A stretch of DNA of 35,478 bases from Deltaproteobacteria bacterium. Its GTDB lineage: Bacteria; Desulfobacterota; Deferrimicrobia; Deferrimicrobiales; Deferrimicrobiaceae. The notes beneath the pieces were generated by a model. It did not search any database. It saw nothing but the letters and a program-made list of their open reading frames with translations, and was not told where the DNA came from. The position numbers were made by a program, and so were the translations under genes. The stretch spans positions 1,296,112-1,331,589 of the forward strand of contig CP070783.1 in the NCBI GenBank assembly GCA_020346465.1, read 5' to 3'. The first letter of the stretch is position 1. Every line of letters starts with the position of its first letter. Shown here one piece after another: positions 1 through 35,478 of the stretch.

Positions 1-81
1 GGCCCCTGGGAGCAGATCTTCTACGGCGAGTTCGACGGCCGGAGGAAGAAGCGGGTCCTCGTCAAGATCATCGGGGAGTAG
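1..81 (+). CDS. yjbQ: C-terminal end of a YjbQ-family (UPF0047) protein, cut by the window edge
   Basis: The first 26 codons read in frame to a TAG stop and end in EFDGRRKKRVLVKIIGE. The order Gly-x-Trp-(Glu/Gln)-x-Ile, then a Glu-Phe-Asp-Gly turn, then a basic patch and a final beta strand ending Ile-Gly-Glu, is the usual C-terminus of the YjbQ/UPF0047 family, which is associated with a weak thiamine-phosphate synthase activity. That function is family knowledge and nothing in the fragment tests it. The stop lies 14 bases inside the end of the convergent HAF-repeat gene. With so little sequence the call rests on the resemblance of one strand-turn-strand unit. Confidence 0.7.
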   Translation, partial: GPWEQIFYGEFDGRRKKRVLVKIIGE

Positions 82-1198
82 GCTGCCGGCCCGGGCGGCG
101 TCCCCGAAGCAGAAGAAGGGGGATCAGCAGCACCAGGCCGGACGCGGCGGAGCCTAGCGTCTCCCCCGCCGCGCCCCGGGCTGCCAAGGCGCACCCGCCG
201 CCGGAGGCGCCCGCTGCGGCGACCTTTGCTGCGGGAGCGCCCGCCGGGGAGGCGACAAACGCATGGGTCTCCCCCGTCGCCGTCGTCCCGGACCCCGCCA
301 CCTGCCCGAGGTCGTTCAGGGCGGCGGCTTCCGTGGCTCTCCAACCGGGGAAGGAAAGGATCTCGTACGTTCCCCCCGACCGCAGGAAGCTTCGCCTCCC
401 TTCCGGGGAATCCCCGTATCCGGCCACCATCTCCAGGTTGTTGATCGCGGTGGCGTTCGACGAGATCCATCCGGGAGGGGTCATGGAGACGAAAAAGGGG
501 TCGGAGAAGACGAACCCCCTGTCGATCCCCGACTCCCGGGAGTTGAGCGCCACCCGTCCGTTTTCGTTTATCCCTCGGGGGGATGCGGAGCTCGCCCCCG
601 GGGGGGTGAGGTCCCGGTACCCCTGTTTCGGGAGATAGAGCCGCGCAGTGCCATCCCCCTCACCGACGATCTCTCCCGAGGAGTTCCCCGCCACCACGGC
701 GGAAAACCCCGGGAGGACCTCCGCCACGCCGCCCCGGGACACAAAGGCCCCGAACTCCCCTTGTCCGCCGACCGCGCCGTCCTCCCCGAGGTACGCGGCC
801 TCCGAGCACCCCCACCCCGGCGTCGGGTCGAGATAGGTCGCTCCGCGCAACAGGAAGGCATGGAGGACTCCGTCTTTCACGAAGGTCCCGGCGATCTCCC
901 CGTAGTCATTGATCCAGACCGCCTTCGCGCTGTCTGCCCCCGGGGGGAGAATCTCGGTGATCCTGCCGGAAGACCAGAGAAAACCGCGTTCTCCGGAGGC
1001 GGTCGTGCCGTATCCCACCACCTCGCCGCGCCCGCTTATGGACATCACCCGGGAGTCGTTCCAGCCGGCCGGGTGGATATCCTCATACAGGTAGGACTCC
1101 CCGAGTGCCTTCGAAGGGAGAAGCCAGAGGGGAAGAGACAGGAGCACAAGCAATGACAAGACGCCGGCCGGAACGATCTTCCTGGTGATCTCTCGCAT
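68..1198 (-). CDS. Secreted HAF-repeat protein, probable seven-bladed beta-propeller with C-terminal sorting signal
   Basis: A 376-residue exported protein. Residues 1-33 form a signal peptide: a basic MREITRKIV start, a long Leu/Val core and a cut after SKALG. The body is seven units of about 40-45 residues with the HAF pattern: Ile-Asn-x-x-Gly-x-Val-x-Gly, then Ala/Gly-Phe-Leu, then Leu-x-Pro-x-Gly-Trp. The very first stretch (HPAGWNDSRV) looks like the missing end of the last unit, as when a propeller closes on itself. The C-terminus has GGGC, a hydrophobic segment and an Arg-rich tail, resembling the Cys-containing CTERM sorting signals. An upstream TTG would add 16 residues before the signal peptide, so the ATG was chosen. 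Molecular function is unknown; a surface binding role is inference. Confidence 0.8.
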   Translation of the reverse strand: MREITRKIVPAGVLSLLVLLSLPLWLLPSKALGESYLYEDIHPAGWNDSRVMSISGRGEVVGYGTTASGERGFLWSSGRITEILPPGADSAKAVWINDYGEIAGTFVKDGVLHAFLLRGATYLDPTPGWGCSEAAYLGEDGAVGGQGEFGAFVSRGGVAEVLPGFSAVVAGNSSGEIVGEGDGTARLYLPKQGYRDLTPPGASSASPRGINENGRVALNSRESGIDRGFVFSDPFFVSMTPPGWISSNATAINNLEMVAGYGDSPEGRRSFLRSGGTYEILSFPGWRATEAAALNDLGQVAGSGTTATGETHAFVASPAGAPAAKVAAAGASGGGCALAARGAAGETLGSAASGLVLLIPLLLLRGRRPGRQPTPR

Positions 1199-1216
1199 TC
1201 TGCCCGGAATGGGAGC

Positions 1217-1256
1217 AAAATACGGTCCAATCGGCGTAAAGATCAAAAGCTTTGAT
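1217..1256 (-). promoter_or_regulatory. Candidate promoter and operator for the HAF-repeat gene
   Basis: On the minus strand TTGATC (1246-1241) is followed after 18 bases by TATTTT (1222-1217), each matching four of six sigma-70 consensus bases. The inverted repeat ATCAAA-AGC-TTTGAT (1242-1256) overlaps the -35 box, a normal place for a repressor site. The start codon is about 11 bases after the expected transcription start, with no clear ribosome binding site. The call rests on pattern only. Confidence 0.35.
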
Positions 1257-1310
1257 ATTATTCATCTTTCTGTTAGAGACGGTGAGAGGAACGGCAGGGA
1301 AGAAGAAAAG

Positions 1311-1359
1311 TTTTTCCCAAACAGGGCTCCCGAAAGGGAAAAATTTTTCCTACCGGGAG
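1311..1359 (-). terminator. Intergenic hairpin region after the SDR gene, possible terminator
   Basis: Read on the minus strand after the SDR stop, CTCCCG (1359-1354) pairs with CGGGAG (1332-1327) around a perfect 14-base palindrome GGAAAAATTTTTCC (1337-1350). A second pairing, TTTTTCCC (1311-1318) with GGGAAAAA (1336-1343), is incompatible with the first. A mixed T-rich run follows. It could end SDR transcription before the HAF gene on the same strand. The U-tract is imperfect, so the call is weak. Confidence 0.35.
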
Positions 1360-1403
1360 ATCGGAGCAGTCGTTTCTCTCCGCGATTCCTGTGAAGCAGG
1401 AGT

Positions 1404-2354
1404 TCAGGCGGACTTCCCGGACGCGCCGTCCGATGACCGCAGGGATCCGATATATGATGACACGGGCAGGGGATCCAGACCGAAAGCGGAATAGTACGGA
1501 CCACCGTCGCAGGTGCTCCCCGCGAGCAGGACGTCGAGCATCTCCGGGGCAAGGGGGAATTTCTCGAACCGGGAAAGGACCCGCGTCGCGCGCCGGATGC
1601 GCGGAACGGAAATGCGGGCCTTCCGGACCCGGACGCCAATTGCCGCCGCGATCCGGTCGACCAGTTCGTTGTATGTGAAGCGCTCCGGCCCGCCGACGTC
1701 GAAGGACCGTTTCTCCGTGTCAGGACGGGACAGACAATCCGCAATCCCCTTGACCACGTCCCCGACGAACACCGGCTGCAGGAGGAACTCCCCGTCTCCC
1801 GGGACGGGAAGGACCGGGGCGCGGCGCACCGCCCGCCCCAACTCGGTGAAGAACCGGTCCCCCGGCCCGAAGATCCCGGCCGGCCGGAAAACGGTCCAGG
1901 AGAGGCCGGAGTTCCTGACGATCTCCTCCGCCCTTCCCTTCGAGTCGAAGTAGCCGCCTGGACCGCCTGCCTCCGCCCCGAGTGCGCTCACGTGCACGAA
2001 CCGTGGAATCCTCCAGTGGTTCGCCGCGTGCACGGCGTGCCGGGTGGCTTCCACGTGAACCTTCTCGAAGGTCTCATTCCGCGCCGGAAACTCCCGGATG
2101 ATGCCCGCCAGGTGGACGATCGCCCCGGTGCTCTGGGCCGCGTTCACCACGCACTCCCGGTTGGTGACGTCGCCGGGCGTCACCCTGCACACGCGCCGGA
2201 CATCCTCCGGGATGCGTTCTTCCGATCCGACCCGCACAAGGAGGCGGGGGAGGAACCCCCTCGCGATCAGTGCGCGGCAGACGTGCCGTCCCAGAAACCC
2301 CGTACCACCGGTCACCAGAATTTCTTTGTAGTCGAGAAACGGGACCTTTTCCAT
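1404..2354 (-). CDS. NDUFA9-like NAD(P)-binding SDR family protein
   Basis: A 316-residue extended short-chain dehydrogenase-type protein. The N-terminal Rossmann motif is TGGTGFLG (about residues 15-22), followed by the Asp of GDVT and by HLAG. The active-site region shows a Ser-Ala-Leu-Gly stretch and Tyr-Phe-Asp-Ser-Lys (YxxxK), then the RPAGIFGPGD segment and QPVFVGDV typical of the atypical SDR group that includes complex I subunit NDUFA9. Members bind NAD(P) and are often annotated as nucleoside-diphosphate-sugar epimerases; the substrate is not deducible. It is divergent from the fmdB-like gene across a 147-bp gap. There is no strong ribosome binding site before the ATG; the start was chosen because it puts the first beta strand shortly after the N-terminus. 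Confidence 0.8.
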   Translation of the reverse strand: MEKVPFLDYKEILVTGGTGFLGRHVCRALIARGFLPRLLVRVGSEERIPEDVRRVCRVTPGDVTNRECVVNAAQSTGAIVHLAGIIREFPARNETFEKVHVEATRHAVHAANHWRIPRFVHVSALGAEAGGPGGYFDSKGRAEEIVRNSGLSWTVFRPAGIFGPGDRFFTELGRAVRRAPVLPVPGDGEFLLQPVFVGDVVKGIADCLSRPDTEKRSFDVGGPERFTYNELVDRIAAAIGVRVRKARISVPRIRRATRVLSRFEKFPLAPEMLDVLLAGSTCDGGPYYSAFGLDPLPVSSYIGSLRSSDGASGKSA

Positions 2355-2501
2355 GATCTTTTGATGCTTCGGGCGGCCCGGGTGTTTCTGGTTCCCCCCC
2401 CGATTGCTCCGCTTGCTTCCCCACCGGCTTTATGGCATGTACTTACTTACGAGAGCCGGGGCTTCGAACAAGAAACCCCGCGCCGCAATAAGGAGGAAGC
2501 C

Positions 2502-2666
2502 ATGCCCACCTATTCCTTCGAGTGCAAAAAATGCAGGAAGAAGTTCCAGGAAATCCTCTCCTTCTCGGAATTCGAAACGGGGAAGCGGAAGTGCCCGAAG
2601 TGCGGCAGCAAGAGCGTCTCCCAGGTGCTCGAGACCTTCTACGCCAAGACGTCCCGGAAGTCGTAG
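2502..2666 (+). CDS. FmdB-family zinc-ribbon protein
   Basis: A 54-residue protein starting MPTYSFECKKC. Two CxxC knuckles (Cys8/Cys11 and Cys27/Cys30) separated by a Phe/Glu-rich strand form the single zinc ribbon of the FmdB/CxxC_CxxC_SSSS family, followed by a Ser-Lys-rich tail. The ATG is preceded at five bases by AGGAGG (2491-2496), the clearest Shine-Dalgarno site in this part of the window. The family is widespread and of uncertain function, sometimes described as a putative regulator. It ends 12 bases before the LOG-family gene and is probably co-transcribed with it. Confidence 0.85.
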   Translation: MPTYSFECKKCRKKFQEILSFSEFETGKRKCPKCGSKSVSQVLETFYAKTSRKS

Positions 2667-2678
2667 AAAGAAGATCCC

Positions 2679-3377
2679 GTGGAGGAATTCGTAGGGGTCG
2701 AGACGTGGCGCGTGTTCCGCATCATGAGCGAATTCGTGGAGGGGTTCGAGGCCCTCCGCAGCGTCGGGCCGGCCGTTTCCATCTTCGGCAGCGCCCGCGC
2801 CAAGCGGAGCAACTGGTCGTACAAGGCCACCTGCAAGGTGGCGGAAACGCTCTCCCGCAATGGATACGCCGTCATCTCCGGAGGCGGCCCCGGGATCATG
2901 GAGGCGGCGAACCGGGGGGCCAAGCGCGGCAAGGGGCTCTCCATCGGGCTCAACATCCAGCTCCCCGAGGAGCAGAAGGTCAACCGGTACCAGGACAAGT
3001 CCCTCCACTTCAAGCATTTCTTCGCGCGCAAGGTGATGTTCGTGAAATACGCGGCCGGCTACGTCATCATGCCCGGCGGGTTCGGCACGCTCGACGAGTT
3101 CTTCGAGTCGCTCACCCTGATCCAGACGGGGAAGATCCGCCGGTTCCCGGTCGTGCTGATGGGGGAGAGCTACTGGGGTGGGCTGCTCGAGTGGATGCGG
3201 TCCTCGATGATCCAGGAAGGGACGATCTCCCGCTCCGACCTCAAGCTCTTCCACGTCACGGACGACCCGGTCGGCGCGGCCTCCTTCATCATCAAGTCCC
3301 ACAAGGACAGCATCCGGGCGGTCGACGAGCGGCGCAGGATAGCCCTTCCCCCCCCGGACGACACGCCCACGCTGTAA
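2679..3377 (+). CDS. LOG-family (TIGR00730-type) nucleotide phosphoribohydrolase
   Basis: A 232-residue protein with the two LOG-family signatures: GGGPGIMEAANRGA (about residues 68-81) and PGGFGTLDE (about 131-139). These form the active site for hydrolysing nucleoside 5'-monophosphates to base and ribose 5-phosphate. Many bacterial members act on cytokinin-type or ordinary purine/pyrimidine nucleotides; the substrate here is not visible. The start is a GTG with AGAAAGAAG upstream. An in-frame ATG 15 codons later is possible, but the sequence before it is compatible with the usual N-terminal helix. It lies just downstream of the FmdB-type gene and is followed by the inverted-repeat element. 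Confidence 0.85.
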   Translation: MEEFVGVETWRVFRIMSEFVEGFEALRSVGPAVSIFGSARAKRSNWSYKATCKVAETLSRNGYAVISGGGPGIMEAANRGAKRGKGLSIGLNIQLPEEQKVNRYQDKSLHFKHFFARKVMFVKYAAGYVIMPGGFGTLDEFFESLTLIQTGKIRRFPVVLMGESYWGGLLEWMRSSMIQEGTISRSDLKLFHVTDDPVGAASFIIKSHKDSIRAVDERRRIALPPPDDTPTL

Positions 3378-3388
3378 CTTCCAACACC

Positions 3389-3529
3389 GGGGACGTTCTT
3401 AAACTTTTTCATGGGCAAGTGTCTTCGATGACGTTTTCCCGGATGGTTTCCCCCACGCCCTCCCCGAAGGGAAAGGGGCAAGAATCTCTTGTTCTGTCGT
3501 TCCACCTTAAAAAGTTTAAGAACGTCCCC
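3389..3529. repeat. 141-bp element with perfect 21-bp terminal inverted repeats (MITE/REP-like)
   Basis: Positions 3389-3409 are the exact reverse complement of 3509-3529 over 21 bases. The outer end of each arm is GGGGACG and the inner end is a run of five T (or A). The 99 bases between hold no gene but contain smaller inverted repeats: CAAGA-ATC-TCTTG, and CCCC/GGGG arms around GAAGGGAAA. The right arm's last base is the third base of the hydrolase stop codon. The structure fits a non-autonomous mobile element or a REP-type palindrome mobilised by a Y1 transposase encoded elsewhere. It may also act as a two-way terminator between the convergent genes. Confidence 0.75.
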
Positions 3530-4317
3530 TAAAGGAAAGTAAGGACCTCGCGGTTGAACGCGTCCGCGTTCTCCGCAAAGAAGCGGTGCGGCCCGCCCGG
3601 AAGGAGAACGAGTTTCGCTCCGGGGATGCGACGCGCGATGCGACGCGAATTTTCCGGAGACACCACCATGTCGCCGTCCCCGGTGACCACCAGCGTCGGC
3701 ACGCCGATGGACCCCAGCCTCTCCCACGCCGAATGACCGACCGCCGCCGCAAGCTGCGCGGCGTTCCCCGCCGCGGAAACCGGCTTCGCAAGCCTTCTCC
3801 GGACGAACGCCTCGATCTCCTCCGGGTGGCTGCGCCGGTACCCCTCCGTGTACAGGAACGGGAGGGTCCGGCGGATCTCCTCCTCCGGGTCGGCCCCGGG
3901 GGAATGGACGAACGCCCCGAGGACCTCGGGCGCGGGGCGCACGGAGCCTTCACCGCCCGGCGCCGTGCACGCCAGCACCAGCTTCCGCACACGGTGCGGG
4001 TGCCGCAGCGCAACCTCCTGGGCGACCATCCCGCCGAGGGAAACCCCGAGGACGTGTGCCCGGTCCACCGCAAGATGCTCCAGGAGGGCTGCCGCGTCGT
4101 CGGCCATCTGCGCAGTCGTGTAGGGCCCCGGCGGTGTATCGCTCCCGCCGGCCCCCCGGTTGTCGAACGCGATCACTCGGAAGCGCCTCGCGAACGCGGG
4201 AAGCTGGAAGAGCCACTCCGAGCGGTCGCTCCCCAGCCCGTTGATCAGGAGCAGCGGTTCTCCCCCCCCGGTCGTCTCGTACTCCATGCGGAATCCGGGG
4301 GCGGTGGTATACGGCAT
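3529..4317 (-). CDS. Alpha/beta hydrolase fold protein
   Basis: A 262-residue hydrolase of the compact alpha/beta type. The oxyanion-hole strand is LLLINGLGSD (about residues 22-31) and the FDNRGAGGSD loop (51-60) is typical of esterase, lactonase and haloperoxidase relatives. The nucleophile elbow is GVSLGG with Ser93, and the remaining triad members are probably Asp216 (VTGDGD) and His244 (GGPHRF). The substrate is unknown. The ATG at 4317 follows GGAGGAGAGG and is preferred over a longer form that would add 18 low-complexity residues. It is divergent from rqcH. Its stop codon touches the inverted-repeat element, so its 3' untranslated region would consist of that repeat. Confidence 0.85.
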   Translation of the reverse strand: MPYTTAPGFRMEYETTGGGEPLLLINGLGSDRSEWLFQLPAFARRFRVIAFDNRGAGGSDTPPGPYTTAQMADDAAALLEHLAVDRAHVLGVSLGGMVAQEVALRHPHRVRKLVLACTAPGGEGSVRPAPEVLGAFVHSPGADPEEEIRRTLPFLYTEGYRRSHPEEIEAFVRRRLAKPVSAAGNAAQLAAAVGHSAWERLGSIGVPTLVVTGDGDMVVSPENSRRIARRIPGAKLVLLPGGPHRFFAENADAFNREVLTFL

Positions 4318-4391
4318 CGCCGGTCCTCTCCTCCCCGGGGGCCCGCGGCCGGCCTCATCCACGGGCTCCATTCTCCCCTTCCGGATGGGAG

Positions 4392-4397
4392 TACAAT
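4392..4397 (+). promoter_or_regulatory. -10 box for a probably leaderless rqcH transcript
   Basis: TACAAT matches five of six -10 consensus bases and ends nine bases before the ATG. Transcription would start at or just before the start codon. No Shine-Dalgarno site fits between the box and the ATG, and no good -35 box is visible. Confidence 0.45.
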
Positions 4398-4406
4398 AGC
4401 ATCACA

Positions 4407-6056
4407 ATGGATGCATTCCTCCTGAAACAGATCGTGACCGAACTGTCGGACCGTCTTCGGGGAGCGCTCGTTTCCAAGGTCTCCCAGCCCCAGGACCGGG
4501 AGATCGTCCTCACGCTGTGGACGGGCCGGGAGGAACTCCGCCTCCTCGTCTCCGCCCACGCGGAGCTCTGCCGCATCCACCTCACCACCCGGCGCGTCCC
4601 CAACCCGCCTTCCCCTCCCAGGTTCTGCCAGTACCTGCGGCGCCATCTCGCCGGGATGCGGCTTGCCGCGATCTCCGTCGCCCCCTTCGACCGGCTGGTC
4701 CGGATGGAGTTCTTCTCGTCGCGGCCCGATGCGGAGCACGACCGGACGACCCTGTTCGCCGAACTGTACGGGCGCCACGCCAACCTGATCTACGCGAACC
4801 CGGAAGGCCTCATCCTCGAGCCGCTCCGGACCGTCTCGCCCGAGGAGAGCCGGATCCGGGAGGTCGCGCCCGGCATCCCGTACCGGCCGCTCCCGAAACC
4901 CGAACGGACCTTCCTTCCCGAGATCACATTGGCCGATGCGGAGCGGATCTGGTCGATGGGGTGGGAGGGGCTCGCGCGCGTCCTGCAAAAGGAGGTCTCC
5001 GGCCTGGGACAGGAGCTGGCCCACGAGGCGGCAGGCCGCGGGAAAGGAGGCGCCGCGGACCTGTACGCCGCGGTGCGGGAACTGGTCCGCCGGTACGAGG
5101 AAGACGATTTCTCCCCCGGGATCGGCACCCTCCCCACCGGGAAGAGGCGGCTCCTCCCGTTCCCCTGCCCGGAGGCCGGGTTCGTCGACTTCTCCCCCGC
5201 GCCGTCGGCCAACGAGGCGGCGGATCTCTACTACGGGGAGACCGCGCGCAATCACGAGGATGCCGTCCTGCGACAGCAGATCCGGTCCCGGCTGTCCGCG
5301 CTTCTGCGCAAGGAACGCCACAAGCTCGAAAACGTGAGCGGCGACGAGGAACGGCTGGAGGAAGGACGGAAAGGGGGGGAACTCGGGGAAACGCTGAAGG
5401 CGAACCTTGCCTCCCTGCGGAAGGGGATGGCCGAGTTCCGCGGGATCCCCCTCGACCCCGCGAAGACGCCGGTGGAGAACATGACCCGGTACTTCCACCA
5501 GCACAAGAAGGCCAGGAGGGCGGCCGAGATCGTGCGGAAAAGGAAGCGCGAGGTCTCCGAATCCGTCTACTACCTCGAGTCGCTCGAGTCGCAGCTTGCG
5601 TCGGCCTCCACCCGGGAAGACCTCCTGGCCGTCCGGCAGGAGCTGTCCGCCTCGTTCGCACCCCGGAAGCAGGGAACGAAAAAACCGGCGAAGCCCACGG
5701 GGAGGACCGTGCCGCCCCAGGTGGAGGAGCACGTCTTCCGGGGCTGCACGATCCTGATCGGGAAGAACAACGTGGGGAACGACCGGATCGTGAAGGAGCT
5801 GGCGGCACCCGACGACCTGTGGCTGCACACCCAGGGGATCCCGGGAAGCCACGTCCTGATCCGGCGAACGCCGGGGAAGGAGATCCCGGACGAGGTGGTG
5901 GAGGAGGGCGCCCGGCTCGCGGTCTTCCACAGCAAGGCGAGGGGGTCCCGGAACGTCCCGGTGTTCCTCGCGGAGGCACGGCACGTCTCCAAGTTCAAGG
6001 GGGCGAAGCCGGGACTGGTACGGATCGCAAAATACCGTACGGTCAACGTGCGATAG
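4407..6056 (+). CDS. rqcH: RqcH / NFACT-family ribosome quality-control protein
   Basis: A 549-residue NFACT protein (Tae2/FbpA group). The N-terminal NFACT-N domain begins MDAFLLKQIVTELS and contains the GRHANLIY segment (about residues 121-128). Helix-hairpin-helix and charged coiled-coil regions cover roughly 210-420. The C-terminal NFACT-R domain (DUF814) starts at about 441 with the GCTILIGKNNVGND motif, then DLWLHTQGIPGSHV. In bacteria such as Bacillus subtilis, RqcH binds stalled 50S-peptidyl-tRNA complexes and recruits tRNA-Ala to add alanine tails to nascent chains. The same family has been called fibronectin-binding protein, but no signal peptide is present, so a cytoplasmic role is preferred. 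Length and domain order are normal. Confidence 0.92.
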   Translation: MDAFLLKQIVTELSDRLRGALVSKVSQPQDREIVLTLWTGREELRLLVSAHAELCRIHLTTRRVPNPPSPPRFCQYLRRHLAGMRLAAISVAPFDRLVRMEFFSSRPDAEHDRTTLFAELYGRHANLIYANPEGLILEPLRTVSPEESRIREVAPGIPYRPLPKPERTFLPEITLADAERIWSMGWEGLARVLQKEVSGLGQELAHEAAGRGKGGAADLYAAVRELVRRYEEDDFSPGIGTLPTGKRRLLPFPCPEAGFVDFSPAPSANEAADLYYGETARNHEDAVLRQQIRSRLSALLRKERHKLENVSGDEERLEEGRKGGELGETLKANLASLRKGMAEFRGIPLDPAKTPVENMTRYFHQHKKARRAAEIVRKRKREVSESVYYLESLESQLASASTREDLLAVRQELSASFAPRKQGTKKPAKPTGRTVPPQVEEHVFRGCTILIGKNNVGNDRIVKELAAPDDLWLHTQGIPGSHVLIRRTPGKEIPDEVVEEGARLAVFHSKARGSRNVPVFLAEARHVSKFKGAKPGLVRIAKYRTVNVR

Positions 6057-6171
6057 CCGGCCTCCCCCGCAGGAGCCGAAGGGCCGTGGCGATCCGTCCC
6101 GGCGGCGCGCATCCTTTCGTTTTCCCGGTGCATCAACATGCACAGAACGTCCTTGCTCCCCGAGGAGACGG

Positions 6172-6918
6172 ATGCAGAGATTCGACGCCGACTACGTCCC
6201 GCGTTCCGCGATGACCATCTTCGCCCACCCCGACGATGCCGAGTTCATCGTGTCGGGCACGATCGCGCGATGGACGCGGGCCGGCTGCGAAGTGACCTTC
6301 GTGGTCATCACGAGCGGAAACGTCGGAACACACGACGAAACGACCACGCGGGATGCGCTGGCGCGCACGCGCGAGGCGGAGCAGCGGGAGGCGGCCCGTG
6401 CTCTCGGCGTGAAGAAGGTCGTCTTCCTGGGCTACGACGACTGCGAGCTCGTCCCGTCCCTCGAACTGCGCAGGCGGCTGGTCCGCGAGATCCGGGCGCA
6501 CCGGCCCGAGGTCGTGATCTGCGGCGACCCGCACGCCCTGTTCTTCGAGGACCGCTACATCAACCACCCGGACCACCGCGCGGCGGCGGTGGCCGCGCTC
6601 GACGCCGTCTTCCCCTGCGCCGAGATGGAGCTTCTGTGGCCCGAGGAGGGACGGGCGCACAAGGTCCACGCGGTATACGTCTGCGCAACCCACTCCCCGA
6701 ACACGTGGATCGACATCACCGGGACGATCGACGCAAAGATCGCGTCGCTCGAGGCCTACGGGAGCCAGCTGGGGGGATGGAACCCGTCGGAAAGGATCCG
6801 GGAGCGGGCCGCCCGCGAGGCGGAGCGGGCTGCCAAGCCGCCGGCAGGCGAACCGGACCGCGCCCCCGGCGGCCCGCGGTACGCCGAGGGGTTCCGCGTG
6901 ATGAAGCTCAAGGAGTAG
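6172..6918 (+). CDS. PIG-L / LmbE family deacetylase
   Basis: A 248-residue zinc-dependent deacetylase-type protein. The signature AHPDDAE (residues 18-24) supplies the metal-binding His and Asp and the catalytic Asp. The partner NHPDHR (about 126-131) supplies the second His pair. The fold class removes N-acetyl groups from sugars, for example in mycothiol or bacillithiol synthesis (MshB/BshB) or GlcNAc-PI. The substrate here is not deducible, and no other thiol-synthesis gene is nearby. The ATG follows GAGGAGACGG. The last 35 residues are charged and Pro/Ala-rich, beyond the usual domain end. The gene is followed after 16 bases by the convergent DinB-type gene. Confidence 0.88.
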   Translation: MQRFDADYVPRSAMTIFAHPDDAEFIVSGTIARWTRAGCEVTFVVITSGNVGTHDETTTRDALARTREAEQREAARALGVKKVVFLGYDDCELVPSLELRRRLVREIRAHRPEVVICGDPHALFFEDRYINHPDHRAAAVAALDAVFPCAEMELLWPEEGRAHKVHAVYVCATHSPNTWIDITGTIDAKIASLEAYGSQLGGWNPSERIRERAAREAERAAKPPAGEPDRAPGGPRYAEGFRVMKLKE

Positions 6919-6934
6919 GATCCGCCCCCCGGCA

Positions 6935-7492
6935 TCAGAACGGATAGCCCCGTTTCCCCTGCACGCCCTTCAGGCAGGCGATCTCCCCGCAGTGGGTGAA
7001 GGCATTCCCCAGGATCGCGTTGTTGATCACGAAGATCATCGTGGACGGGCCGAGCCCGAACGCCGTGAGGTCGACGGGACGGTCGAGGTCCTTTCCCCGC
7101 AGCGATGCCAGGAATTCGTCCGAGGCGGCGTAGACCGCCCGGGCATAGTCGCGAAGCGCCGGCAGGTCCACCTTCACCTTTCGGCTCCATGCGCTCCAGT
7201 CGGGGAGCCCCGGTCTCTCCGGATCGACATCCGGGGGAAGCTCGGAAAGCCCCGTCTTGCCCGCCCAGGCGGAGGCGAACAGGGGGGCGCCCTCCCGGAA
7301 CATCCCGTTGACGACGCCGTCCTCCGAGACGACGACGTGGGCGTAGATCGCCCCGATCGGCATCGCCAGGCCGGGGGGGGACCAGTGCGCCACCTCCGGC
7401 GTCACGTCCGCCATCGTCCCCTCCAGGAGCTCGTGGACGGATTTCAGCTGCTCCCGAAGCAACGAAATGACGTTGCGCTCTCTTGCCGCCAT
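6935..7492 (-). CDS. DinB-fold four-helix protein
   Basis: A 185-residue protein that looks like a DinB/YfiT-type four-helix bundle. It has an N-terminal helix with LLREQLKSVHELLEGTM, a first metal-type His in the IYAHVVVSEDGV segment (about residue 51), a central Pro/Trp-rich region, and a last helix with FTHCGEIACLKG (His about 165) in the position of the DinB C-terminal metal ligand. Such proteins include thiol-dependent transferases and many members of unknown role. The start ATG follows GGAGGGA. It lies 69 bp downstream of nadE on the same strand, so co-transcription is possible. The family call rests on His placement and helix pattern. Confidence 0.7.
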   Translation of the reverse strand: MAARERNVISLLREQLKSVHELLEGTMADVTPEVAHWSPPGLAMPIGAIYAHVVVSEDGVVNGMFREGAPLFASAWAGKTGLSELPPDVDPERPGLPDWSAWSRKVKVDLPALRDYARAVYAASDEFLASLRGKDLDRPVDLTAFGLGPSTMIFVINNAILGNAFTHCGEIACLKGVQGKRGYPF

Positions 7493-7561
7493 GGGATCCC
7501 TCCTCTCCCTTACGATGTCCGGCCGTTGCTGCTCATGCGGACAGACGGGTGCACAACGGTG

Positions 7562-9178
7562 TTACCCATGGAACCGGCTGGTGATCGGCATGCGGCGGTC
7601 CCTGCCCAGTGCCCGCGGGGTGATCTTGACCCCCGGCGGGGCCTGGCGCCTCTTGTATTCGCTTTGATCGACGAGGGCCACGACGCGACGGACGACCTCC
7701 TCGGGATACCCCGCCGCGGCCATCTCGGGGATGCTTCTGTCCTTCTCCACGTACATCCGCAGGATCGGGTCGAGCACGTCGTACTCGGGAAGGGAGTCCG
7801 TATCCTTCTGGTCGGGAGCCAGTTCCGCCGACGGGGGCCGTGTGAACACCCGCTCCGGGATGACGGTCCGACCGCACCGAAGGTTGTAGGAACGCGAGAG
7901 CCGGTAGACGTTCGTCTTGTACAGATCCTTGATCATGGCGAACCCTCCCGCCATGTCGCCGTACAGGGTCGCGTACCCGACGCTCATCTCGCTCTTGTTC
8001 CCCGTGGTGAGCACGAGGTGGCCGAACTTGTTGGAAAGGGCCATGAGGATCGTCCCGCGGATGCGCGCCTGGATGTTCTCTTCCGTGGCGTCGGGGGAGA
8101 GTCCCCGAAACGGTCCGGAGAGCTCCGACTCGAATGCCCGGTAGACATCGCGGATCGACAGGTCGATGCACCGGATGCCCAGGTTCGACGCCAGCGCGTG
8201 GGCGTCCTCGACGCTCATCCGCGCCGTGTACAGGGACGACATGGTCACCCCGAGCACGCGCCGGGGGCCCAGCGCCTCCACGGCGATCACGGCCACCAGC
8301 GAGGAATCGATCCCTCCGGACAGCCCGACGATCACGCCGGGGAACCGGTTCTTGTCGACGTAGTCGCGCGTCCCCAAGGCGAGCGCCCGGAAGATCTCCT
8401 CGTCGTCCTTGGGCGAAGGGTCGATGCGACCTCCCTCCCCGTTCCCGTCCACGTCGCAGAGCAGGAGGTCCTCCTCGAACATCTTCGCCCGCGCCAGGAG
8501 AGTCCCCGTCGCCGAGACGACCATGCTCCCCCCGTCGAAGACGAGCTCGTCCTGGCCCCCCACGAGGTTGCAGTAGGCGACCGGGCACCGGGAGGCGGCC
8601 GCATGCCTTGCCACCACTTCCCGGCGCGTCTCCCACTTCCCCGCGTGATACGGCGAGGAGGAGAGGTTCACGATGAGCCGGGCGCCCGCCCTCGCCTCCC
8701 GGGGAAGCGGCCCGCGGTGGACCCAGATGTCCTCGCACACCGTGACGCCGACGGGGGACCGCCCCGCGGGAAATACCATCGGATCCTTCCCCCGGGAAAA
8801 GTACCGGACCTCGTCGAAGACCCCGTAGTTGGGGAGGTGGATCTTGCGGTAGACGCCGCGCACGCGCCCCCCGGCCGCGATCCCGGCGGCGTTGTACCTT
8901 CTCCCCTTGTCGTCCCTGTGGACGAACCCGACGACCGCCGTGATCCCCTTCACCTGGCGGGCGATCTCCTTCCAGGTCCGCATGTTCTCCTCGAGGAAGG
9001 AGTCGCGCAGAAGGAGGTCTTCGGGGGGGTAGCCGGGGATCGCCAGTTCGGGGAACACCACGAGCGCCGCCCCCGCCTTCCTCGCACGGGCGACGTAGGC
9101 GAGGATCTTCCGGGCATTTCCCGCGATATCCCCCACGGTCGTGTTGATCTGCGCAAGCGCGATGCGGAGCGGCTTCAT
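7562..9178 (-). CDS. nadE: Glutamine-dependent NAD+ synthetase
   Basis: A 538-residue two-domain enzyme that converts nicotinate adenine dinucleotide to NAD+ with ATP and glutamine. The N-terminal nitrilase-type glutaminase domain shows the triad Glu44 (FPELAIPGY), Lys112 (YRKIHLPNYG) and Cys148 (VTVCEDIW). The C-terminal synthetase domain has the ATP pyrophosphatase loop GLSGGIDSS (about residue 283) and the NAD-site segment TTGNKSEMSVGYATLYGD. A second in-frame ATG three codons upstream (9187) is equally possible; neither has a well-spaced ribosome site. Together with the nicotinamidase and pncB genes in the minus-strand operon at 21.9-23.6 kb, it makes most of a salvage route. It is divergent from the MFS gene. 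Confidence 0.95.
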   Translation of the reverse strand: MKPLRIALAQINTTVGDIAGNARKILAYVARARKAGAALVVFPELAIPGYPPEDLLLRDSFLEENMRTWKEIARQVKGITAVVGFVHRDDKGRRYNAAGIAAGGRVRGVYRKIHLPNYGVFDEVRYFSRGKDPMVFPAGRSPVGVTVCEDIWVHRGPLPREARAGARLIVNLSSSPYHAGKWETRREVVARHAAASRCPVAYCNLVGGQDELVFDGGSMVVSATGTLLARAKMFEEDLLLCDVDGNGEGGRIDPSPKDDEEIFRALALGTRDYVDKNRFPGVIVGLSGGIDSSLVAVIAVEALGPRRVLGVTMSSLYTARMSVEDAHALASNLGIRCIDLSIRDVYRAFESELSGPFRGLSPDATEENIQARIRGTILMALSNKFGHLVLTTGNKSEMSVGYATLYGDMAGGFAMIKDLYKTNVYRLSRSYNLRCGRTVIPERVFTRPPSAELAPDQKDTDSLPEYDVLDPILRMYVEKDRSIPEMAAAGYPEEVVRRVVALVDQSEYKRRQAPPGVKITPRALGRDRRMPITSRFHG

Positions 9179-9229
9179 CTCCCCCATTCTCCCGGAAACG
9201 GCGCGCGGGGGGAAGAGCGCAGCGACGGG

Positions 9230-9257
9230 TGGAAAAAATCCCCCCTGCGGGTATAGT
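9230..9257 (+). promoter_or_regulatory. Promoter for a probably leaderless MFS transcript
   Basis: TGGAAA (9230-9235), a 16-base spacer and TATAGT (9252-9257, five of six consensus). The -10 box ends seven bases before the ATG, so the transcript would begin at the start codon. No Shine-Dalgarno sequence lies between. Confidence 0.5.
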
Positions 9258-9264
9258 ACCCCTT

Positions 9265-10431
9265 ATGCCGCACCCGCTCTACGACCGGAACTACTTTCTC
9301 CTGAACACGGCGAACTTCCTCTATTCCCTGTATGCCACCATGTTCATCTTCCTCCCGGCCTTCCTGTACACCTTGGACATCCGGGAGGGGGAGATCGGCC
9401 TGATCATGGCCACGGGGACGCTCGTCTCCGTGTCGCTCAAGCCGGTCAACGGGCTCTTCGTCGACCGGCGGGGGCGGACGGCGTTCCTGGTCTCCGGCGC
9501 CCTGCTCGCCTCGGCCTCCACGGTGCCGTGGCTCTTTGTCCGGGAAGGAGGCGCGCACCTCTTCGCCATCCGGATCTTCCAGGGGGCGGCGTACTCCTTC
9601 TTCGCAACCGCCTCCTACGCCTACATCGCCGCGGCCGCCCCGCCGGACCGCCGGGGGGAGGCGCTCGGGGTCTTCGGACTCTCCTTCTTCATCCCCACGG
9701 CGCTCGGCGGATGGCTCGGGGAATGGGTGATCGGAAGGGCGGGATTCCACGGCCTCTTCCTGTCCGCCGTCGTCATCGCGTTCCTCGCGGGCATTTTCCC
9801 GCTGGGGATGGCGGAGCCGAAGCGGTCCTCCCAGCTTCCCGTCTCCTCGCTTCTGGAGTTCCTCTCCCGGACGTACTTCATCCCGAACTCGGCGGCGTTC
9901 CTCTTCGGCACGGCGTTCGGATCGATCTTCACCTTCCTTCCCGTCTTCCTGCTGATCCGGAAGGTCTCCACGATCGGCGTCTTCGTCGTCGTCTACGCCC
10001 TGACCGTCGTCGCGACGAGGACCCTCGGCCGGAAGCTCTCCGACCGTCTCCCGCGCGAGCGCCTTTGCCTCGTTTCCCTCCTGCTCCTCGCGGCGGGGAT
10101 CCTCGCCATCCCCTTCGTGCGGGGGCACGCAGGCCTTGCCCTCGTGGCCATGGTCACCGGCACGGGGCACGGCTTCCTGTTTCCCTCGCTCTCCGCGCTC
10201 ATCCTCGACCGGGCGGGCAGAGAGAAGGGGGGGATGGCGATGGCGATGTTCACGGGGGCGTTCGACATGGGGCTCGTGGTGGGGGCGGCGGCCTTCGGGT
10301 TCGTGGCCGAATATCTGGGGTACACCGCCATGTTCTCCTCGGCGGCGGCGTTCACGGCGGCGGGCGCGCTGTTCTTCTTTACGCAGGACCCGTCGTTCCG
10401 GAGAGCATCGCCTCGCGGACCCGGTTCATGA
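9265..10431 (+). CDS. Major facilitator superfamily transporter
   Basis: A 388-residue inner-membrane transporter with about twelve hydrophobic segments in two sets of six. The loop between helices 2 and 3 carries the MFS signature remnant NGLFVDRRGR (about residues 64-73), and the matching loop in the second half has RTLGRKLSDRLPRER. There is no periplasmic domain. The closest general resemblance is to YfcJ/arabinose-efflux-like exporters, but the substrate cannot be read from sequence. The ATG was chosen over an earlier in-frame codon because the -10 box lies in between. The last 17 codons overlap the end of plsC on the other strand by 53 bases. Confidence 0.88.
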   Translation: MPHPLYDRNYFLLNTANFLYSLYATMFIFLPAFLYTLDIREGEIGLIMATGTLVSVSLKPVNGLFVDRRGRTAFLVSGALLASASTVPWLFVREGGAHLFAIRIFQGAAYSFFATASYAYIAAAAPPDRRGEALGVFGLSFFIPTALGGWLGEWVIGRAGFHGLFLSAVVIAFLAGIFPLGMAEPKRSSQLPVSSLLEFLSRTYFIPNSAAFLFGTAFGSIFTFLPVFLLIRKVSTIGVFVVVYALTVVATRTLGRKLSDRLPRERLCLVSLLLLAAGILAIPFVRGHAGLALVAMVTGTGHGFLFPSLSALILDRAGREKGGMAMAMFTGAFDMGLVVGAAAFGFVAEYLGYTAMFSSAAAFTAAGALFFFTQDPSFRRASPRGPGS

Positions 10432-11101
10432 GGTCCGGGATGTCCGACGAGGTCCGGCCCCGGGTCTCGAGCGGGGGAAAGATCTCGACCGTGATCGTCC
10501 CGGGCCGGACGCGCAGCGTGTCCGCGGCCACGATCTCGCGGCTCCCCGAGACCCGCACGGGGACGATCGGCAGCCCCACCTGCAGGGCCATCCAGAACCC
10601 CCCTTTCTTGAACGGCTGCAGGTTCCCGTCCCGGCTGCGCGTCCCCTCCGGGTAGATCATCACCGAGTTGTTCCCGGACAGCCCGGAAAGCGCCCTGTCC
10701 AGCGAGGCTCTCGATTGCTCGGGGGAAGACCGGTCGACCATGATCTGGCCGCAGGCGAGCAGGACCCACCCGAAGACCGGGATCTTCGCCAGTTCCTTCT
10801 TGAATACCCAGTGGAGAGGATGGGAAATGACGATCGCAAGGGCCGGAGAGTCGGCGAGGCTGATATGGTTGGAGAGAAAGACGTACGGCTTTGCCGCATC
10901 GATATTCTCCATCCCGCGCCCCACGACCCGGATCCGGAACAACCAGAAGGCGACCCGGGCGTAGGTGCTGGACACCACGAGGAAGAGCTTTCCCTTCAGC
11001 GACTTCCCCGGCAGGAGCAGGGCCAGGACGATGGCCGGCACCCCCATCACGAGCGTGAGGATCCCCAGGAGAACCAGCTGCACGGCGTTGAGAACCGTCA
11101 T
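10379..11101 (-). CDS. plsC: 1-acyl-sn-glycerol-3-phosphate acyltransferase
   Basis: A 240-residue membrane-associated acyltransferase that makes phosphatidic acid from lysophosphatidic acid. An N-terminal hydrophobic segment (about residues 5-32) anchors it. Motif I is NHISLAD (HxxxxD), followed by FKKELAKIPVFGW. Motif III is YPEGTRSRDG, and motif IV is the LPIVPVRVSG strand. Its ATG overlaps the TGA of nth (ATGA). The coding end overlaps the convergent MFS gene by 53 bases. Acyl donor preference is not visible. Length is normal for PlsC. Confidence 0.93.
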   Translation of the reverse strand: MTVLNAVQLVLLGILTLVMGVPAIVLALLLPGKSLKGKLFLVVSSTYARVAFWLFRIRVVGRGMENIDAAKPYVFLSNHISLADSPALAIVISHPLHWVFKKELAKIPVFGWVLLACGQIMVDRSSPEQSRASLDRALSGLSGNNSVMIYPEGTRSRDGNLQPFKKGGFWMALQVGLPIVPVRVSGSREIVAADTLRVRPGTITVEIFPPLETRGRTSSDIPDLMNRVREAMLSGTTGPA

Positions 11102-11805
11102 CGGGCGTGCGTCCTCCGCTTCCCCGTCCCCCGCACCCCTTCCGGGCATACCGGCAAGAGAGGGCATTCCGCATGGAGCGGGTTCGAAGGACGGCAGATC
11201 TCCCGTCCGAGCCGGATCAGGTTGAGATGCAGCGGTATGTGCTCCCCCTTCGGGACGTGCGGCTCGAGCAGAAGCGCCGCCCGGGACAGGTCGGCTGTCG
11301 CCGGGACGAGCCGAAGCCTTCTTGCCACCCGGAGGATGTGCGTGTCGACGGGAAACGCCTCCTTCCCGAAGGAGAACAGAAGGAGGACGTTCGCGGTCTT
11401 GATCCCCACCCCGGGGAGGGAGGTCAGGTACGCGCGCGCCTCGGGGAGCGACCGGTCCCGAAGGAAATCGAGGGTATACCCCCCGCGCTCCTGCTTGAGA
11501 CGGGAAAGCGCCGTCAGGATCGATCCGGCCTTCGCCTTCGCCAGTCCTCCCACCCGGATCGCCTCCTCCACCTGTTCCGGCTTCGCCCGGGCAAGCAGGG
11601 GAATCTCCGGAAAGCGCCTCGTCAGGGAGCGGAACGCGCGGTCGCGGTTCGCATCGGTCGTGTTTTGGGAAAGGATCGTGAGGATCAGGTTCCTCACCGG
11701 CTCTTCCTCGTGGGCGCACCGGAAAGGGCGGCCGAATCTCGCGCAGAGGCGGCGGGAGACGTCGGCAAGCCTTGCCCCGAAATCCTTGCCCCGCGCGGAA
11801 GTCAC
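11098..11805 (-). CDS. nth: Endonuclease III with a Cys-to-His change at the iron-sulfur site
   Basis: A 235-residue HhH-GPD DNA glycosylase/AP lyase for oxidised pyrimidines. The hairpin LPGVGIKTANV carries the catalytic Lys136, and FPVDTHILRV carries Asp154, as in Escherichia coli Nth (Lys120 and Asp138). The C-terminal [4Fe-4S] loop normally has Cys-x6-Cys-x2-Cys-x5-Cys. Here the same spacing gives Cys204, His211, Cys214 and Cys220, with a CAT codon at the second place. Whether the cluster uses His or is lost is unknown. The start is GTG overlapping the TGA of the upstream small gene; the TGA overlaps the plsC start. The first about 30 residues are longer and more basic than in E. coli. 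Confidence 0.92.
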   Translation of the reverse strand: MTSARGKDFGARLADVSRRLCARFGRPFRCAHEEEPVRNLILTILSQNTTDANRDRAFRSLTRRFPEIPLLARAKPEQVEEAIRVGGLAKAKAGSILTALSRLKQERGGYTLDFLRDRSLPEARAYLTSLPGVGIKTANVLLLFSFGKEAFPVDTHILRVARRLRLVPATADLSRAALLLEPHVPKGEHIPLHLNLIRLGREICRPSNPLHAECPLLPVCPEGVRGTGKRRTHAR

Positions 11806-12062
11806 TCGTCTTCGACGCCGATACGTCTGGCGAGACGGAGACCCTCCCGCGTCAGGCGAACGGCGGGCTGCAACTCCCAGTACTCGATCAGGCCCTTGGC
11901 GCGCAGCCCCTTGACGGCCTCGTCCAGCTCGTGCCGTTCGAGGCCGGCCTCCTCATCCAGCCCCCTGAGCCCCGGCGTCGCCGCCGGGCCGATCTCCCGG
12001 TAGAAGAGGAGAAGACAGACGAGCAGCTTCGACTCCGGCTGGGACAGATCCCGGTCGTTCAA
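11802..12062 (-). CDS. Small winged-helix-like protein, function unknown
   Basis: An 86-residue soluble protein starting MNDRDLSQPESKLLVCLLLFYREIG. The helix pattern, the Glu/Leu-rich middle (DEEAGLERHELDEAVKGLRA) and the KGLIEYWELQPAVRLTREGLRLA end with a short beta hairpin resemble a winged-helix domain. It has no ligand domain. It begins with TTG, whose last two bases join the lapA stop (TTGA), and ends in a GTGA overlap with nth. It is therefore placed by translational coupling between a membrane protein and a repair enzyme. DNA binding is an inference from fold pattern alone. Confidence 0.7.
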   Translation of the reverse strand: MNDRDLSQPESKLLVCLLLFYREIGPAATPGLRGLDEEAGLERHELDEAVKGLRAKGLIEYWELQPAVRLTREGLRLARRIGVEDE

Positions 12063-12334
12063 GGCGTGACGGGCGGAGGAGGGGGCTGCGCCTTCCGTTC
12101 GGCCGCCAGGTCGGCCTCGAGCTCCCGGATCCGGCGATTGCGCCGGAAGGCGGTCGGGATCCCGGGAAGGAACCCGACGATGACTCCCACCCCGAACGCG
12201 ACGATGATCACCACGAGGATGGAAGTGTCCACGTAATAGTTGAAGAACTTGACGGTGACGATCCCCGGGTTCTGGATCGCGAATACCGCAACAACACCCA
12301 TCAGAACGATCAGCAGGATCAGGACCAGTCTCAT
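12059..12334 (-). CDS. lapA: LapA-domain (DUF1049) membrane protein
   Basis: A 91-residue protein with two transmembrane segments (MRLVLILLIVLMGVVAVFAI and about residues 40-62), the AIQNPGIVTVKFF loop that marks the LapA/YciS domain, and a cytoplasmic coiled tail (RRNRRIRELEADLAAERKA) ending in prolines. In E. coli LapA works with LapB in controlling LpxC and lipopolysaccharide synthesis; that role is known for the family and not shown here, and no LapB tetratricopeptide partner is adjacent. The ATG is ten bases after a perfect TATAAT. A GTG 21 codons upstream would extend it with soluble sequence before the membrane helix and is less likely. Confidence 0.85.
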   Translation of the reverse strand: MRLVLILLIVLMGVVAVFAIQNPGIVTVKFFNYYVDTSILVVIIVAFGVGVIVGFLPGIPTAFRRNRRIRELEADLAAERKAQPPPPPVTP

Positions 12335-12344
12335 GGCAAGGCGG

Positions 12345-12350
12345 ATTATA
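12345..12350 (-). promoter_or_regulatory. TATAAT -10 box for lapA-nth-plsC
   Basis: A perfect TATAAT on the minus strand ends ten bases before the lapA ATG, giving a leaderless or nearly leaderless message. The -35 region is weak (GCGGTT at 17 bases). It stands out in GC-rich surroundings and would start the overlapped four-gene unit independently of the upstream cation transporter. Confidence 0.45.
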
Positions 12351-12407
12351 TCACGGGGGAACGATGCAACCGCCCGAAAAGAACCCGGTTGCCCCACCCG
12401 CCGCGGA

Positions 12408-13400
12408 TCAGACCTTCTTCCCGTTTTCCCGGCCAGGCCGCGTCCTTTCGGGATCCTCCAGCTTGCGGATTTCCCCCAGGACCCGCTCGCAATGGTCCTG
12501 TCCGAGGCACTCGATCTCGCACGGATCGATGTGGGTCACCACGTGCGCGTTGCCCAGCACCAGCGCCACCTCCTTCTCGAGGTGGTCCGCCACCCGGTGC
12601 GCGTCCTGGAGGAGATACTGGCGGCAGACGACGAGGTGGAAATCCACGTGCACCTCCGAGCCGGAGCGGCGCGTGCGGAGCTTGTGATAGTCGACGATGA
12701 GGGGACGGTGGCTCTCGATGATCTGGCGGATCTTCTCCACCGTTTCCGGCGGGAGGCTGCGGTCCATCAGGTCTCCCAGCGCCCCCCGAAAGATGGGTAA
12801 GGCCGCCGCGACGATGTATCCCCCCACGACCGCGGCCACTCCCGGGTCCAGCCACTTCCAGCCGGTCTGGCGGTACGCCAGGAGGGCGAGAAGGATCCCC
12901 CCGCTCGAATAGACGTCGGTCCGGTAATGGAGGGAGTCCGCCATGAGGGCGCTCGAGCCGGTCTCCTCCCCCGCCTTCCGGATCCGCCCGGAGATGTACC
13001 AGGAGGCGGCCACCGACAGGGCCATGACGACCAGCCCCGCGTCCACGGAACCCGGCACGATCCCGGCCCGTAACCGGCGGATCCCCTCCCAGACGATCCA
13101 CACCCCGGTCAGGGCGACGATCACCGACATGAAGATGGTGCCGAGCGTTTCCGCTTTCCCGTGCCCGTACGGGTGCGAGGAATCGGGAGGCTCCATCGAC
13201 TTCCGGATCGAGAGGTAGTTCACCCCCGACATGAGAATGTCCGCAAGGTTGTCGAACGCGGAGGAGAGGACCCCCAGGGAGCCGGTTGCGATCCCTACGA
13301 AGAGCTTGGTCGCGGCGAGGGTGACCGCGCTTCCCAGGGAAAAGCGGGCGGTCCCGATCCGCTTCCGGTCCATCTCCTCCTTCCGGAGCCCGCCCGCCAT
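12408..13400 (-). CDS. Cation diffusion facilitator family transporter
   Basis: A 330-residue inner-membrane metal/proton antiporter. Six hydrophobic helices cover about residues 20-215. The helix-2 metal site reads SSAFDNLADIL, with two Asp spaced by three, and the helix-5 site is DSLHYRTDVYSS with His-x-x-x-Asp, the usual zinc/iron/manganese site pair. The C-terminal cytoplasmic domain has the EVHVDFHLVV strand and QDAHRVADHLEKEV helix of the dimerising CDF tail, then a Cys-rich His-Asp stretch (HIDPCEIECLGQDHCE) that may bind metal. The ATG follows AAAGGAT; another ATG nine codons later is also possible. It is divergent from ilvE. Confidence 0.92.
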   Translation of the reverse strand: MAGGLRKEEMDRKRIGTARFSLGSAVTLAATKLFVGIATGSLGVLSSAFDNLADILMSGVNYLSIRKSMEPPDSSHPYGHGKAETLGTIFMSVIVALTGVWIVWEGIRRLRAGIVPGSVDAGLVVMALSVAASWYISGRIRKAGEETGSSALMADSLHYRTDVYSSGGILLALLAYRQTGWKWLDPGVAAVVGGYIVAAALPIFRGALGDLMDRSLPPETVEKIRQIIESHRPLIVDYHKLRTRRSGSEVHVDFHLVVCRQYLLQDAHRVADHLEKEVALVLGNAHVVTHIDPCEIECLGQDHCERVLGEIRKLEDPERTRPGRENGKKV

Positions 13401-13468
13401 GAAGATCCTTTGCCCCTTTGGTCCGCGGCCCGGTCCCGCATCGACCTGCGCAGCGCGGGTCGCCCGGA

Positions 13469-13498
13469 TTGACAGTCTTTCCATTCCTTTGCAAGAAT
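13469..13498 (+). promoter_or_regulatory. Sigma-70 promoter for ilvE
   Basis: A perfect TTGACA (13469-13474), an 18-base spacer and AAGAAT (13493-13498, four of six). Transcription would start near 13505, giving a leader of about 23 bases that contains the GGGAGG ribosome site before the GTG. Confidence 0.55.
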
Positions 13499-13527
13499 AG
13501 CACATCAATTCCGGCGGGAGGGCGGAC

Positions 13528-14448
13528 GTGGTCCCCAAAACGAAGAAGATCTGGCTGGACGGGAAGTTTGTCGACTGGGACGCCGCACAGGTCCACGTCC
13601 TCTCCCACACGCTGCACTACGGCGTCGGGGTGTTCGAGGGGATCCGCTGCTACAAGACCGAGGGCGGCGGGTCCGCCATCTTCCGGCTCAAGGAGCACGT
13701 GGACCGGCTCTTCGCCTCGGCCCACATCGTTCTCCTGACCATCCCCTTCTCCCCCGAGAAGATTTGCGACGCCATCCGCCGGACCGTCACCGTCAACGGG
13801 CTCTCCGAGGGGTACATCCGGCCGGTCGTCCTCATCGGGGACGGGGAGATGGGGCTGTTCGCGAAGAGCAACCCGATCCGCGTGGCGGTGGCCGCCTGGT
13901 CGTGGGGGGCCTACCTCGGCGACGAGGGGATCCGGAAGGGAATCCGGGCGAAGGTCTCCTCCTTCAGCCGCAACCACGTCAACGCGGCCATGACGAAAGG
14001 GAAGATCAACGGCTCCTACGTCAACTCCGTCCTCGCGAAGTGGGAGGTCAAGCAGGCGGGCTACGACGAGGCGGTAATGCTGGACACCGAAGGATACGTC
14101 GCCGAGGCCTCCGGGGAGAATATCTTCATCGTCCGGAACGGGATCCTGCAGACCTCGCCCCTGACGTCGATCCTCCCGGGGATCACCCGGGACTCCGTCC
14201 TGACCATCGCCCGCAAACTCAACCTCCCGGTCAAGGAGACCCGCTTCACCCGGGACGAAATGTACATCGCCGACGAGATGTTCTTCACCGGCACGGCCGC
14301 CGAGATCACCCCGGTGCGGGAGGTGGACGACCGCCTCGTGGGCACGGGGAAGCCGGGTCCGGTCACGAAGCAGATCCAGGACGAGTTCTTCGACATCGTC
14401 CGGGGGAAGAACGCTCTCTTCGCGCACTGGCTCGACGTTCTCAAGTAA
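13528..14448 (+). CDS. ilvE: Branched-chain amino acid aminotransferase
   Basis: A 306-residue fold-type IV PLP aminotransferase that makes valine, leucine and isoleucine from their 2-oxo acids with glutamate. Key features are the HTLHYGVGVFEGIR entry (residues 27-40), the phosphate/substrate Arg region GYIRPVV, the PLP lysine at about 159 in KINGSYVNS, and the GYVAEASGENIF loop (about 189-200) that marks IlvE rather than D-amino acid transaminase or lyase. The start is GTG with GGGAGG upstream. It has its own TTGACA promoter. Length is typical. No other ilv or leu genes are nearby. Confidence 0.95.
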   Translation: MVPKTKKIWLDGKFVDWDAAQVHVLSHTLHYGVGVFEGIRCYKTEGGGSAIFRLKEHVDRLFASAHIVLLTIPFSPEKICDAIRRTVTVNGLSEGYIRPVVLIGDGEMGLFAKSNPIRVAVAAWSWGAYLGDEGIRKGIRAKVSSFSRNHVNAAMTKGKINGSYVNSVLAKWEVKQAGYDEAVMLDTEGYVAEASGENIFIVRNGILQTSPLTSILPGITRDSVLTIARKLNLPVKETRFTRDEMYIADEMFFTGTAAEITPVREVDDRLVGTGKPGPVTKQIQDEFFDIVRGKNALFAHWLDVLK

Positions 14449-14490
14449 CTCCCTCCGGAACAACGGGGCCGGGGAGGGCTCGGGGCACCG

Positions 14491-14499
14491 TGGTAAGAT
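14491..14499 (+). promoter_or_regulatory. Extended -10 promoter for a leaderless queE-queC message
   Basis: TG-G-TAAGAT: an extended -10 dinucleotide plus a five-of-six box (14494-14499), ending six bases before the queE ATG. The upstream 45 bases between ilvE and this box hold only a loose CCCTCC/GGAGGG pairing without a T-tract. Confidence 0.5.
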
Positions 14500-14505
14500 A
14501 GACAG

Positions 14506-15144
14506 ATGCTTCGCGTGTCCGAGATCTTCGCCAGCATCCAGGGGGAGACCTCCTATGTCGGTCTTCCGTTCGCCTTCGTCCGCCTGACCGGCTGCAACCT
14601 CCGGTGCCGCTACTGCGACACGACGTACGCGTACGACGGCGGGGAGGAGATCCCTCTCGAGGAGGTCGTGACGCGGGTGACCTTGTTCGGCATTCCGCGG
14701 GTGATGGTGACCGGCGGCGAGCCGCTGCTTCAGGAGGAAACCCCCGTTCTCGTCACCGCGCTCCTCGATCTCGACCACACGGTCCTCGTGGAGACGAACG
14801 GAACCGTTCCCCTCTCCCGCCTGGACCCCCGGGCGGTCCGGATCATGGACGTCAAATGCCCCGGCTCCGGGGAGGCGGGAAAGACGGCCTGGGAGAATTT
14901 CGGCCACCTCGGCGCCCGCGACGAGGTCAAGTTCGTCCTCTCCTCCAGGGAAGATTACCGGTTCGCCCGGACGGTGATCGAAACGTACGGGAAAAAGCAC
15001 CCGTTCCAGGTGTTGCTGTCCCCGGCCTTCGGCCTTCTCTCCCCCGAGGAGCTCGCCGGCTGGATGGTCGGGGACGCCATCGACGCGAGGTTCCAGCTGC
15101 AGATCCACAAGCTTGTCTGGGGACCGGACCGGAGAGGGGTGTGA
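14506..15144 (+). CDS. queE: 7-carboxy-7-deazaguanine synthase
   Basis: A 212-residue radical-SAM enzyme that contracts 6-carboxytetrahydropterin to 7-carboxy-7-deazaguanine, on the way to queuosine. The N-terminus SEIFASIQGET is the QueE signature. The cluster motif is Cys30-x3-Cys34-x2-Cys37 (TGCNLRCRYCDT), the SAM-binding segment is VTGGEPLLQ, and ETNGT and DVKCPGSG follow. The gene ends in a GTGA overlap with queC. QueD and QueF are not in the window, so the rest of the pathway must be elsewhere. Length is at the short end but normal for bacterial QueE. Confidence 0.95.
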   Translation: MLRVSEIFASIQGETSYVGLPFAFVRLTGCNLRCRYCDTTYAYDGGEEIPLEEVVTRVTLFGIPRVMVTGGEPLLQEETPVLVTALLDLDHTVLVETNGTVPLSRLDPRAVRIMDVKCPGSGEAGKTAWENFGHLGARDEVKFVLSSREDYRFARTVIETYGKKHPFQVLLSPAFGLLSPEELAGWMVGDAIDARFQLQIHKLVWGPDRRGV

Positions 15145-15833
15145 CGCTCTCAACGAAGCCGAAAGGGATCGTCCTCGCCAGCGGGGGGATGGACAGTCTC
15201 GTCCTGGCCGCCTTCGCCACCCGGGAGTCGGAGATCTCCCTCCTGCACGTCACGTACGGACAGCGGACGGGGCGGCAGGAGCTCGCCTGCTTCCACGCGA
15301 TCGCCGACCACCTGAAGGTCCGGGAGCGGATGGTGGCCGACATCGGGTATCTGAGGACGATCGGGGGGTCCGCCCTGACCGACCCGTCCGTCGACATTCC
15401 CCCCGCGGATCCGGAGCGGAGAGGCGTCCCCGCCACCTACGTCCCCTTCCGCAATGCCCACTTCCTCTGCATCGCCGTTTCGTGGGCCGAGGTGATCGGC
15501 GCGAAGAACGTCTACATCGGCGCGGTGTGGGCCGACTCGTCCGGCTATCCCGACTGCCGGCCGGCCTTCTACGAGGCGATGAACGGGGCGGTCCGCACGG
15601 GGACGAAGGACGAAAGCGGAATCATCGTCAAAGCCCCCTTCGTCAACCTGAAGAAGAAAGATCTCGTCCTGATGGGCAAGTCGCTCGGCGTCCCCTTCGA
15701 GCGCACGTGGTCGTGCTACCGGGACGGCGAGAAGGCGTGCGGGCGGTGCGACTCGTGCGCCCTCCGGCGCAAGGCCTTCGCCGAAGCCGGCGTCCCGGAC
15801 CCCCTCCCCTACGAGGTCCGGCCGGCATTCTGA
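15141..15833 (+). CDS. queC: 7-cyano-7-deazaguanine synthase
   Basis: A 230-residue ATP-dependent enzyme converting 7-carboxy-7-deazaguanine to preQ0, the step after QueE. The PP-loop is SGGMDS (residues 14-19), HVTYGQR follows, and the zinc site near the end is CYRDGEKACGRCDSC with four cysteines, then LRRKAFAEAG, all characteristic of QueC. The GTG start shares four bases with the queE stop, so translation is coupled. PreQ0 can go to tRNA queuosine or to 7-deazaguanine DNA modification; nothing nearby points to the DNA modification route. Confidence 0.95.
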   Translation: MTLSTKPKGIVLASGGMDSLVLAAFATRESEISLLHVTYGQRTGRQELACFHAIADHLKVRERMVADIGYLRTIGGSALTDPSVDIPPADPERRGVPATYVPFRNAHFLCIAVSWAEVIGAKNVYIGAVWADSSGYPDCRPAFYEAMNGAVRTGTKDESGIIVKAPFVNLKKKDLVLMGKSLGVPFERTWSCYRDGEKACGRCDSCALRRKAFAEAGVPDPLPYEVRPAF

Positions 15834-15850
15834 CCCGGTCACGAGAACCG

Positions 15851-17443
15851 ATGCGACCCCATGCCGACGCCAAACAGCTTGCGAGACGCATCTCCCAGGG
15901 GGCGTTTCTCCTCCTCTTCTTCGTGCTGCTCGTCAAGACGGACTACGACGGGAGGAACGAGCTCGCCTACCCCGTCAAGATCTTCCTCGACGCCGACCTC
16001 CTCGTCCTCCTGACATCGCTTCTCTCGGCGCGCAAGCTGCCGGCCGCCCTCTTCCTGGCGCTCCTGTTCGTGCCCGTGACCCTCCTGTTCGGCCGTGCCT
16101 TCTGCGGCTGGGTCTGCCCCCTGGGGACCCTCAACCACGCCGTTGGCTTCTTCGACCGGAAGTTCGCGCCGGAACGGGGGAACAAGACGCGCGCGACCCG
16201 GTGGAAGTTTGCAACGCTTCTGTTCTTCGTCGGCGCGGCGATCTTCGGAATCCAGGCCGCGGGCCTGCTCGATCCGATCTCCCTCCTCATCCGGTCGCTC
16301 TCGCTCTCCGTGATGCCGGGGATCAACCACGTCCTGCGCCTGTTCCTCGATTGGGGATACCGCCTCCCGTGGCAGCCGGCCTCGGATCTGTTCGACGGGG
16401 CGTACACCTTCCTGCGGGCCCACTTCCTTTCCTTCTTCCCGGCGCGGTACGAGCAGGCGCTGTTCCTCTTCGCCCTCTTCTTCCTGGTGCTCGCCCTGAA
16501 CCGGGTCCGGACGAGGTTCTTCTGCCGGTTCGTCTGTCCCCTCGGAGGGCTTCTGGGGATCCTCTCCCGCGCCGGGCTGCTCCGGCTGTCGATGAACGAG
16601 AAATGCACCCGGTGCATGCAGTGCCGCGACGTCTGCGCGGGCGGGGCGAACCCCCACACGAAGGCGAACTGGTCCCCGTCGGAGTGCGTGAGCTGCTTCA
16701 ACTGCTCCGCCCAGTGCCCGGAGGGGGCCCTCGAGTGGACCTTCGCGGTGGCCCGGGGGACACAGGACCGGCTGGACGTGAGCCGCAGAGCGGCGCTTTC
16801 CGCGCTGTTCACCGGCGCGTCGACCGCCTGGGTGATGAAGACGTCCCCCGCCCGCGCGAGGCCCGCCCCGGAACTCGTGCGTCCCCCGGGCTCGCGCCCC
16901 GAGGACGATTTCCTCGCCCGGTGCGTCCGGTGCGGGGAGTGCATGAAGGTCTGCATCACCGGGGGACTGCAGCCCACGCTGCTGTCCGCGGGAATCGAGG
17001 GGATCTGGACGCCGAAGCTCGTCTCCCGGATCGGCTACTGCGAATACAATTGCACGCTGTGCGGGCAGGTCTGCCCCACCTCGGCGATCGAAACGCTCGC
17101 GCTGCCGGCAAAGCAGAAAAACGTCATCGGGCTGGCGTTCGTCGACCCCTCCCGGTGCATCCCCTTCGCGCAGGGGACCCCCTGCATCGTCTGCGAGGAG
17201 CATTGCCCGACCCCCAAGAAGGCGATCGTCTTCGAAGAGCGCCCCGGGAAGGGGGGAAAGCCCGTCAAGGTGCCGGTCGTGGTCGTCGACCTGTGCATCG
17301 GGTGCGGCATCTGCGAGTACAAGTGCCCGGTGGTCGACCTGGCGGGAATCCGGGTGACCTCCATCGGCGAGTCGCGCAACCCGGAAAACCGGCTCCGCCT
17401 GCCCACCGGGCCGTATTCCGGAAGTCCCCGCCTTTTTCTTTGA
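15851..17443 (+). CDS. Membrane polyferredoxin, NapH-like and NapG/MauM-like domains fused
   Basis: A 530-residue membrane iron-sulfur protein, probably carrying electrons between the quinone pool or a dehydrogenase and a periplasmic or cytoplasmic partner. About five membrane helices lie in residues 15-215, with the two NapH/CcoG-type motifs FCGWVCP (84-90) and FCRFVCP (224-230). Six Cys4 sets then follow, at 252-262, 279-289, 358-368, 397-408, 436-452 and 482-492, enough for six [4Fe-4S] clusters. Between the second and third set is SRRAALSALFTG (311-322) followed by an Ala-rich stretch and ARA, like the Tat leader that begins free-standing NapG. It starts 17 bases after queC and may be co-transcribed. 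The redox partner is unknown. Confidence 0.85.
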   Translation: MRPHADAKQLARRISQGAFLLLFFVLLVKTDYDGRNELAYPVKIFLDADLLVLLTSLLSARKLPAALFLALLFVPVTLLFGRAFCGWVCPLGTLNHAVGFFDRKFAPERGNKTRATRWKFATLLFFVGAAIFGIQAAGLLDPISLLIRSLSLSVMPGINHVLRLFLDWGYRLPWQPASDLFDGAYTFLRAHFLSFFPARYEQALFLFALFFLVLALNRVRTRFFCRFVCPLGGLLGILSRAGLLRLSMNEKCTRCMQCRDVCAGGANPHTKANWSPSECVSCFNCSAQCPEGALEWTFAVARGTQDRLDVSRRAALSALFTGASTAWVMKTSPARARPAPELVRPPGSRPEDDFLARCVRCGECMKVCITGGLQPTLLSAGIEGIWTPKLVSRIGYCEYNCTLCGQVCPTSAIETLALPAKQKNVIGLAFVDPSRCIPFAQGTPCIVCEEHCPTPKKAIVFEERPGKGGKPVKVPVVVVDLCIGCGICEYKCPVVDLAGIRVTSIGESRNPENRLRLPTGPYSGSPRLFL

Positions 17444-17468
17444 CAACCCCGCCCCCGCCCGATACATT
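17440..17468 (+). promoter_or_regulatory. Sigma-70 promoter overlapping the polyferredoxin stop codon
   Basis: A perfect TTGACA (17440-17445), a 17-base spacer and TACATT (17463-17468, four of six). The TGA inside the -35 box is the polyferredoxin stop codon. Transcription from about 17475 would give the small gene at 17548 a leader of roughly 70 bases, so it can be expressed separately. Confidence 0.6.
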
Positions 17469-17547
17469 CATCGAAAATCCGGGGGGGGCCATTTTCCGTT
17501 GAATCTTTTTGCGGGATCTGCCGTTCTAACTGGTAGGAGAGGATGAC

Positions 17548-17754
17548 ATGGCCCACTTCTACGAAAACGGCAGGGACGACGCAACGAGCTGGGAGAACAT
17601 CGGCGGGTTCAACACCCACCTGCTGATGGAGATCCGGAACGCCATGATGGACGTCCGGGCCGACAATCCCGCGCACGCCGAGCTGCAGGTGGTCGTCTCG
17701 GAATGGATCAAGCAGCACCCGATGTTCGATTTTCCCGACGACGAAATCGGGTGA
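17548..17754 (+). CDS. 68-residue protein of unknown function
   Basis: A small acidic soluble protein beginning MAHFYENGRDDATSW, with one predicted helix rich in Met and hydrophobics (THLLMEIRNAMMDVRA) and a second helix LQVVVSEWIKQHP, ending in an Asp-rich tail. There is no signal peptide, membrane segment or Cys. A strong ribosome site (AGGAGAGG) precedes the ATG by five bases, and a good promoter overlaps the preceding gene's stop codon, so it is very likely real. I do not recognise the family. It converges on glnE with 28 bases between the stops. Confidence 0.75.
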   Translation: MAHFYENGRDDATSWENIGGFNTHLLMEIRNAMMDVRADNPAHAELQVVVSEWIKQHPMFDFPDDEIG

Positions 17755-17782
17755 CCCCGGTGACGCCCCCGCGGGCGGTTCC

Positions 17783-20700
17783 CTATTCTTCCAGCCCGAG
17801 AATGTTCAGGTAGATCCTCCGGATCGCTTCCGTTTCCCGTCGATACCGGTCCTGCCGGTCCGGGGGCAGCCGGGACGGGTCGAACTGCTCGATGGAGGCG
17901 TCGTGCGAGAGGCGCAGGGAGACCTCCATGGCGCGCAGGTGGCGGTACCCCTCGTCCAGCGCCCGGAAATCGTCCCGGGAAAGGACGTTCGCCCGCAGCA
18001 GCTCGTAGAGGGCCTTCAGGGTGGGACGCACGCGCAGGGAACGGTTGCCCGGGCCGTGCACGAGCTGCAGATACTGCACGGCGAACTCGACGTCGACGAT
18101 CCCCCCCCGCCCCACCTTGAGATTCCGCCGGTCCCGGCGCTCTTTCCCGAGCTCCCTCTCCATGCGCTGCCGGAGCCGGTTGATCTCGCCCGGCGCGTCG
18201 GGGGGCAGGGGCCGGTCGAAGATAAAGCGGGAGACCTTCTCCTCCACCCGCTTCCCGAAATCCCTGTCCCCCGCCACGAACCGGCACTTGAGGAGCGCCT
18301 GGCGCTCCCAGAGCTGGGCGGACTGCTCGTGGTACCGTTCGAACGCCGACAGGGAGGAGACGAGGGGACCCGCGTTCCCCGAGGGACGCAGCCGCGTGTC
18401 GAGCTGGTAGACGGTCCCCTCCCGCGTCGCCGTCGTCAGAATCGAGATCAGCCGCTGGGCCACCTTGGCGAAATATTCGTGGTTCGACACCTTGCGGAAC
18501 TCCGCGGGGTCCCGGCCGGGCACGGGGGCGGTTTCCCCCGCGCCGGAGTACAGGAAGATGATGTCGAGGTCGCTGTGGTAGGAAAGCTCCTCGGCCCCCA
18601 GCTTCCCCATCCCCATCACGCAGAACTCCGCCTCGACGCTTTTTCCCCCGTCGCCCCCCACCATCGGGACGCCGAACCGCCTCCCCGTCTCCCGCCGGGC
18701 CAGGACGAGCGCGTACGACAGGAGGATCTCTGCCAGCGCCGACAACTGGAACATCCCTTCCTCCAGGGAGAGGGTGCCGGCGAGGTCGTTCATGCCGATC
18801 CGCAGCGTCTCCATGTTCTTGAACCGGCGCAGCTCGTCCAGTTCCTGCTCGAAATCGGCGCACGCCCCGAGCGCCTCCCCCAGCTCCTTCCTCAGGTCGG
18901 CCTTCGTCTTGACCAGATGGGGAAGCTCCTTGCGCAGGAAGCTGCCCATGAGTTCGGGATGGCGGAGGAGAACCCCGGAAAGGAACCGGCTGCTCCCGAA
19001 GAGCCGGACGAGCACGTCGATCACCGACCGGTTCTCGAACAGAAGGGCGTAAAACATCGTCCGCGCGCCGACCGCGGAGAAGAACCGCTCCGTGTGGTAA
19101 AGGGCCATGTCCGGGTCCGGGGAACGGGCCAGGCGGTCCAGGAACAGCGGGGCGATCTTCCCCAGGTACCGCCGCGCCCGGGCCGGCATCCGTATGAACG
19201 GGGGGCCTTCTTTCAGGATCGCCACGATCCGTCGCGCCGCCTCACGGTCGGCGAATCCCAGCGCCGCAAGCCGGTCGCCGGGATCCTCCTCCGACTCCGG
19301 GTCCAGAACGGCGAAGATCTCGGGGGGGATCTCCGGCCCCGCCTCCTCGGGGGCCGCCCGGAAGAGCCTGTCGTAGATCGTGCGCACGTTCCCCGTGTGC
19401 CGGTCCATCGCCGACAGAAGCGACGGGACGTCGGACAGGGCCATGGCCCGAGCCAGTCGCAGCAGGTCCCCTTCCCTCGGGGGGAGAGCGTGGGTCTGTC
19501 GATCCTGGAACACCTGGATCCGGTGCTCGAGGGAGCGCAGGAACCCGTACGCCTCCGTCAGCGCATCGCACTCCTCCTGCGGGACGATGCCCGCCCCGAC
19601 GAGCGCCCGCAGCGTCTCTGCCGTCCCCCGTCGCCGAAGGTCGGGGTTCTTCCCCCCGTAGATCAGCTGGTGCGCCTGGGCGAAGAACTCGATCTCCCGG
19701 ATCCCCCCCTGCCCCAGCTTGAGATCCCTCTCGTGCTTCCGGCCCCGCGCGGACGCCAGGTCGATCCGGTCCTTCATCTCCTTGATCTCCTCGATGGAGG
19801 TGAAGTCGAGGTATTTCCGGTACACGAACGGGGTGATGGTCCGGAGGAACTCCTCCCCGACCCAGCGGTCCCCGGCCACGGGCCGGGCCTTGATCATCGC
19901 CCCGCGCTCCCACGTCTGCCCCCACGACTCGTAGTAGATCTCGGCGGCCCGGAGGGAGTTGGCGAGCTCCCCCTTCGTCCCGTCGGGGCGGAGGCGAAGG
20001 TCGACCCGGAATACGAACCCGTCCTCCGTGACCTCGGAGAGGATCCTGGTGATCACTTCCCCGAGCCGGACGAAATACTGGTGGAAGGTCACCGCCTCTT
20101 CTCCCCCGGCGCCCTCCGTCATCCCCTGCTCGGTCTCGTACAGGTAGAGGAGATCGATGTCCGAGCTGAAATTGAGCTCGTTCCCCCCGAGTTTCCCCAT
20201 CCCCAGGACGACGAACCCGCACTCGCGCCGGACGCCCCCTTCCGTCTCGATCACGGGAGCGCCGTACCTCCCGGAAAGCTGCCGCCGGGCGAACCGGACA
20301 GCACCCTCCAGGGCCACGGACGCCAGCGCGGAGAGGTCCGCCATCACCTCGGAGAGGGAGGCCAGCCCTGACAGGTCGCGGGCGGCGATGCGGGCAACCT
20401 CCCGGAGCTTGAGCCTGCGCAGGGCCGCCTGCATCTCCTTCTCGGTCCCGCACCGGTCGGCGAGCCCCGTCACCTCGGCGAGGAGGGATTCCGACGCTCC
20501 CACCCTGGCGGCCCCCCCTTCCAGAAAGAGGAAGGAGAACGCCTCCCGCCGGCTTGCCAGCTGCTCGGGCAACGACTCCGACCCGCCGAGCAGGGCGCCC
20601 AGGACGGGAAGGTTTCCGGGGGGCTCGTACGCCCGCGCCAGGTCTTCGGGGGGGAGGGAGTCGCACAGCTTGGACAGGTTGAGGAAATAGAGCGTGGGGT

Positions 20701-20863
20701 CTGGCGCCACCGCGGCTGCCGCGAAGACCGCCTCCCAGGACGAGTCCGTCCAGGGGATCCGCTTCCGGATCTCGGCAACGAGGGGGAGCGTCCGGGCGAC
20801 GTCGACGACGCCGATCTCCCCCATCCGGTCGGACAGGGAGTCCGGACGGGAGGGGGTCCTCAC
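17783..20863 (-). CDS. glnE: Glutamine synthetase adenylyltransferase / adenylyl-removing enzyme
   Basis: A 1026-residue bifunctional enzyme that adds AMP to glutamine synthetase when nitrogen is plentiful and removes it when nitrogen is short. It has two nucleotidyltransferase domains. The N-terminal removing domain has [20 protein letters not shown] (about residue 222) and the C-terminal adding domain has [20 protein letters not shown] (about residue 750). Both keep the Asp-x-Asp metal pair. The linking helices lie between them. The GTG start overlaps the mtnA stop (GTGA); an ATG 14 codons in (20824) is the alternative. It is the last gene of the gatC-to-glnE run. PII control, usual for GlnE, is likely, but no glnB gene is present here. 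Confidence 0.95.
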
Positions 20864-21915
20864 CGAAAGAGCTTCCGGATGCCCCCGGGGAAGGGCGGCC
20901 GAATCACGCCCCTTTCCGTGACGATGGCGGTCACGTACTTGGCCGGGGTCACGTCGAATGCGGGGTTGATCACGGGGACCGCGTCGGGGGCGATCCGGGT
21001 GCCCAGGAAGTGGGTCACCTCCCTGCCATCCCGCTCCTCGATGGGGATCGCCTTTCCGGTGCGGATGGCGGGATCGATGGTGGAAACGGGAGCCGCCACG
21101 TAGAAGGGGACCTTGTGGGCCCGGCACAGAACGGCCAGCCCGTAGGTGCCGATCTTGTTCGCCACGTCGCCGTTGGCCGCGATCCGGTCCGCGCCGACGA
21201 TCGCCGCCTGGGCCTTTCCCGCCTGAAGAATCGTTGCGGCCATCGAGTCCGTCATGACGGTGCAGGGGATGCCGTCTTTCCCGAGCTCCCAGGCGGTCAG
21301 CCGGGCCCCCTGGAGGACGGGGCGGGTCTCGCCCACGTACACGTGCATCTTCTTCCCCGCCGCGACCGCAGCCCGGACGACCCCCAGCGCCGTTCCGTAC
21401 CCGGCCGTCGCCAGGGCGCCGGCGTTGCAATGCGTGATCACCGACCCGGATTTGAGGAGCTTCGCGCCGTTGGCCCCCATCCGCCGGTTGGCGGCGACAT
21501 CCTCGTCGTAGATCGCCATCGCCTCTTTTTCCAGGTGATAGGCGGCCCCCTCGGGCTCGTCGGGCAGCTTTTCCGCCGCCTTCCGCATCCGCTCGATGGC
21601 CCAGAAGAGGTTCACGGCCGTGGGCCGGGTGGCACGGAGCTGGAGGGCGGCCTTGCGGAACTCTTCCCGCCACGGGAGCCTCTTCCGGATGGCGTTCCGG
21701 ACGGCCAGCACCAGCCCGAATGCCGCCGCCACGCCGATCGCGGGCGCTCCCCGGACAACCATCGTCTGGATGGCGTGGGCAACCCCCTCCGCCTGGGTGA
21801 TGCTCGTCACCGATTCCCGCAACGGAAGAACGCGCTGGTTGAGCAACCGCAGCGCATCCCCCGTCCATTCCAGGGTGCGGATCGACCTGCCGTTGCCCCC
21901 GGGGGGATCCGTCAT
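20860..21915 (-). CDS. mtnA: Methylthioribose-1-phosphate isomerase
   Basis: A 351-residue enzyme of the methionine salvage pathway that turns methylthioribose 1-phosphate into methylthioribulose 1-phosphate. The catalytic Cys163 lies in [18 protein letters not shown] and the catalytic Asp243 in [19 protein letters not shown], the MtnA pair. The substrate loop [13 protein letters not shown] (55-67) is also intact. These features separate it from the eIF2B subunits of the same fold. It overlaps pncB by ATGA and glnE by GTGA. No other methionine-salvage gene is here; some bacteria use MtnA in the dihydroxyacetone phosphate shunt together with a class II aldolase. Confidence 0.95.
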
Positions 21916-23087
21916 CGGCCCTCCCTCCGCGCGTGGAATCGCCTCACCTGGTCGATCACCCTGCTTCGCAACTCCCGCGGGGAGAGGGACGGAGCAATCA
22001 CCTTTCCCCCCCTCATCGCGGGGAGAAGGAGGGGCTCCGCGGGAGCTCCGCAGCGGCACGGGCCGCGGGCGTTCGCTTCCGGGACGACCTCCCGCCGCCC
22101 GCACGACTCGCACCGGACCACCTGCTTGCCGCCGGACGCTTTTCCCCTCTTCGCGAACGGCCGCCCTTCCACCTCCACGATATCCAGGGAGAAATCGACC
22201 GTGGGAGCGTTGCTGATGCACGTCCCCACGCCGAACCCGTCCACGACGTCCCGCAGGGAGCCGATCTCCTCCTCGTCCAGGCCGCCGGAGACGAGGATCC
22301 GCACGTGGGTGAACCCCCGCAGGTCGAGCTCCCAGCGGACCTCCCGGAGGATCTTCCGGAAGTCCCCCCTCCGCGAGGAGGGCGTGTCCAGGCGGACCGC
22401 GGCGAGCGACTTCCCCAATGCCTCCGCCGCCCGGAGCGCCTCGAACTTCTCGTCCTGGAGCGTGTCGACCAGGCAGACGCGGGGGATGTCCGCCGCGACC
22501 GCGTCGTCGAACCCCCGGAGCGCTTCCACGGTGTCGCCCAGGACCAGGATGAGGGCGTGCGGCATCGTCCCCTGCGCCGCCTCCCCCAGGTACTCGGCGC
22601 TGCGCACGACCGAGACGCCGTCGGCCCCCCCGAGAAAGGCATGCCGGTCGATGAGGGTGGACAGCGCGGGGTGCATCCGCCGCGCCCCGAAGCTCAGTAC
22701 CGTGCGGTCCCCGGCCAGCCACCGGATCCGGGAGGTTTTCGTGGCGATTCCCGACGCCTGGCACAGGATGCCGAGCATCGCCGTCTCCATTTCGCAGAAC
22801 TCGCCGTACGGGCCCTCGACGGAAAAGACCGGTTCCTCGAGCAGGAAGAGGGATCCCTCGTCCATGGCCAGCACATCCAGGCTCCTGCCGGCAAGGAGGG
22901 AGAGCATCTCGTCCCGTCCGGACAGGACGGCATACTCGTAGGCGTCCGGGAACCGCTTGACGAAGCATTCCGCCTTCACCCGCACCTTCTCCTTCCCCAG
23001 TTTCCTGAGGACCTCCATCGTGCGGACGAAGTAGACGTCCGTCGTCTCCCCGCGGCGGATCTCCTCCGGGCTGGGGATCGGGTTCAT
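21912..23087 (-). CDS. pncB: Nicotinate phosphoribosyltransferase with zinc-ribbon tail
   Basis: A 391-residue enzyme making nicotinate mononucleotide from nicotinate and PRPP. The N-terminal [13 protein letters not shown], the FGARRMHP motif (about residues 135-142), the [13 protein letters not shown] segment and the [10 protein letters not shown] phosphate loop fit the type II phosphoribosyltransferase fold. The C-terminal [10 protein letters not shown] ... PCRCG insertion (about 325-350) has four cysteines like the zinc knuckle seen in the Thermoplasma enzyme, which marks the archaeal-type subgroup. GGAGG precedes the ATG by seven bases. The ATG overlaps the stop of the nicotinamidase gene, which would supply its substrate. 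Confidence 0.9.
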
Positions 23088-23647
23088 CCCCGCGGCCTCC
23101 TGCCCCTTCCGCCGCGCCGGGTCACGCGCACCCCCAGCACATTCTCCATCTGGTCGAGCGCGAACCGGTGCGTCCTTTCGGCAAGCCCCGCCACGAACGA
23201 CTCGTCCACGGAGACGTCGTAGCCGCGCACGGCGGCTTCGTAGGCCGTGTACAGGATGCAGATATTGGTGACGCACCCGGCGAGTGAGAGCGACCGGATG
23301 CCGTGCCGGCGGAGAACCGAGGAGAGATGGGTGCCGTGGAACGCGGAGTAGCTCTTCTTCTCCACGACCACGTCCCCGGGGTCCGGCGCGATCTCTCGGG
23401 CGACAGCCGCCCCGCGCGTTCCGGCCACGGCGTGGGGCGGCCATCCCATGCGGGCAAACTCCGGGTCGTTTTTTCTGTGCGAATCGCACACGTACACCAC
23501 GAGCTCCCCCTCTTTCCGCGCGCGGGAGAGACGGCGTCGCAGCGCCGGCAGGATCTGCCTCGTTTTCGGGACCTCGAGGGGAGCCCCGGCCCGCACGAAA
23601 TCCTCGAGCATGTCGATGACGAGAAGCGCTCTTCCGTTCGTTGCCAT
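23084..23647 (-). CDS. Nicotinamidase-type cysteine hydrolase (isochorismatase fold)
   Basis: A 187-residue hydrolase likely to convert nicotinamide to nicotinate. The triad appears as the Asp of [10 protein letters not shown], the Lys of [10 protein letters not shown] and the Cys of [15 protein letters not shown] probable metal site is formed by Asp-Ser-His and the later Trp-Pro-Pro-His ([19 protein letters not shown]), close to the PncA pattern, and AVAGTRGA follows as in PncA. The ATG at 23647 is preceded by GAGGTGA, a seven-base match to the anti-Shine-Dalgarno. A GTG three codons upstream overlaps the asmA stop and is the alternative. Position directly before pncB supports the nicotinamide call over other isochorismatase-fold activities. 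Confidence 0.85.
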
Positions 23648-23652
23648 CTCCC

Positions 23653-26160
23653 TCACCTCTTTTGTCCCGGGAGGAGGTTCCGGAACAGCCCCTCCACTTC
23701 CTTGCGTTGCTCCGTCTTGTCCGGCTTCGTCCCGGGCGCCCCCTTCCCGGCTTCGCCCTCCCCGGGGGACGGCGAAGCTCCGGTCACGCCCCCGATCGCC
23801 TCTTTGAGGAGCCGCTCCCCGACCCCCCTCGCGAGCGCTTCGGTATCCAGGGAGACCACCGGGGCCGTCACCGGCCCCGACATGACCAGGGGGATCTCCA
23901 CCTCGCCCTGCGGGCCGACCAGGAATTTCCCCGCCGCGCCCCGGACGCGCGCCGACATCTCCTTCGACAGGCGGAGCACCCCCCGAAAATCGAGCGTCCG
24001 GTCGAAACCCACGGCCGCCGTTCCGGAAAGCCCCAGCGTCCCGGAGAGGAGCCTCAGGGATTGCGTCCGGATTTTTCCGGCCTCGACCTGGAACGAAGCC
24101 GAAAAGTCCGAGAACGATGTCGCCGCCTCGCCGCGCGCCGCCTTGCCGCCGGGGACAAGGGTCTGCAGGCCGGCCACGCCGGCCGCCGTCGACAGCAGGT
24201 CCACCCCCTTGATTCTACCACCGGTAAGCCTGACGGAGCCGGAGCCGGAAGCGGTGCGGGAAAAGTCCGCGAAGTCCCTCATCCCCCCGCCGATGTCCGC
24301 GGAAAGCGACAGCGGGCCGGAGAGAAAGTCCTTCAGGGAGGTCTTGCGGGAGAGGATCTCCTCGACCGCAACCTCCTTGACCGCCACCTTGACCCGGAAA
24401 TCGGGATCGGGAGAGGCAAGGCCCACGACGCCGGAGAGCACAACGTCCCCGCCGTACATCCGCGCGGTCACGGAATCGAGGAGCAGATCCCCCTTCTCGT
24501 AACGGACGACCCCCTTGAGATTCGTGAACTCCACTCCCCTCGCCTTGCCGGCGTCGATCGCGACATCCACCCGCGCGGAGATCTCCTGCCTGCGCCGTTC
24601 CTCCTTCGCCGGCTTCCCCGGCGGGGCTTCCTTCTCCTCCTTCCCCTTCCTGTCGGGAGGAAAGAGCGCATCCACGTCCAAATAGGCCATCCGCAGGTCG
24701 ACCCGCCCCGCCGGCGCGGGCCCGAGGGAGGCGTTCCCGTCCAGGGAGAACCGCTTCCCGTTGAGAAGCCCTGCGAGCCGGGAGAACGCCACGGACCGGG
24801 GAGCGAGAGCGATCGTTCCGGTAAGCGTCCGAAGGTCGATGGTCCTGTCCGGGATCCGGAAGCCGACCCCTCCGAGGTCGACCTTCCCTTCGTACGCCTC
24901 CGGGGCGCCCGCGCCCGCGCGCCTCCCCTTCCCCGACGCCGTCAGGCGTCCCTCCGGGGACCACTTCGCAAGAAGCGGCGCGCCGGGCGACTTCGCCAGC
25001 TCGGCGAGGGAGGAGACCGTTGCGGTCGCCTCCCACTCCCGGGCCCCCGTGCCGGGATTCAGGACGCCCTTCGCGGTGACGGAAAGCGGGGGGGCGAGAA
25101 GCTGCGCGTTCGAGAGGAAGAGCCGGTCGGAGGCATAGCGCCCTTTGGCCACGATCGTGCACGGGGTGTCGACAGCTTTCCGGAGCTCCGGTTCCGCGTT
25201 GAGCGTCGCCCCGGCGCGGGTCAAATCGGCCCTGGCCTCGAATTCCGGCGACGGGAGGGTCCCGGTTACGATGACGGAAAAGGGGATGACCCCCTCGAGC
25301 CGCGCCTTCGCAAGGCCTTCCGGCGGATCTTTGAACAGGTCCAAAATCCTGTCCGCGCGGATCCCCGGGAAGGAGACCGCGAAGTCGACGGCGGCGGGCT
25401 CCTGCGCGGCGAAGACCCTGCCCTGAACCGCCACCTTCTGCCCGAACAGCTCTCCCTCCCCCCGGATCCCGGAAGCGGCGCGGCCGGTTCCCGCGTCCTG
25501 CTCCCTGGCCAGGCTTCCGGCAAACGAAACCTCCCCCCGCACCTGCCCCTCGATCCGTGTCCGGACCTCGAAATCGTTCCGCCTTTCCCCGATGCCGGAC
25601 AGCCGGACGGTGAACGGGGAGATCTCCCACCGGCTCTGTTTGCCGCCCCTGTCCTCCAGATGGAACAGGAGATCCGCATCCTCGACGTTGACGGTTCTCA
25701 ATACGACGGCCACCCGGTCCCCGTCTTTCCCCGCGATGGGCGGGCCGGCGGGTTTCTCCTTCCCCGCAAGCCGGTTGACGATGTCCGTCGCGGAGTGTGT
25801 GCCGTCCGCATAGGTGCGGAACACGATCTTCGGCCGGTGAAGGATGCCCTTCGTGAACACCGCCCTCCCGGAGAAAAGCGGCGCGATCGCAAGCCGGATC
25901 TCGGCCTCCGGCACCGACAGGAGCTGTTCCTTCGGATGGCGCGCGTCCCCCGAGACCGTAAGCCCCGCCACCCTCACTCCGATGCCGGGAAACAGCGACA
26001 GGGAGAGTCCCGAAAGGCCGATCGTGCGCCCGGTCTTCTCCTCGAGAGCCGCCACGATGCGGGGCCTGAGGGAATCGACCGGAAGCAGGCGGGGGAGCAG
26101 CAGAACGAGGACGACGAGGATGAGGACGACGACTGCCGCTGTGACCGCACCTTTGCGCAT
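23653..26160 (-). CDS. AsmA-family envelope protein
   Basis: An 835-residue protein with one N-terminal membrane helix (about residues 5-25) and a large periplasmic body. The opening LRPRIVAALEEKTGRTIGLSG is the AsmA N-terminal motif. The middle is a long run of short beta strands as expected for a lipid-carrying beta-groove, with a charged, Lys/Pro-rich linker at about residues 492-520. The C-terminal AsmA-like domain contains GSGSVRLTGGRIKGVDL. AsmA-like proteins such as TamB and YhdP move phospholipids between membranes; a similar role is inferred here. GGAG before the ATG starts just after the gatB stop. It is an odd partner for translation and cofactor genes but sits tightly within their run. 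Confidence 0.88.
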   Translation of the reverse strand: MRKGAVTAAVVVLILVVLVLLLPRLLPVDSLRPRIVAALEEKTGRTIGLSGLSLSLFPGIGVRVAGLTVSGDARHPKEQLLSVPEAEIRLAIAPLFSGRAVFTKGILHRPKIVFRTYADGTHSATDIVNRLAGKEKPAGPPIAGKDGDRVAVVLRTVNVEDADLLFHLEDRGGKQSRWEISPFTVRLSGIGERRNDFEVRTRIEGQVRGEVSFAGSLAREQDAGTGRAASGIRGEGELFGQKVAVQGRVFAAQEPAAVDFAVSFPGIRADRILDLFKDPPEGLAKARLEGVIPFSVIVTGTLPSPEFEARADLTRAGATLNAEPELRKAVDTPCTIVAKGRYASDRLFLSNAQLLAPPLSVTAKGVLNPGTGAREWEATATVSSLAELAKSPGAPLLAKWSPEGRLTASGKGRRAGAGAPEAYEGKVDLGGVGFRIPDRTIDLRTLTGTIALAPRSVAFSRLAGLLNGKRFSLDGNASLGPAPAGRVDLRMAYLDVDALFPPDRKGKEEKEAPPGKPAKEERRRQEISARVDVAIDAGKARGVEFTNLKGVVRYEKGDLLLDSVTARMYGGDVVLSGVVGLASPDPDFRVKVAVKEVAVEEILSRKTSLKDFLSGPLSLSADIGGGMRDFADFSRTASGSGSVRLTGGRIKGVDLLSTAAGVAGLQTLVPGGKAARGEAATSFSDFSASFQVEAGKIRTQSLRLLSGTLGLSGTAAVGFDRTLDFRGVLRLSKEMSARVRGAAGKFLVGPQGEVEIPLVMSGPVTAPVVSLDTEALARGVGERLLKEAIGGVTGASPSPGEGEAGKGAPGTKPDKTEQRKEVEGLFRNLLPGQKR

Positions 26161-26169
26161 CGCTTTCTC

Positions 26170-27585
26170 CTATCCGAGCTTGGCCTTCAGTACCTCCTGG
26201 ACCATTCTCGGGTTGGCCTTGCCCCTCGTCTCCTTCATGATCTGCCCCACGAAGAAGGAGAGCAGGCCGGTCTTGCCCGCACGGTAGCTTTCCACCTCCT
26301 TCGGGTTTCCCGCGATGACCTTGTCCGCGATCGCCTCGAGCGCCCCGGCGTCGGAGATCTGCGTCAACCCTTTTTCGTCCCGGATCTGCCGGACGGGCTT
26401 CCCGGTCCCGATCGCGGCCTCCACCAGCGTCTTGGAGGCCGTTGCGGAGATCGTTCCGGTCTCGCGGTCCTCGACGACGTGCGCGATCGTCTCCGGCGAC
26501 AGCCTTCCCGCGACGATGGCCTCCTTCCACTGGATGCACTCGTTCGCGGTCACCTTCGGATTTCCCCCGAAGGCGGCGGCCGACGCCTCGAAGAAATCGG
26601 CAAGCAGGCGGGAGGAGGAGAGGAGCTCCGCGTCGTAGCGGGGGATTCCGTACCGGGAGGCAAGACGCGCGATCTTCTCTCCGGGGAGCTCCGGGATCGT
26701 CTTCCGCAGCTCCTCGACCCACGCCTCGTCGATATGGAGGGGGAGAAGGTCCGGGTCGGGAAAATACCGGTAGTCGTGCGCCTCCTCCTTGCCGCGCATG
26801 GGGACGGTCACCCCCGCGTCGGCGTCCCACAGCCGCGTCTCCTGGACGACCGCCCCGCCGTCCTCGATCAACTCGATCTGCCGCCGGATTTCGTGCTCGA
26901 GGGCCTTCTCCACGTTCCGGAAGGAGTTCATGTTCTTGAGCTCCGCCTTGGTCCCGAACTCCTTTTGCCCCCTCGGCCGCACGGAGACGTTCGCGTCGCA
27001 GCGGAACGACCCTTCCTCCATGTTCCCGTCGCAGACCTCCAGGTAGACGAGGATGTCCCGCAGCCTGCGCAGGTACGCCCCCCCCTCCTCCGGAGTCCGG
27101 ATGTCGGGCTCCGAAACGATCTCCATCAGAGGCACCGAGCAGCGGTTGAGGTCCGCCAGCGACGTCTGCGCACCCGCGAAGGCCCCCGCGTGGACGAGCT
27201 TCCCGGCGTCCTCCTCCAGGTGGATCCGGGTGATCCCGATCCGCCGGGTCGTGCCGTTCCGTTCGATGTCGATGTGGCCGGAGACCGCCAGGGGCAGCTC
27301 GTACTGCGAAATCTGGTACGCCTTCGGCAGGTCCGGATAGAAGTAGTTCTTCCGGGCAAAGACGCTTCTGCTCTGCACCCGGCAGGAGGTGGCCACCGCC
27401 GTCCGGATGGCGAACTCCACCGCCTTCCGGTTGAGGACGGGCAGGACGCCCGGCATCCCCGTGCAGACGGGGCAGGTGTTTTCGTTGGGGGGCGCCCCGA
27501 ACCCGGTCGAGCAGGCGCAGAAGATCTTGCTCTCCGTCGCGAGCTGGGCGTGGACCTCCAGGCCGATGACCGCTTCGAACCCCAT
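26170..27585 (-). CDS. gatB: Asp-tRNA(Asn)/Glu-tRNA(Gln) amidotransferase subunit B
   Basis: A 471-residue kinase-type subunit that activates misacylated Glu-tRNA(Gln) or Asp-tRNA(Asn) with ATP. The start VIGLEVHAQLATESKIFC, the CACSTGFGAPPNENTCPVC zinc region (residues 24-42), the GMPGVLPVLN and KNYFYPDLPKAYQISQYE segments, and the C-terminal YqeY-like tail ending VGQIMKETRGKANPRMVQEVL are all diagnostic. It lies seven bases after gatA and nine before asmA. Presence of the whole complex implies that at least one of glutaminyl- or asparaginyl-tRNA synthetase is missing or supplemented in this organism. Confidence 0.97.
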   Translation of the reverse strand: MGFEAVIGLEVHAQLATESKIFCACSTGFGAPPNENTCPVCTGMPGVLPVLNRKAVEFAIRTAVATSCRVQSRSVFARKNYFYPDLPKAYQISQYELPLAVSGHIDIERNGTTRRIGITRIHLEEDAGKLVHAGAFAGAQTSLADLNRCSVPLMEIVSEPDIRTPEEGGAYLRRLRDILVYLEVCDGNMEEGSFRCDANVSVRPRGQKEFGTKAELKNMNSFRNVEKALEHEIRRQIELIEDGGAVVQETRLWDADAGVTVPMRGKEEAHDYRYFPDPDLLPLHIDEAWVEELRKTIPELPGEKIARLASRYGIPRYDAELLSSSRLLADFFEASAAAFGGNPKVTANECIQWKEAIVAGRLSPETIAHVVEDRETGTISATASKTLVEAAIGTGKPVRQIRDEKGLTQISDAGALEAIADKVIAGNPKEVESYRAGKTGLLSFFVGQIMKETRGKANPRMVQEVLKAKLG

Positions 27586-27592
27586 CCCCGGC

Positions 27593-29065
27593 CTACCCTT
27601 CCTCCGGCGCCACCCGCGGCAGCGGGATCTCCCGCTCGATCGCGGCGGCGGCGGCGAGGATCGCCTCCTCGTCGAAATGCCTTCCCAGCAGCTGCGCCCC
27701 GATCGGGAGCCCGTCGGGCGACATGCCGCAGGGCACGGAGATCCCGGGGATCCCCGCCAGGTTGCACGGGATCGTGTAGATGTCCGAGAGGTACATGGTC
27801 AGCGGGTCGTCCACCTTCTCCCCGATGCGGAACGCCGGCGTGGGGGCGGTGGGGGTGAGGATCACGTCGACCCCGGCGAACGCCTCCTGGAAGTCCCGCC
27901 GCAGGAGGGTCCGCACCTTCTGGGCCTTCCCGTAATACGCCTCGTAGTAGCCCGCGGACAGCGCGTAGGTGCCGATCATGATCCTCCGCTTGACTTCCGC
28001 GCCGAACCCCTCGCCGCGGGTCCGGGACATCATCTCGATCAGCCCCTTCGCCCCTTCCGTCCGGTAGCCGTAGCGGACCCCGTCGTACCGGGCGAGGTTG
28101 GAGGAGGCCTCCGCCGGCCCGATGATGTAGTACGTCGAAAGGGCGTACTCCGTATGGGGCAGCGAGATCTCCACGCCTTCCGCGCCCAGGGAGACGAGCG
28201 CCCCGAGCGCCTTCTCGACCGCCGTCCTGACGGAAGCGTCCAGCCCCCCCGCGAAATATTCGCGCGGCAGCCCCACCCGCATCCCCTTGACGCTCCTTCC
28301 GGTCGCCGCGAGATAGTCGGGCACCGGGACGTCGACCGAGGTCGAGTCCCGGCGGTCGTGCCCCGCGATCACCCCCAGGACGGCCGCCGCGTCCGGGACG
28401 GTGCGGGCGATCGGTCCTCCCTGGTCCAGCGACGACGCGAAGGCGATCATGCCGTACCGGGAGACGCGGCCGTAGGTCGGCTTCACCCCCACGACGCCGC
28501 ACAGGGACGCCGGCTGGCGGATCGAGCCCCCCGTGTCCGTTCCCACCCCGGCGAAACAGGTCCCCGCCGCCACGGCGGCCGCCGTCCCCCCGGAGGAGCC
28601 CCCCGGGATCCTGTCGGTCGCCCACGGGTTGCGCGCGGGGCCGAACCAGGAGGTCTCCGTGGAGGACCCCATCGCGAACTCGTCCATGTTCTGCTTGCCC
28701 AGGAGGACCGCGCCGGCCTCCCGGATCTTCCCGGTGACCGTGGCGTCGTACGGCGGATCGAAGTCGTGCAGGATCCGGCTTCCACACGTCGTGCGGATCC
28801 CCTTCGTGCAGAAGATGTCCTTGAGCGCCACGGGGACGCCGTGCAGGGGCCCCCGGGCCCCGCCCGCGGCAAGCTCTTCGTCGCGTGCGGCGGCTTCCCG
28901 CATCGCCTGTTCCGGCAGAATCGTGATGTAGGCGTTGATCCTCGGGTTCATCCGGTCGATCCGCTCCAGCAGCGCGCGGGTGAGCTCCCGGGAGGAGACC
29001 TCCCTTTCGCGGACGGCCCGCGCGGCGTCGAGAAGGGTCCACTCGTGCACGGGGATGGCGGCCAC
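27593..29065 (-). CDS. gatA: Asp-tRNA(Asn)/Glu-tRNA(Gln) amidotransferase subunit A
   Basis: A 490-residue amidase-signature subunit that releases ammonia from glutamine for GatB. The triad is Lys82 (VALKDIF), Ser157 (PGGSSGG) and Ser181 ([11 protein letters not shown]), with the standard spacing. The DQGGPIART segment follows as expected. The start is GTG five bases after the gatC stop, with GAGGA upstream inside gatC. Length is typical. Amide transfer to the tRNA happens through a tunnel to GatB, so the three adjacent genes form one complex. Confidence 0.97.
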
Positions 29066-29069
29066 GGTT

Positions 29070-29360
29070 TCAGTCCTCGATGATCCGGGGGACGCGGAAG
29101 AAATCGTCTTCCCGGTCCGGGGCGTTCTTCAGGATCTCCTCCTTTTCCCCGAAGGGATGCACCGAGTCATCGCGATAGGGAGTTCCCGTTTCCACGGCGT
29201 GGGAGGTGGGGACGACTCCCGACGTATCGAGACGGTCAAGCTGACGGATGTAGGCGAGGATGTCCCCGAGCTGCTCCCTCATCCGGTCCGCCTCGTCGGA
29301 AGAAAGGGCCAGACGGGCGAGCCGGGCCACGTGCAACACCTCTTCCCTGGTGATCGCCAT
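29070..29360 (-). CDS. gatC: Asp-tRNA(Asn)/Glu-tRNA(Gln) amidotransferase subunit C
   Basis: A 96-residue subunit that clamps GatA to GatB. The [20 protein letters not shown] start, the [16 protein letters not shown] helix and the late DSVHPF ... [17 protein letters not shown] tail are characteristic; the last stretch threads between GatA and GatB. The ATG follows a GGGGGG run at five bases. It is the first gene of the minus-strand run that extends to glnE and is divergent from the RlmL-like gene. Confidence 0.95.
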
Positions 29361-29388
29361 CGAAACCCCCCGTTTTCGTAAGAATTTC

Positions 29389-29417
29389 AATTTACCACAG
29401 TTGCCGGGGGGGCGCAA
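29389..29417 (-). promoter_or_regulatory. Candidate promoter of the gatC-to-glnE operon
   Basis: On the minus strand TTGCGC (29417-29412), a 17-base spacer and TAAATT (29394-29389, four of six). Transcription from about 29382 leaves a leader of roughly 22 bases containing the G-rich ribosome site of gatC. The -35 box is weak, so support is modest. Confidence 0.35.
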
Positions 29418-29449
29418 AAACGCCGGTCGTTTCCGGCAGGGGATGGCAC

Positions 29450-29455
29450 TAGAAT
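29450..29455 (+). promoter_or_regulatory. -10 box for a leaderless RlmL-like message
   Basis: TAGAAT (five of six) ends six bases before the ATG at 29462, the spacing expected when transcription begins at the start codon. No convincing -35 box is visible. The GAGGGG between box and ATG is too close to act as a normal ribosome site. Confidence 0.45.
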
Positions 29456-29461
29456 GAGGGG

Positions 29462-30592
29462 ATGGGAAGTCGACGGTATTTCGCCACCACGAGCAAGGGG
29501 CTCGAGGACGTCCTGGCCGGGGAGATCCGGGCGCTGGGGGGAAAGACGGTCGGGACGTCGACCGGCGGCGTCCCCTTTTCCGGAGACGCCGCCCTGGGGT
29601 ACCGGGCGAACCTGTGGCTTCGGACGGCCAACCGTGTCCTTCTTCACCTGTCCGATTTCCCGGCCCCCACGCCGGCCACCCTTTACGAAGGGGCAAAGGC
29701 GATCCCGTGGCCCGACTTCTTCCCGGTCCGGAAAACGATCGCCGTCGACGCGACGGTGCGCGACTCCGGGATCACCCACTCGCACTTCGCGGCGCAGAAG
29801 GCAAAGGATGCCGTCGTCGACCGGTTCCGCGAGGGATCCGGCTCCCGGCCGAACGTCGATCCCCTCTCCCCGGAGATCAGGATCAACGTCCGGATCGTGG
29901 GGGACGCCTGCACCGTCTCGCTGGACCTGTCGGGGGAAAGCCTCAACCGGCGGGGGTACCGGGGCGACCCGGGGGAGGCGTCCCTCCGGGAGACGCTCGC
30001 GGCGGGGATGGTTCTCCTGACCGGCTGGGACGGGGGCACCCCGCTTCTCGACCCGACCTGCGGGGCGGGAACGATCCCGATCGAGGCGGCGCTCGTCGCG
30101 ACGAACACGGCGCCCGGGCTGCGGAGGGAAACGTTCGCGTTCCAGCACCTCTCCGACTACGACCCGCCCCTCTGGGAATCGCTGGTCGCCGAGGCGAAAG
30201 AGACGGCTCTTCCTTCCGCACCCGCGAGAATCGAGGGGAGCGACCTTTCCCCCGGGGCGATCCGGAACGCCCGTCGCAATGCAGGACGGGCCGGGGTTTC
30301 CAAGGTGGTCGCCTTTGCGGATCGCGACATCCGGGAGCTTTCCCCCTCCGGCCCGCCGGGGATCATTCTCTGCAACCCGCCGTACGGGGTGCGGATTCGG
30401 TCCGGCCCCGAAGCGGAATCGTTCTACCGGGCGATGGGGGAGGCGTTCAAGAAGCGGTGCGCGGGGTGGACGGCATACGTCCTGTCCGGAAACCCGGACG
30501 CCTCGCGCCACATCGGCCTCAAGGCGTCCCGAAAGATCCCCCTCATGAACGGCCCGATCGACTGCCGCCTGCTGCGATACGAACTTTACTGA
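29462..30592 (+). CDS. THUMP-domain rRNA/tRNA guanine-N2 methyltransferase, RlmL-like
   Basis: A 376-residue class I SAM methyltransferase. The N-terminus RRYFATTSKGLEDVLAGEI and the THUMP region to about residue 160 bind RNA, and SLRETLAAGMVLLTGW leads into the catalytic domain. The SAM site is LLDPTCGAGTIPIEAA (about 195-210). The catalytic motif IV is CNPPYGVR (about 303-310), the Asn-Pro-Pro-Tyr form used for amino groups. The closest known group is the N-terminal half of RlmL/YcbY (23S rRNA m2G2445); TrmN/Trm14-type tRNA methyltransferases are the main alternative. The RlmK half of gamma-proteobacterial RlmL is absent, as is common outside that group. Confidence 0.88.
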   Translation: MGSRRYFATTSKGLEDVLAGEIRALGGKTVGTSTGGVPFSGDAALGYRANLWLRTANRVLLHLSDFPAPTPATLYEGAKAIPWPDFFPVRKTIAVDATVRDSGITHSHFAAQKAKDAVVDRFREGSGSRPNVDPLSPEIRINVRIVGDACTVSLDLSGESLNRRGYRGDPGEASLRETLAAGMVLLTGWDGGTPLLDPTCGAGTIPIEAALVATNTAPGLRRETFAFQHLSDYDPPLWESLVAEAKETALPSAPARIEGSDLSPGAIRNARRNAGRAGVSKVVAFADRDIRELSPSGPPGIILCNPPYGVRIRSGPEAESFYRAMGEAFKKRCAGWTAYVLSGNPDASRHIGLKASRKIPLMNGPIDCRLLRYELY

Positions 30593-30675
30593 AGCGCCGG
30601 GATCATTGTGCCGCACGCGCGCTCAGGCTGCCGCGCACGGCGGGATGGAAGACGAAAACCCTCCGGTCGCCCCGA

Positions 30676-30855
30676 TTACGCCTCCTCCAGGCGGATGAGG
30701 TTGTTCGCCCTCGTCCGGAGGTCCTCCGTCAACTCGATCTTGTGGCTCTGTTTCAGGTGGTCGGCGATCGTCTGGACGATCTTCTGCTCCGACTCGTCCC
30801 GGGTGACGAAATCGCAGTTCATCCCCATGGCCCTGCAGCTCAGTCTCTTCTTCAT
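30676..30855 (-). CDS. DUF1059 small protein
   Basis: A 59-residue protein: MKKRLSCRAMGMNCDFVTRD followed by a helix and DHLKQSHKI. The Cys7/Cys14 pair in a 'C-x3-G-x2-C-x-F' setting and the His-x4-His near residue 40 are the DUF1059 pattern; the family looks metal-binding and is of unknown function. The ATG follows GGGAGGTG at four bases, much better than earlier in-frame starts, and a good promoter lies about 50 bases upstream. It appears to be a single-gene unit. The 83 bases between its stop and the end of the RlmL-like gene show nothing I can name. Confidence 0.85.
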   Translation of the reverse strand: MKKRLSCRAMGMNCDFVTRDESEQKIVQTIADHLKQSHKIELTEDLRTRANNLIRLEEA

Positions 30856-30910
30856 CGCGCACCTCCCGTCCCGGCCCCGAGATTGCCACCCGCACCGGAA
30901 GTACACCTTC

Positions 30911-30939
30911 ATGATATTCGCATTCATCGATCTTCACAA
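30911..30939 (-). promoter_or_regulatory. Sigma-70 promoter for the DUF1059 gene
   Basis: On the minus strand TTGTGA (30939-30934, four of six), a 17-base spacer and TATCAT (30916-30911, five of six). The expected start near 30904 gives a 49-base leader. The first copy of the CCCGGGACC repeat directly abuts the -35 box. Confidence 0.6.
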
Positions 30940-31076
30940 CCCGGGACCGACCGCACCGGATGCACGGCCGTCAAGGTCCCGGGACGGGGAGATGCATGGG
31001 TTGCGCTCTGTCGGGACGAGTGCGGACGCCACGCCGATCACGGACGTCCGGGAAACCGCGGGAGAGACCCGGGACC
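30940..31076. repeat. Three copies of the 9-mer CCCGGGACC upstream of DUF1059
   Basis: CCCGGGACC occurs at 30940-30948 and 31068-31076, and inverted (GGTCCCGGG) at 30975-30983. The first copy touches the -35 box of the DUF1059 promoter. The first two form an inverted pair with a 26-base spacer. Regulator binding is inference. The rest of this 237-bp gap between the DUF1059 and DUF815 genes holds no gene I can support. Confidence 0.45.
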
Positions 31077-31092
31077 GGGCGGGCGGACTCCC

Positions 31093-32001
31093 TCACCGCC
31101 CGGAGGGCGGTCCGAGCAGGAGCCTTCCGGCCAGGTCGTCGATGAACTGGCGCGCGGCCCGGCCGCTGCGATGACCGCCCTCCATCGCCCAGCGGAGGGC
31201 CTCCCGGTGCAGCGCCGCCCGGTCCACGGGAAGTGCAAGACGCGCCGCGTAATGGTCGACGACGGCGAGGTACGTTTCCTGGTCGAAGCGGGGGAACCCC
31301 AGGCGCATTCCGAACCGGTCGGCCAGGCCGAGCTTCTCCGACACGGCTTCCTCGGGGTGGATCTCCCCGACGCCCGTGTTGTCGGACATCGTCTCCGGCA
31401 TGAGGTGCCGCCGGTTGGAGGTCGCGTAGATCAGGACGTTCCCCGGTCTCTCCTCGAGGCCCCCGTCGAGGAGCGTCTTCAGGATCCGGTAGTCGTCCTC
31501 CCTCTCCCCGAAGGAGAGGTCGTCGCAGAACACCACGAACCGGAACGGAACGCCGCGCAGCATCGCCGCAATCGCGGGAAGGGACGCCAGGTCCCATCGC
31601 CTCGCCTCCACGAGCCGCAGGCCCGCGGGAGCGAACCGCTTCAGGAGTCCCTTGATGCAGGACGATTTCCCGGTCCCCCGCTCCCCCCACAGGAGAAGAT
31701 TGTTCGCCGGATGGCCGGCCACGAACTGCGCCGTGTTCCGGACCAGGGTCTCCTTGGCATCGTCGACCCCCACGATATCGTCGAGATCCACGAGATGGGG
31801 GTGCTCGATCGGGGCGAGCCGCCCGGACGCGCCGTTCCTCTCCCACCGGTAAGCCCAGTACCTCTCGAAGTCCTCCCGGGCGGGCGGGGCGGCAACCCCC
31901 CGTCCGTCCAGCAGCCGCTCCGCGCGGTCCAGCATCCTCTCCAGCCTCGTCAGCAGGTGCCCCCATCGCCCGTCGTCCATTCCGTCCCCCATCTCCTTCA
32001 C
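31093..32001 (-). CDS. DUF815-family AAA+ ATPase
   Basis: A 302-residue predicted ATPase. The lead-in HPHLVDLDDIVGVDDAKETL is the DUF815 signature. Walker A is GERGTGKSS (106-114), Walker B is RFVVFCDDLSF (about 152-162), and sensor 1 is LIYATSNRRHLMPE. The family is widespread and its partner is unknown; it is an AAA ATPase distinct from MoxR and ChlI. The GTG start lies four bases after the thioesterase stop. ATGs at 31992 and 31980 are alternatives, and the choice does not touch the domain. It is the last gene of the chelatase cluster. Confidence 0.85.
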   Translation of the reverse strand: MKEMGDGMDDGRWGHLLTRLERMLDRAERLLDGRGVAAPPAREDFERYWAYRWERNGASGRLAPIEHPHLVDLDDIVGVDDAKETLVRNTAQFVAGHPANNLLLWGERGTGKSSCIKGLLKRFAPAGLRLVEARRWDLASLPAIAAMLRGVPFRFVVFCDDLSFGEREDDYRILKTLLDGGLEERPGNVLIYATSNRRHLMPETMSDNTGVGEIHPEEAVSEKLGLADRFGMRLGFPRFDQETYLAVVDHYAARLALPVDRAALHREALRWAMEGGHRSGRAARQFIDDLAGRLLLGPPSGR

Positions 32002-32005
32002 GAGT

Positions 32006-32431
32006 TCACCGGGACGCGGCGGGAACGAGCGCCAGGGTGACCATCGCCTTGGCCACCATTTTCCTGATCCCGTCGCGTTCCGCGTAGACCTCCGACTCCG
32101 CCACCTGGAGGGTCTTCCCCTGCCGGAGGACCGACGCCCGGCACAGGAGGCGCTCCCCCAGGGCAGGCCGCAGGAAGTTGATCTTGAACTCGACGGTCAG
32201 GACGAGGTCGCCTTCCGCCGCGAGCGTCCCCGCGCCCCCCCCCGCGGTGTGGTCGGCGATCGTCGCCTGCACCCCCGCGTGGACGTACCCGTCCTGCTGC
32301 AGGTGCTTCGGTTTTATTTCCAGGACGGATTCGCACCAGCCCGGTCCCGCGTCCCGGAACCGAATCCCCAGGTCCCCGGCGAAGGCGGCCCGGGAAAAGA
32401 TCGCTTCCGCCTTCTCCCGGAATATCGGCAT
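32006..32431 (-). CDS. PaaI-type hotdog-fold thioesterase
   Basis: A 141-residue single hotdog domain. The active-site helix GYVHAGVQATIADHTAGGGA (about residues 48-67) matches the PaaI group (H-G/A-G-x-x-x-x-x-x-D). The LVLTVEFKINFLRPALGE strand and AESEVYAERDG follow in the usual order. It probably hydrolyses an acyl-CoA thioester in a tetramer; the substrate is unknown. The ATG is supported by GGAG seven bases upstream; a GTG four codons earlier is possible. It sits between chlI and the DUF815 gene with short gaps, so it is likely co-transcribed, though a link to metal chelation is not obvious. Confidence 0.88.
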   Translation of the reverse strand: MPIFREKAEAIFSRAAFAGDLGIRFRDAGPGWCESVLEIKPKHLQQDGYVHAGVQATIADHTAGGGAGTLAAEGDLVLTVEFKINFLRPALGERLLCRASVLRQGKTLQVAESEVYAERDGIRKMVAKAMVTLALVPAASR

Positions 32432-32450
32432 CCGCGTCTCCACGGGACGG

Positions 32451-33485
32451 TCACCGCCCCTGGCGCTGCGCGCCGAATCGGGACAGCACGGCGTCGAGCC
32501 GCCGTCTGCCCGTCGCGGTCTCCTCGAACGGGTCCTCCTTGAGCCGGTGGGGAAGCGACATCCGGAAAGCGTCCGCCAGGCACTCCTCGTCGGGGATCTC
32601 GATCCCCTTGAACGCCGCGAGCGCCTTCGCGCTCTTCAGGATCGTGATGTCCCCCCGGTGGCCGGCCACGCCGAGCTCCGCGGCCACCTCCACCACCGCC
32701 TGCAGGACGTCGTCGGACACGCGCACGGAGGGAAGCTTCCGGCGGGCCGACATGAGCCGGTCCCGGAGGAGCGCGTCCCGTTCGTCCCACTCCGCAAGGA
32801 ACTCCGGCTCCTCCCGCTCGAACGAGAGCACCCGGTCCACGATCTGCTTCCGCAGCGCGATCTCCTTCTCCCCGCTCACCTCGACGCACAGACCGAAACG
32901 GTCCAGAAGCTGCGGACGAAGCTCCCCCTCCTCCGGGTTCATCGTGCCCACCAGAAGAAACCGCGACGGGTGCGAGTACGTCACGCCCTCCCGCATCACC
33001 ACGTTCCGGCCCGACACCGCAACGTCCAGCAGGACGTCCACCACGTGGTCGTCCAGAAGGTTCACCTCGTCGATGTACAGCAGGTTCCCGTTCGCCTTCC
33101 CCAGAACCCCCATCTCGAACTTCTTCGAGCCCTCCCGAAGGGCAGCCTCCAGGTCCAGGCTCCCCACCACACGGTCCTCCGAGGCGTTCAGCGGAAGGTC
33201 CACCACCTCCACCGGACGCTCCTCGTACGAAAGGCGCTCCCCGGACGCCTCCCGCGACCGGCACTCCAAGCACGGGGGAACGCCCCGCAGACACCCGAAC
33301 CGGCAGCCCGACACCGTCTCCTTCACGGGAAGAATCGACGCGAACGCGCGGACCGCCGTCGTCTTCCCCGTCCCCTTCTCCCCCCGGATCAGCACACCCC
33401 CGATCGTGGGGTCCACCGCGTTCACCAACAGACCCTTCTTCAGAAGATCCTGACCCACGATCGCGCTGAACGGAAATAGACGCAC
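32451..33485 (-). CDS. chlI: Magnesium/cobalt chelatase subunit I (ChlI/BchI-type AAA+)
   Basis: A 344-residue AAA+ motor subunit that, with ChlD and a large CobN or ChlH subunit, inserts a metal ion into a tetrapyrrole. FPFSAIVGQ opens the domain. Walker A is GEKGTGKTT (35-43), Walker B is LLYIDEVNLL (about 135-144), and VGTMNPEEGELRPQLLDRFGL is the sensor and arginine-finger region. A Cys4 set (61, 65, 72, 75) lies in the usual insertion. The GTG start follows GGGGGGA and lies one base after the stop of the unknown gene. In a non-photosynthetic anaerobe, cobalt insertion for cobalamin is the likelier role; that is inference. Residues 203-233 are coded by the 97-bp repeat. Confidence 0.92.
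   Translation of the reverse strand: MRLFPFSAIVGQDLLKKGLLVNAVDPTIGGVLIRGEKGTGKTTAVRAFASILPVKETVSGCRFGCLRGVPPCLECRSREASGERLSYEERPVEVVDLPLNASEDRVVGSLDLEAALREGSKKFEMGVLGKANGNLLYIDEVNLLDDHVVDVLLDVAVSGRNVVMREGVTYSHPSRFLLVGTMNPEEGELRPQLLDRFGLCVEVSGEKEIALRKQIVDRVLSFEREEPEFLAEWDERDALLRDRLMSARRKLPSVRVSDDVLQAVVEVAAELGVAGHRGDITILKSAKALAAFKGIEIPDEECLADAFRMSLPHRLKEDPFEETATGRRRLDAVLSRFGAQRQGR
32786..32882. repeat. 97-bp direct repeat, copy within chlI
   Basis: These 97 bases are identical to 35382-35478. They code for the GEKEIALRKQIVDRVLSFER segment and its flanks. The flanking base at the 5' end differs between copies; at the other end the second copy is cut by the window edge, so the repeat may be longer. 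Confidence 0.9.
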
Positions 33486-33486
33486 G

Positions 33487-33873
33487 TCATCCCCCCTTCG
33501 ATTTCGCCATGTCCCGCCCCAGCCACTCCTCCCCGCCTGCCGGGCAGAAGACCCGCCAATGGATCCGGAAATAGTCGTCCCCGAGCCAGTCCATGATGTC
33601 CGCCCCGTTCTCCCCCACGATGTCGAACTCCCCGGTGAACTCGATGGCGAGAACCTTGCGCTGCTCTCCCTCGTAGAACCGGATCCAGTGATGGCCCGCG
33701 GAAAGCGTGCCGGCGTCGATCGGGATCAGGTCCTCGTACTGCATCATGAGCTTTCGGGAGACCTTCGCAAGCGACATCGGGATCCCTTGGAGAAACAGGA
33801 CCTTGTTCCCCGTCCCGATCGGTCCGTACCGCTCCTCGATCGTCCTGCGGCCGATCGACATCCTCGGTTCCAT
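33487..33873 (-). CDS. Unknown 128-residue protein between the chelatase subunits
   Basis: A soluble 128-residue protein starting MEPRMSIGRRTIEERYGPIG. It appears mostly beta: TGNKVLFLQGIPMSLAKVSR, then AGHHWIRFYEGEQRKVLAIEFTGEFDIVG, then WLGDDYFRIHWRVFCPAGGEEW. A helix rich in acidic residues (GENGADIMDW) precedes the last strand. It has one Cys, three His, no signal peptide and no membrane helix. GGGGGGA precedes the ATG at five bases; the stop is one base before chlI. I do not recognise the family. Position suggests a function with the chelatase or its product. Confidence 0.75.
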   Translation of the reverse strand: MEPRMSIGRRTIEERYGPIGTGNKVLFLQGIPMSLAKVSRKLMMQYEDLIPIDAGTLSAGHHWIRFYEGEQRKVLAIEFTGEFDIVGENGADIMDWLGDDYFRIHWRVFCPAGGEEWLGRDMAKSKGG

Positions 33874-33927
33874 GCGATCCCCCCGTTCCGCCAGGCCGCA
33901 CGGGGCAGCCGGCAATCTGCGACCTCT

Positions 33928-35124
33928 TCAGATGATGGTGCGTGCGCGGATCGCCGCCAGGATGGCCGCCTGGCTCATCTCCGCAAGCGACAGGTACTTC
34001 GCTCCCATCGCATCGGCGACGGTCTTGGCCGGCCCCCCGGAGAAGATCCCCCGGGTCTTCTTCGACTTTTCGGTCGCCTCCATCGACGCCCGCAGCGCCG
34101 CCGGGCCCATCATCATCCTGTCGGTGTCGATGACAAGCGACGTCACGCCCATCCGGCGGAGGATCTTCGCGATCCGCACCGCCTCCTCGAGCGGCTCGCC
34201 CCCGACGTACGCCACGTTCGCCCTCCCGTCGGTGATGAGCACCAGGAGGGGCTTGCGCCCGGGGTCCCGGACCTGCTCGACCTCGAGCGTCTTGACCGCG
34301 GCGAACATCCCGATGGACAGCGGGGTCGTGCCGCCGGATGCGAGCCAGGTGAGCTGCATCGCCGCCATCGCGGCGCTGCCGGTCGGAGGAACCACAACCT
34401 CCGCCACCGTGTCGCGGAAGGCGATGAGCCCCACCCGGTCCCTCTTCACGTACGCGTCGCGCAGCAATGACAGCACCGCGCCCTTGGTGGCCACCATCCT
34501 CTTCTGCGTCTCCATCGACGCCGAGGCGTCGAGGAGGACGAGGATGAGATTCCCCACCTTGCGCTCCCGCCTTTTCCCCCGCAGATCGGCGATCTCGACG
34601 CGGACCCTCCCCGTTCCCCGATCCACGTGCCCGTTGGCGGCCGCGGTGAACAGGGTGGCGTCCATGGCGACGTCCCGCCCCTTTTTCCACGGCCCGCTCC
34701 GGACGTACCTCCCGCGGGTGCTCGCGGTTTTCGCCCGGCTCCTCTTCCCCGGGGCGTCGAGAAGCTTCCTCCCCTTCGGGACCACGATCTTCCGGACCTG
34801 GTACGGGGCGGAAGGGGGAATGACGCTCTCCTCGACGAACCCCTGGCAGATGTCGCAGTCGGGGTCGCCGCACGAGGGAGGGGAGGATGGGCGGGGCCCG
34901 GACCCCATCTCGCTTCGCCTTCTCGCCGCCATCGCCTGCTCGATCGCCTGCCGTTCCATCTCCTCGTCCGAGTGAGTAGGAGCCCGGAAGACGAACCCGC
35001 CCCGCTTCATCCCGTGGGTCGTGTCCGGAAGGGGAACGACCGGCTCGCCGTCCGCCTCCTGCATCTCCCCCGGGAACGCCCAGGAGAGAAGGCGCTCCAC
35101 GTGGCGCGCGACGCGGTCGCTCAC
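33928..35124 (-). CDS. chlD: ChlD-type chelatase subunit, C-terminal VWA part after an in-frame TAG
   Basis: A 398-residue reading frame. Its first 20 residues finish an AAA lid helix (RVARHVERLLSWAFPGE). Then come a Pro/acidic/basic linker with a CGDPDCDIC cluster (Cys85, 90, 93), the DVAMDATLFTAAANG lead and a VWA domain with a complete metal-dependent adhesion site: DASAS (199-203), a Thr in GGTTPLS and an Asp in LITDGRANV. This order is that of ChlD/BchD. Directly upstream, in the same frame and separated only by a TAG at 35206-35208, is the AAA part. The GTG at 35124 has AGGAG four bases before it, so independent translation is possible. If the TAG is not suppressed, this is a truncated or split gene. 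Confidence 0.8.
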   Translation of the reverse strand: MSDRVARHVERLLSWAFPGEMQEADGEPVVPLPDTTHGMKRGGFVFRAPTHSDEEMERQAIEQAMAARRRSEMGSGPRPSSPPSCGDPDCDICQGFVEESVIPPSAPYQVRKIVVPKGRKLLDAPGKRSRAKTASTRGRYVRSGPWKKGRDVAMDATLFTAAANGHVDRGTGRVRVEIADLRGKRRERKVGNLILVLLDASASMETQKRMVATKGAVLSLLRDAYVKRDRVGLIAFRDTVAEVVVPPTGSAAMAAMQLTWLASGGTTPLSIGMFAAVKTLEVEQVRDPGRKPLLVLITDGRANVAYVGGEPLEEAVRIAKILRRMGVTSLVIDTDRMMMGPAALRASMEATEKSKKTRGIFSGGPAKTVADAMGAKYLSLAEMSQAAILAAIRARTII

Positions 35125-35205
35125 CCCGCTCCTGGGGATGCGGTGCGGGAGGGCAAGCCGGATGGCGTCCTTGAGATCACCCGCCGAGAGGTCGCTTCCC
35201 CGGCG

Positions 35206-35208
35206 CTA
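35206..35208 (-). other. In-frame TAG codon joining the two halves of a chlD-like frame
   Basis: The frame reads ARALSA-TAG-RRGSDLSAGDLKDAI and goes on unbroken into the VWA half. In ChlI the matching stretch is AKALAA-F-KGIEIPDEECLADAF. From this point to the shared LPHR motif the two proteins align without a gap, so the change is a substitution, not a frameshift. Confidence 0.85.
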
Positions 35209-35381
35209 GGCGGAGAGCGCCCGGGCGGTCTTGAGGATCGCGATATCCCCGCGGTGGCCGGCCACGCCGAGAGCGGAGACCACCTCCGTCACCGTCTTCA
35301 GGATCCGGTCGGAAACCGGGATCCCGAGGAGCCTGGCGCGTCCCTCCTCCACCCGACCCAGGATGCGCCGGTCATCCCTTC

Positions 35382-35478
35382 CCCACTCCGCAAGGAACTC
35401 CGGCTCCTCCCGCTCGAACGAGAGCACCCGGTCCACGATCTGCTTCCGCAGCGCGATCTCCTTCTCCCCGCTCACCTC
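35382..35478. repeat. 97-bp direct repeat, copy at the right window edge
   Basis: Identical to 32786-32882 in the same orientation. It reaches the last base of the window, so its true length is unknown. Confidence 0.9.

Follow-up and report, generated by a model that had tools for sequence, protein, structure and literature searches.

REPINs of Pseudomonas, reportedly described by Bertels in 2011, are said to be pairs of short inverted repeats separated by a spacer, to be dispersed, and to be thought to depend on a RAYT acting in trans. The element considered here lies in a 35,478-nucleotide stretch of DNA, the whole of which is referred to as the window. It has in common with these REPINs the paired short repeats around a spacer and the dispersed copies; however, its transposase belongs to another branch, it has no GTAG palindrome, and its core is not common to the copies.

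Closer relatives are found among the systems in which a Y1 gene lies between inverted repeats of a non-GTAG type. These were described as TIRYT/TIRtron systems in the accessible portions of Di Nocera 2013 (PMC3733652), where a GGGGWSAS motif is reported for some TIRs but not all and is not strictly defining, and where dimers of the TIR repeat are reported in some genomes. According to the same portions, GTAG/CGTC REPs lie near gene 3' ends, and CGTC REPs, reported without a dedicated transposase, form stems of 8-9 bp inside a single unit. As far as the accessible portions of Quentin 2018 (PMC6006769) go, 20 of the 26 examples of Di Nocera 2013 were placed in subclass 2.1, which has a C-terminal helix-turn-helix (HTH) that is Bac_DnaA_C-like in part of the subclass; no REP-like sequences were noted there at subclass 2.1, and the link to TIRYT was left to confirm. 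This part of the work thus leaves two questions, namely, whether subclass 2.1 transposases are the TIR-associated ones and what role the HTH has.

Compared with the TIRYT/TIRtron systems as they appear in these portions, the locus is alike in having a Y1 gene between non-GTAG inverted repeats and dispersed singles, dimers, and clusters. It differs in its head, which is GGGGACGT and not GGGGWSAS, in its arms, which vary between genera of one family, and in an 8-nt direct repeat that follows the head in a wider set of loci. With TnpAY1 subclass 2.1, as covered by the same sources, it shares the NHFH and Y[IV]HLNP motifs, an extra C-terminal Bac_DnaA_C-like HTH, and a low copy number, whereas here GGGACGT heads flank the family genes. 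The likeness to CGTC REPs is that the arm, read in the opposite direction, ends in ACGTCCCC, which contains CGTC; in contrast to CGTC REPs in the portions of the literature cited above, however, a single arm has no 8-9 bp stem (only a 3-bp GTT..AAC match was read directly from its sequence), and the transposase gene bears the same ends. A GGGACG head followed by 8-nt repeats was not found described in the accessible portions of Di Nocera 2013 (PMC3733652) or Quentin 2018 (PMC6006769), and no claim of priority is made. In our reading, the element is probably a non-autonomous dimer of inverted repeats that belongs to a TIRYT-type system and whose ends are specific to the lineage. An earlier note on this DNA was right in outline, both on the kind of element and in proposing a search for a Y1 transposase.

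Element structure and copies in the host genome

The 141-bp element with perfect 21-bp inverted ends at positions 3389-3529, as the earlier note had it, is real (Table 1). The repeat finder called the arms as a 30-nt pair at 87%, and among 35 genome copies the conserved arm exceeds 21 nt, extending from 14 nt outside GGGG to 23 nt inside. The element lies between two convergent genes, a 232-aa gene that we take to be of the LOG type and a 280-aa open reading frame (ORF) that the earlier note calls a hydrolase and that is presumably of the alpha/beta hydrolase type. The proposal that it fills the gap between them exactly needs correction: at one end it shares a single base with the hydrolase stop (TAG, 3531-3529), and at the other end 11 bp (3378-3388) are left before the LOG-type gene stop (TAA, 3375-3377), so that the gap is not exactly filled. 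The smaller inner palindromes proposed at the same time are weak: there is no second inverted repeat of at least 12 nt in 3200-3800, and the core differs at 42/99 positions in the related genome G004. Beyond partner arms, the core does not match the cores of other copies. A hairpin inside one arm, built on the GTT..AAC match, was considered and dropped, as it is broken in the arms of G018, G008, and G022 and its retention in the variants of the host type is partly forced by the search pattern.

Table 1. Features of the element and its neighbors (positions in the window)
Feature	Position	Strand	Description
Left arm	3389..3409	+	Head GGGGACG outward, GGGGACGTTCTTAAACTTTTT; 21/21 complementary to right arm
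Right arm	3509..3529	-	Same sequence as left arm; its first G also ends the hydrolase stop codon
Core between arms	3410..3508	no strand	99 nt; faster drift than arms
Outer, weaker conserved segment, left arm	3375..3388	+	Consensus TT[A/C]CTTTCCAAAAC, from 35-copy column conservation; overlaps LOG-type gene stop
Outer conserved segment, right arm	3530..3543	-	CTTACTTTCCTTTA; column conservation; overlaps hydrolase gene end
Convergent neighbor, presumed LOG-type gene	2679..3377	+	232 aa; from ORF list; pair conserved in relatives
Convergent neighbor, presumed alpha/beta hydrolase type	3529..4371	-	280-aa ORF; from ORF list; pair conserved in relatives

The earlier note had also proposed looking for other copies of the arm. 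In the host genome (G000), which is a single 2.32-Mb contig, 35 places match GGGGACGTTCTTAAACTTT when as many as 3 mismatches are allowed, compared to 0 for the reversed pattern. When a shorter, degenerate pattern was used and 2 mismatches were allowed, there were 47 matches (4 for the control), and exact GGGGACGTTNNNNAACTTT gave 31 (0 for the control). Aligned on the head, the 35 places have the consensus TT[A/C]CTTTCCAAAAC GGGGACGTTCTTAAACTTTTTAAT from -14 to +23. Seventeen of the 35 arms can be assigned, within 250 bp, to eight inverted groups whose heads point outward. The remaining 18 have no inverted partner within 250 bp, and two of these enclose the transposase gene described below. 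Degenerate partners of the single arms were not found above the outer-side control, in a scan that starts 24 nt inside the arm and misses a very near truncated partner, such as that at 616985. A plasmid source of the element was rejected, as megablast with 2600-4400 returned no plasmid match.

The resident transposase and its wider branch

A single PF01797 match is present in G000 (34.7 bits, with a cutoff of 23), in a protein of 291 aa; overall, PF01797 was found in 35/59 genomes. This one detected Y1/HuH gene is enclosed by two arms at 459925 and 460957, about 1.03 kb apart and with their heads outward. The arm on its 5' side is the window arm, and that on its 3' side is the variant GGGGACGTTGCTGAACTTT. 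The two transposase arms are thus not identical in G000, nor are they in G002; one has GCTG, while the other has CTTA, as does the window element. A neighboring epimerase ORF ends within a transposase arm, resembling the way in which the hydrolase stop touches the window arm.

Among the family genomes, GGGACGT heads were found on both sides of the transposase at 13/13 loci with both flanks readable, the host's own included; the locus of G006, which stops at a contig edge, was left out of this count. Together with a dispersed population of arms that resemble the resident transposase ends, this supports subclass 2.1 being TIR associated. The epimerase neighbor is present at 14/14 family loci and a TrmI-like neighbor at 13/14 (missing in G006), and at three Y1 loci in a different family of this class, neither neighbor was found. 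The transposase has therefore been held at one place while the arms differ. Behind GGGACG, the transposase arms read TTCTTAAACTTTTTAATC in G000, G002, G013, G014, and G018, TTCCTGAGAA in G001, G009, and G011, TAGATGAGTTCTCC in G022, and TAGCTACAATTCTCC in G008, with those of G003, G004, and G012 being intermediate between types. The HuH and Tyr motifs (NHFH and Y[IV]HLNP) are intact in 12/12 aligned family proteins.

An alignment of these 12 proteins was used to scan for the wider branch, and of the 517 relatives found, the best 80 loci (L189-L268) were analyzed; judging by their titles, these are mostly from Deltaproteobacteria in the broad sense, with some from Chlorobi and others. Inverted ends at a score of at least 14 were present at 51 of the 70 loci with at least 150 nt on each side, compared to 19/688 mismatched pairings. 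GGGAC occurs in all 51 of these TIRs, GGGACG occurs in 48, and GGGGWSAS occurs in 1. At 69/77 loci, the gene is preceded by a GGGACG head no more than 220 nt away (reversed motif, 7; motif on the other strand, 4). Arms of the same locus are 86% identical and arms of different loci are 44% identical, with an arm's own partner being its best match in 45/56 cases. Behind the head there is a direct repeat of 8 nt. Its z was 10.6 for 42 arms typed from the 51 TIRs, with nine omitted by no set rule, and an automatic pick run as a replacement gave a z of 6.8 for 27 nonredundant arms against dinucleotide shuffles. Agreement at lag 8 is 0.447 behind the head versus 0.32 in the next inner stretch. In arms of the G000 type, the repeat as read from the sequence is only partial, with TTAA occurring twice 9 nt apart.

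At the protein level, Y1_Tnp was matched in 27/27 relatives and Bac_DnaA_C in 16/27 (E ≤ 0.01), and DnaA chains were matched by profile with an E value of 5.8e-4; the transposase of the host genome itself matched Bac_DnaA_C with an E value of only 0.26. The model of a relative, FeB_35 (L190; mean pLDDT, 84.9), which stands in for the host protein, predicts that residues 1 to 201 fold like E. coli TnpA-REP on the REP hairpin (4er8; Z, 16.7; 162 residues; rmsd, 2.9) and that residues 220 to 286 resemble domain IV of DnaA bound to a DnaA box (1j1v; Z, 9.1; 67 residues; rmsd, 1.5). A Z of 9.1 for a small helical domain is weak alone and is read here in combination with the Bac_DnaA_C and DnaA profile matches. 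By its motifs and domain matches, the transposase is of the TIRYT/subclass 2.1 type, with a TnpA-REP-like domain and a DnaA-domain-IV-like helix-turn-helix. Partial Mantel tests of arms against domains in 78 proteins gave 0.12 for the C terminus given the N terminus (0/500 permutations) and 0.11 for the N terminus given the C terminus (P = 0.03), and the C terminus was thus not singled out as the arm reader.

It was also observed in the wider set (L189-L268) that a promoter-like -35/-10 pair lies directly behind the upstream arm in 22/69 cases and behind the downstream arm in 0/62, the latter being not a strict control, as it partly covers coding sequence. Self-repression of the transposase is possible in this arrangement.

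Arms at the locus in related genomes and their explanation

The sequence GGGGACGTTNNNNAACTTT was found in 11/59 genomes (the host included), all of them among the 24 genomes of the same family, and in 0/35 others. GGGACGT-N55-85-ACGTCCC pairs were present in all 15 of the 24 family genomes that were tried, at 3 to 28 per genome compared to 0 to 1 for the control; some of the listed pairs are due to chance, as two of the four in G000 (350105 and 1530244) have no arm. Three of these genomes, G007, G010, and G016, are drafts with such pairs and no detected transposase of the TIRYT type; PF01797 had no match in G010 and G016 and only a short IS200-like one in G007.

The window locus was compared in ten relatives in which both convergent genes are on a single contig; in G024 and G025, the genes are arranged differently. 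At the hydrolase end, G002 and G004 carry the present element, G014 and G013 carry related arms, and G010, G008, and G022 carry other inverted repeats. No element is present there in G001, G009, and G023, in which both genes are kept. A check for the empty site in relatives, which the earlier note had suggested, thus gave three of ten without the element. No clean empty/filled pair was found, the best junction (G002 L166 versus G000 L180) informing on the left end only. A gene that we assume to be glutaredoxin-like lies between the convergent pair in 7/10 relatives (L102-L107 and L109); G001 has only part of it, and G000, G002, and G023 lack it. In G000 and G002, 11 bp lie between the upstream stop and the arm, as though a deletion had ended next to the element.

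Locus arms were scored against transposase arms over the 15 nt behind GGGACGT. The locus arm of G022 agrees with its own transposase arm at 14/15 positions and with those elsewhere at no more than 8, and that of G008 does so at 13/15 and no more than 9. The arm of G008 has 9 copies in its own genome and none in 23 others, 15 of them from the family. The locus arms of G000 and G002 match their own at 15/15, in common with genomes that have the same transposase arm, and those of G014 (14/15) and G013 (10/15) are likewise shared with other genomes. An exception is G004, whose locus arm scores 12/15 with its own transposase and 15/15 with the G000 type; the G010 arm has no score because no transposase was detected in that genome. 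At a second place (G000 464420-464532), G001 bears arms of the G001 type. These differences between genera suggest that the transposase and the copies have changed together. The case can be read as a REPIN-like example of transposase and element covarying over the long term in a system that is not of the GTAG type, and one locus allows comparison between genera.

The arms are kept while the core drifts. When the window locus was fetched by its genes, arms and core had changed at 0/42 and 15/99 positions, respectively, in G002 and at 1/42 and 42/99 in G004. Across many shared loci, arm conservation came out at 3/378 versus 108/1680 and 89/1663, figures that are biased because the motif was used to fetch both sides.

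Taken together, the element is most probably a non-autonomous terminal-inverted-repeat dimer, a REPIN-like foldback, mobilized in trans by the single resident transposase of the TIRYT/TnpAY1 subclass 2.1 type. We propose that its arms would pair as a foldback in single-stranded DNA, that the TnpA-REP-like HuH/Tyr domain would cleave the conserved GGGGACG head, and that the DnaA-domain-IV-like C terminus may read the variable inner arm and so confer genome-specific recognition. Reinsertion would favor places right behind stop codons. As a single strand, the DNA of 3389-3529 is predicted to fold on the arm stem (z = -4.32; 0/200 shuffles as good). As a tentative extension, it is conceivable that a two-reader HuH system is widespread, in which the TnpA-REP-like domain reads and cuts the near-invariant GGGACG head and the pair of tandem 8-bp repeats behind it is recognized by a captured DnaA domain IV; repeat and HTH would be retuned in each lineage, the transposase would stay single copy and syntenic, and the foldback population would be respecified, reoccupying the same gene ends. 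The head with its 8-nt repeats offers a concrete candidate substrate for probing the role of the HTH.

The arms could instead be relics that persist as protein-binding sites or via gene conversion, without present mobility. This is unlikely, as the HuH and Tyr motifs are intact in all aligned family proteins and the locus arm follows the genome's own transposase in G008 and G022, although 15 of the 18 G002 loci that were fetched sit at arm-bearing places of G000, so that recent movement is not evident. Among the 40 of 95 candidates that were scored, no match in G000 was found for the flanks of two of the three G002-only sites. The same reading would accommodate two length differences between these genomes: compared with L171 and L164, G002 is without about 5.5 kb that lie between two direct arm copies in G000 (C1:43568-49103), and it has about 1.9 kb extra between two direct copies elsewhere (G000 1554478-1554502), both of which are likely to reflect homologous recombination between arm copies.

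That the element is a shared bidirectional terminator, or a 3'-end-stabilizing hairpin, of both convergent genes and is kept for this function is improbable. Its convergent 3' position and a good RNA fold of 3375-3545 on the arm stem (z = -4.15; 0/200 shuffles as good) speak for this idea, and the 21-bp hairpin would be part of both genes' transcripts. A crude gene caller scored 11 of the 26 copy places as convergent, 7 as tandem, and 4 as undecided, and in 19/35 arms the head is no more than 40 nt from the stop codon of the head-side gene, a count that is without a random-place control; this caller missed the TrmI-like gene beside 459925. Against it stand the 3 places that are divergent and the 1 inside an ORF by the same caller, the three relatives that keep both genes without the element, and the different arm sequences at the locus in G008, G010, and G022. 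The use as a shared terminator proposed in the earlier note is further opposed by a search for intrinsic terminators (a G+C-rich stem and then a T run), which gave 0 in 3250-3700 on both strands (mean for shuffles, 0.8), and Rfam had no match at an E value of ≤0.1 in 2600-4400. For the earlier note, no second copy in the genome together with the same structure conserved in relatives would have pointed to a terminator only, and this is not what was found.

A canonical REPIN of a GTAG-REP/RAYT system is highly improbable, since the paired inverted short repeats, the single syntenic Y1 gene, and a match of the protein to NCBIfam REP_Tyr_transpos (63.5 bits) are offset by a cutoff of 80 for that family, by a GGGGACG head with no GTAG or GTGG tag at the hairpin foot in the 35-arm consensus, by the published subclass 2.1 motifs, and by the DnaA-type C terminus of the relatives. 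The element had been called a non-autonomous mobile element or REP-type unit, and this description is supported in outline, given the 35 copies, the Y1 gene enclosed by arms, the variable occupancy, and the differing arms; the REP label, taken strictly, does not apply because there is no GTAG tag, a single arm has no stable hairpin, and the transposase shows the features of the TIRYT branch.

Nested inverted repeats in the family

The G022 element (L109) encloses another inverted repeat, whose head is GGGGACAG-like; a similar one in G010 (L106) is less clear. This inner repeat would fit the reported GGGGWSAS class, which would make these nested systems. In G014 and G018, there are nested inverted pairs with differing arm variants, the outer arms in G018 being GTTCTGAAAAC and the inner arms being GTTCTTTAAG, and on contig 90 of G014 the nesting is 3-fold. 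It is as if elements insert in the loops of older elements.

Follow-up and report, generated by a model that had tools for sequence, protein, structure and literature searches.

A chlD-like gene of a Deltaproteobacteria bacterium from the family Deferrimicrobiaceae carries an in-frame TAG, which raises the question of whether this codon marks a broken gene, is read through, separates two polypeptides, or is an error of the assembly. The window analysed here is the whole stretch of 35,478 nucleotides in which the gene was noticed (assembly GCA_020346465.1, CP070783.1, positions 1,296,112 to 1,331,589). The 2.32 Mb source "contig" is in fact a scaffold containing 100-N gaps. The window corresponds to exactly one contig, flanked immediately on either side by a 100-N gap (the one that follows it at 1331590-1331689). 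Because it stops at a scaffold gap, the first ~600 nt of chlD are missing for reasons of assembly. The remaining 3' part (33928-35478, minus strand, truncated at 35478) encodes the end of the AAA core, the AAA lid, the linker and the VWA domain.

The chlD-like frame runs from 35478 to 33928 on the minus strand and spans 516 codons with exactly one internal stop, the TAG at 35206-35208 (codon 91). A base-shuffled frame of the same composition is expected to contain ~11 stops, and one stop or fewer was obtained in 1 of 2000 shuffles. As the earlier note had described, the TAG is present in the assembled sequence, splits an AAA-VWA gene without a change of frame on either side, and aligns gap-free with a Phe codon (TTC) of the neighbouring chlI. 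Specifically, it lies in the middle of the Pfam match to AAA_lid_2 (PF17863; frame residues 62-115, 35134-35295, minus strand), and the lid sequence LPHR follows it at 35140-35151. The VWA_2 domain (PF13519) occupies residues 312-418 (34225-34545, minus strand). The linker contains a Cys motif, CGDPDCDICQ (window ~34845-34880), that is conserved in ChlD of Deferrimicrobiaceae and might bind a metal.

The same-genus relative G003, whose contig is publicly listed as Deltaproteobacteria bacterium CSP1-8 (LDXO01000005.1), contains an uninterrupted chlD orthologue, 87% identical across both flanks of the TAG, indicating that the frame is real. The AAA, lid and VWA parts are all present in this intact orthologue. 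The codon at the TAG site encodes Leu in G003, G006 and G008, all members of the same family, and either Tyr (G024) or Phe (G061 and G055) in three more distant genomes. Neither TAG nor any other stop occurs at the site in the six orthologues examined, so the comparison with relatives proposed in the earlier note returned a sense codon in every case, and the TAG is unique to the source genome.

Relative to G003, dN/dS is 0.075 in the 27 codons after the TAG and 0.067 in the VWA domain, with a value of 0.27 in the linker between them. Nonsynonymous and synonymous changes after the TAG number 11 and 30 on the branch of the source genome and 12 and 23 on that of G003, and thus no relaxation has accumulated. 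Purifying selection is evident before as well as after the TAG, the 27 codons included, which argues that the lesion is either recent or spurious. When 39 conserved frames (14,423 codons) were compared with G003, chlD alone among the real genes was interrupted by a stop, and ~36 other genes common to the two genomes have none. The remaining flagged stops were dismissed, since they lie upstream of true starts or in spurious frames; the genes with stops upstream of real starts are presumably atpA and dnaN, which they resemble.

The constraint that persists beyond the TAG is also what would be expected if a suppressor tRNA, pyrrolysine or a leaky stop allowed a minority of full-length ChlD to be made, and the TAG is followed by C, which makes for leaky termination in E. 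coli. Nevertheless, amber readthrough, as the earlier note had suggested, has only a very slight chance of being correct. The search for pylS that the earlier note had called for gave no score above the cut-off (TIGR02367, best 24 bits against 178 in the source genome), RF1 is present, and gatA and gatB terminate in TAG, indicating that TAG is an ordinary stop in this organism. The absence of TAG from the relatives points the same way, and the 80 nt downstream of the TAG fold no better than shuffled sequences (z = +0.6), giving no sign of a stable structure. Recoding of TAG throughout the genome was rejected because a true internal stop occurs in chlD alone of the 39 frames.

No tRNA with a CUA anticodon was found among those recovered by Rfam search, ARAGORN and pattern search, a test that is weak by itself since the scaffold is gapped and the recovered set is incomplete, without, for example, a Tyr, His or Asn tRNA. 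The pattern search, which looked for a T-arm after a CUA anticodon, returned known tRNAs, pieces of tRNA-Leu and non-tRNA matches only. The TAG-flanked candidates at 2057769 and at 1776140/1778376 proved, on inspection by eye, to be tRNA-Leu pieces with anticodons ending in AG and CAA, not CUA. The 3' half of tRNA-Leu (CAA) is present in two copies (G000:C1:1776092-1776140 and 1778328-1778376), which look like duplicated attachment sites. A tRNA-SeC (TCA) gene is located at L040:1912-2007, and the source genome thus probably uses selenocysteine at TGA.

A second way to preserve the downstream sequence is to make two polypeptides, with the TAG closing a short AAA protein and a GTG restarting a free linker-VWA protein. 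As noted previously, the GTG (35124-35122) comes exactly 27 codons after the TAG and has an AGGAG upstream; the latter (35129-35133, minus strand) precedes it by 4 nt. Precedent exists in fs-chlD genes, in which programmed frameshifting makes two subunits, small and medium (PMC9227772). This reading is nonetheless highly unlikely, although we rank it above readthrough. The restart codon is not conserved, being GTC in G003, GTG in G006 and GTA in G008, and the AGGAG encodes Arg-Ser, is kept only in the same-genus relative and is accounted for by conserved coding. Had translation long been restarting at the GTG, the 27 codons would be free of constraint at the protein level, whereas the constraint on them is strong. 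Moreover, the TAG halves AAA_lid_2, which leaves the short product incomplete as a small subunit, and an intact chlI exists as a gene of its own. With neither readthrough nor a two-polypeptide ChlD supported, the suggestion that readthrough sets the ratio of full-length ChlD to free VWA domain loses its basis.

The comparison with fs-chlD (PMC9227772) leads to the same end. In both cases the reading of chlD is interrupted between the AAA part and the VWA part. However, the interruption of fs-chlD comes after a complete small subunit, while the stop here is inside the lid; here, the frame is the same on both sides, there is no stimulatory structure, the stop is not conserved, and chlI is a separate gene. 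The chlD gene in the window shows none of the fs-chlD features tested.

A contig end lies only 271 nt from the TAG, which bears on whether the TAG is a property of the organism or of its assembly. The break falls inside chlD because this gene and chlI have in common an ATPase core of ~690-700 nt, almost certainly identical in the two. The last 97 nt of the contig (35382-35478, minus strand), at the edge of the core, are identical to 32786-32882 in chlI (chlI nt 604-700). This chlI-like AAA+ gene (32451-33485, minus strand) is intact, and its first ~700 nt are common to chlD. The 5' half of chlD is located at G000:99153-100810, ~1.2 Mb from the 3' part in the scaffold, where it follows a sigma factor gene and another short gene whose product resembles an anti-sigma factor. 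Its contig also ends at a 100-N gap, where 99 nt are identical to chlI nt 2-100. The ~700 nt core was thus assembled once, in chlI, and the halves of chlD were placed 1.2 Mb apart, making gene order across the gaps unreliable. In the source genome, chlI and chlD almost certainly have cores of the same DNA sequence, forming a collapsed repeat of ~700 nt with its chlI side at 32786-33484.

The closeness of the TAG to a repeat-made contig end gives serious weight to the possibility, which we judge less probable than a real mutation, that the TAG is a base error or strain-mixing artefact and that chlD is intact in the organism. The assembly is of the metagenome type and is scaffolded with 100-N gaps, and a frame without decay is expected under this reading. 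Against it, the TAG is 174 nt past the repeat, where the chlI and chlD copies differ strongly; mixing in of chlI reads was therefore rejected as its source. In addition, the other shared genes compared contain no internal stop, indicating that the assembly is not rich in errors, and the differences surrounding the TAG are mostly synonymous, like true divergence rather than noise.

We consider it probable, with substantial doubt, that the TAG is a recent nonsense mutation of the chlD-like gene in this population or strain. Besides the metagenome assembly and the position near the contig end, what counts against a mutation is that TAG is two base changes from the codon commonest at the site in the family, and that the Leu codon one step away, TTG, is rare in the source genome (5 of 205 Leu codons). 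Young nonsense-interrupted pseudogenes of bacteria likewise have one premature stop, intact orthologues and an otherwise undecayed frame; in this case, by comparison, the stop is read from the assembled sequence alone. Of the four explanations offered in the earlier note, nonsense mutation and sequencing error thus survive, while amber readthrough and a two-polypeptide ChlD are unsupported. The TAG is isolated and shows no sign of readthrough, and most likely marks a gene copy broken recently in the ordinary way, or else an error in base calling.

If the gene is broken by a nonsense mutation, as we favour, the TAG base would be true in the DNA of the organism and would act as an ordinary stop with no recoding. 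Translation would then terminate within the AAA lid, and no full-length ChlD would be made. The product would be a fragment lacking the final helices of the lid as well as the linker and VWA domain, and is probably inactive. Some relatives, including G005 (listed as 100% complete), have neither chlI nor chlD, indicating that loss is tolerated.

The shared core extends to other members of the family. The chlI and chlD cores are 100% identical over 685 nt in G003 and 690 nt in G008, values to be read with caution since assemblers may copy a collapsed repeat into both places and so mimic identical cores. The same core differs by ~18% between the genera of G003 and G008. The copies of G006 match each other at 83% (over 868 nt) to 88% (core). 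Identity within a genome combined with ~18% divergence between genera is the pattern of gene conversion, implying, from sequence comparison, that conversion may keep the chlI and chlD ATPase cores alike. In ~10 other family genomes, contigs break in or near the core, which accounts for some of the cases in which chlD appears to be absent. A true absence of chlD from most family genomes was not concluded, since in many of them the contig carrying chlI stops at the boundary of the core.

By architecture, the chlI/chlD pair should form an AAA+ ring with a VWA-bearing partner. The ChlD orthologue of G003 scores below the curated cut-offs of two models for the D subunit of Mg/Co-chelatase, TIGR02442 (645.5 against 779.45) and TIGR02031 (360.6 against 499.55). 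The large subunit ChlH/CobN (PF02514) was found in 0 of 24 family genomes by a search that was positive in control genomes. Genotypes with chlI and chlD but no large subunit have been described, and their function was called unknown (Kuznetsov et al. 2022, PMC9227772). Like the stage-2 pairs of that study, the genes analysed here are a tandem chlI-like/chlD-like pair in a genome without ChlH/CobN; they differ in that the cores are almost certainly identical in DNA, the two genes are separated by a small conserved ORF, and chlD carries the TAG. This ORF (33487-33915, minus strand; 128 aa from Met at 33873) has the same position in four relatives, is 45-75% identical when aligned from Met 33873, and has no match in Pfam or NCBIfam. 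A lineage-specific leaky amber could in principle tune how much AAA-only product is made relative to full-length ChlD, in the manner of fs-chlD, with cores kept identical by conversion making the I and D subunits interchangeable in one ring; this is the least probable of the readings considered here.

Two further features of the surroundings were observed. A gene for a DUF815 (PF05673) AAA ATPase (window 31093-32001) adjoins the 4HBT thioesterase and chlI genes. A dispersed repeat of ~110-120 bp is present in ~15 copies, 78-89% alike, in G000:C1 (e.g. 1342333-1342452, 1507979-1508111, 1409155-1409266 and 664134-664244).

A lone in-frame TAG in a genome assembled from a metagenome does not amount to evidence of recoding. 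The stop is of an ordinary kind; of more interest is how the cores of chlI and chlD relate to each other. Identical I-like and D-like cores interrupt short-read assemblies at one recurrent point across many genomes of the family, so that chlD can look absent. For the biology of the family, the identity of the cores suggests strong pressure, or frequent conversion, that keeps the motors of both subunits alike.
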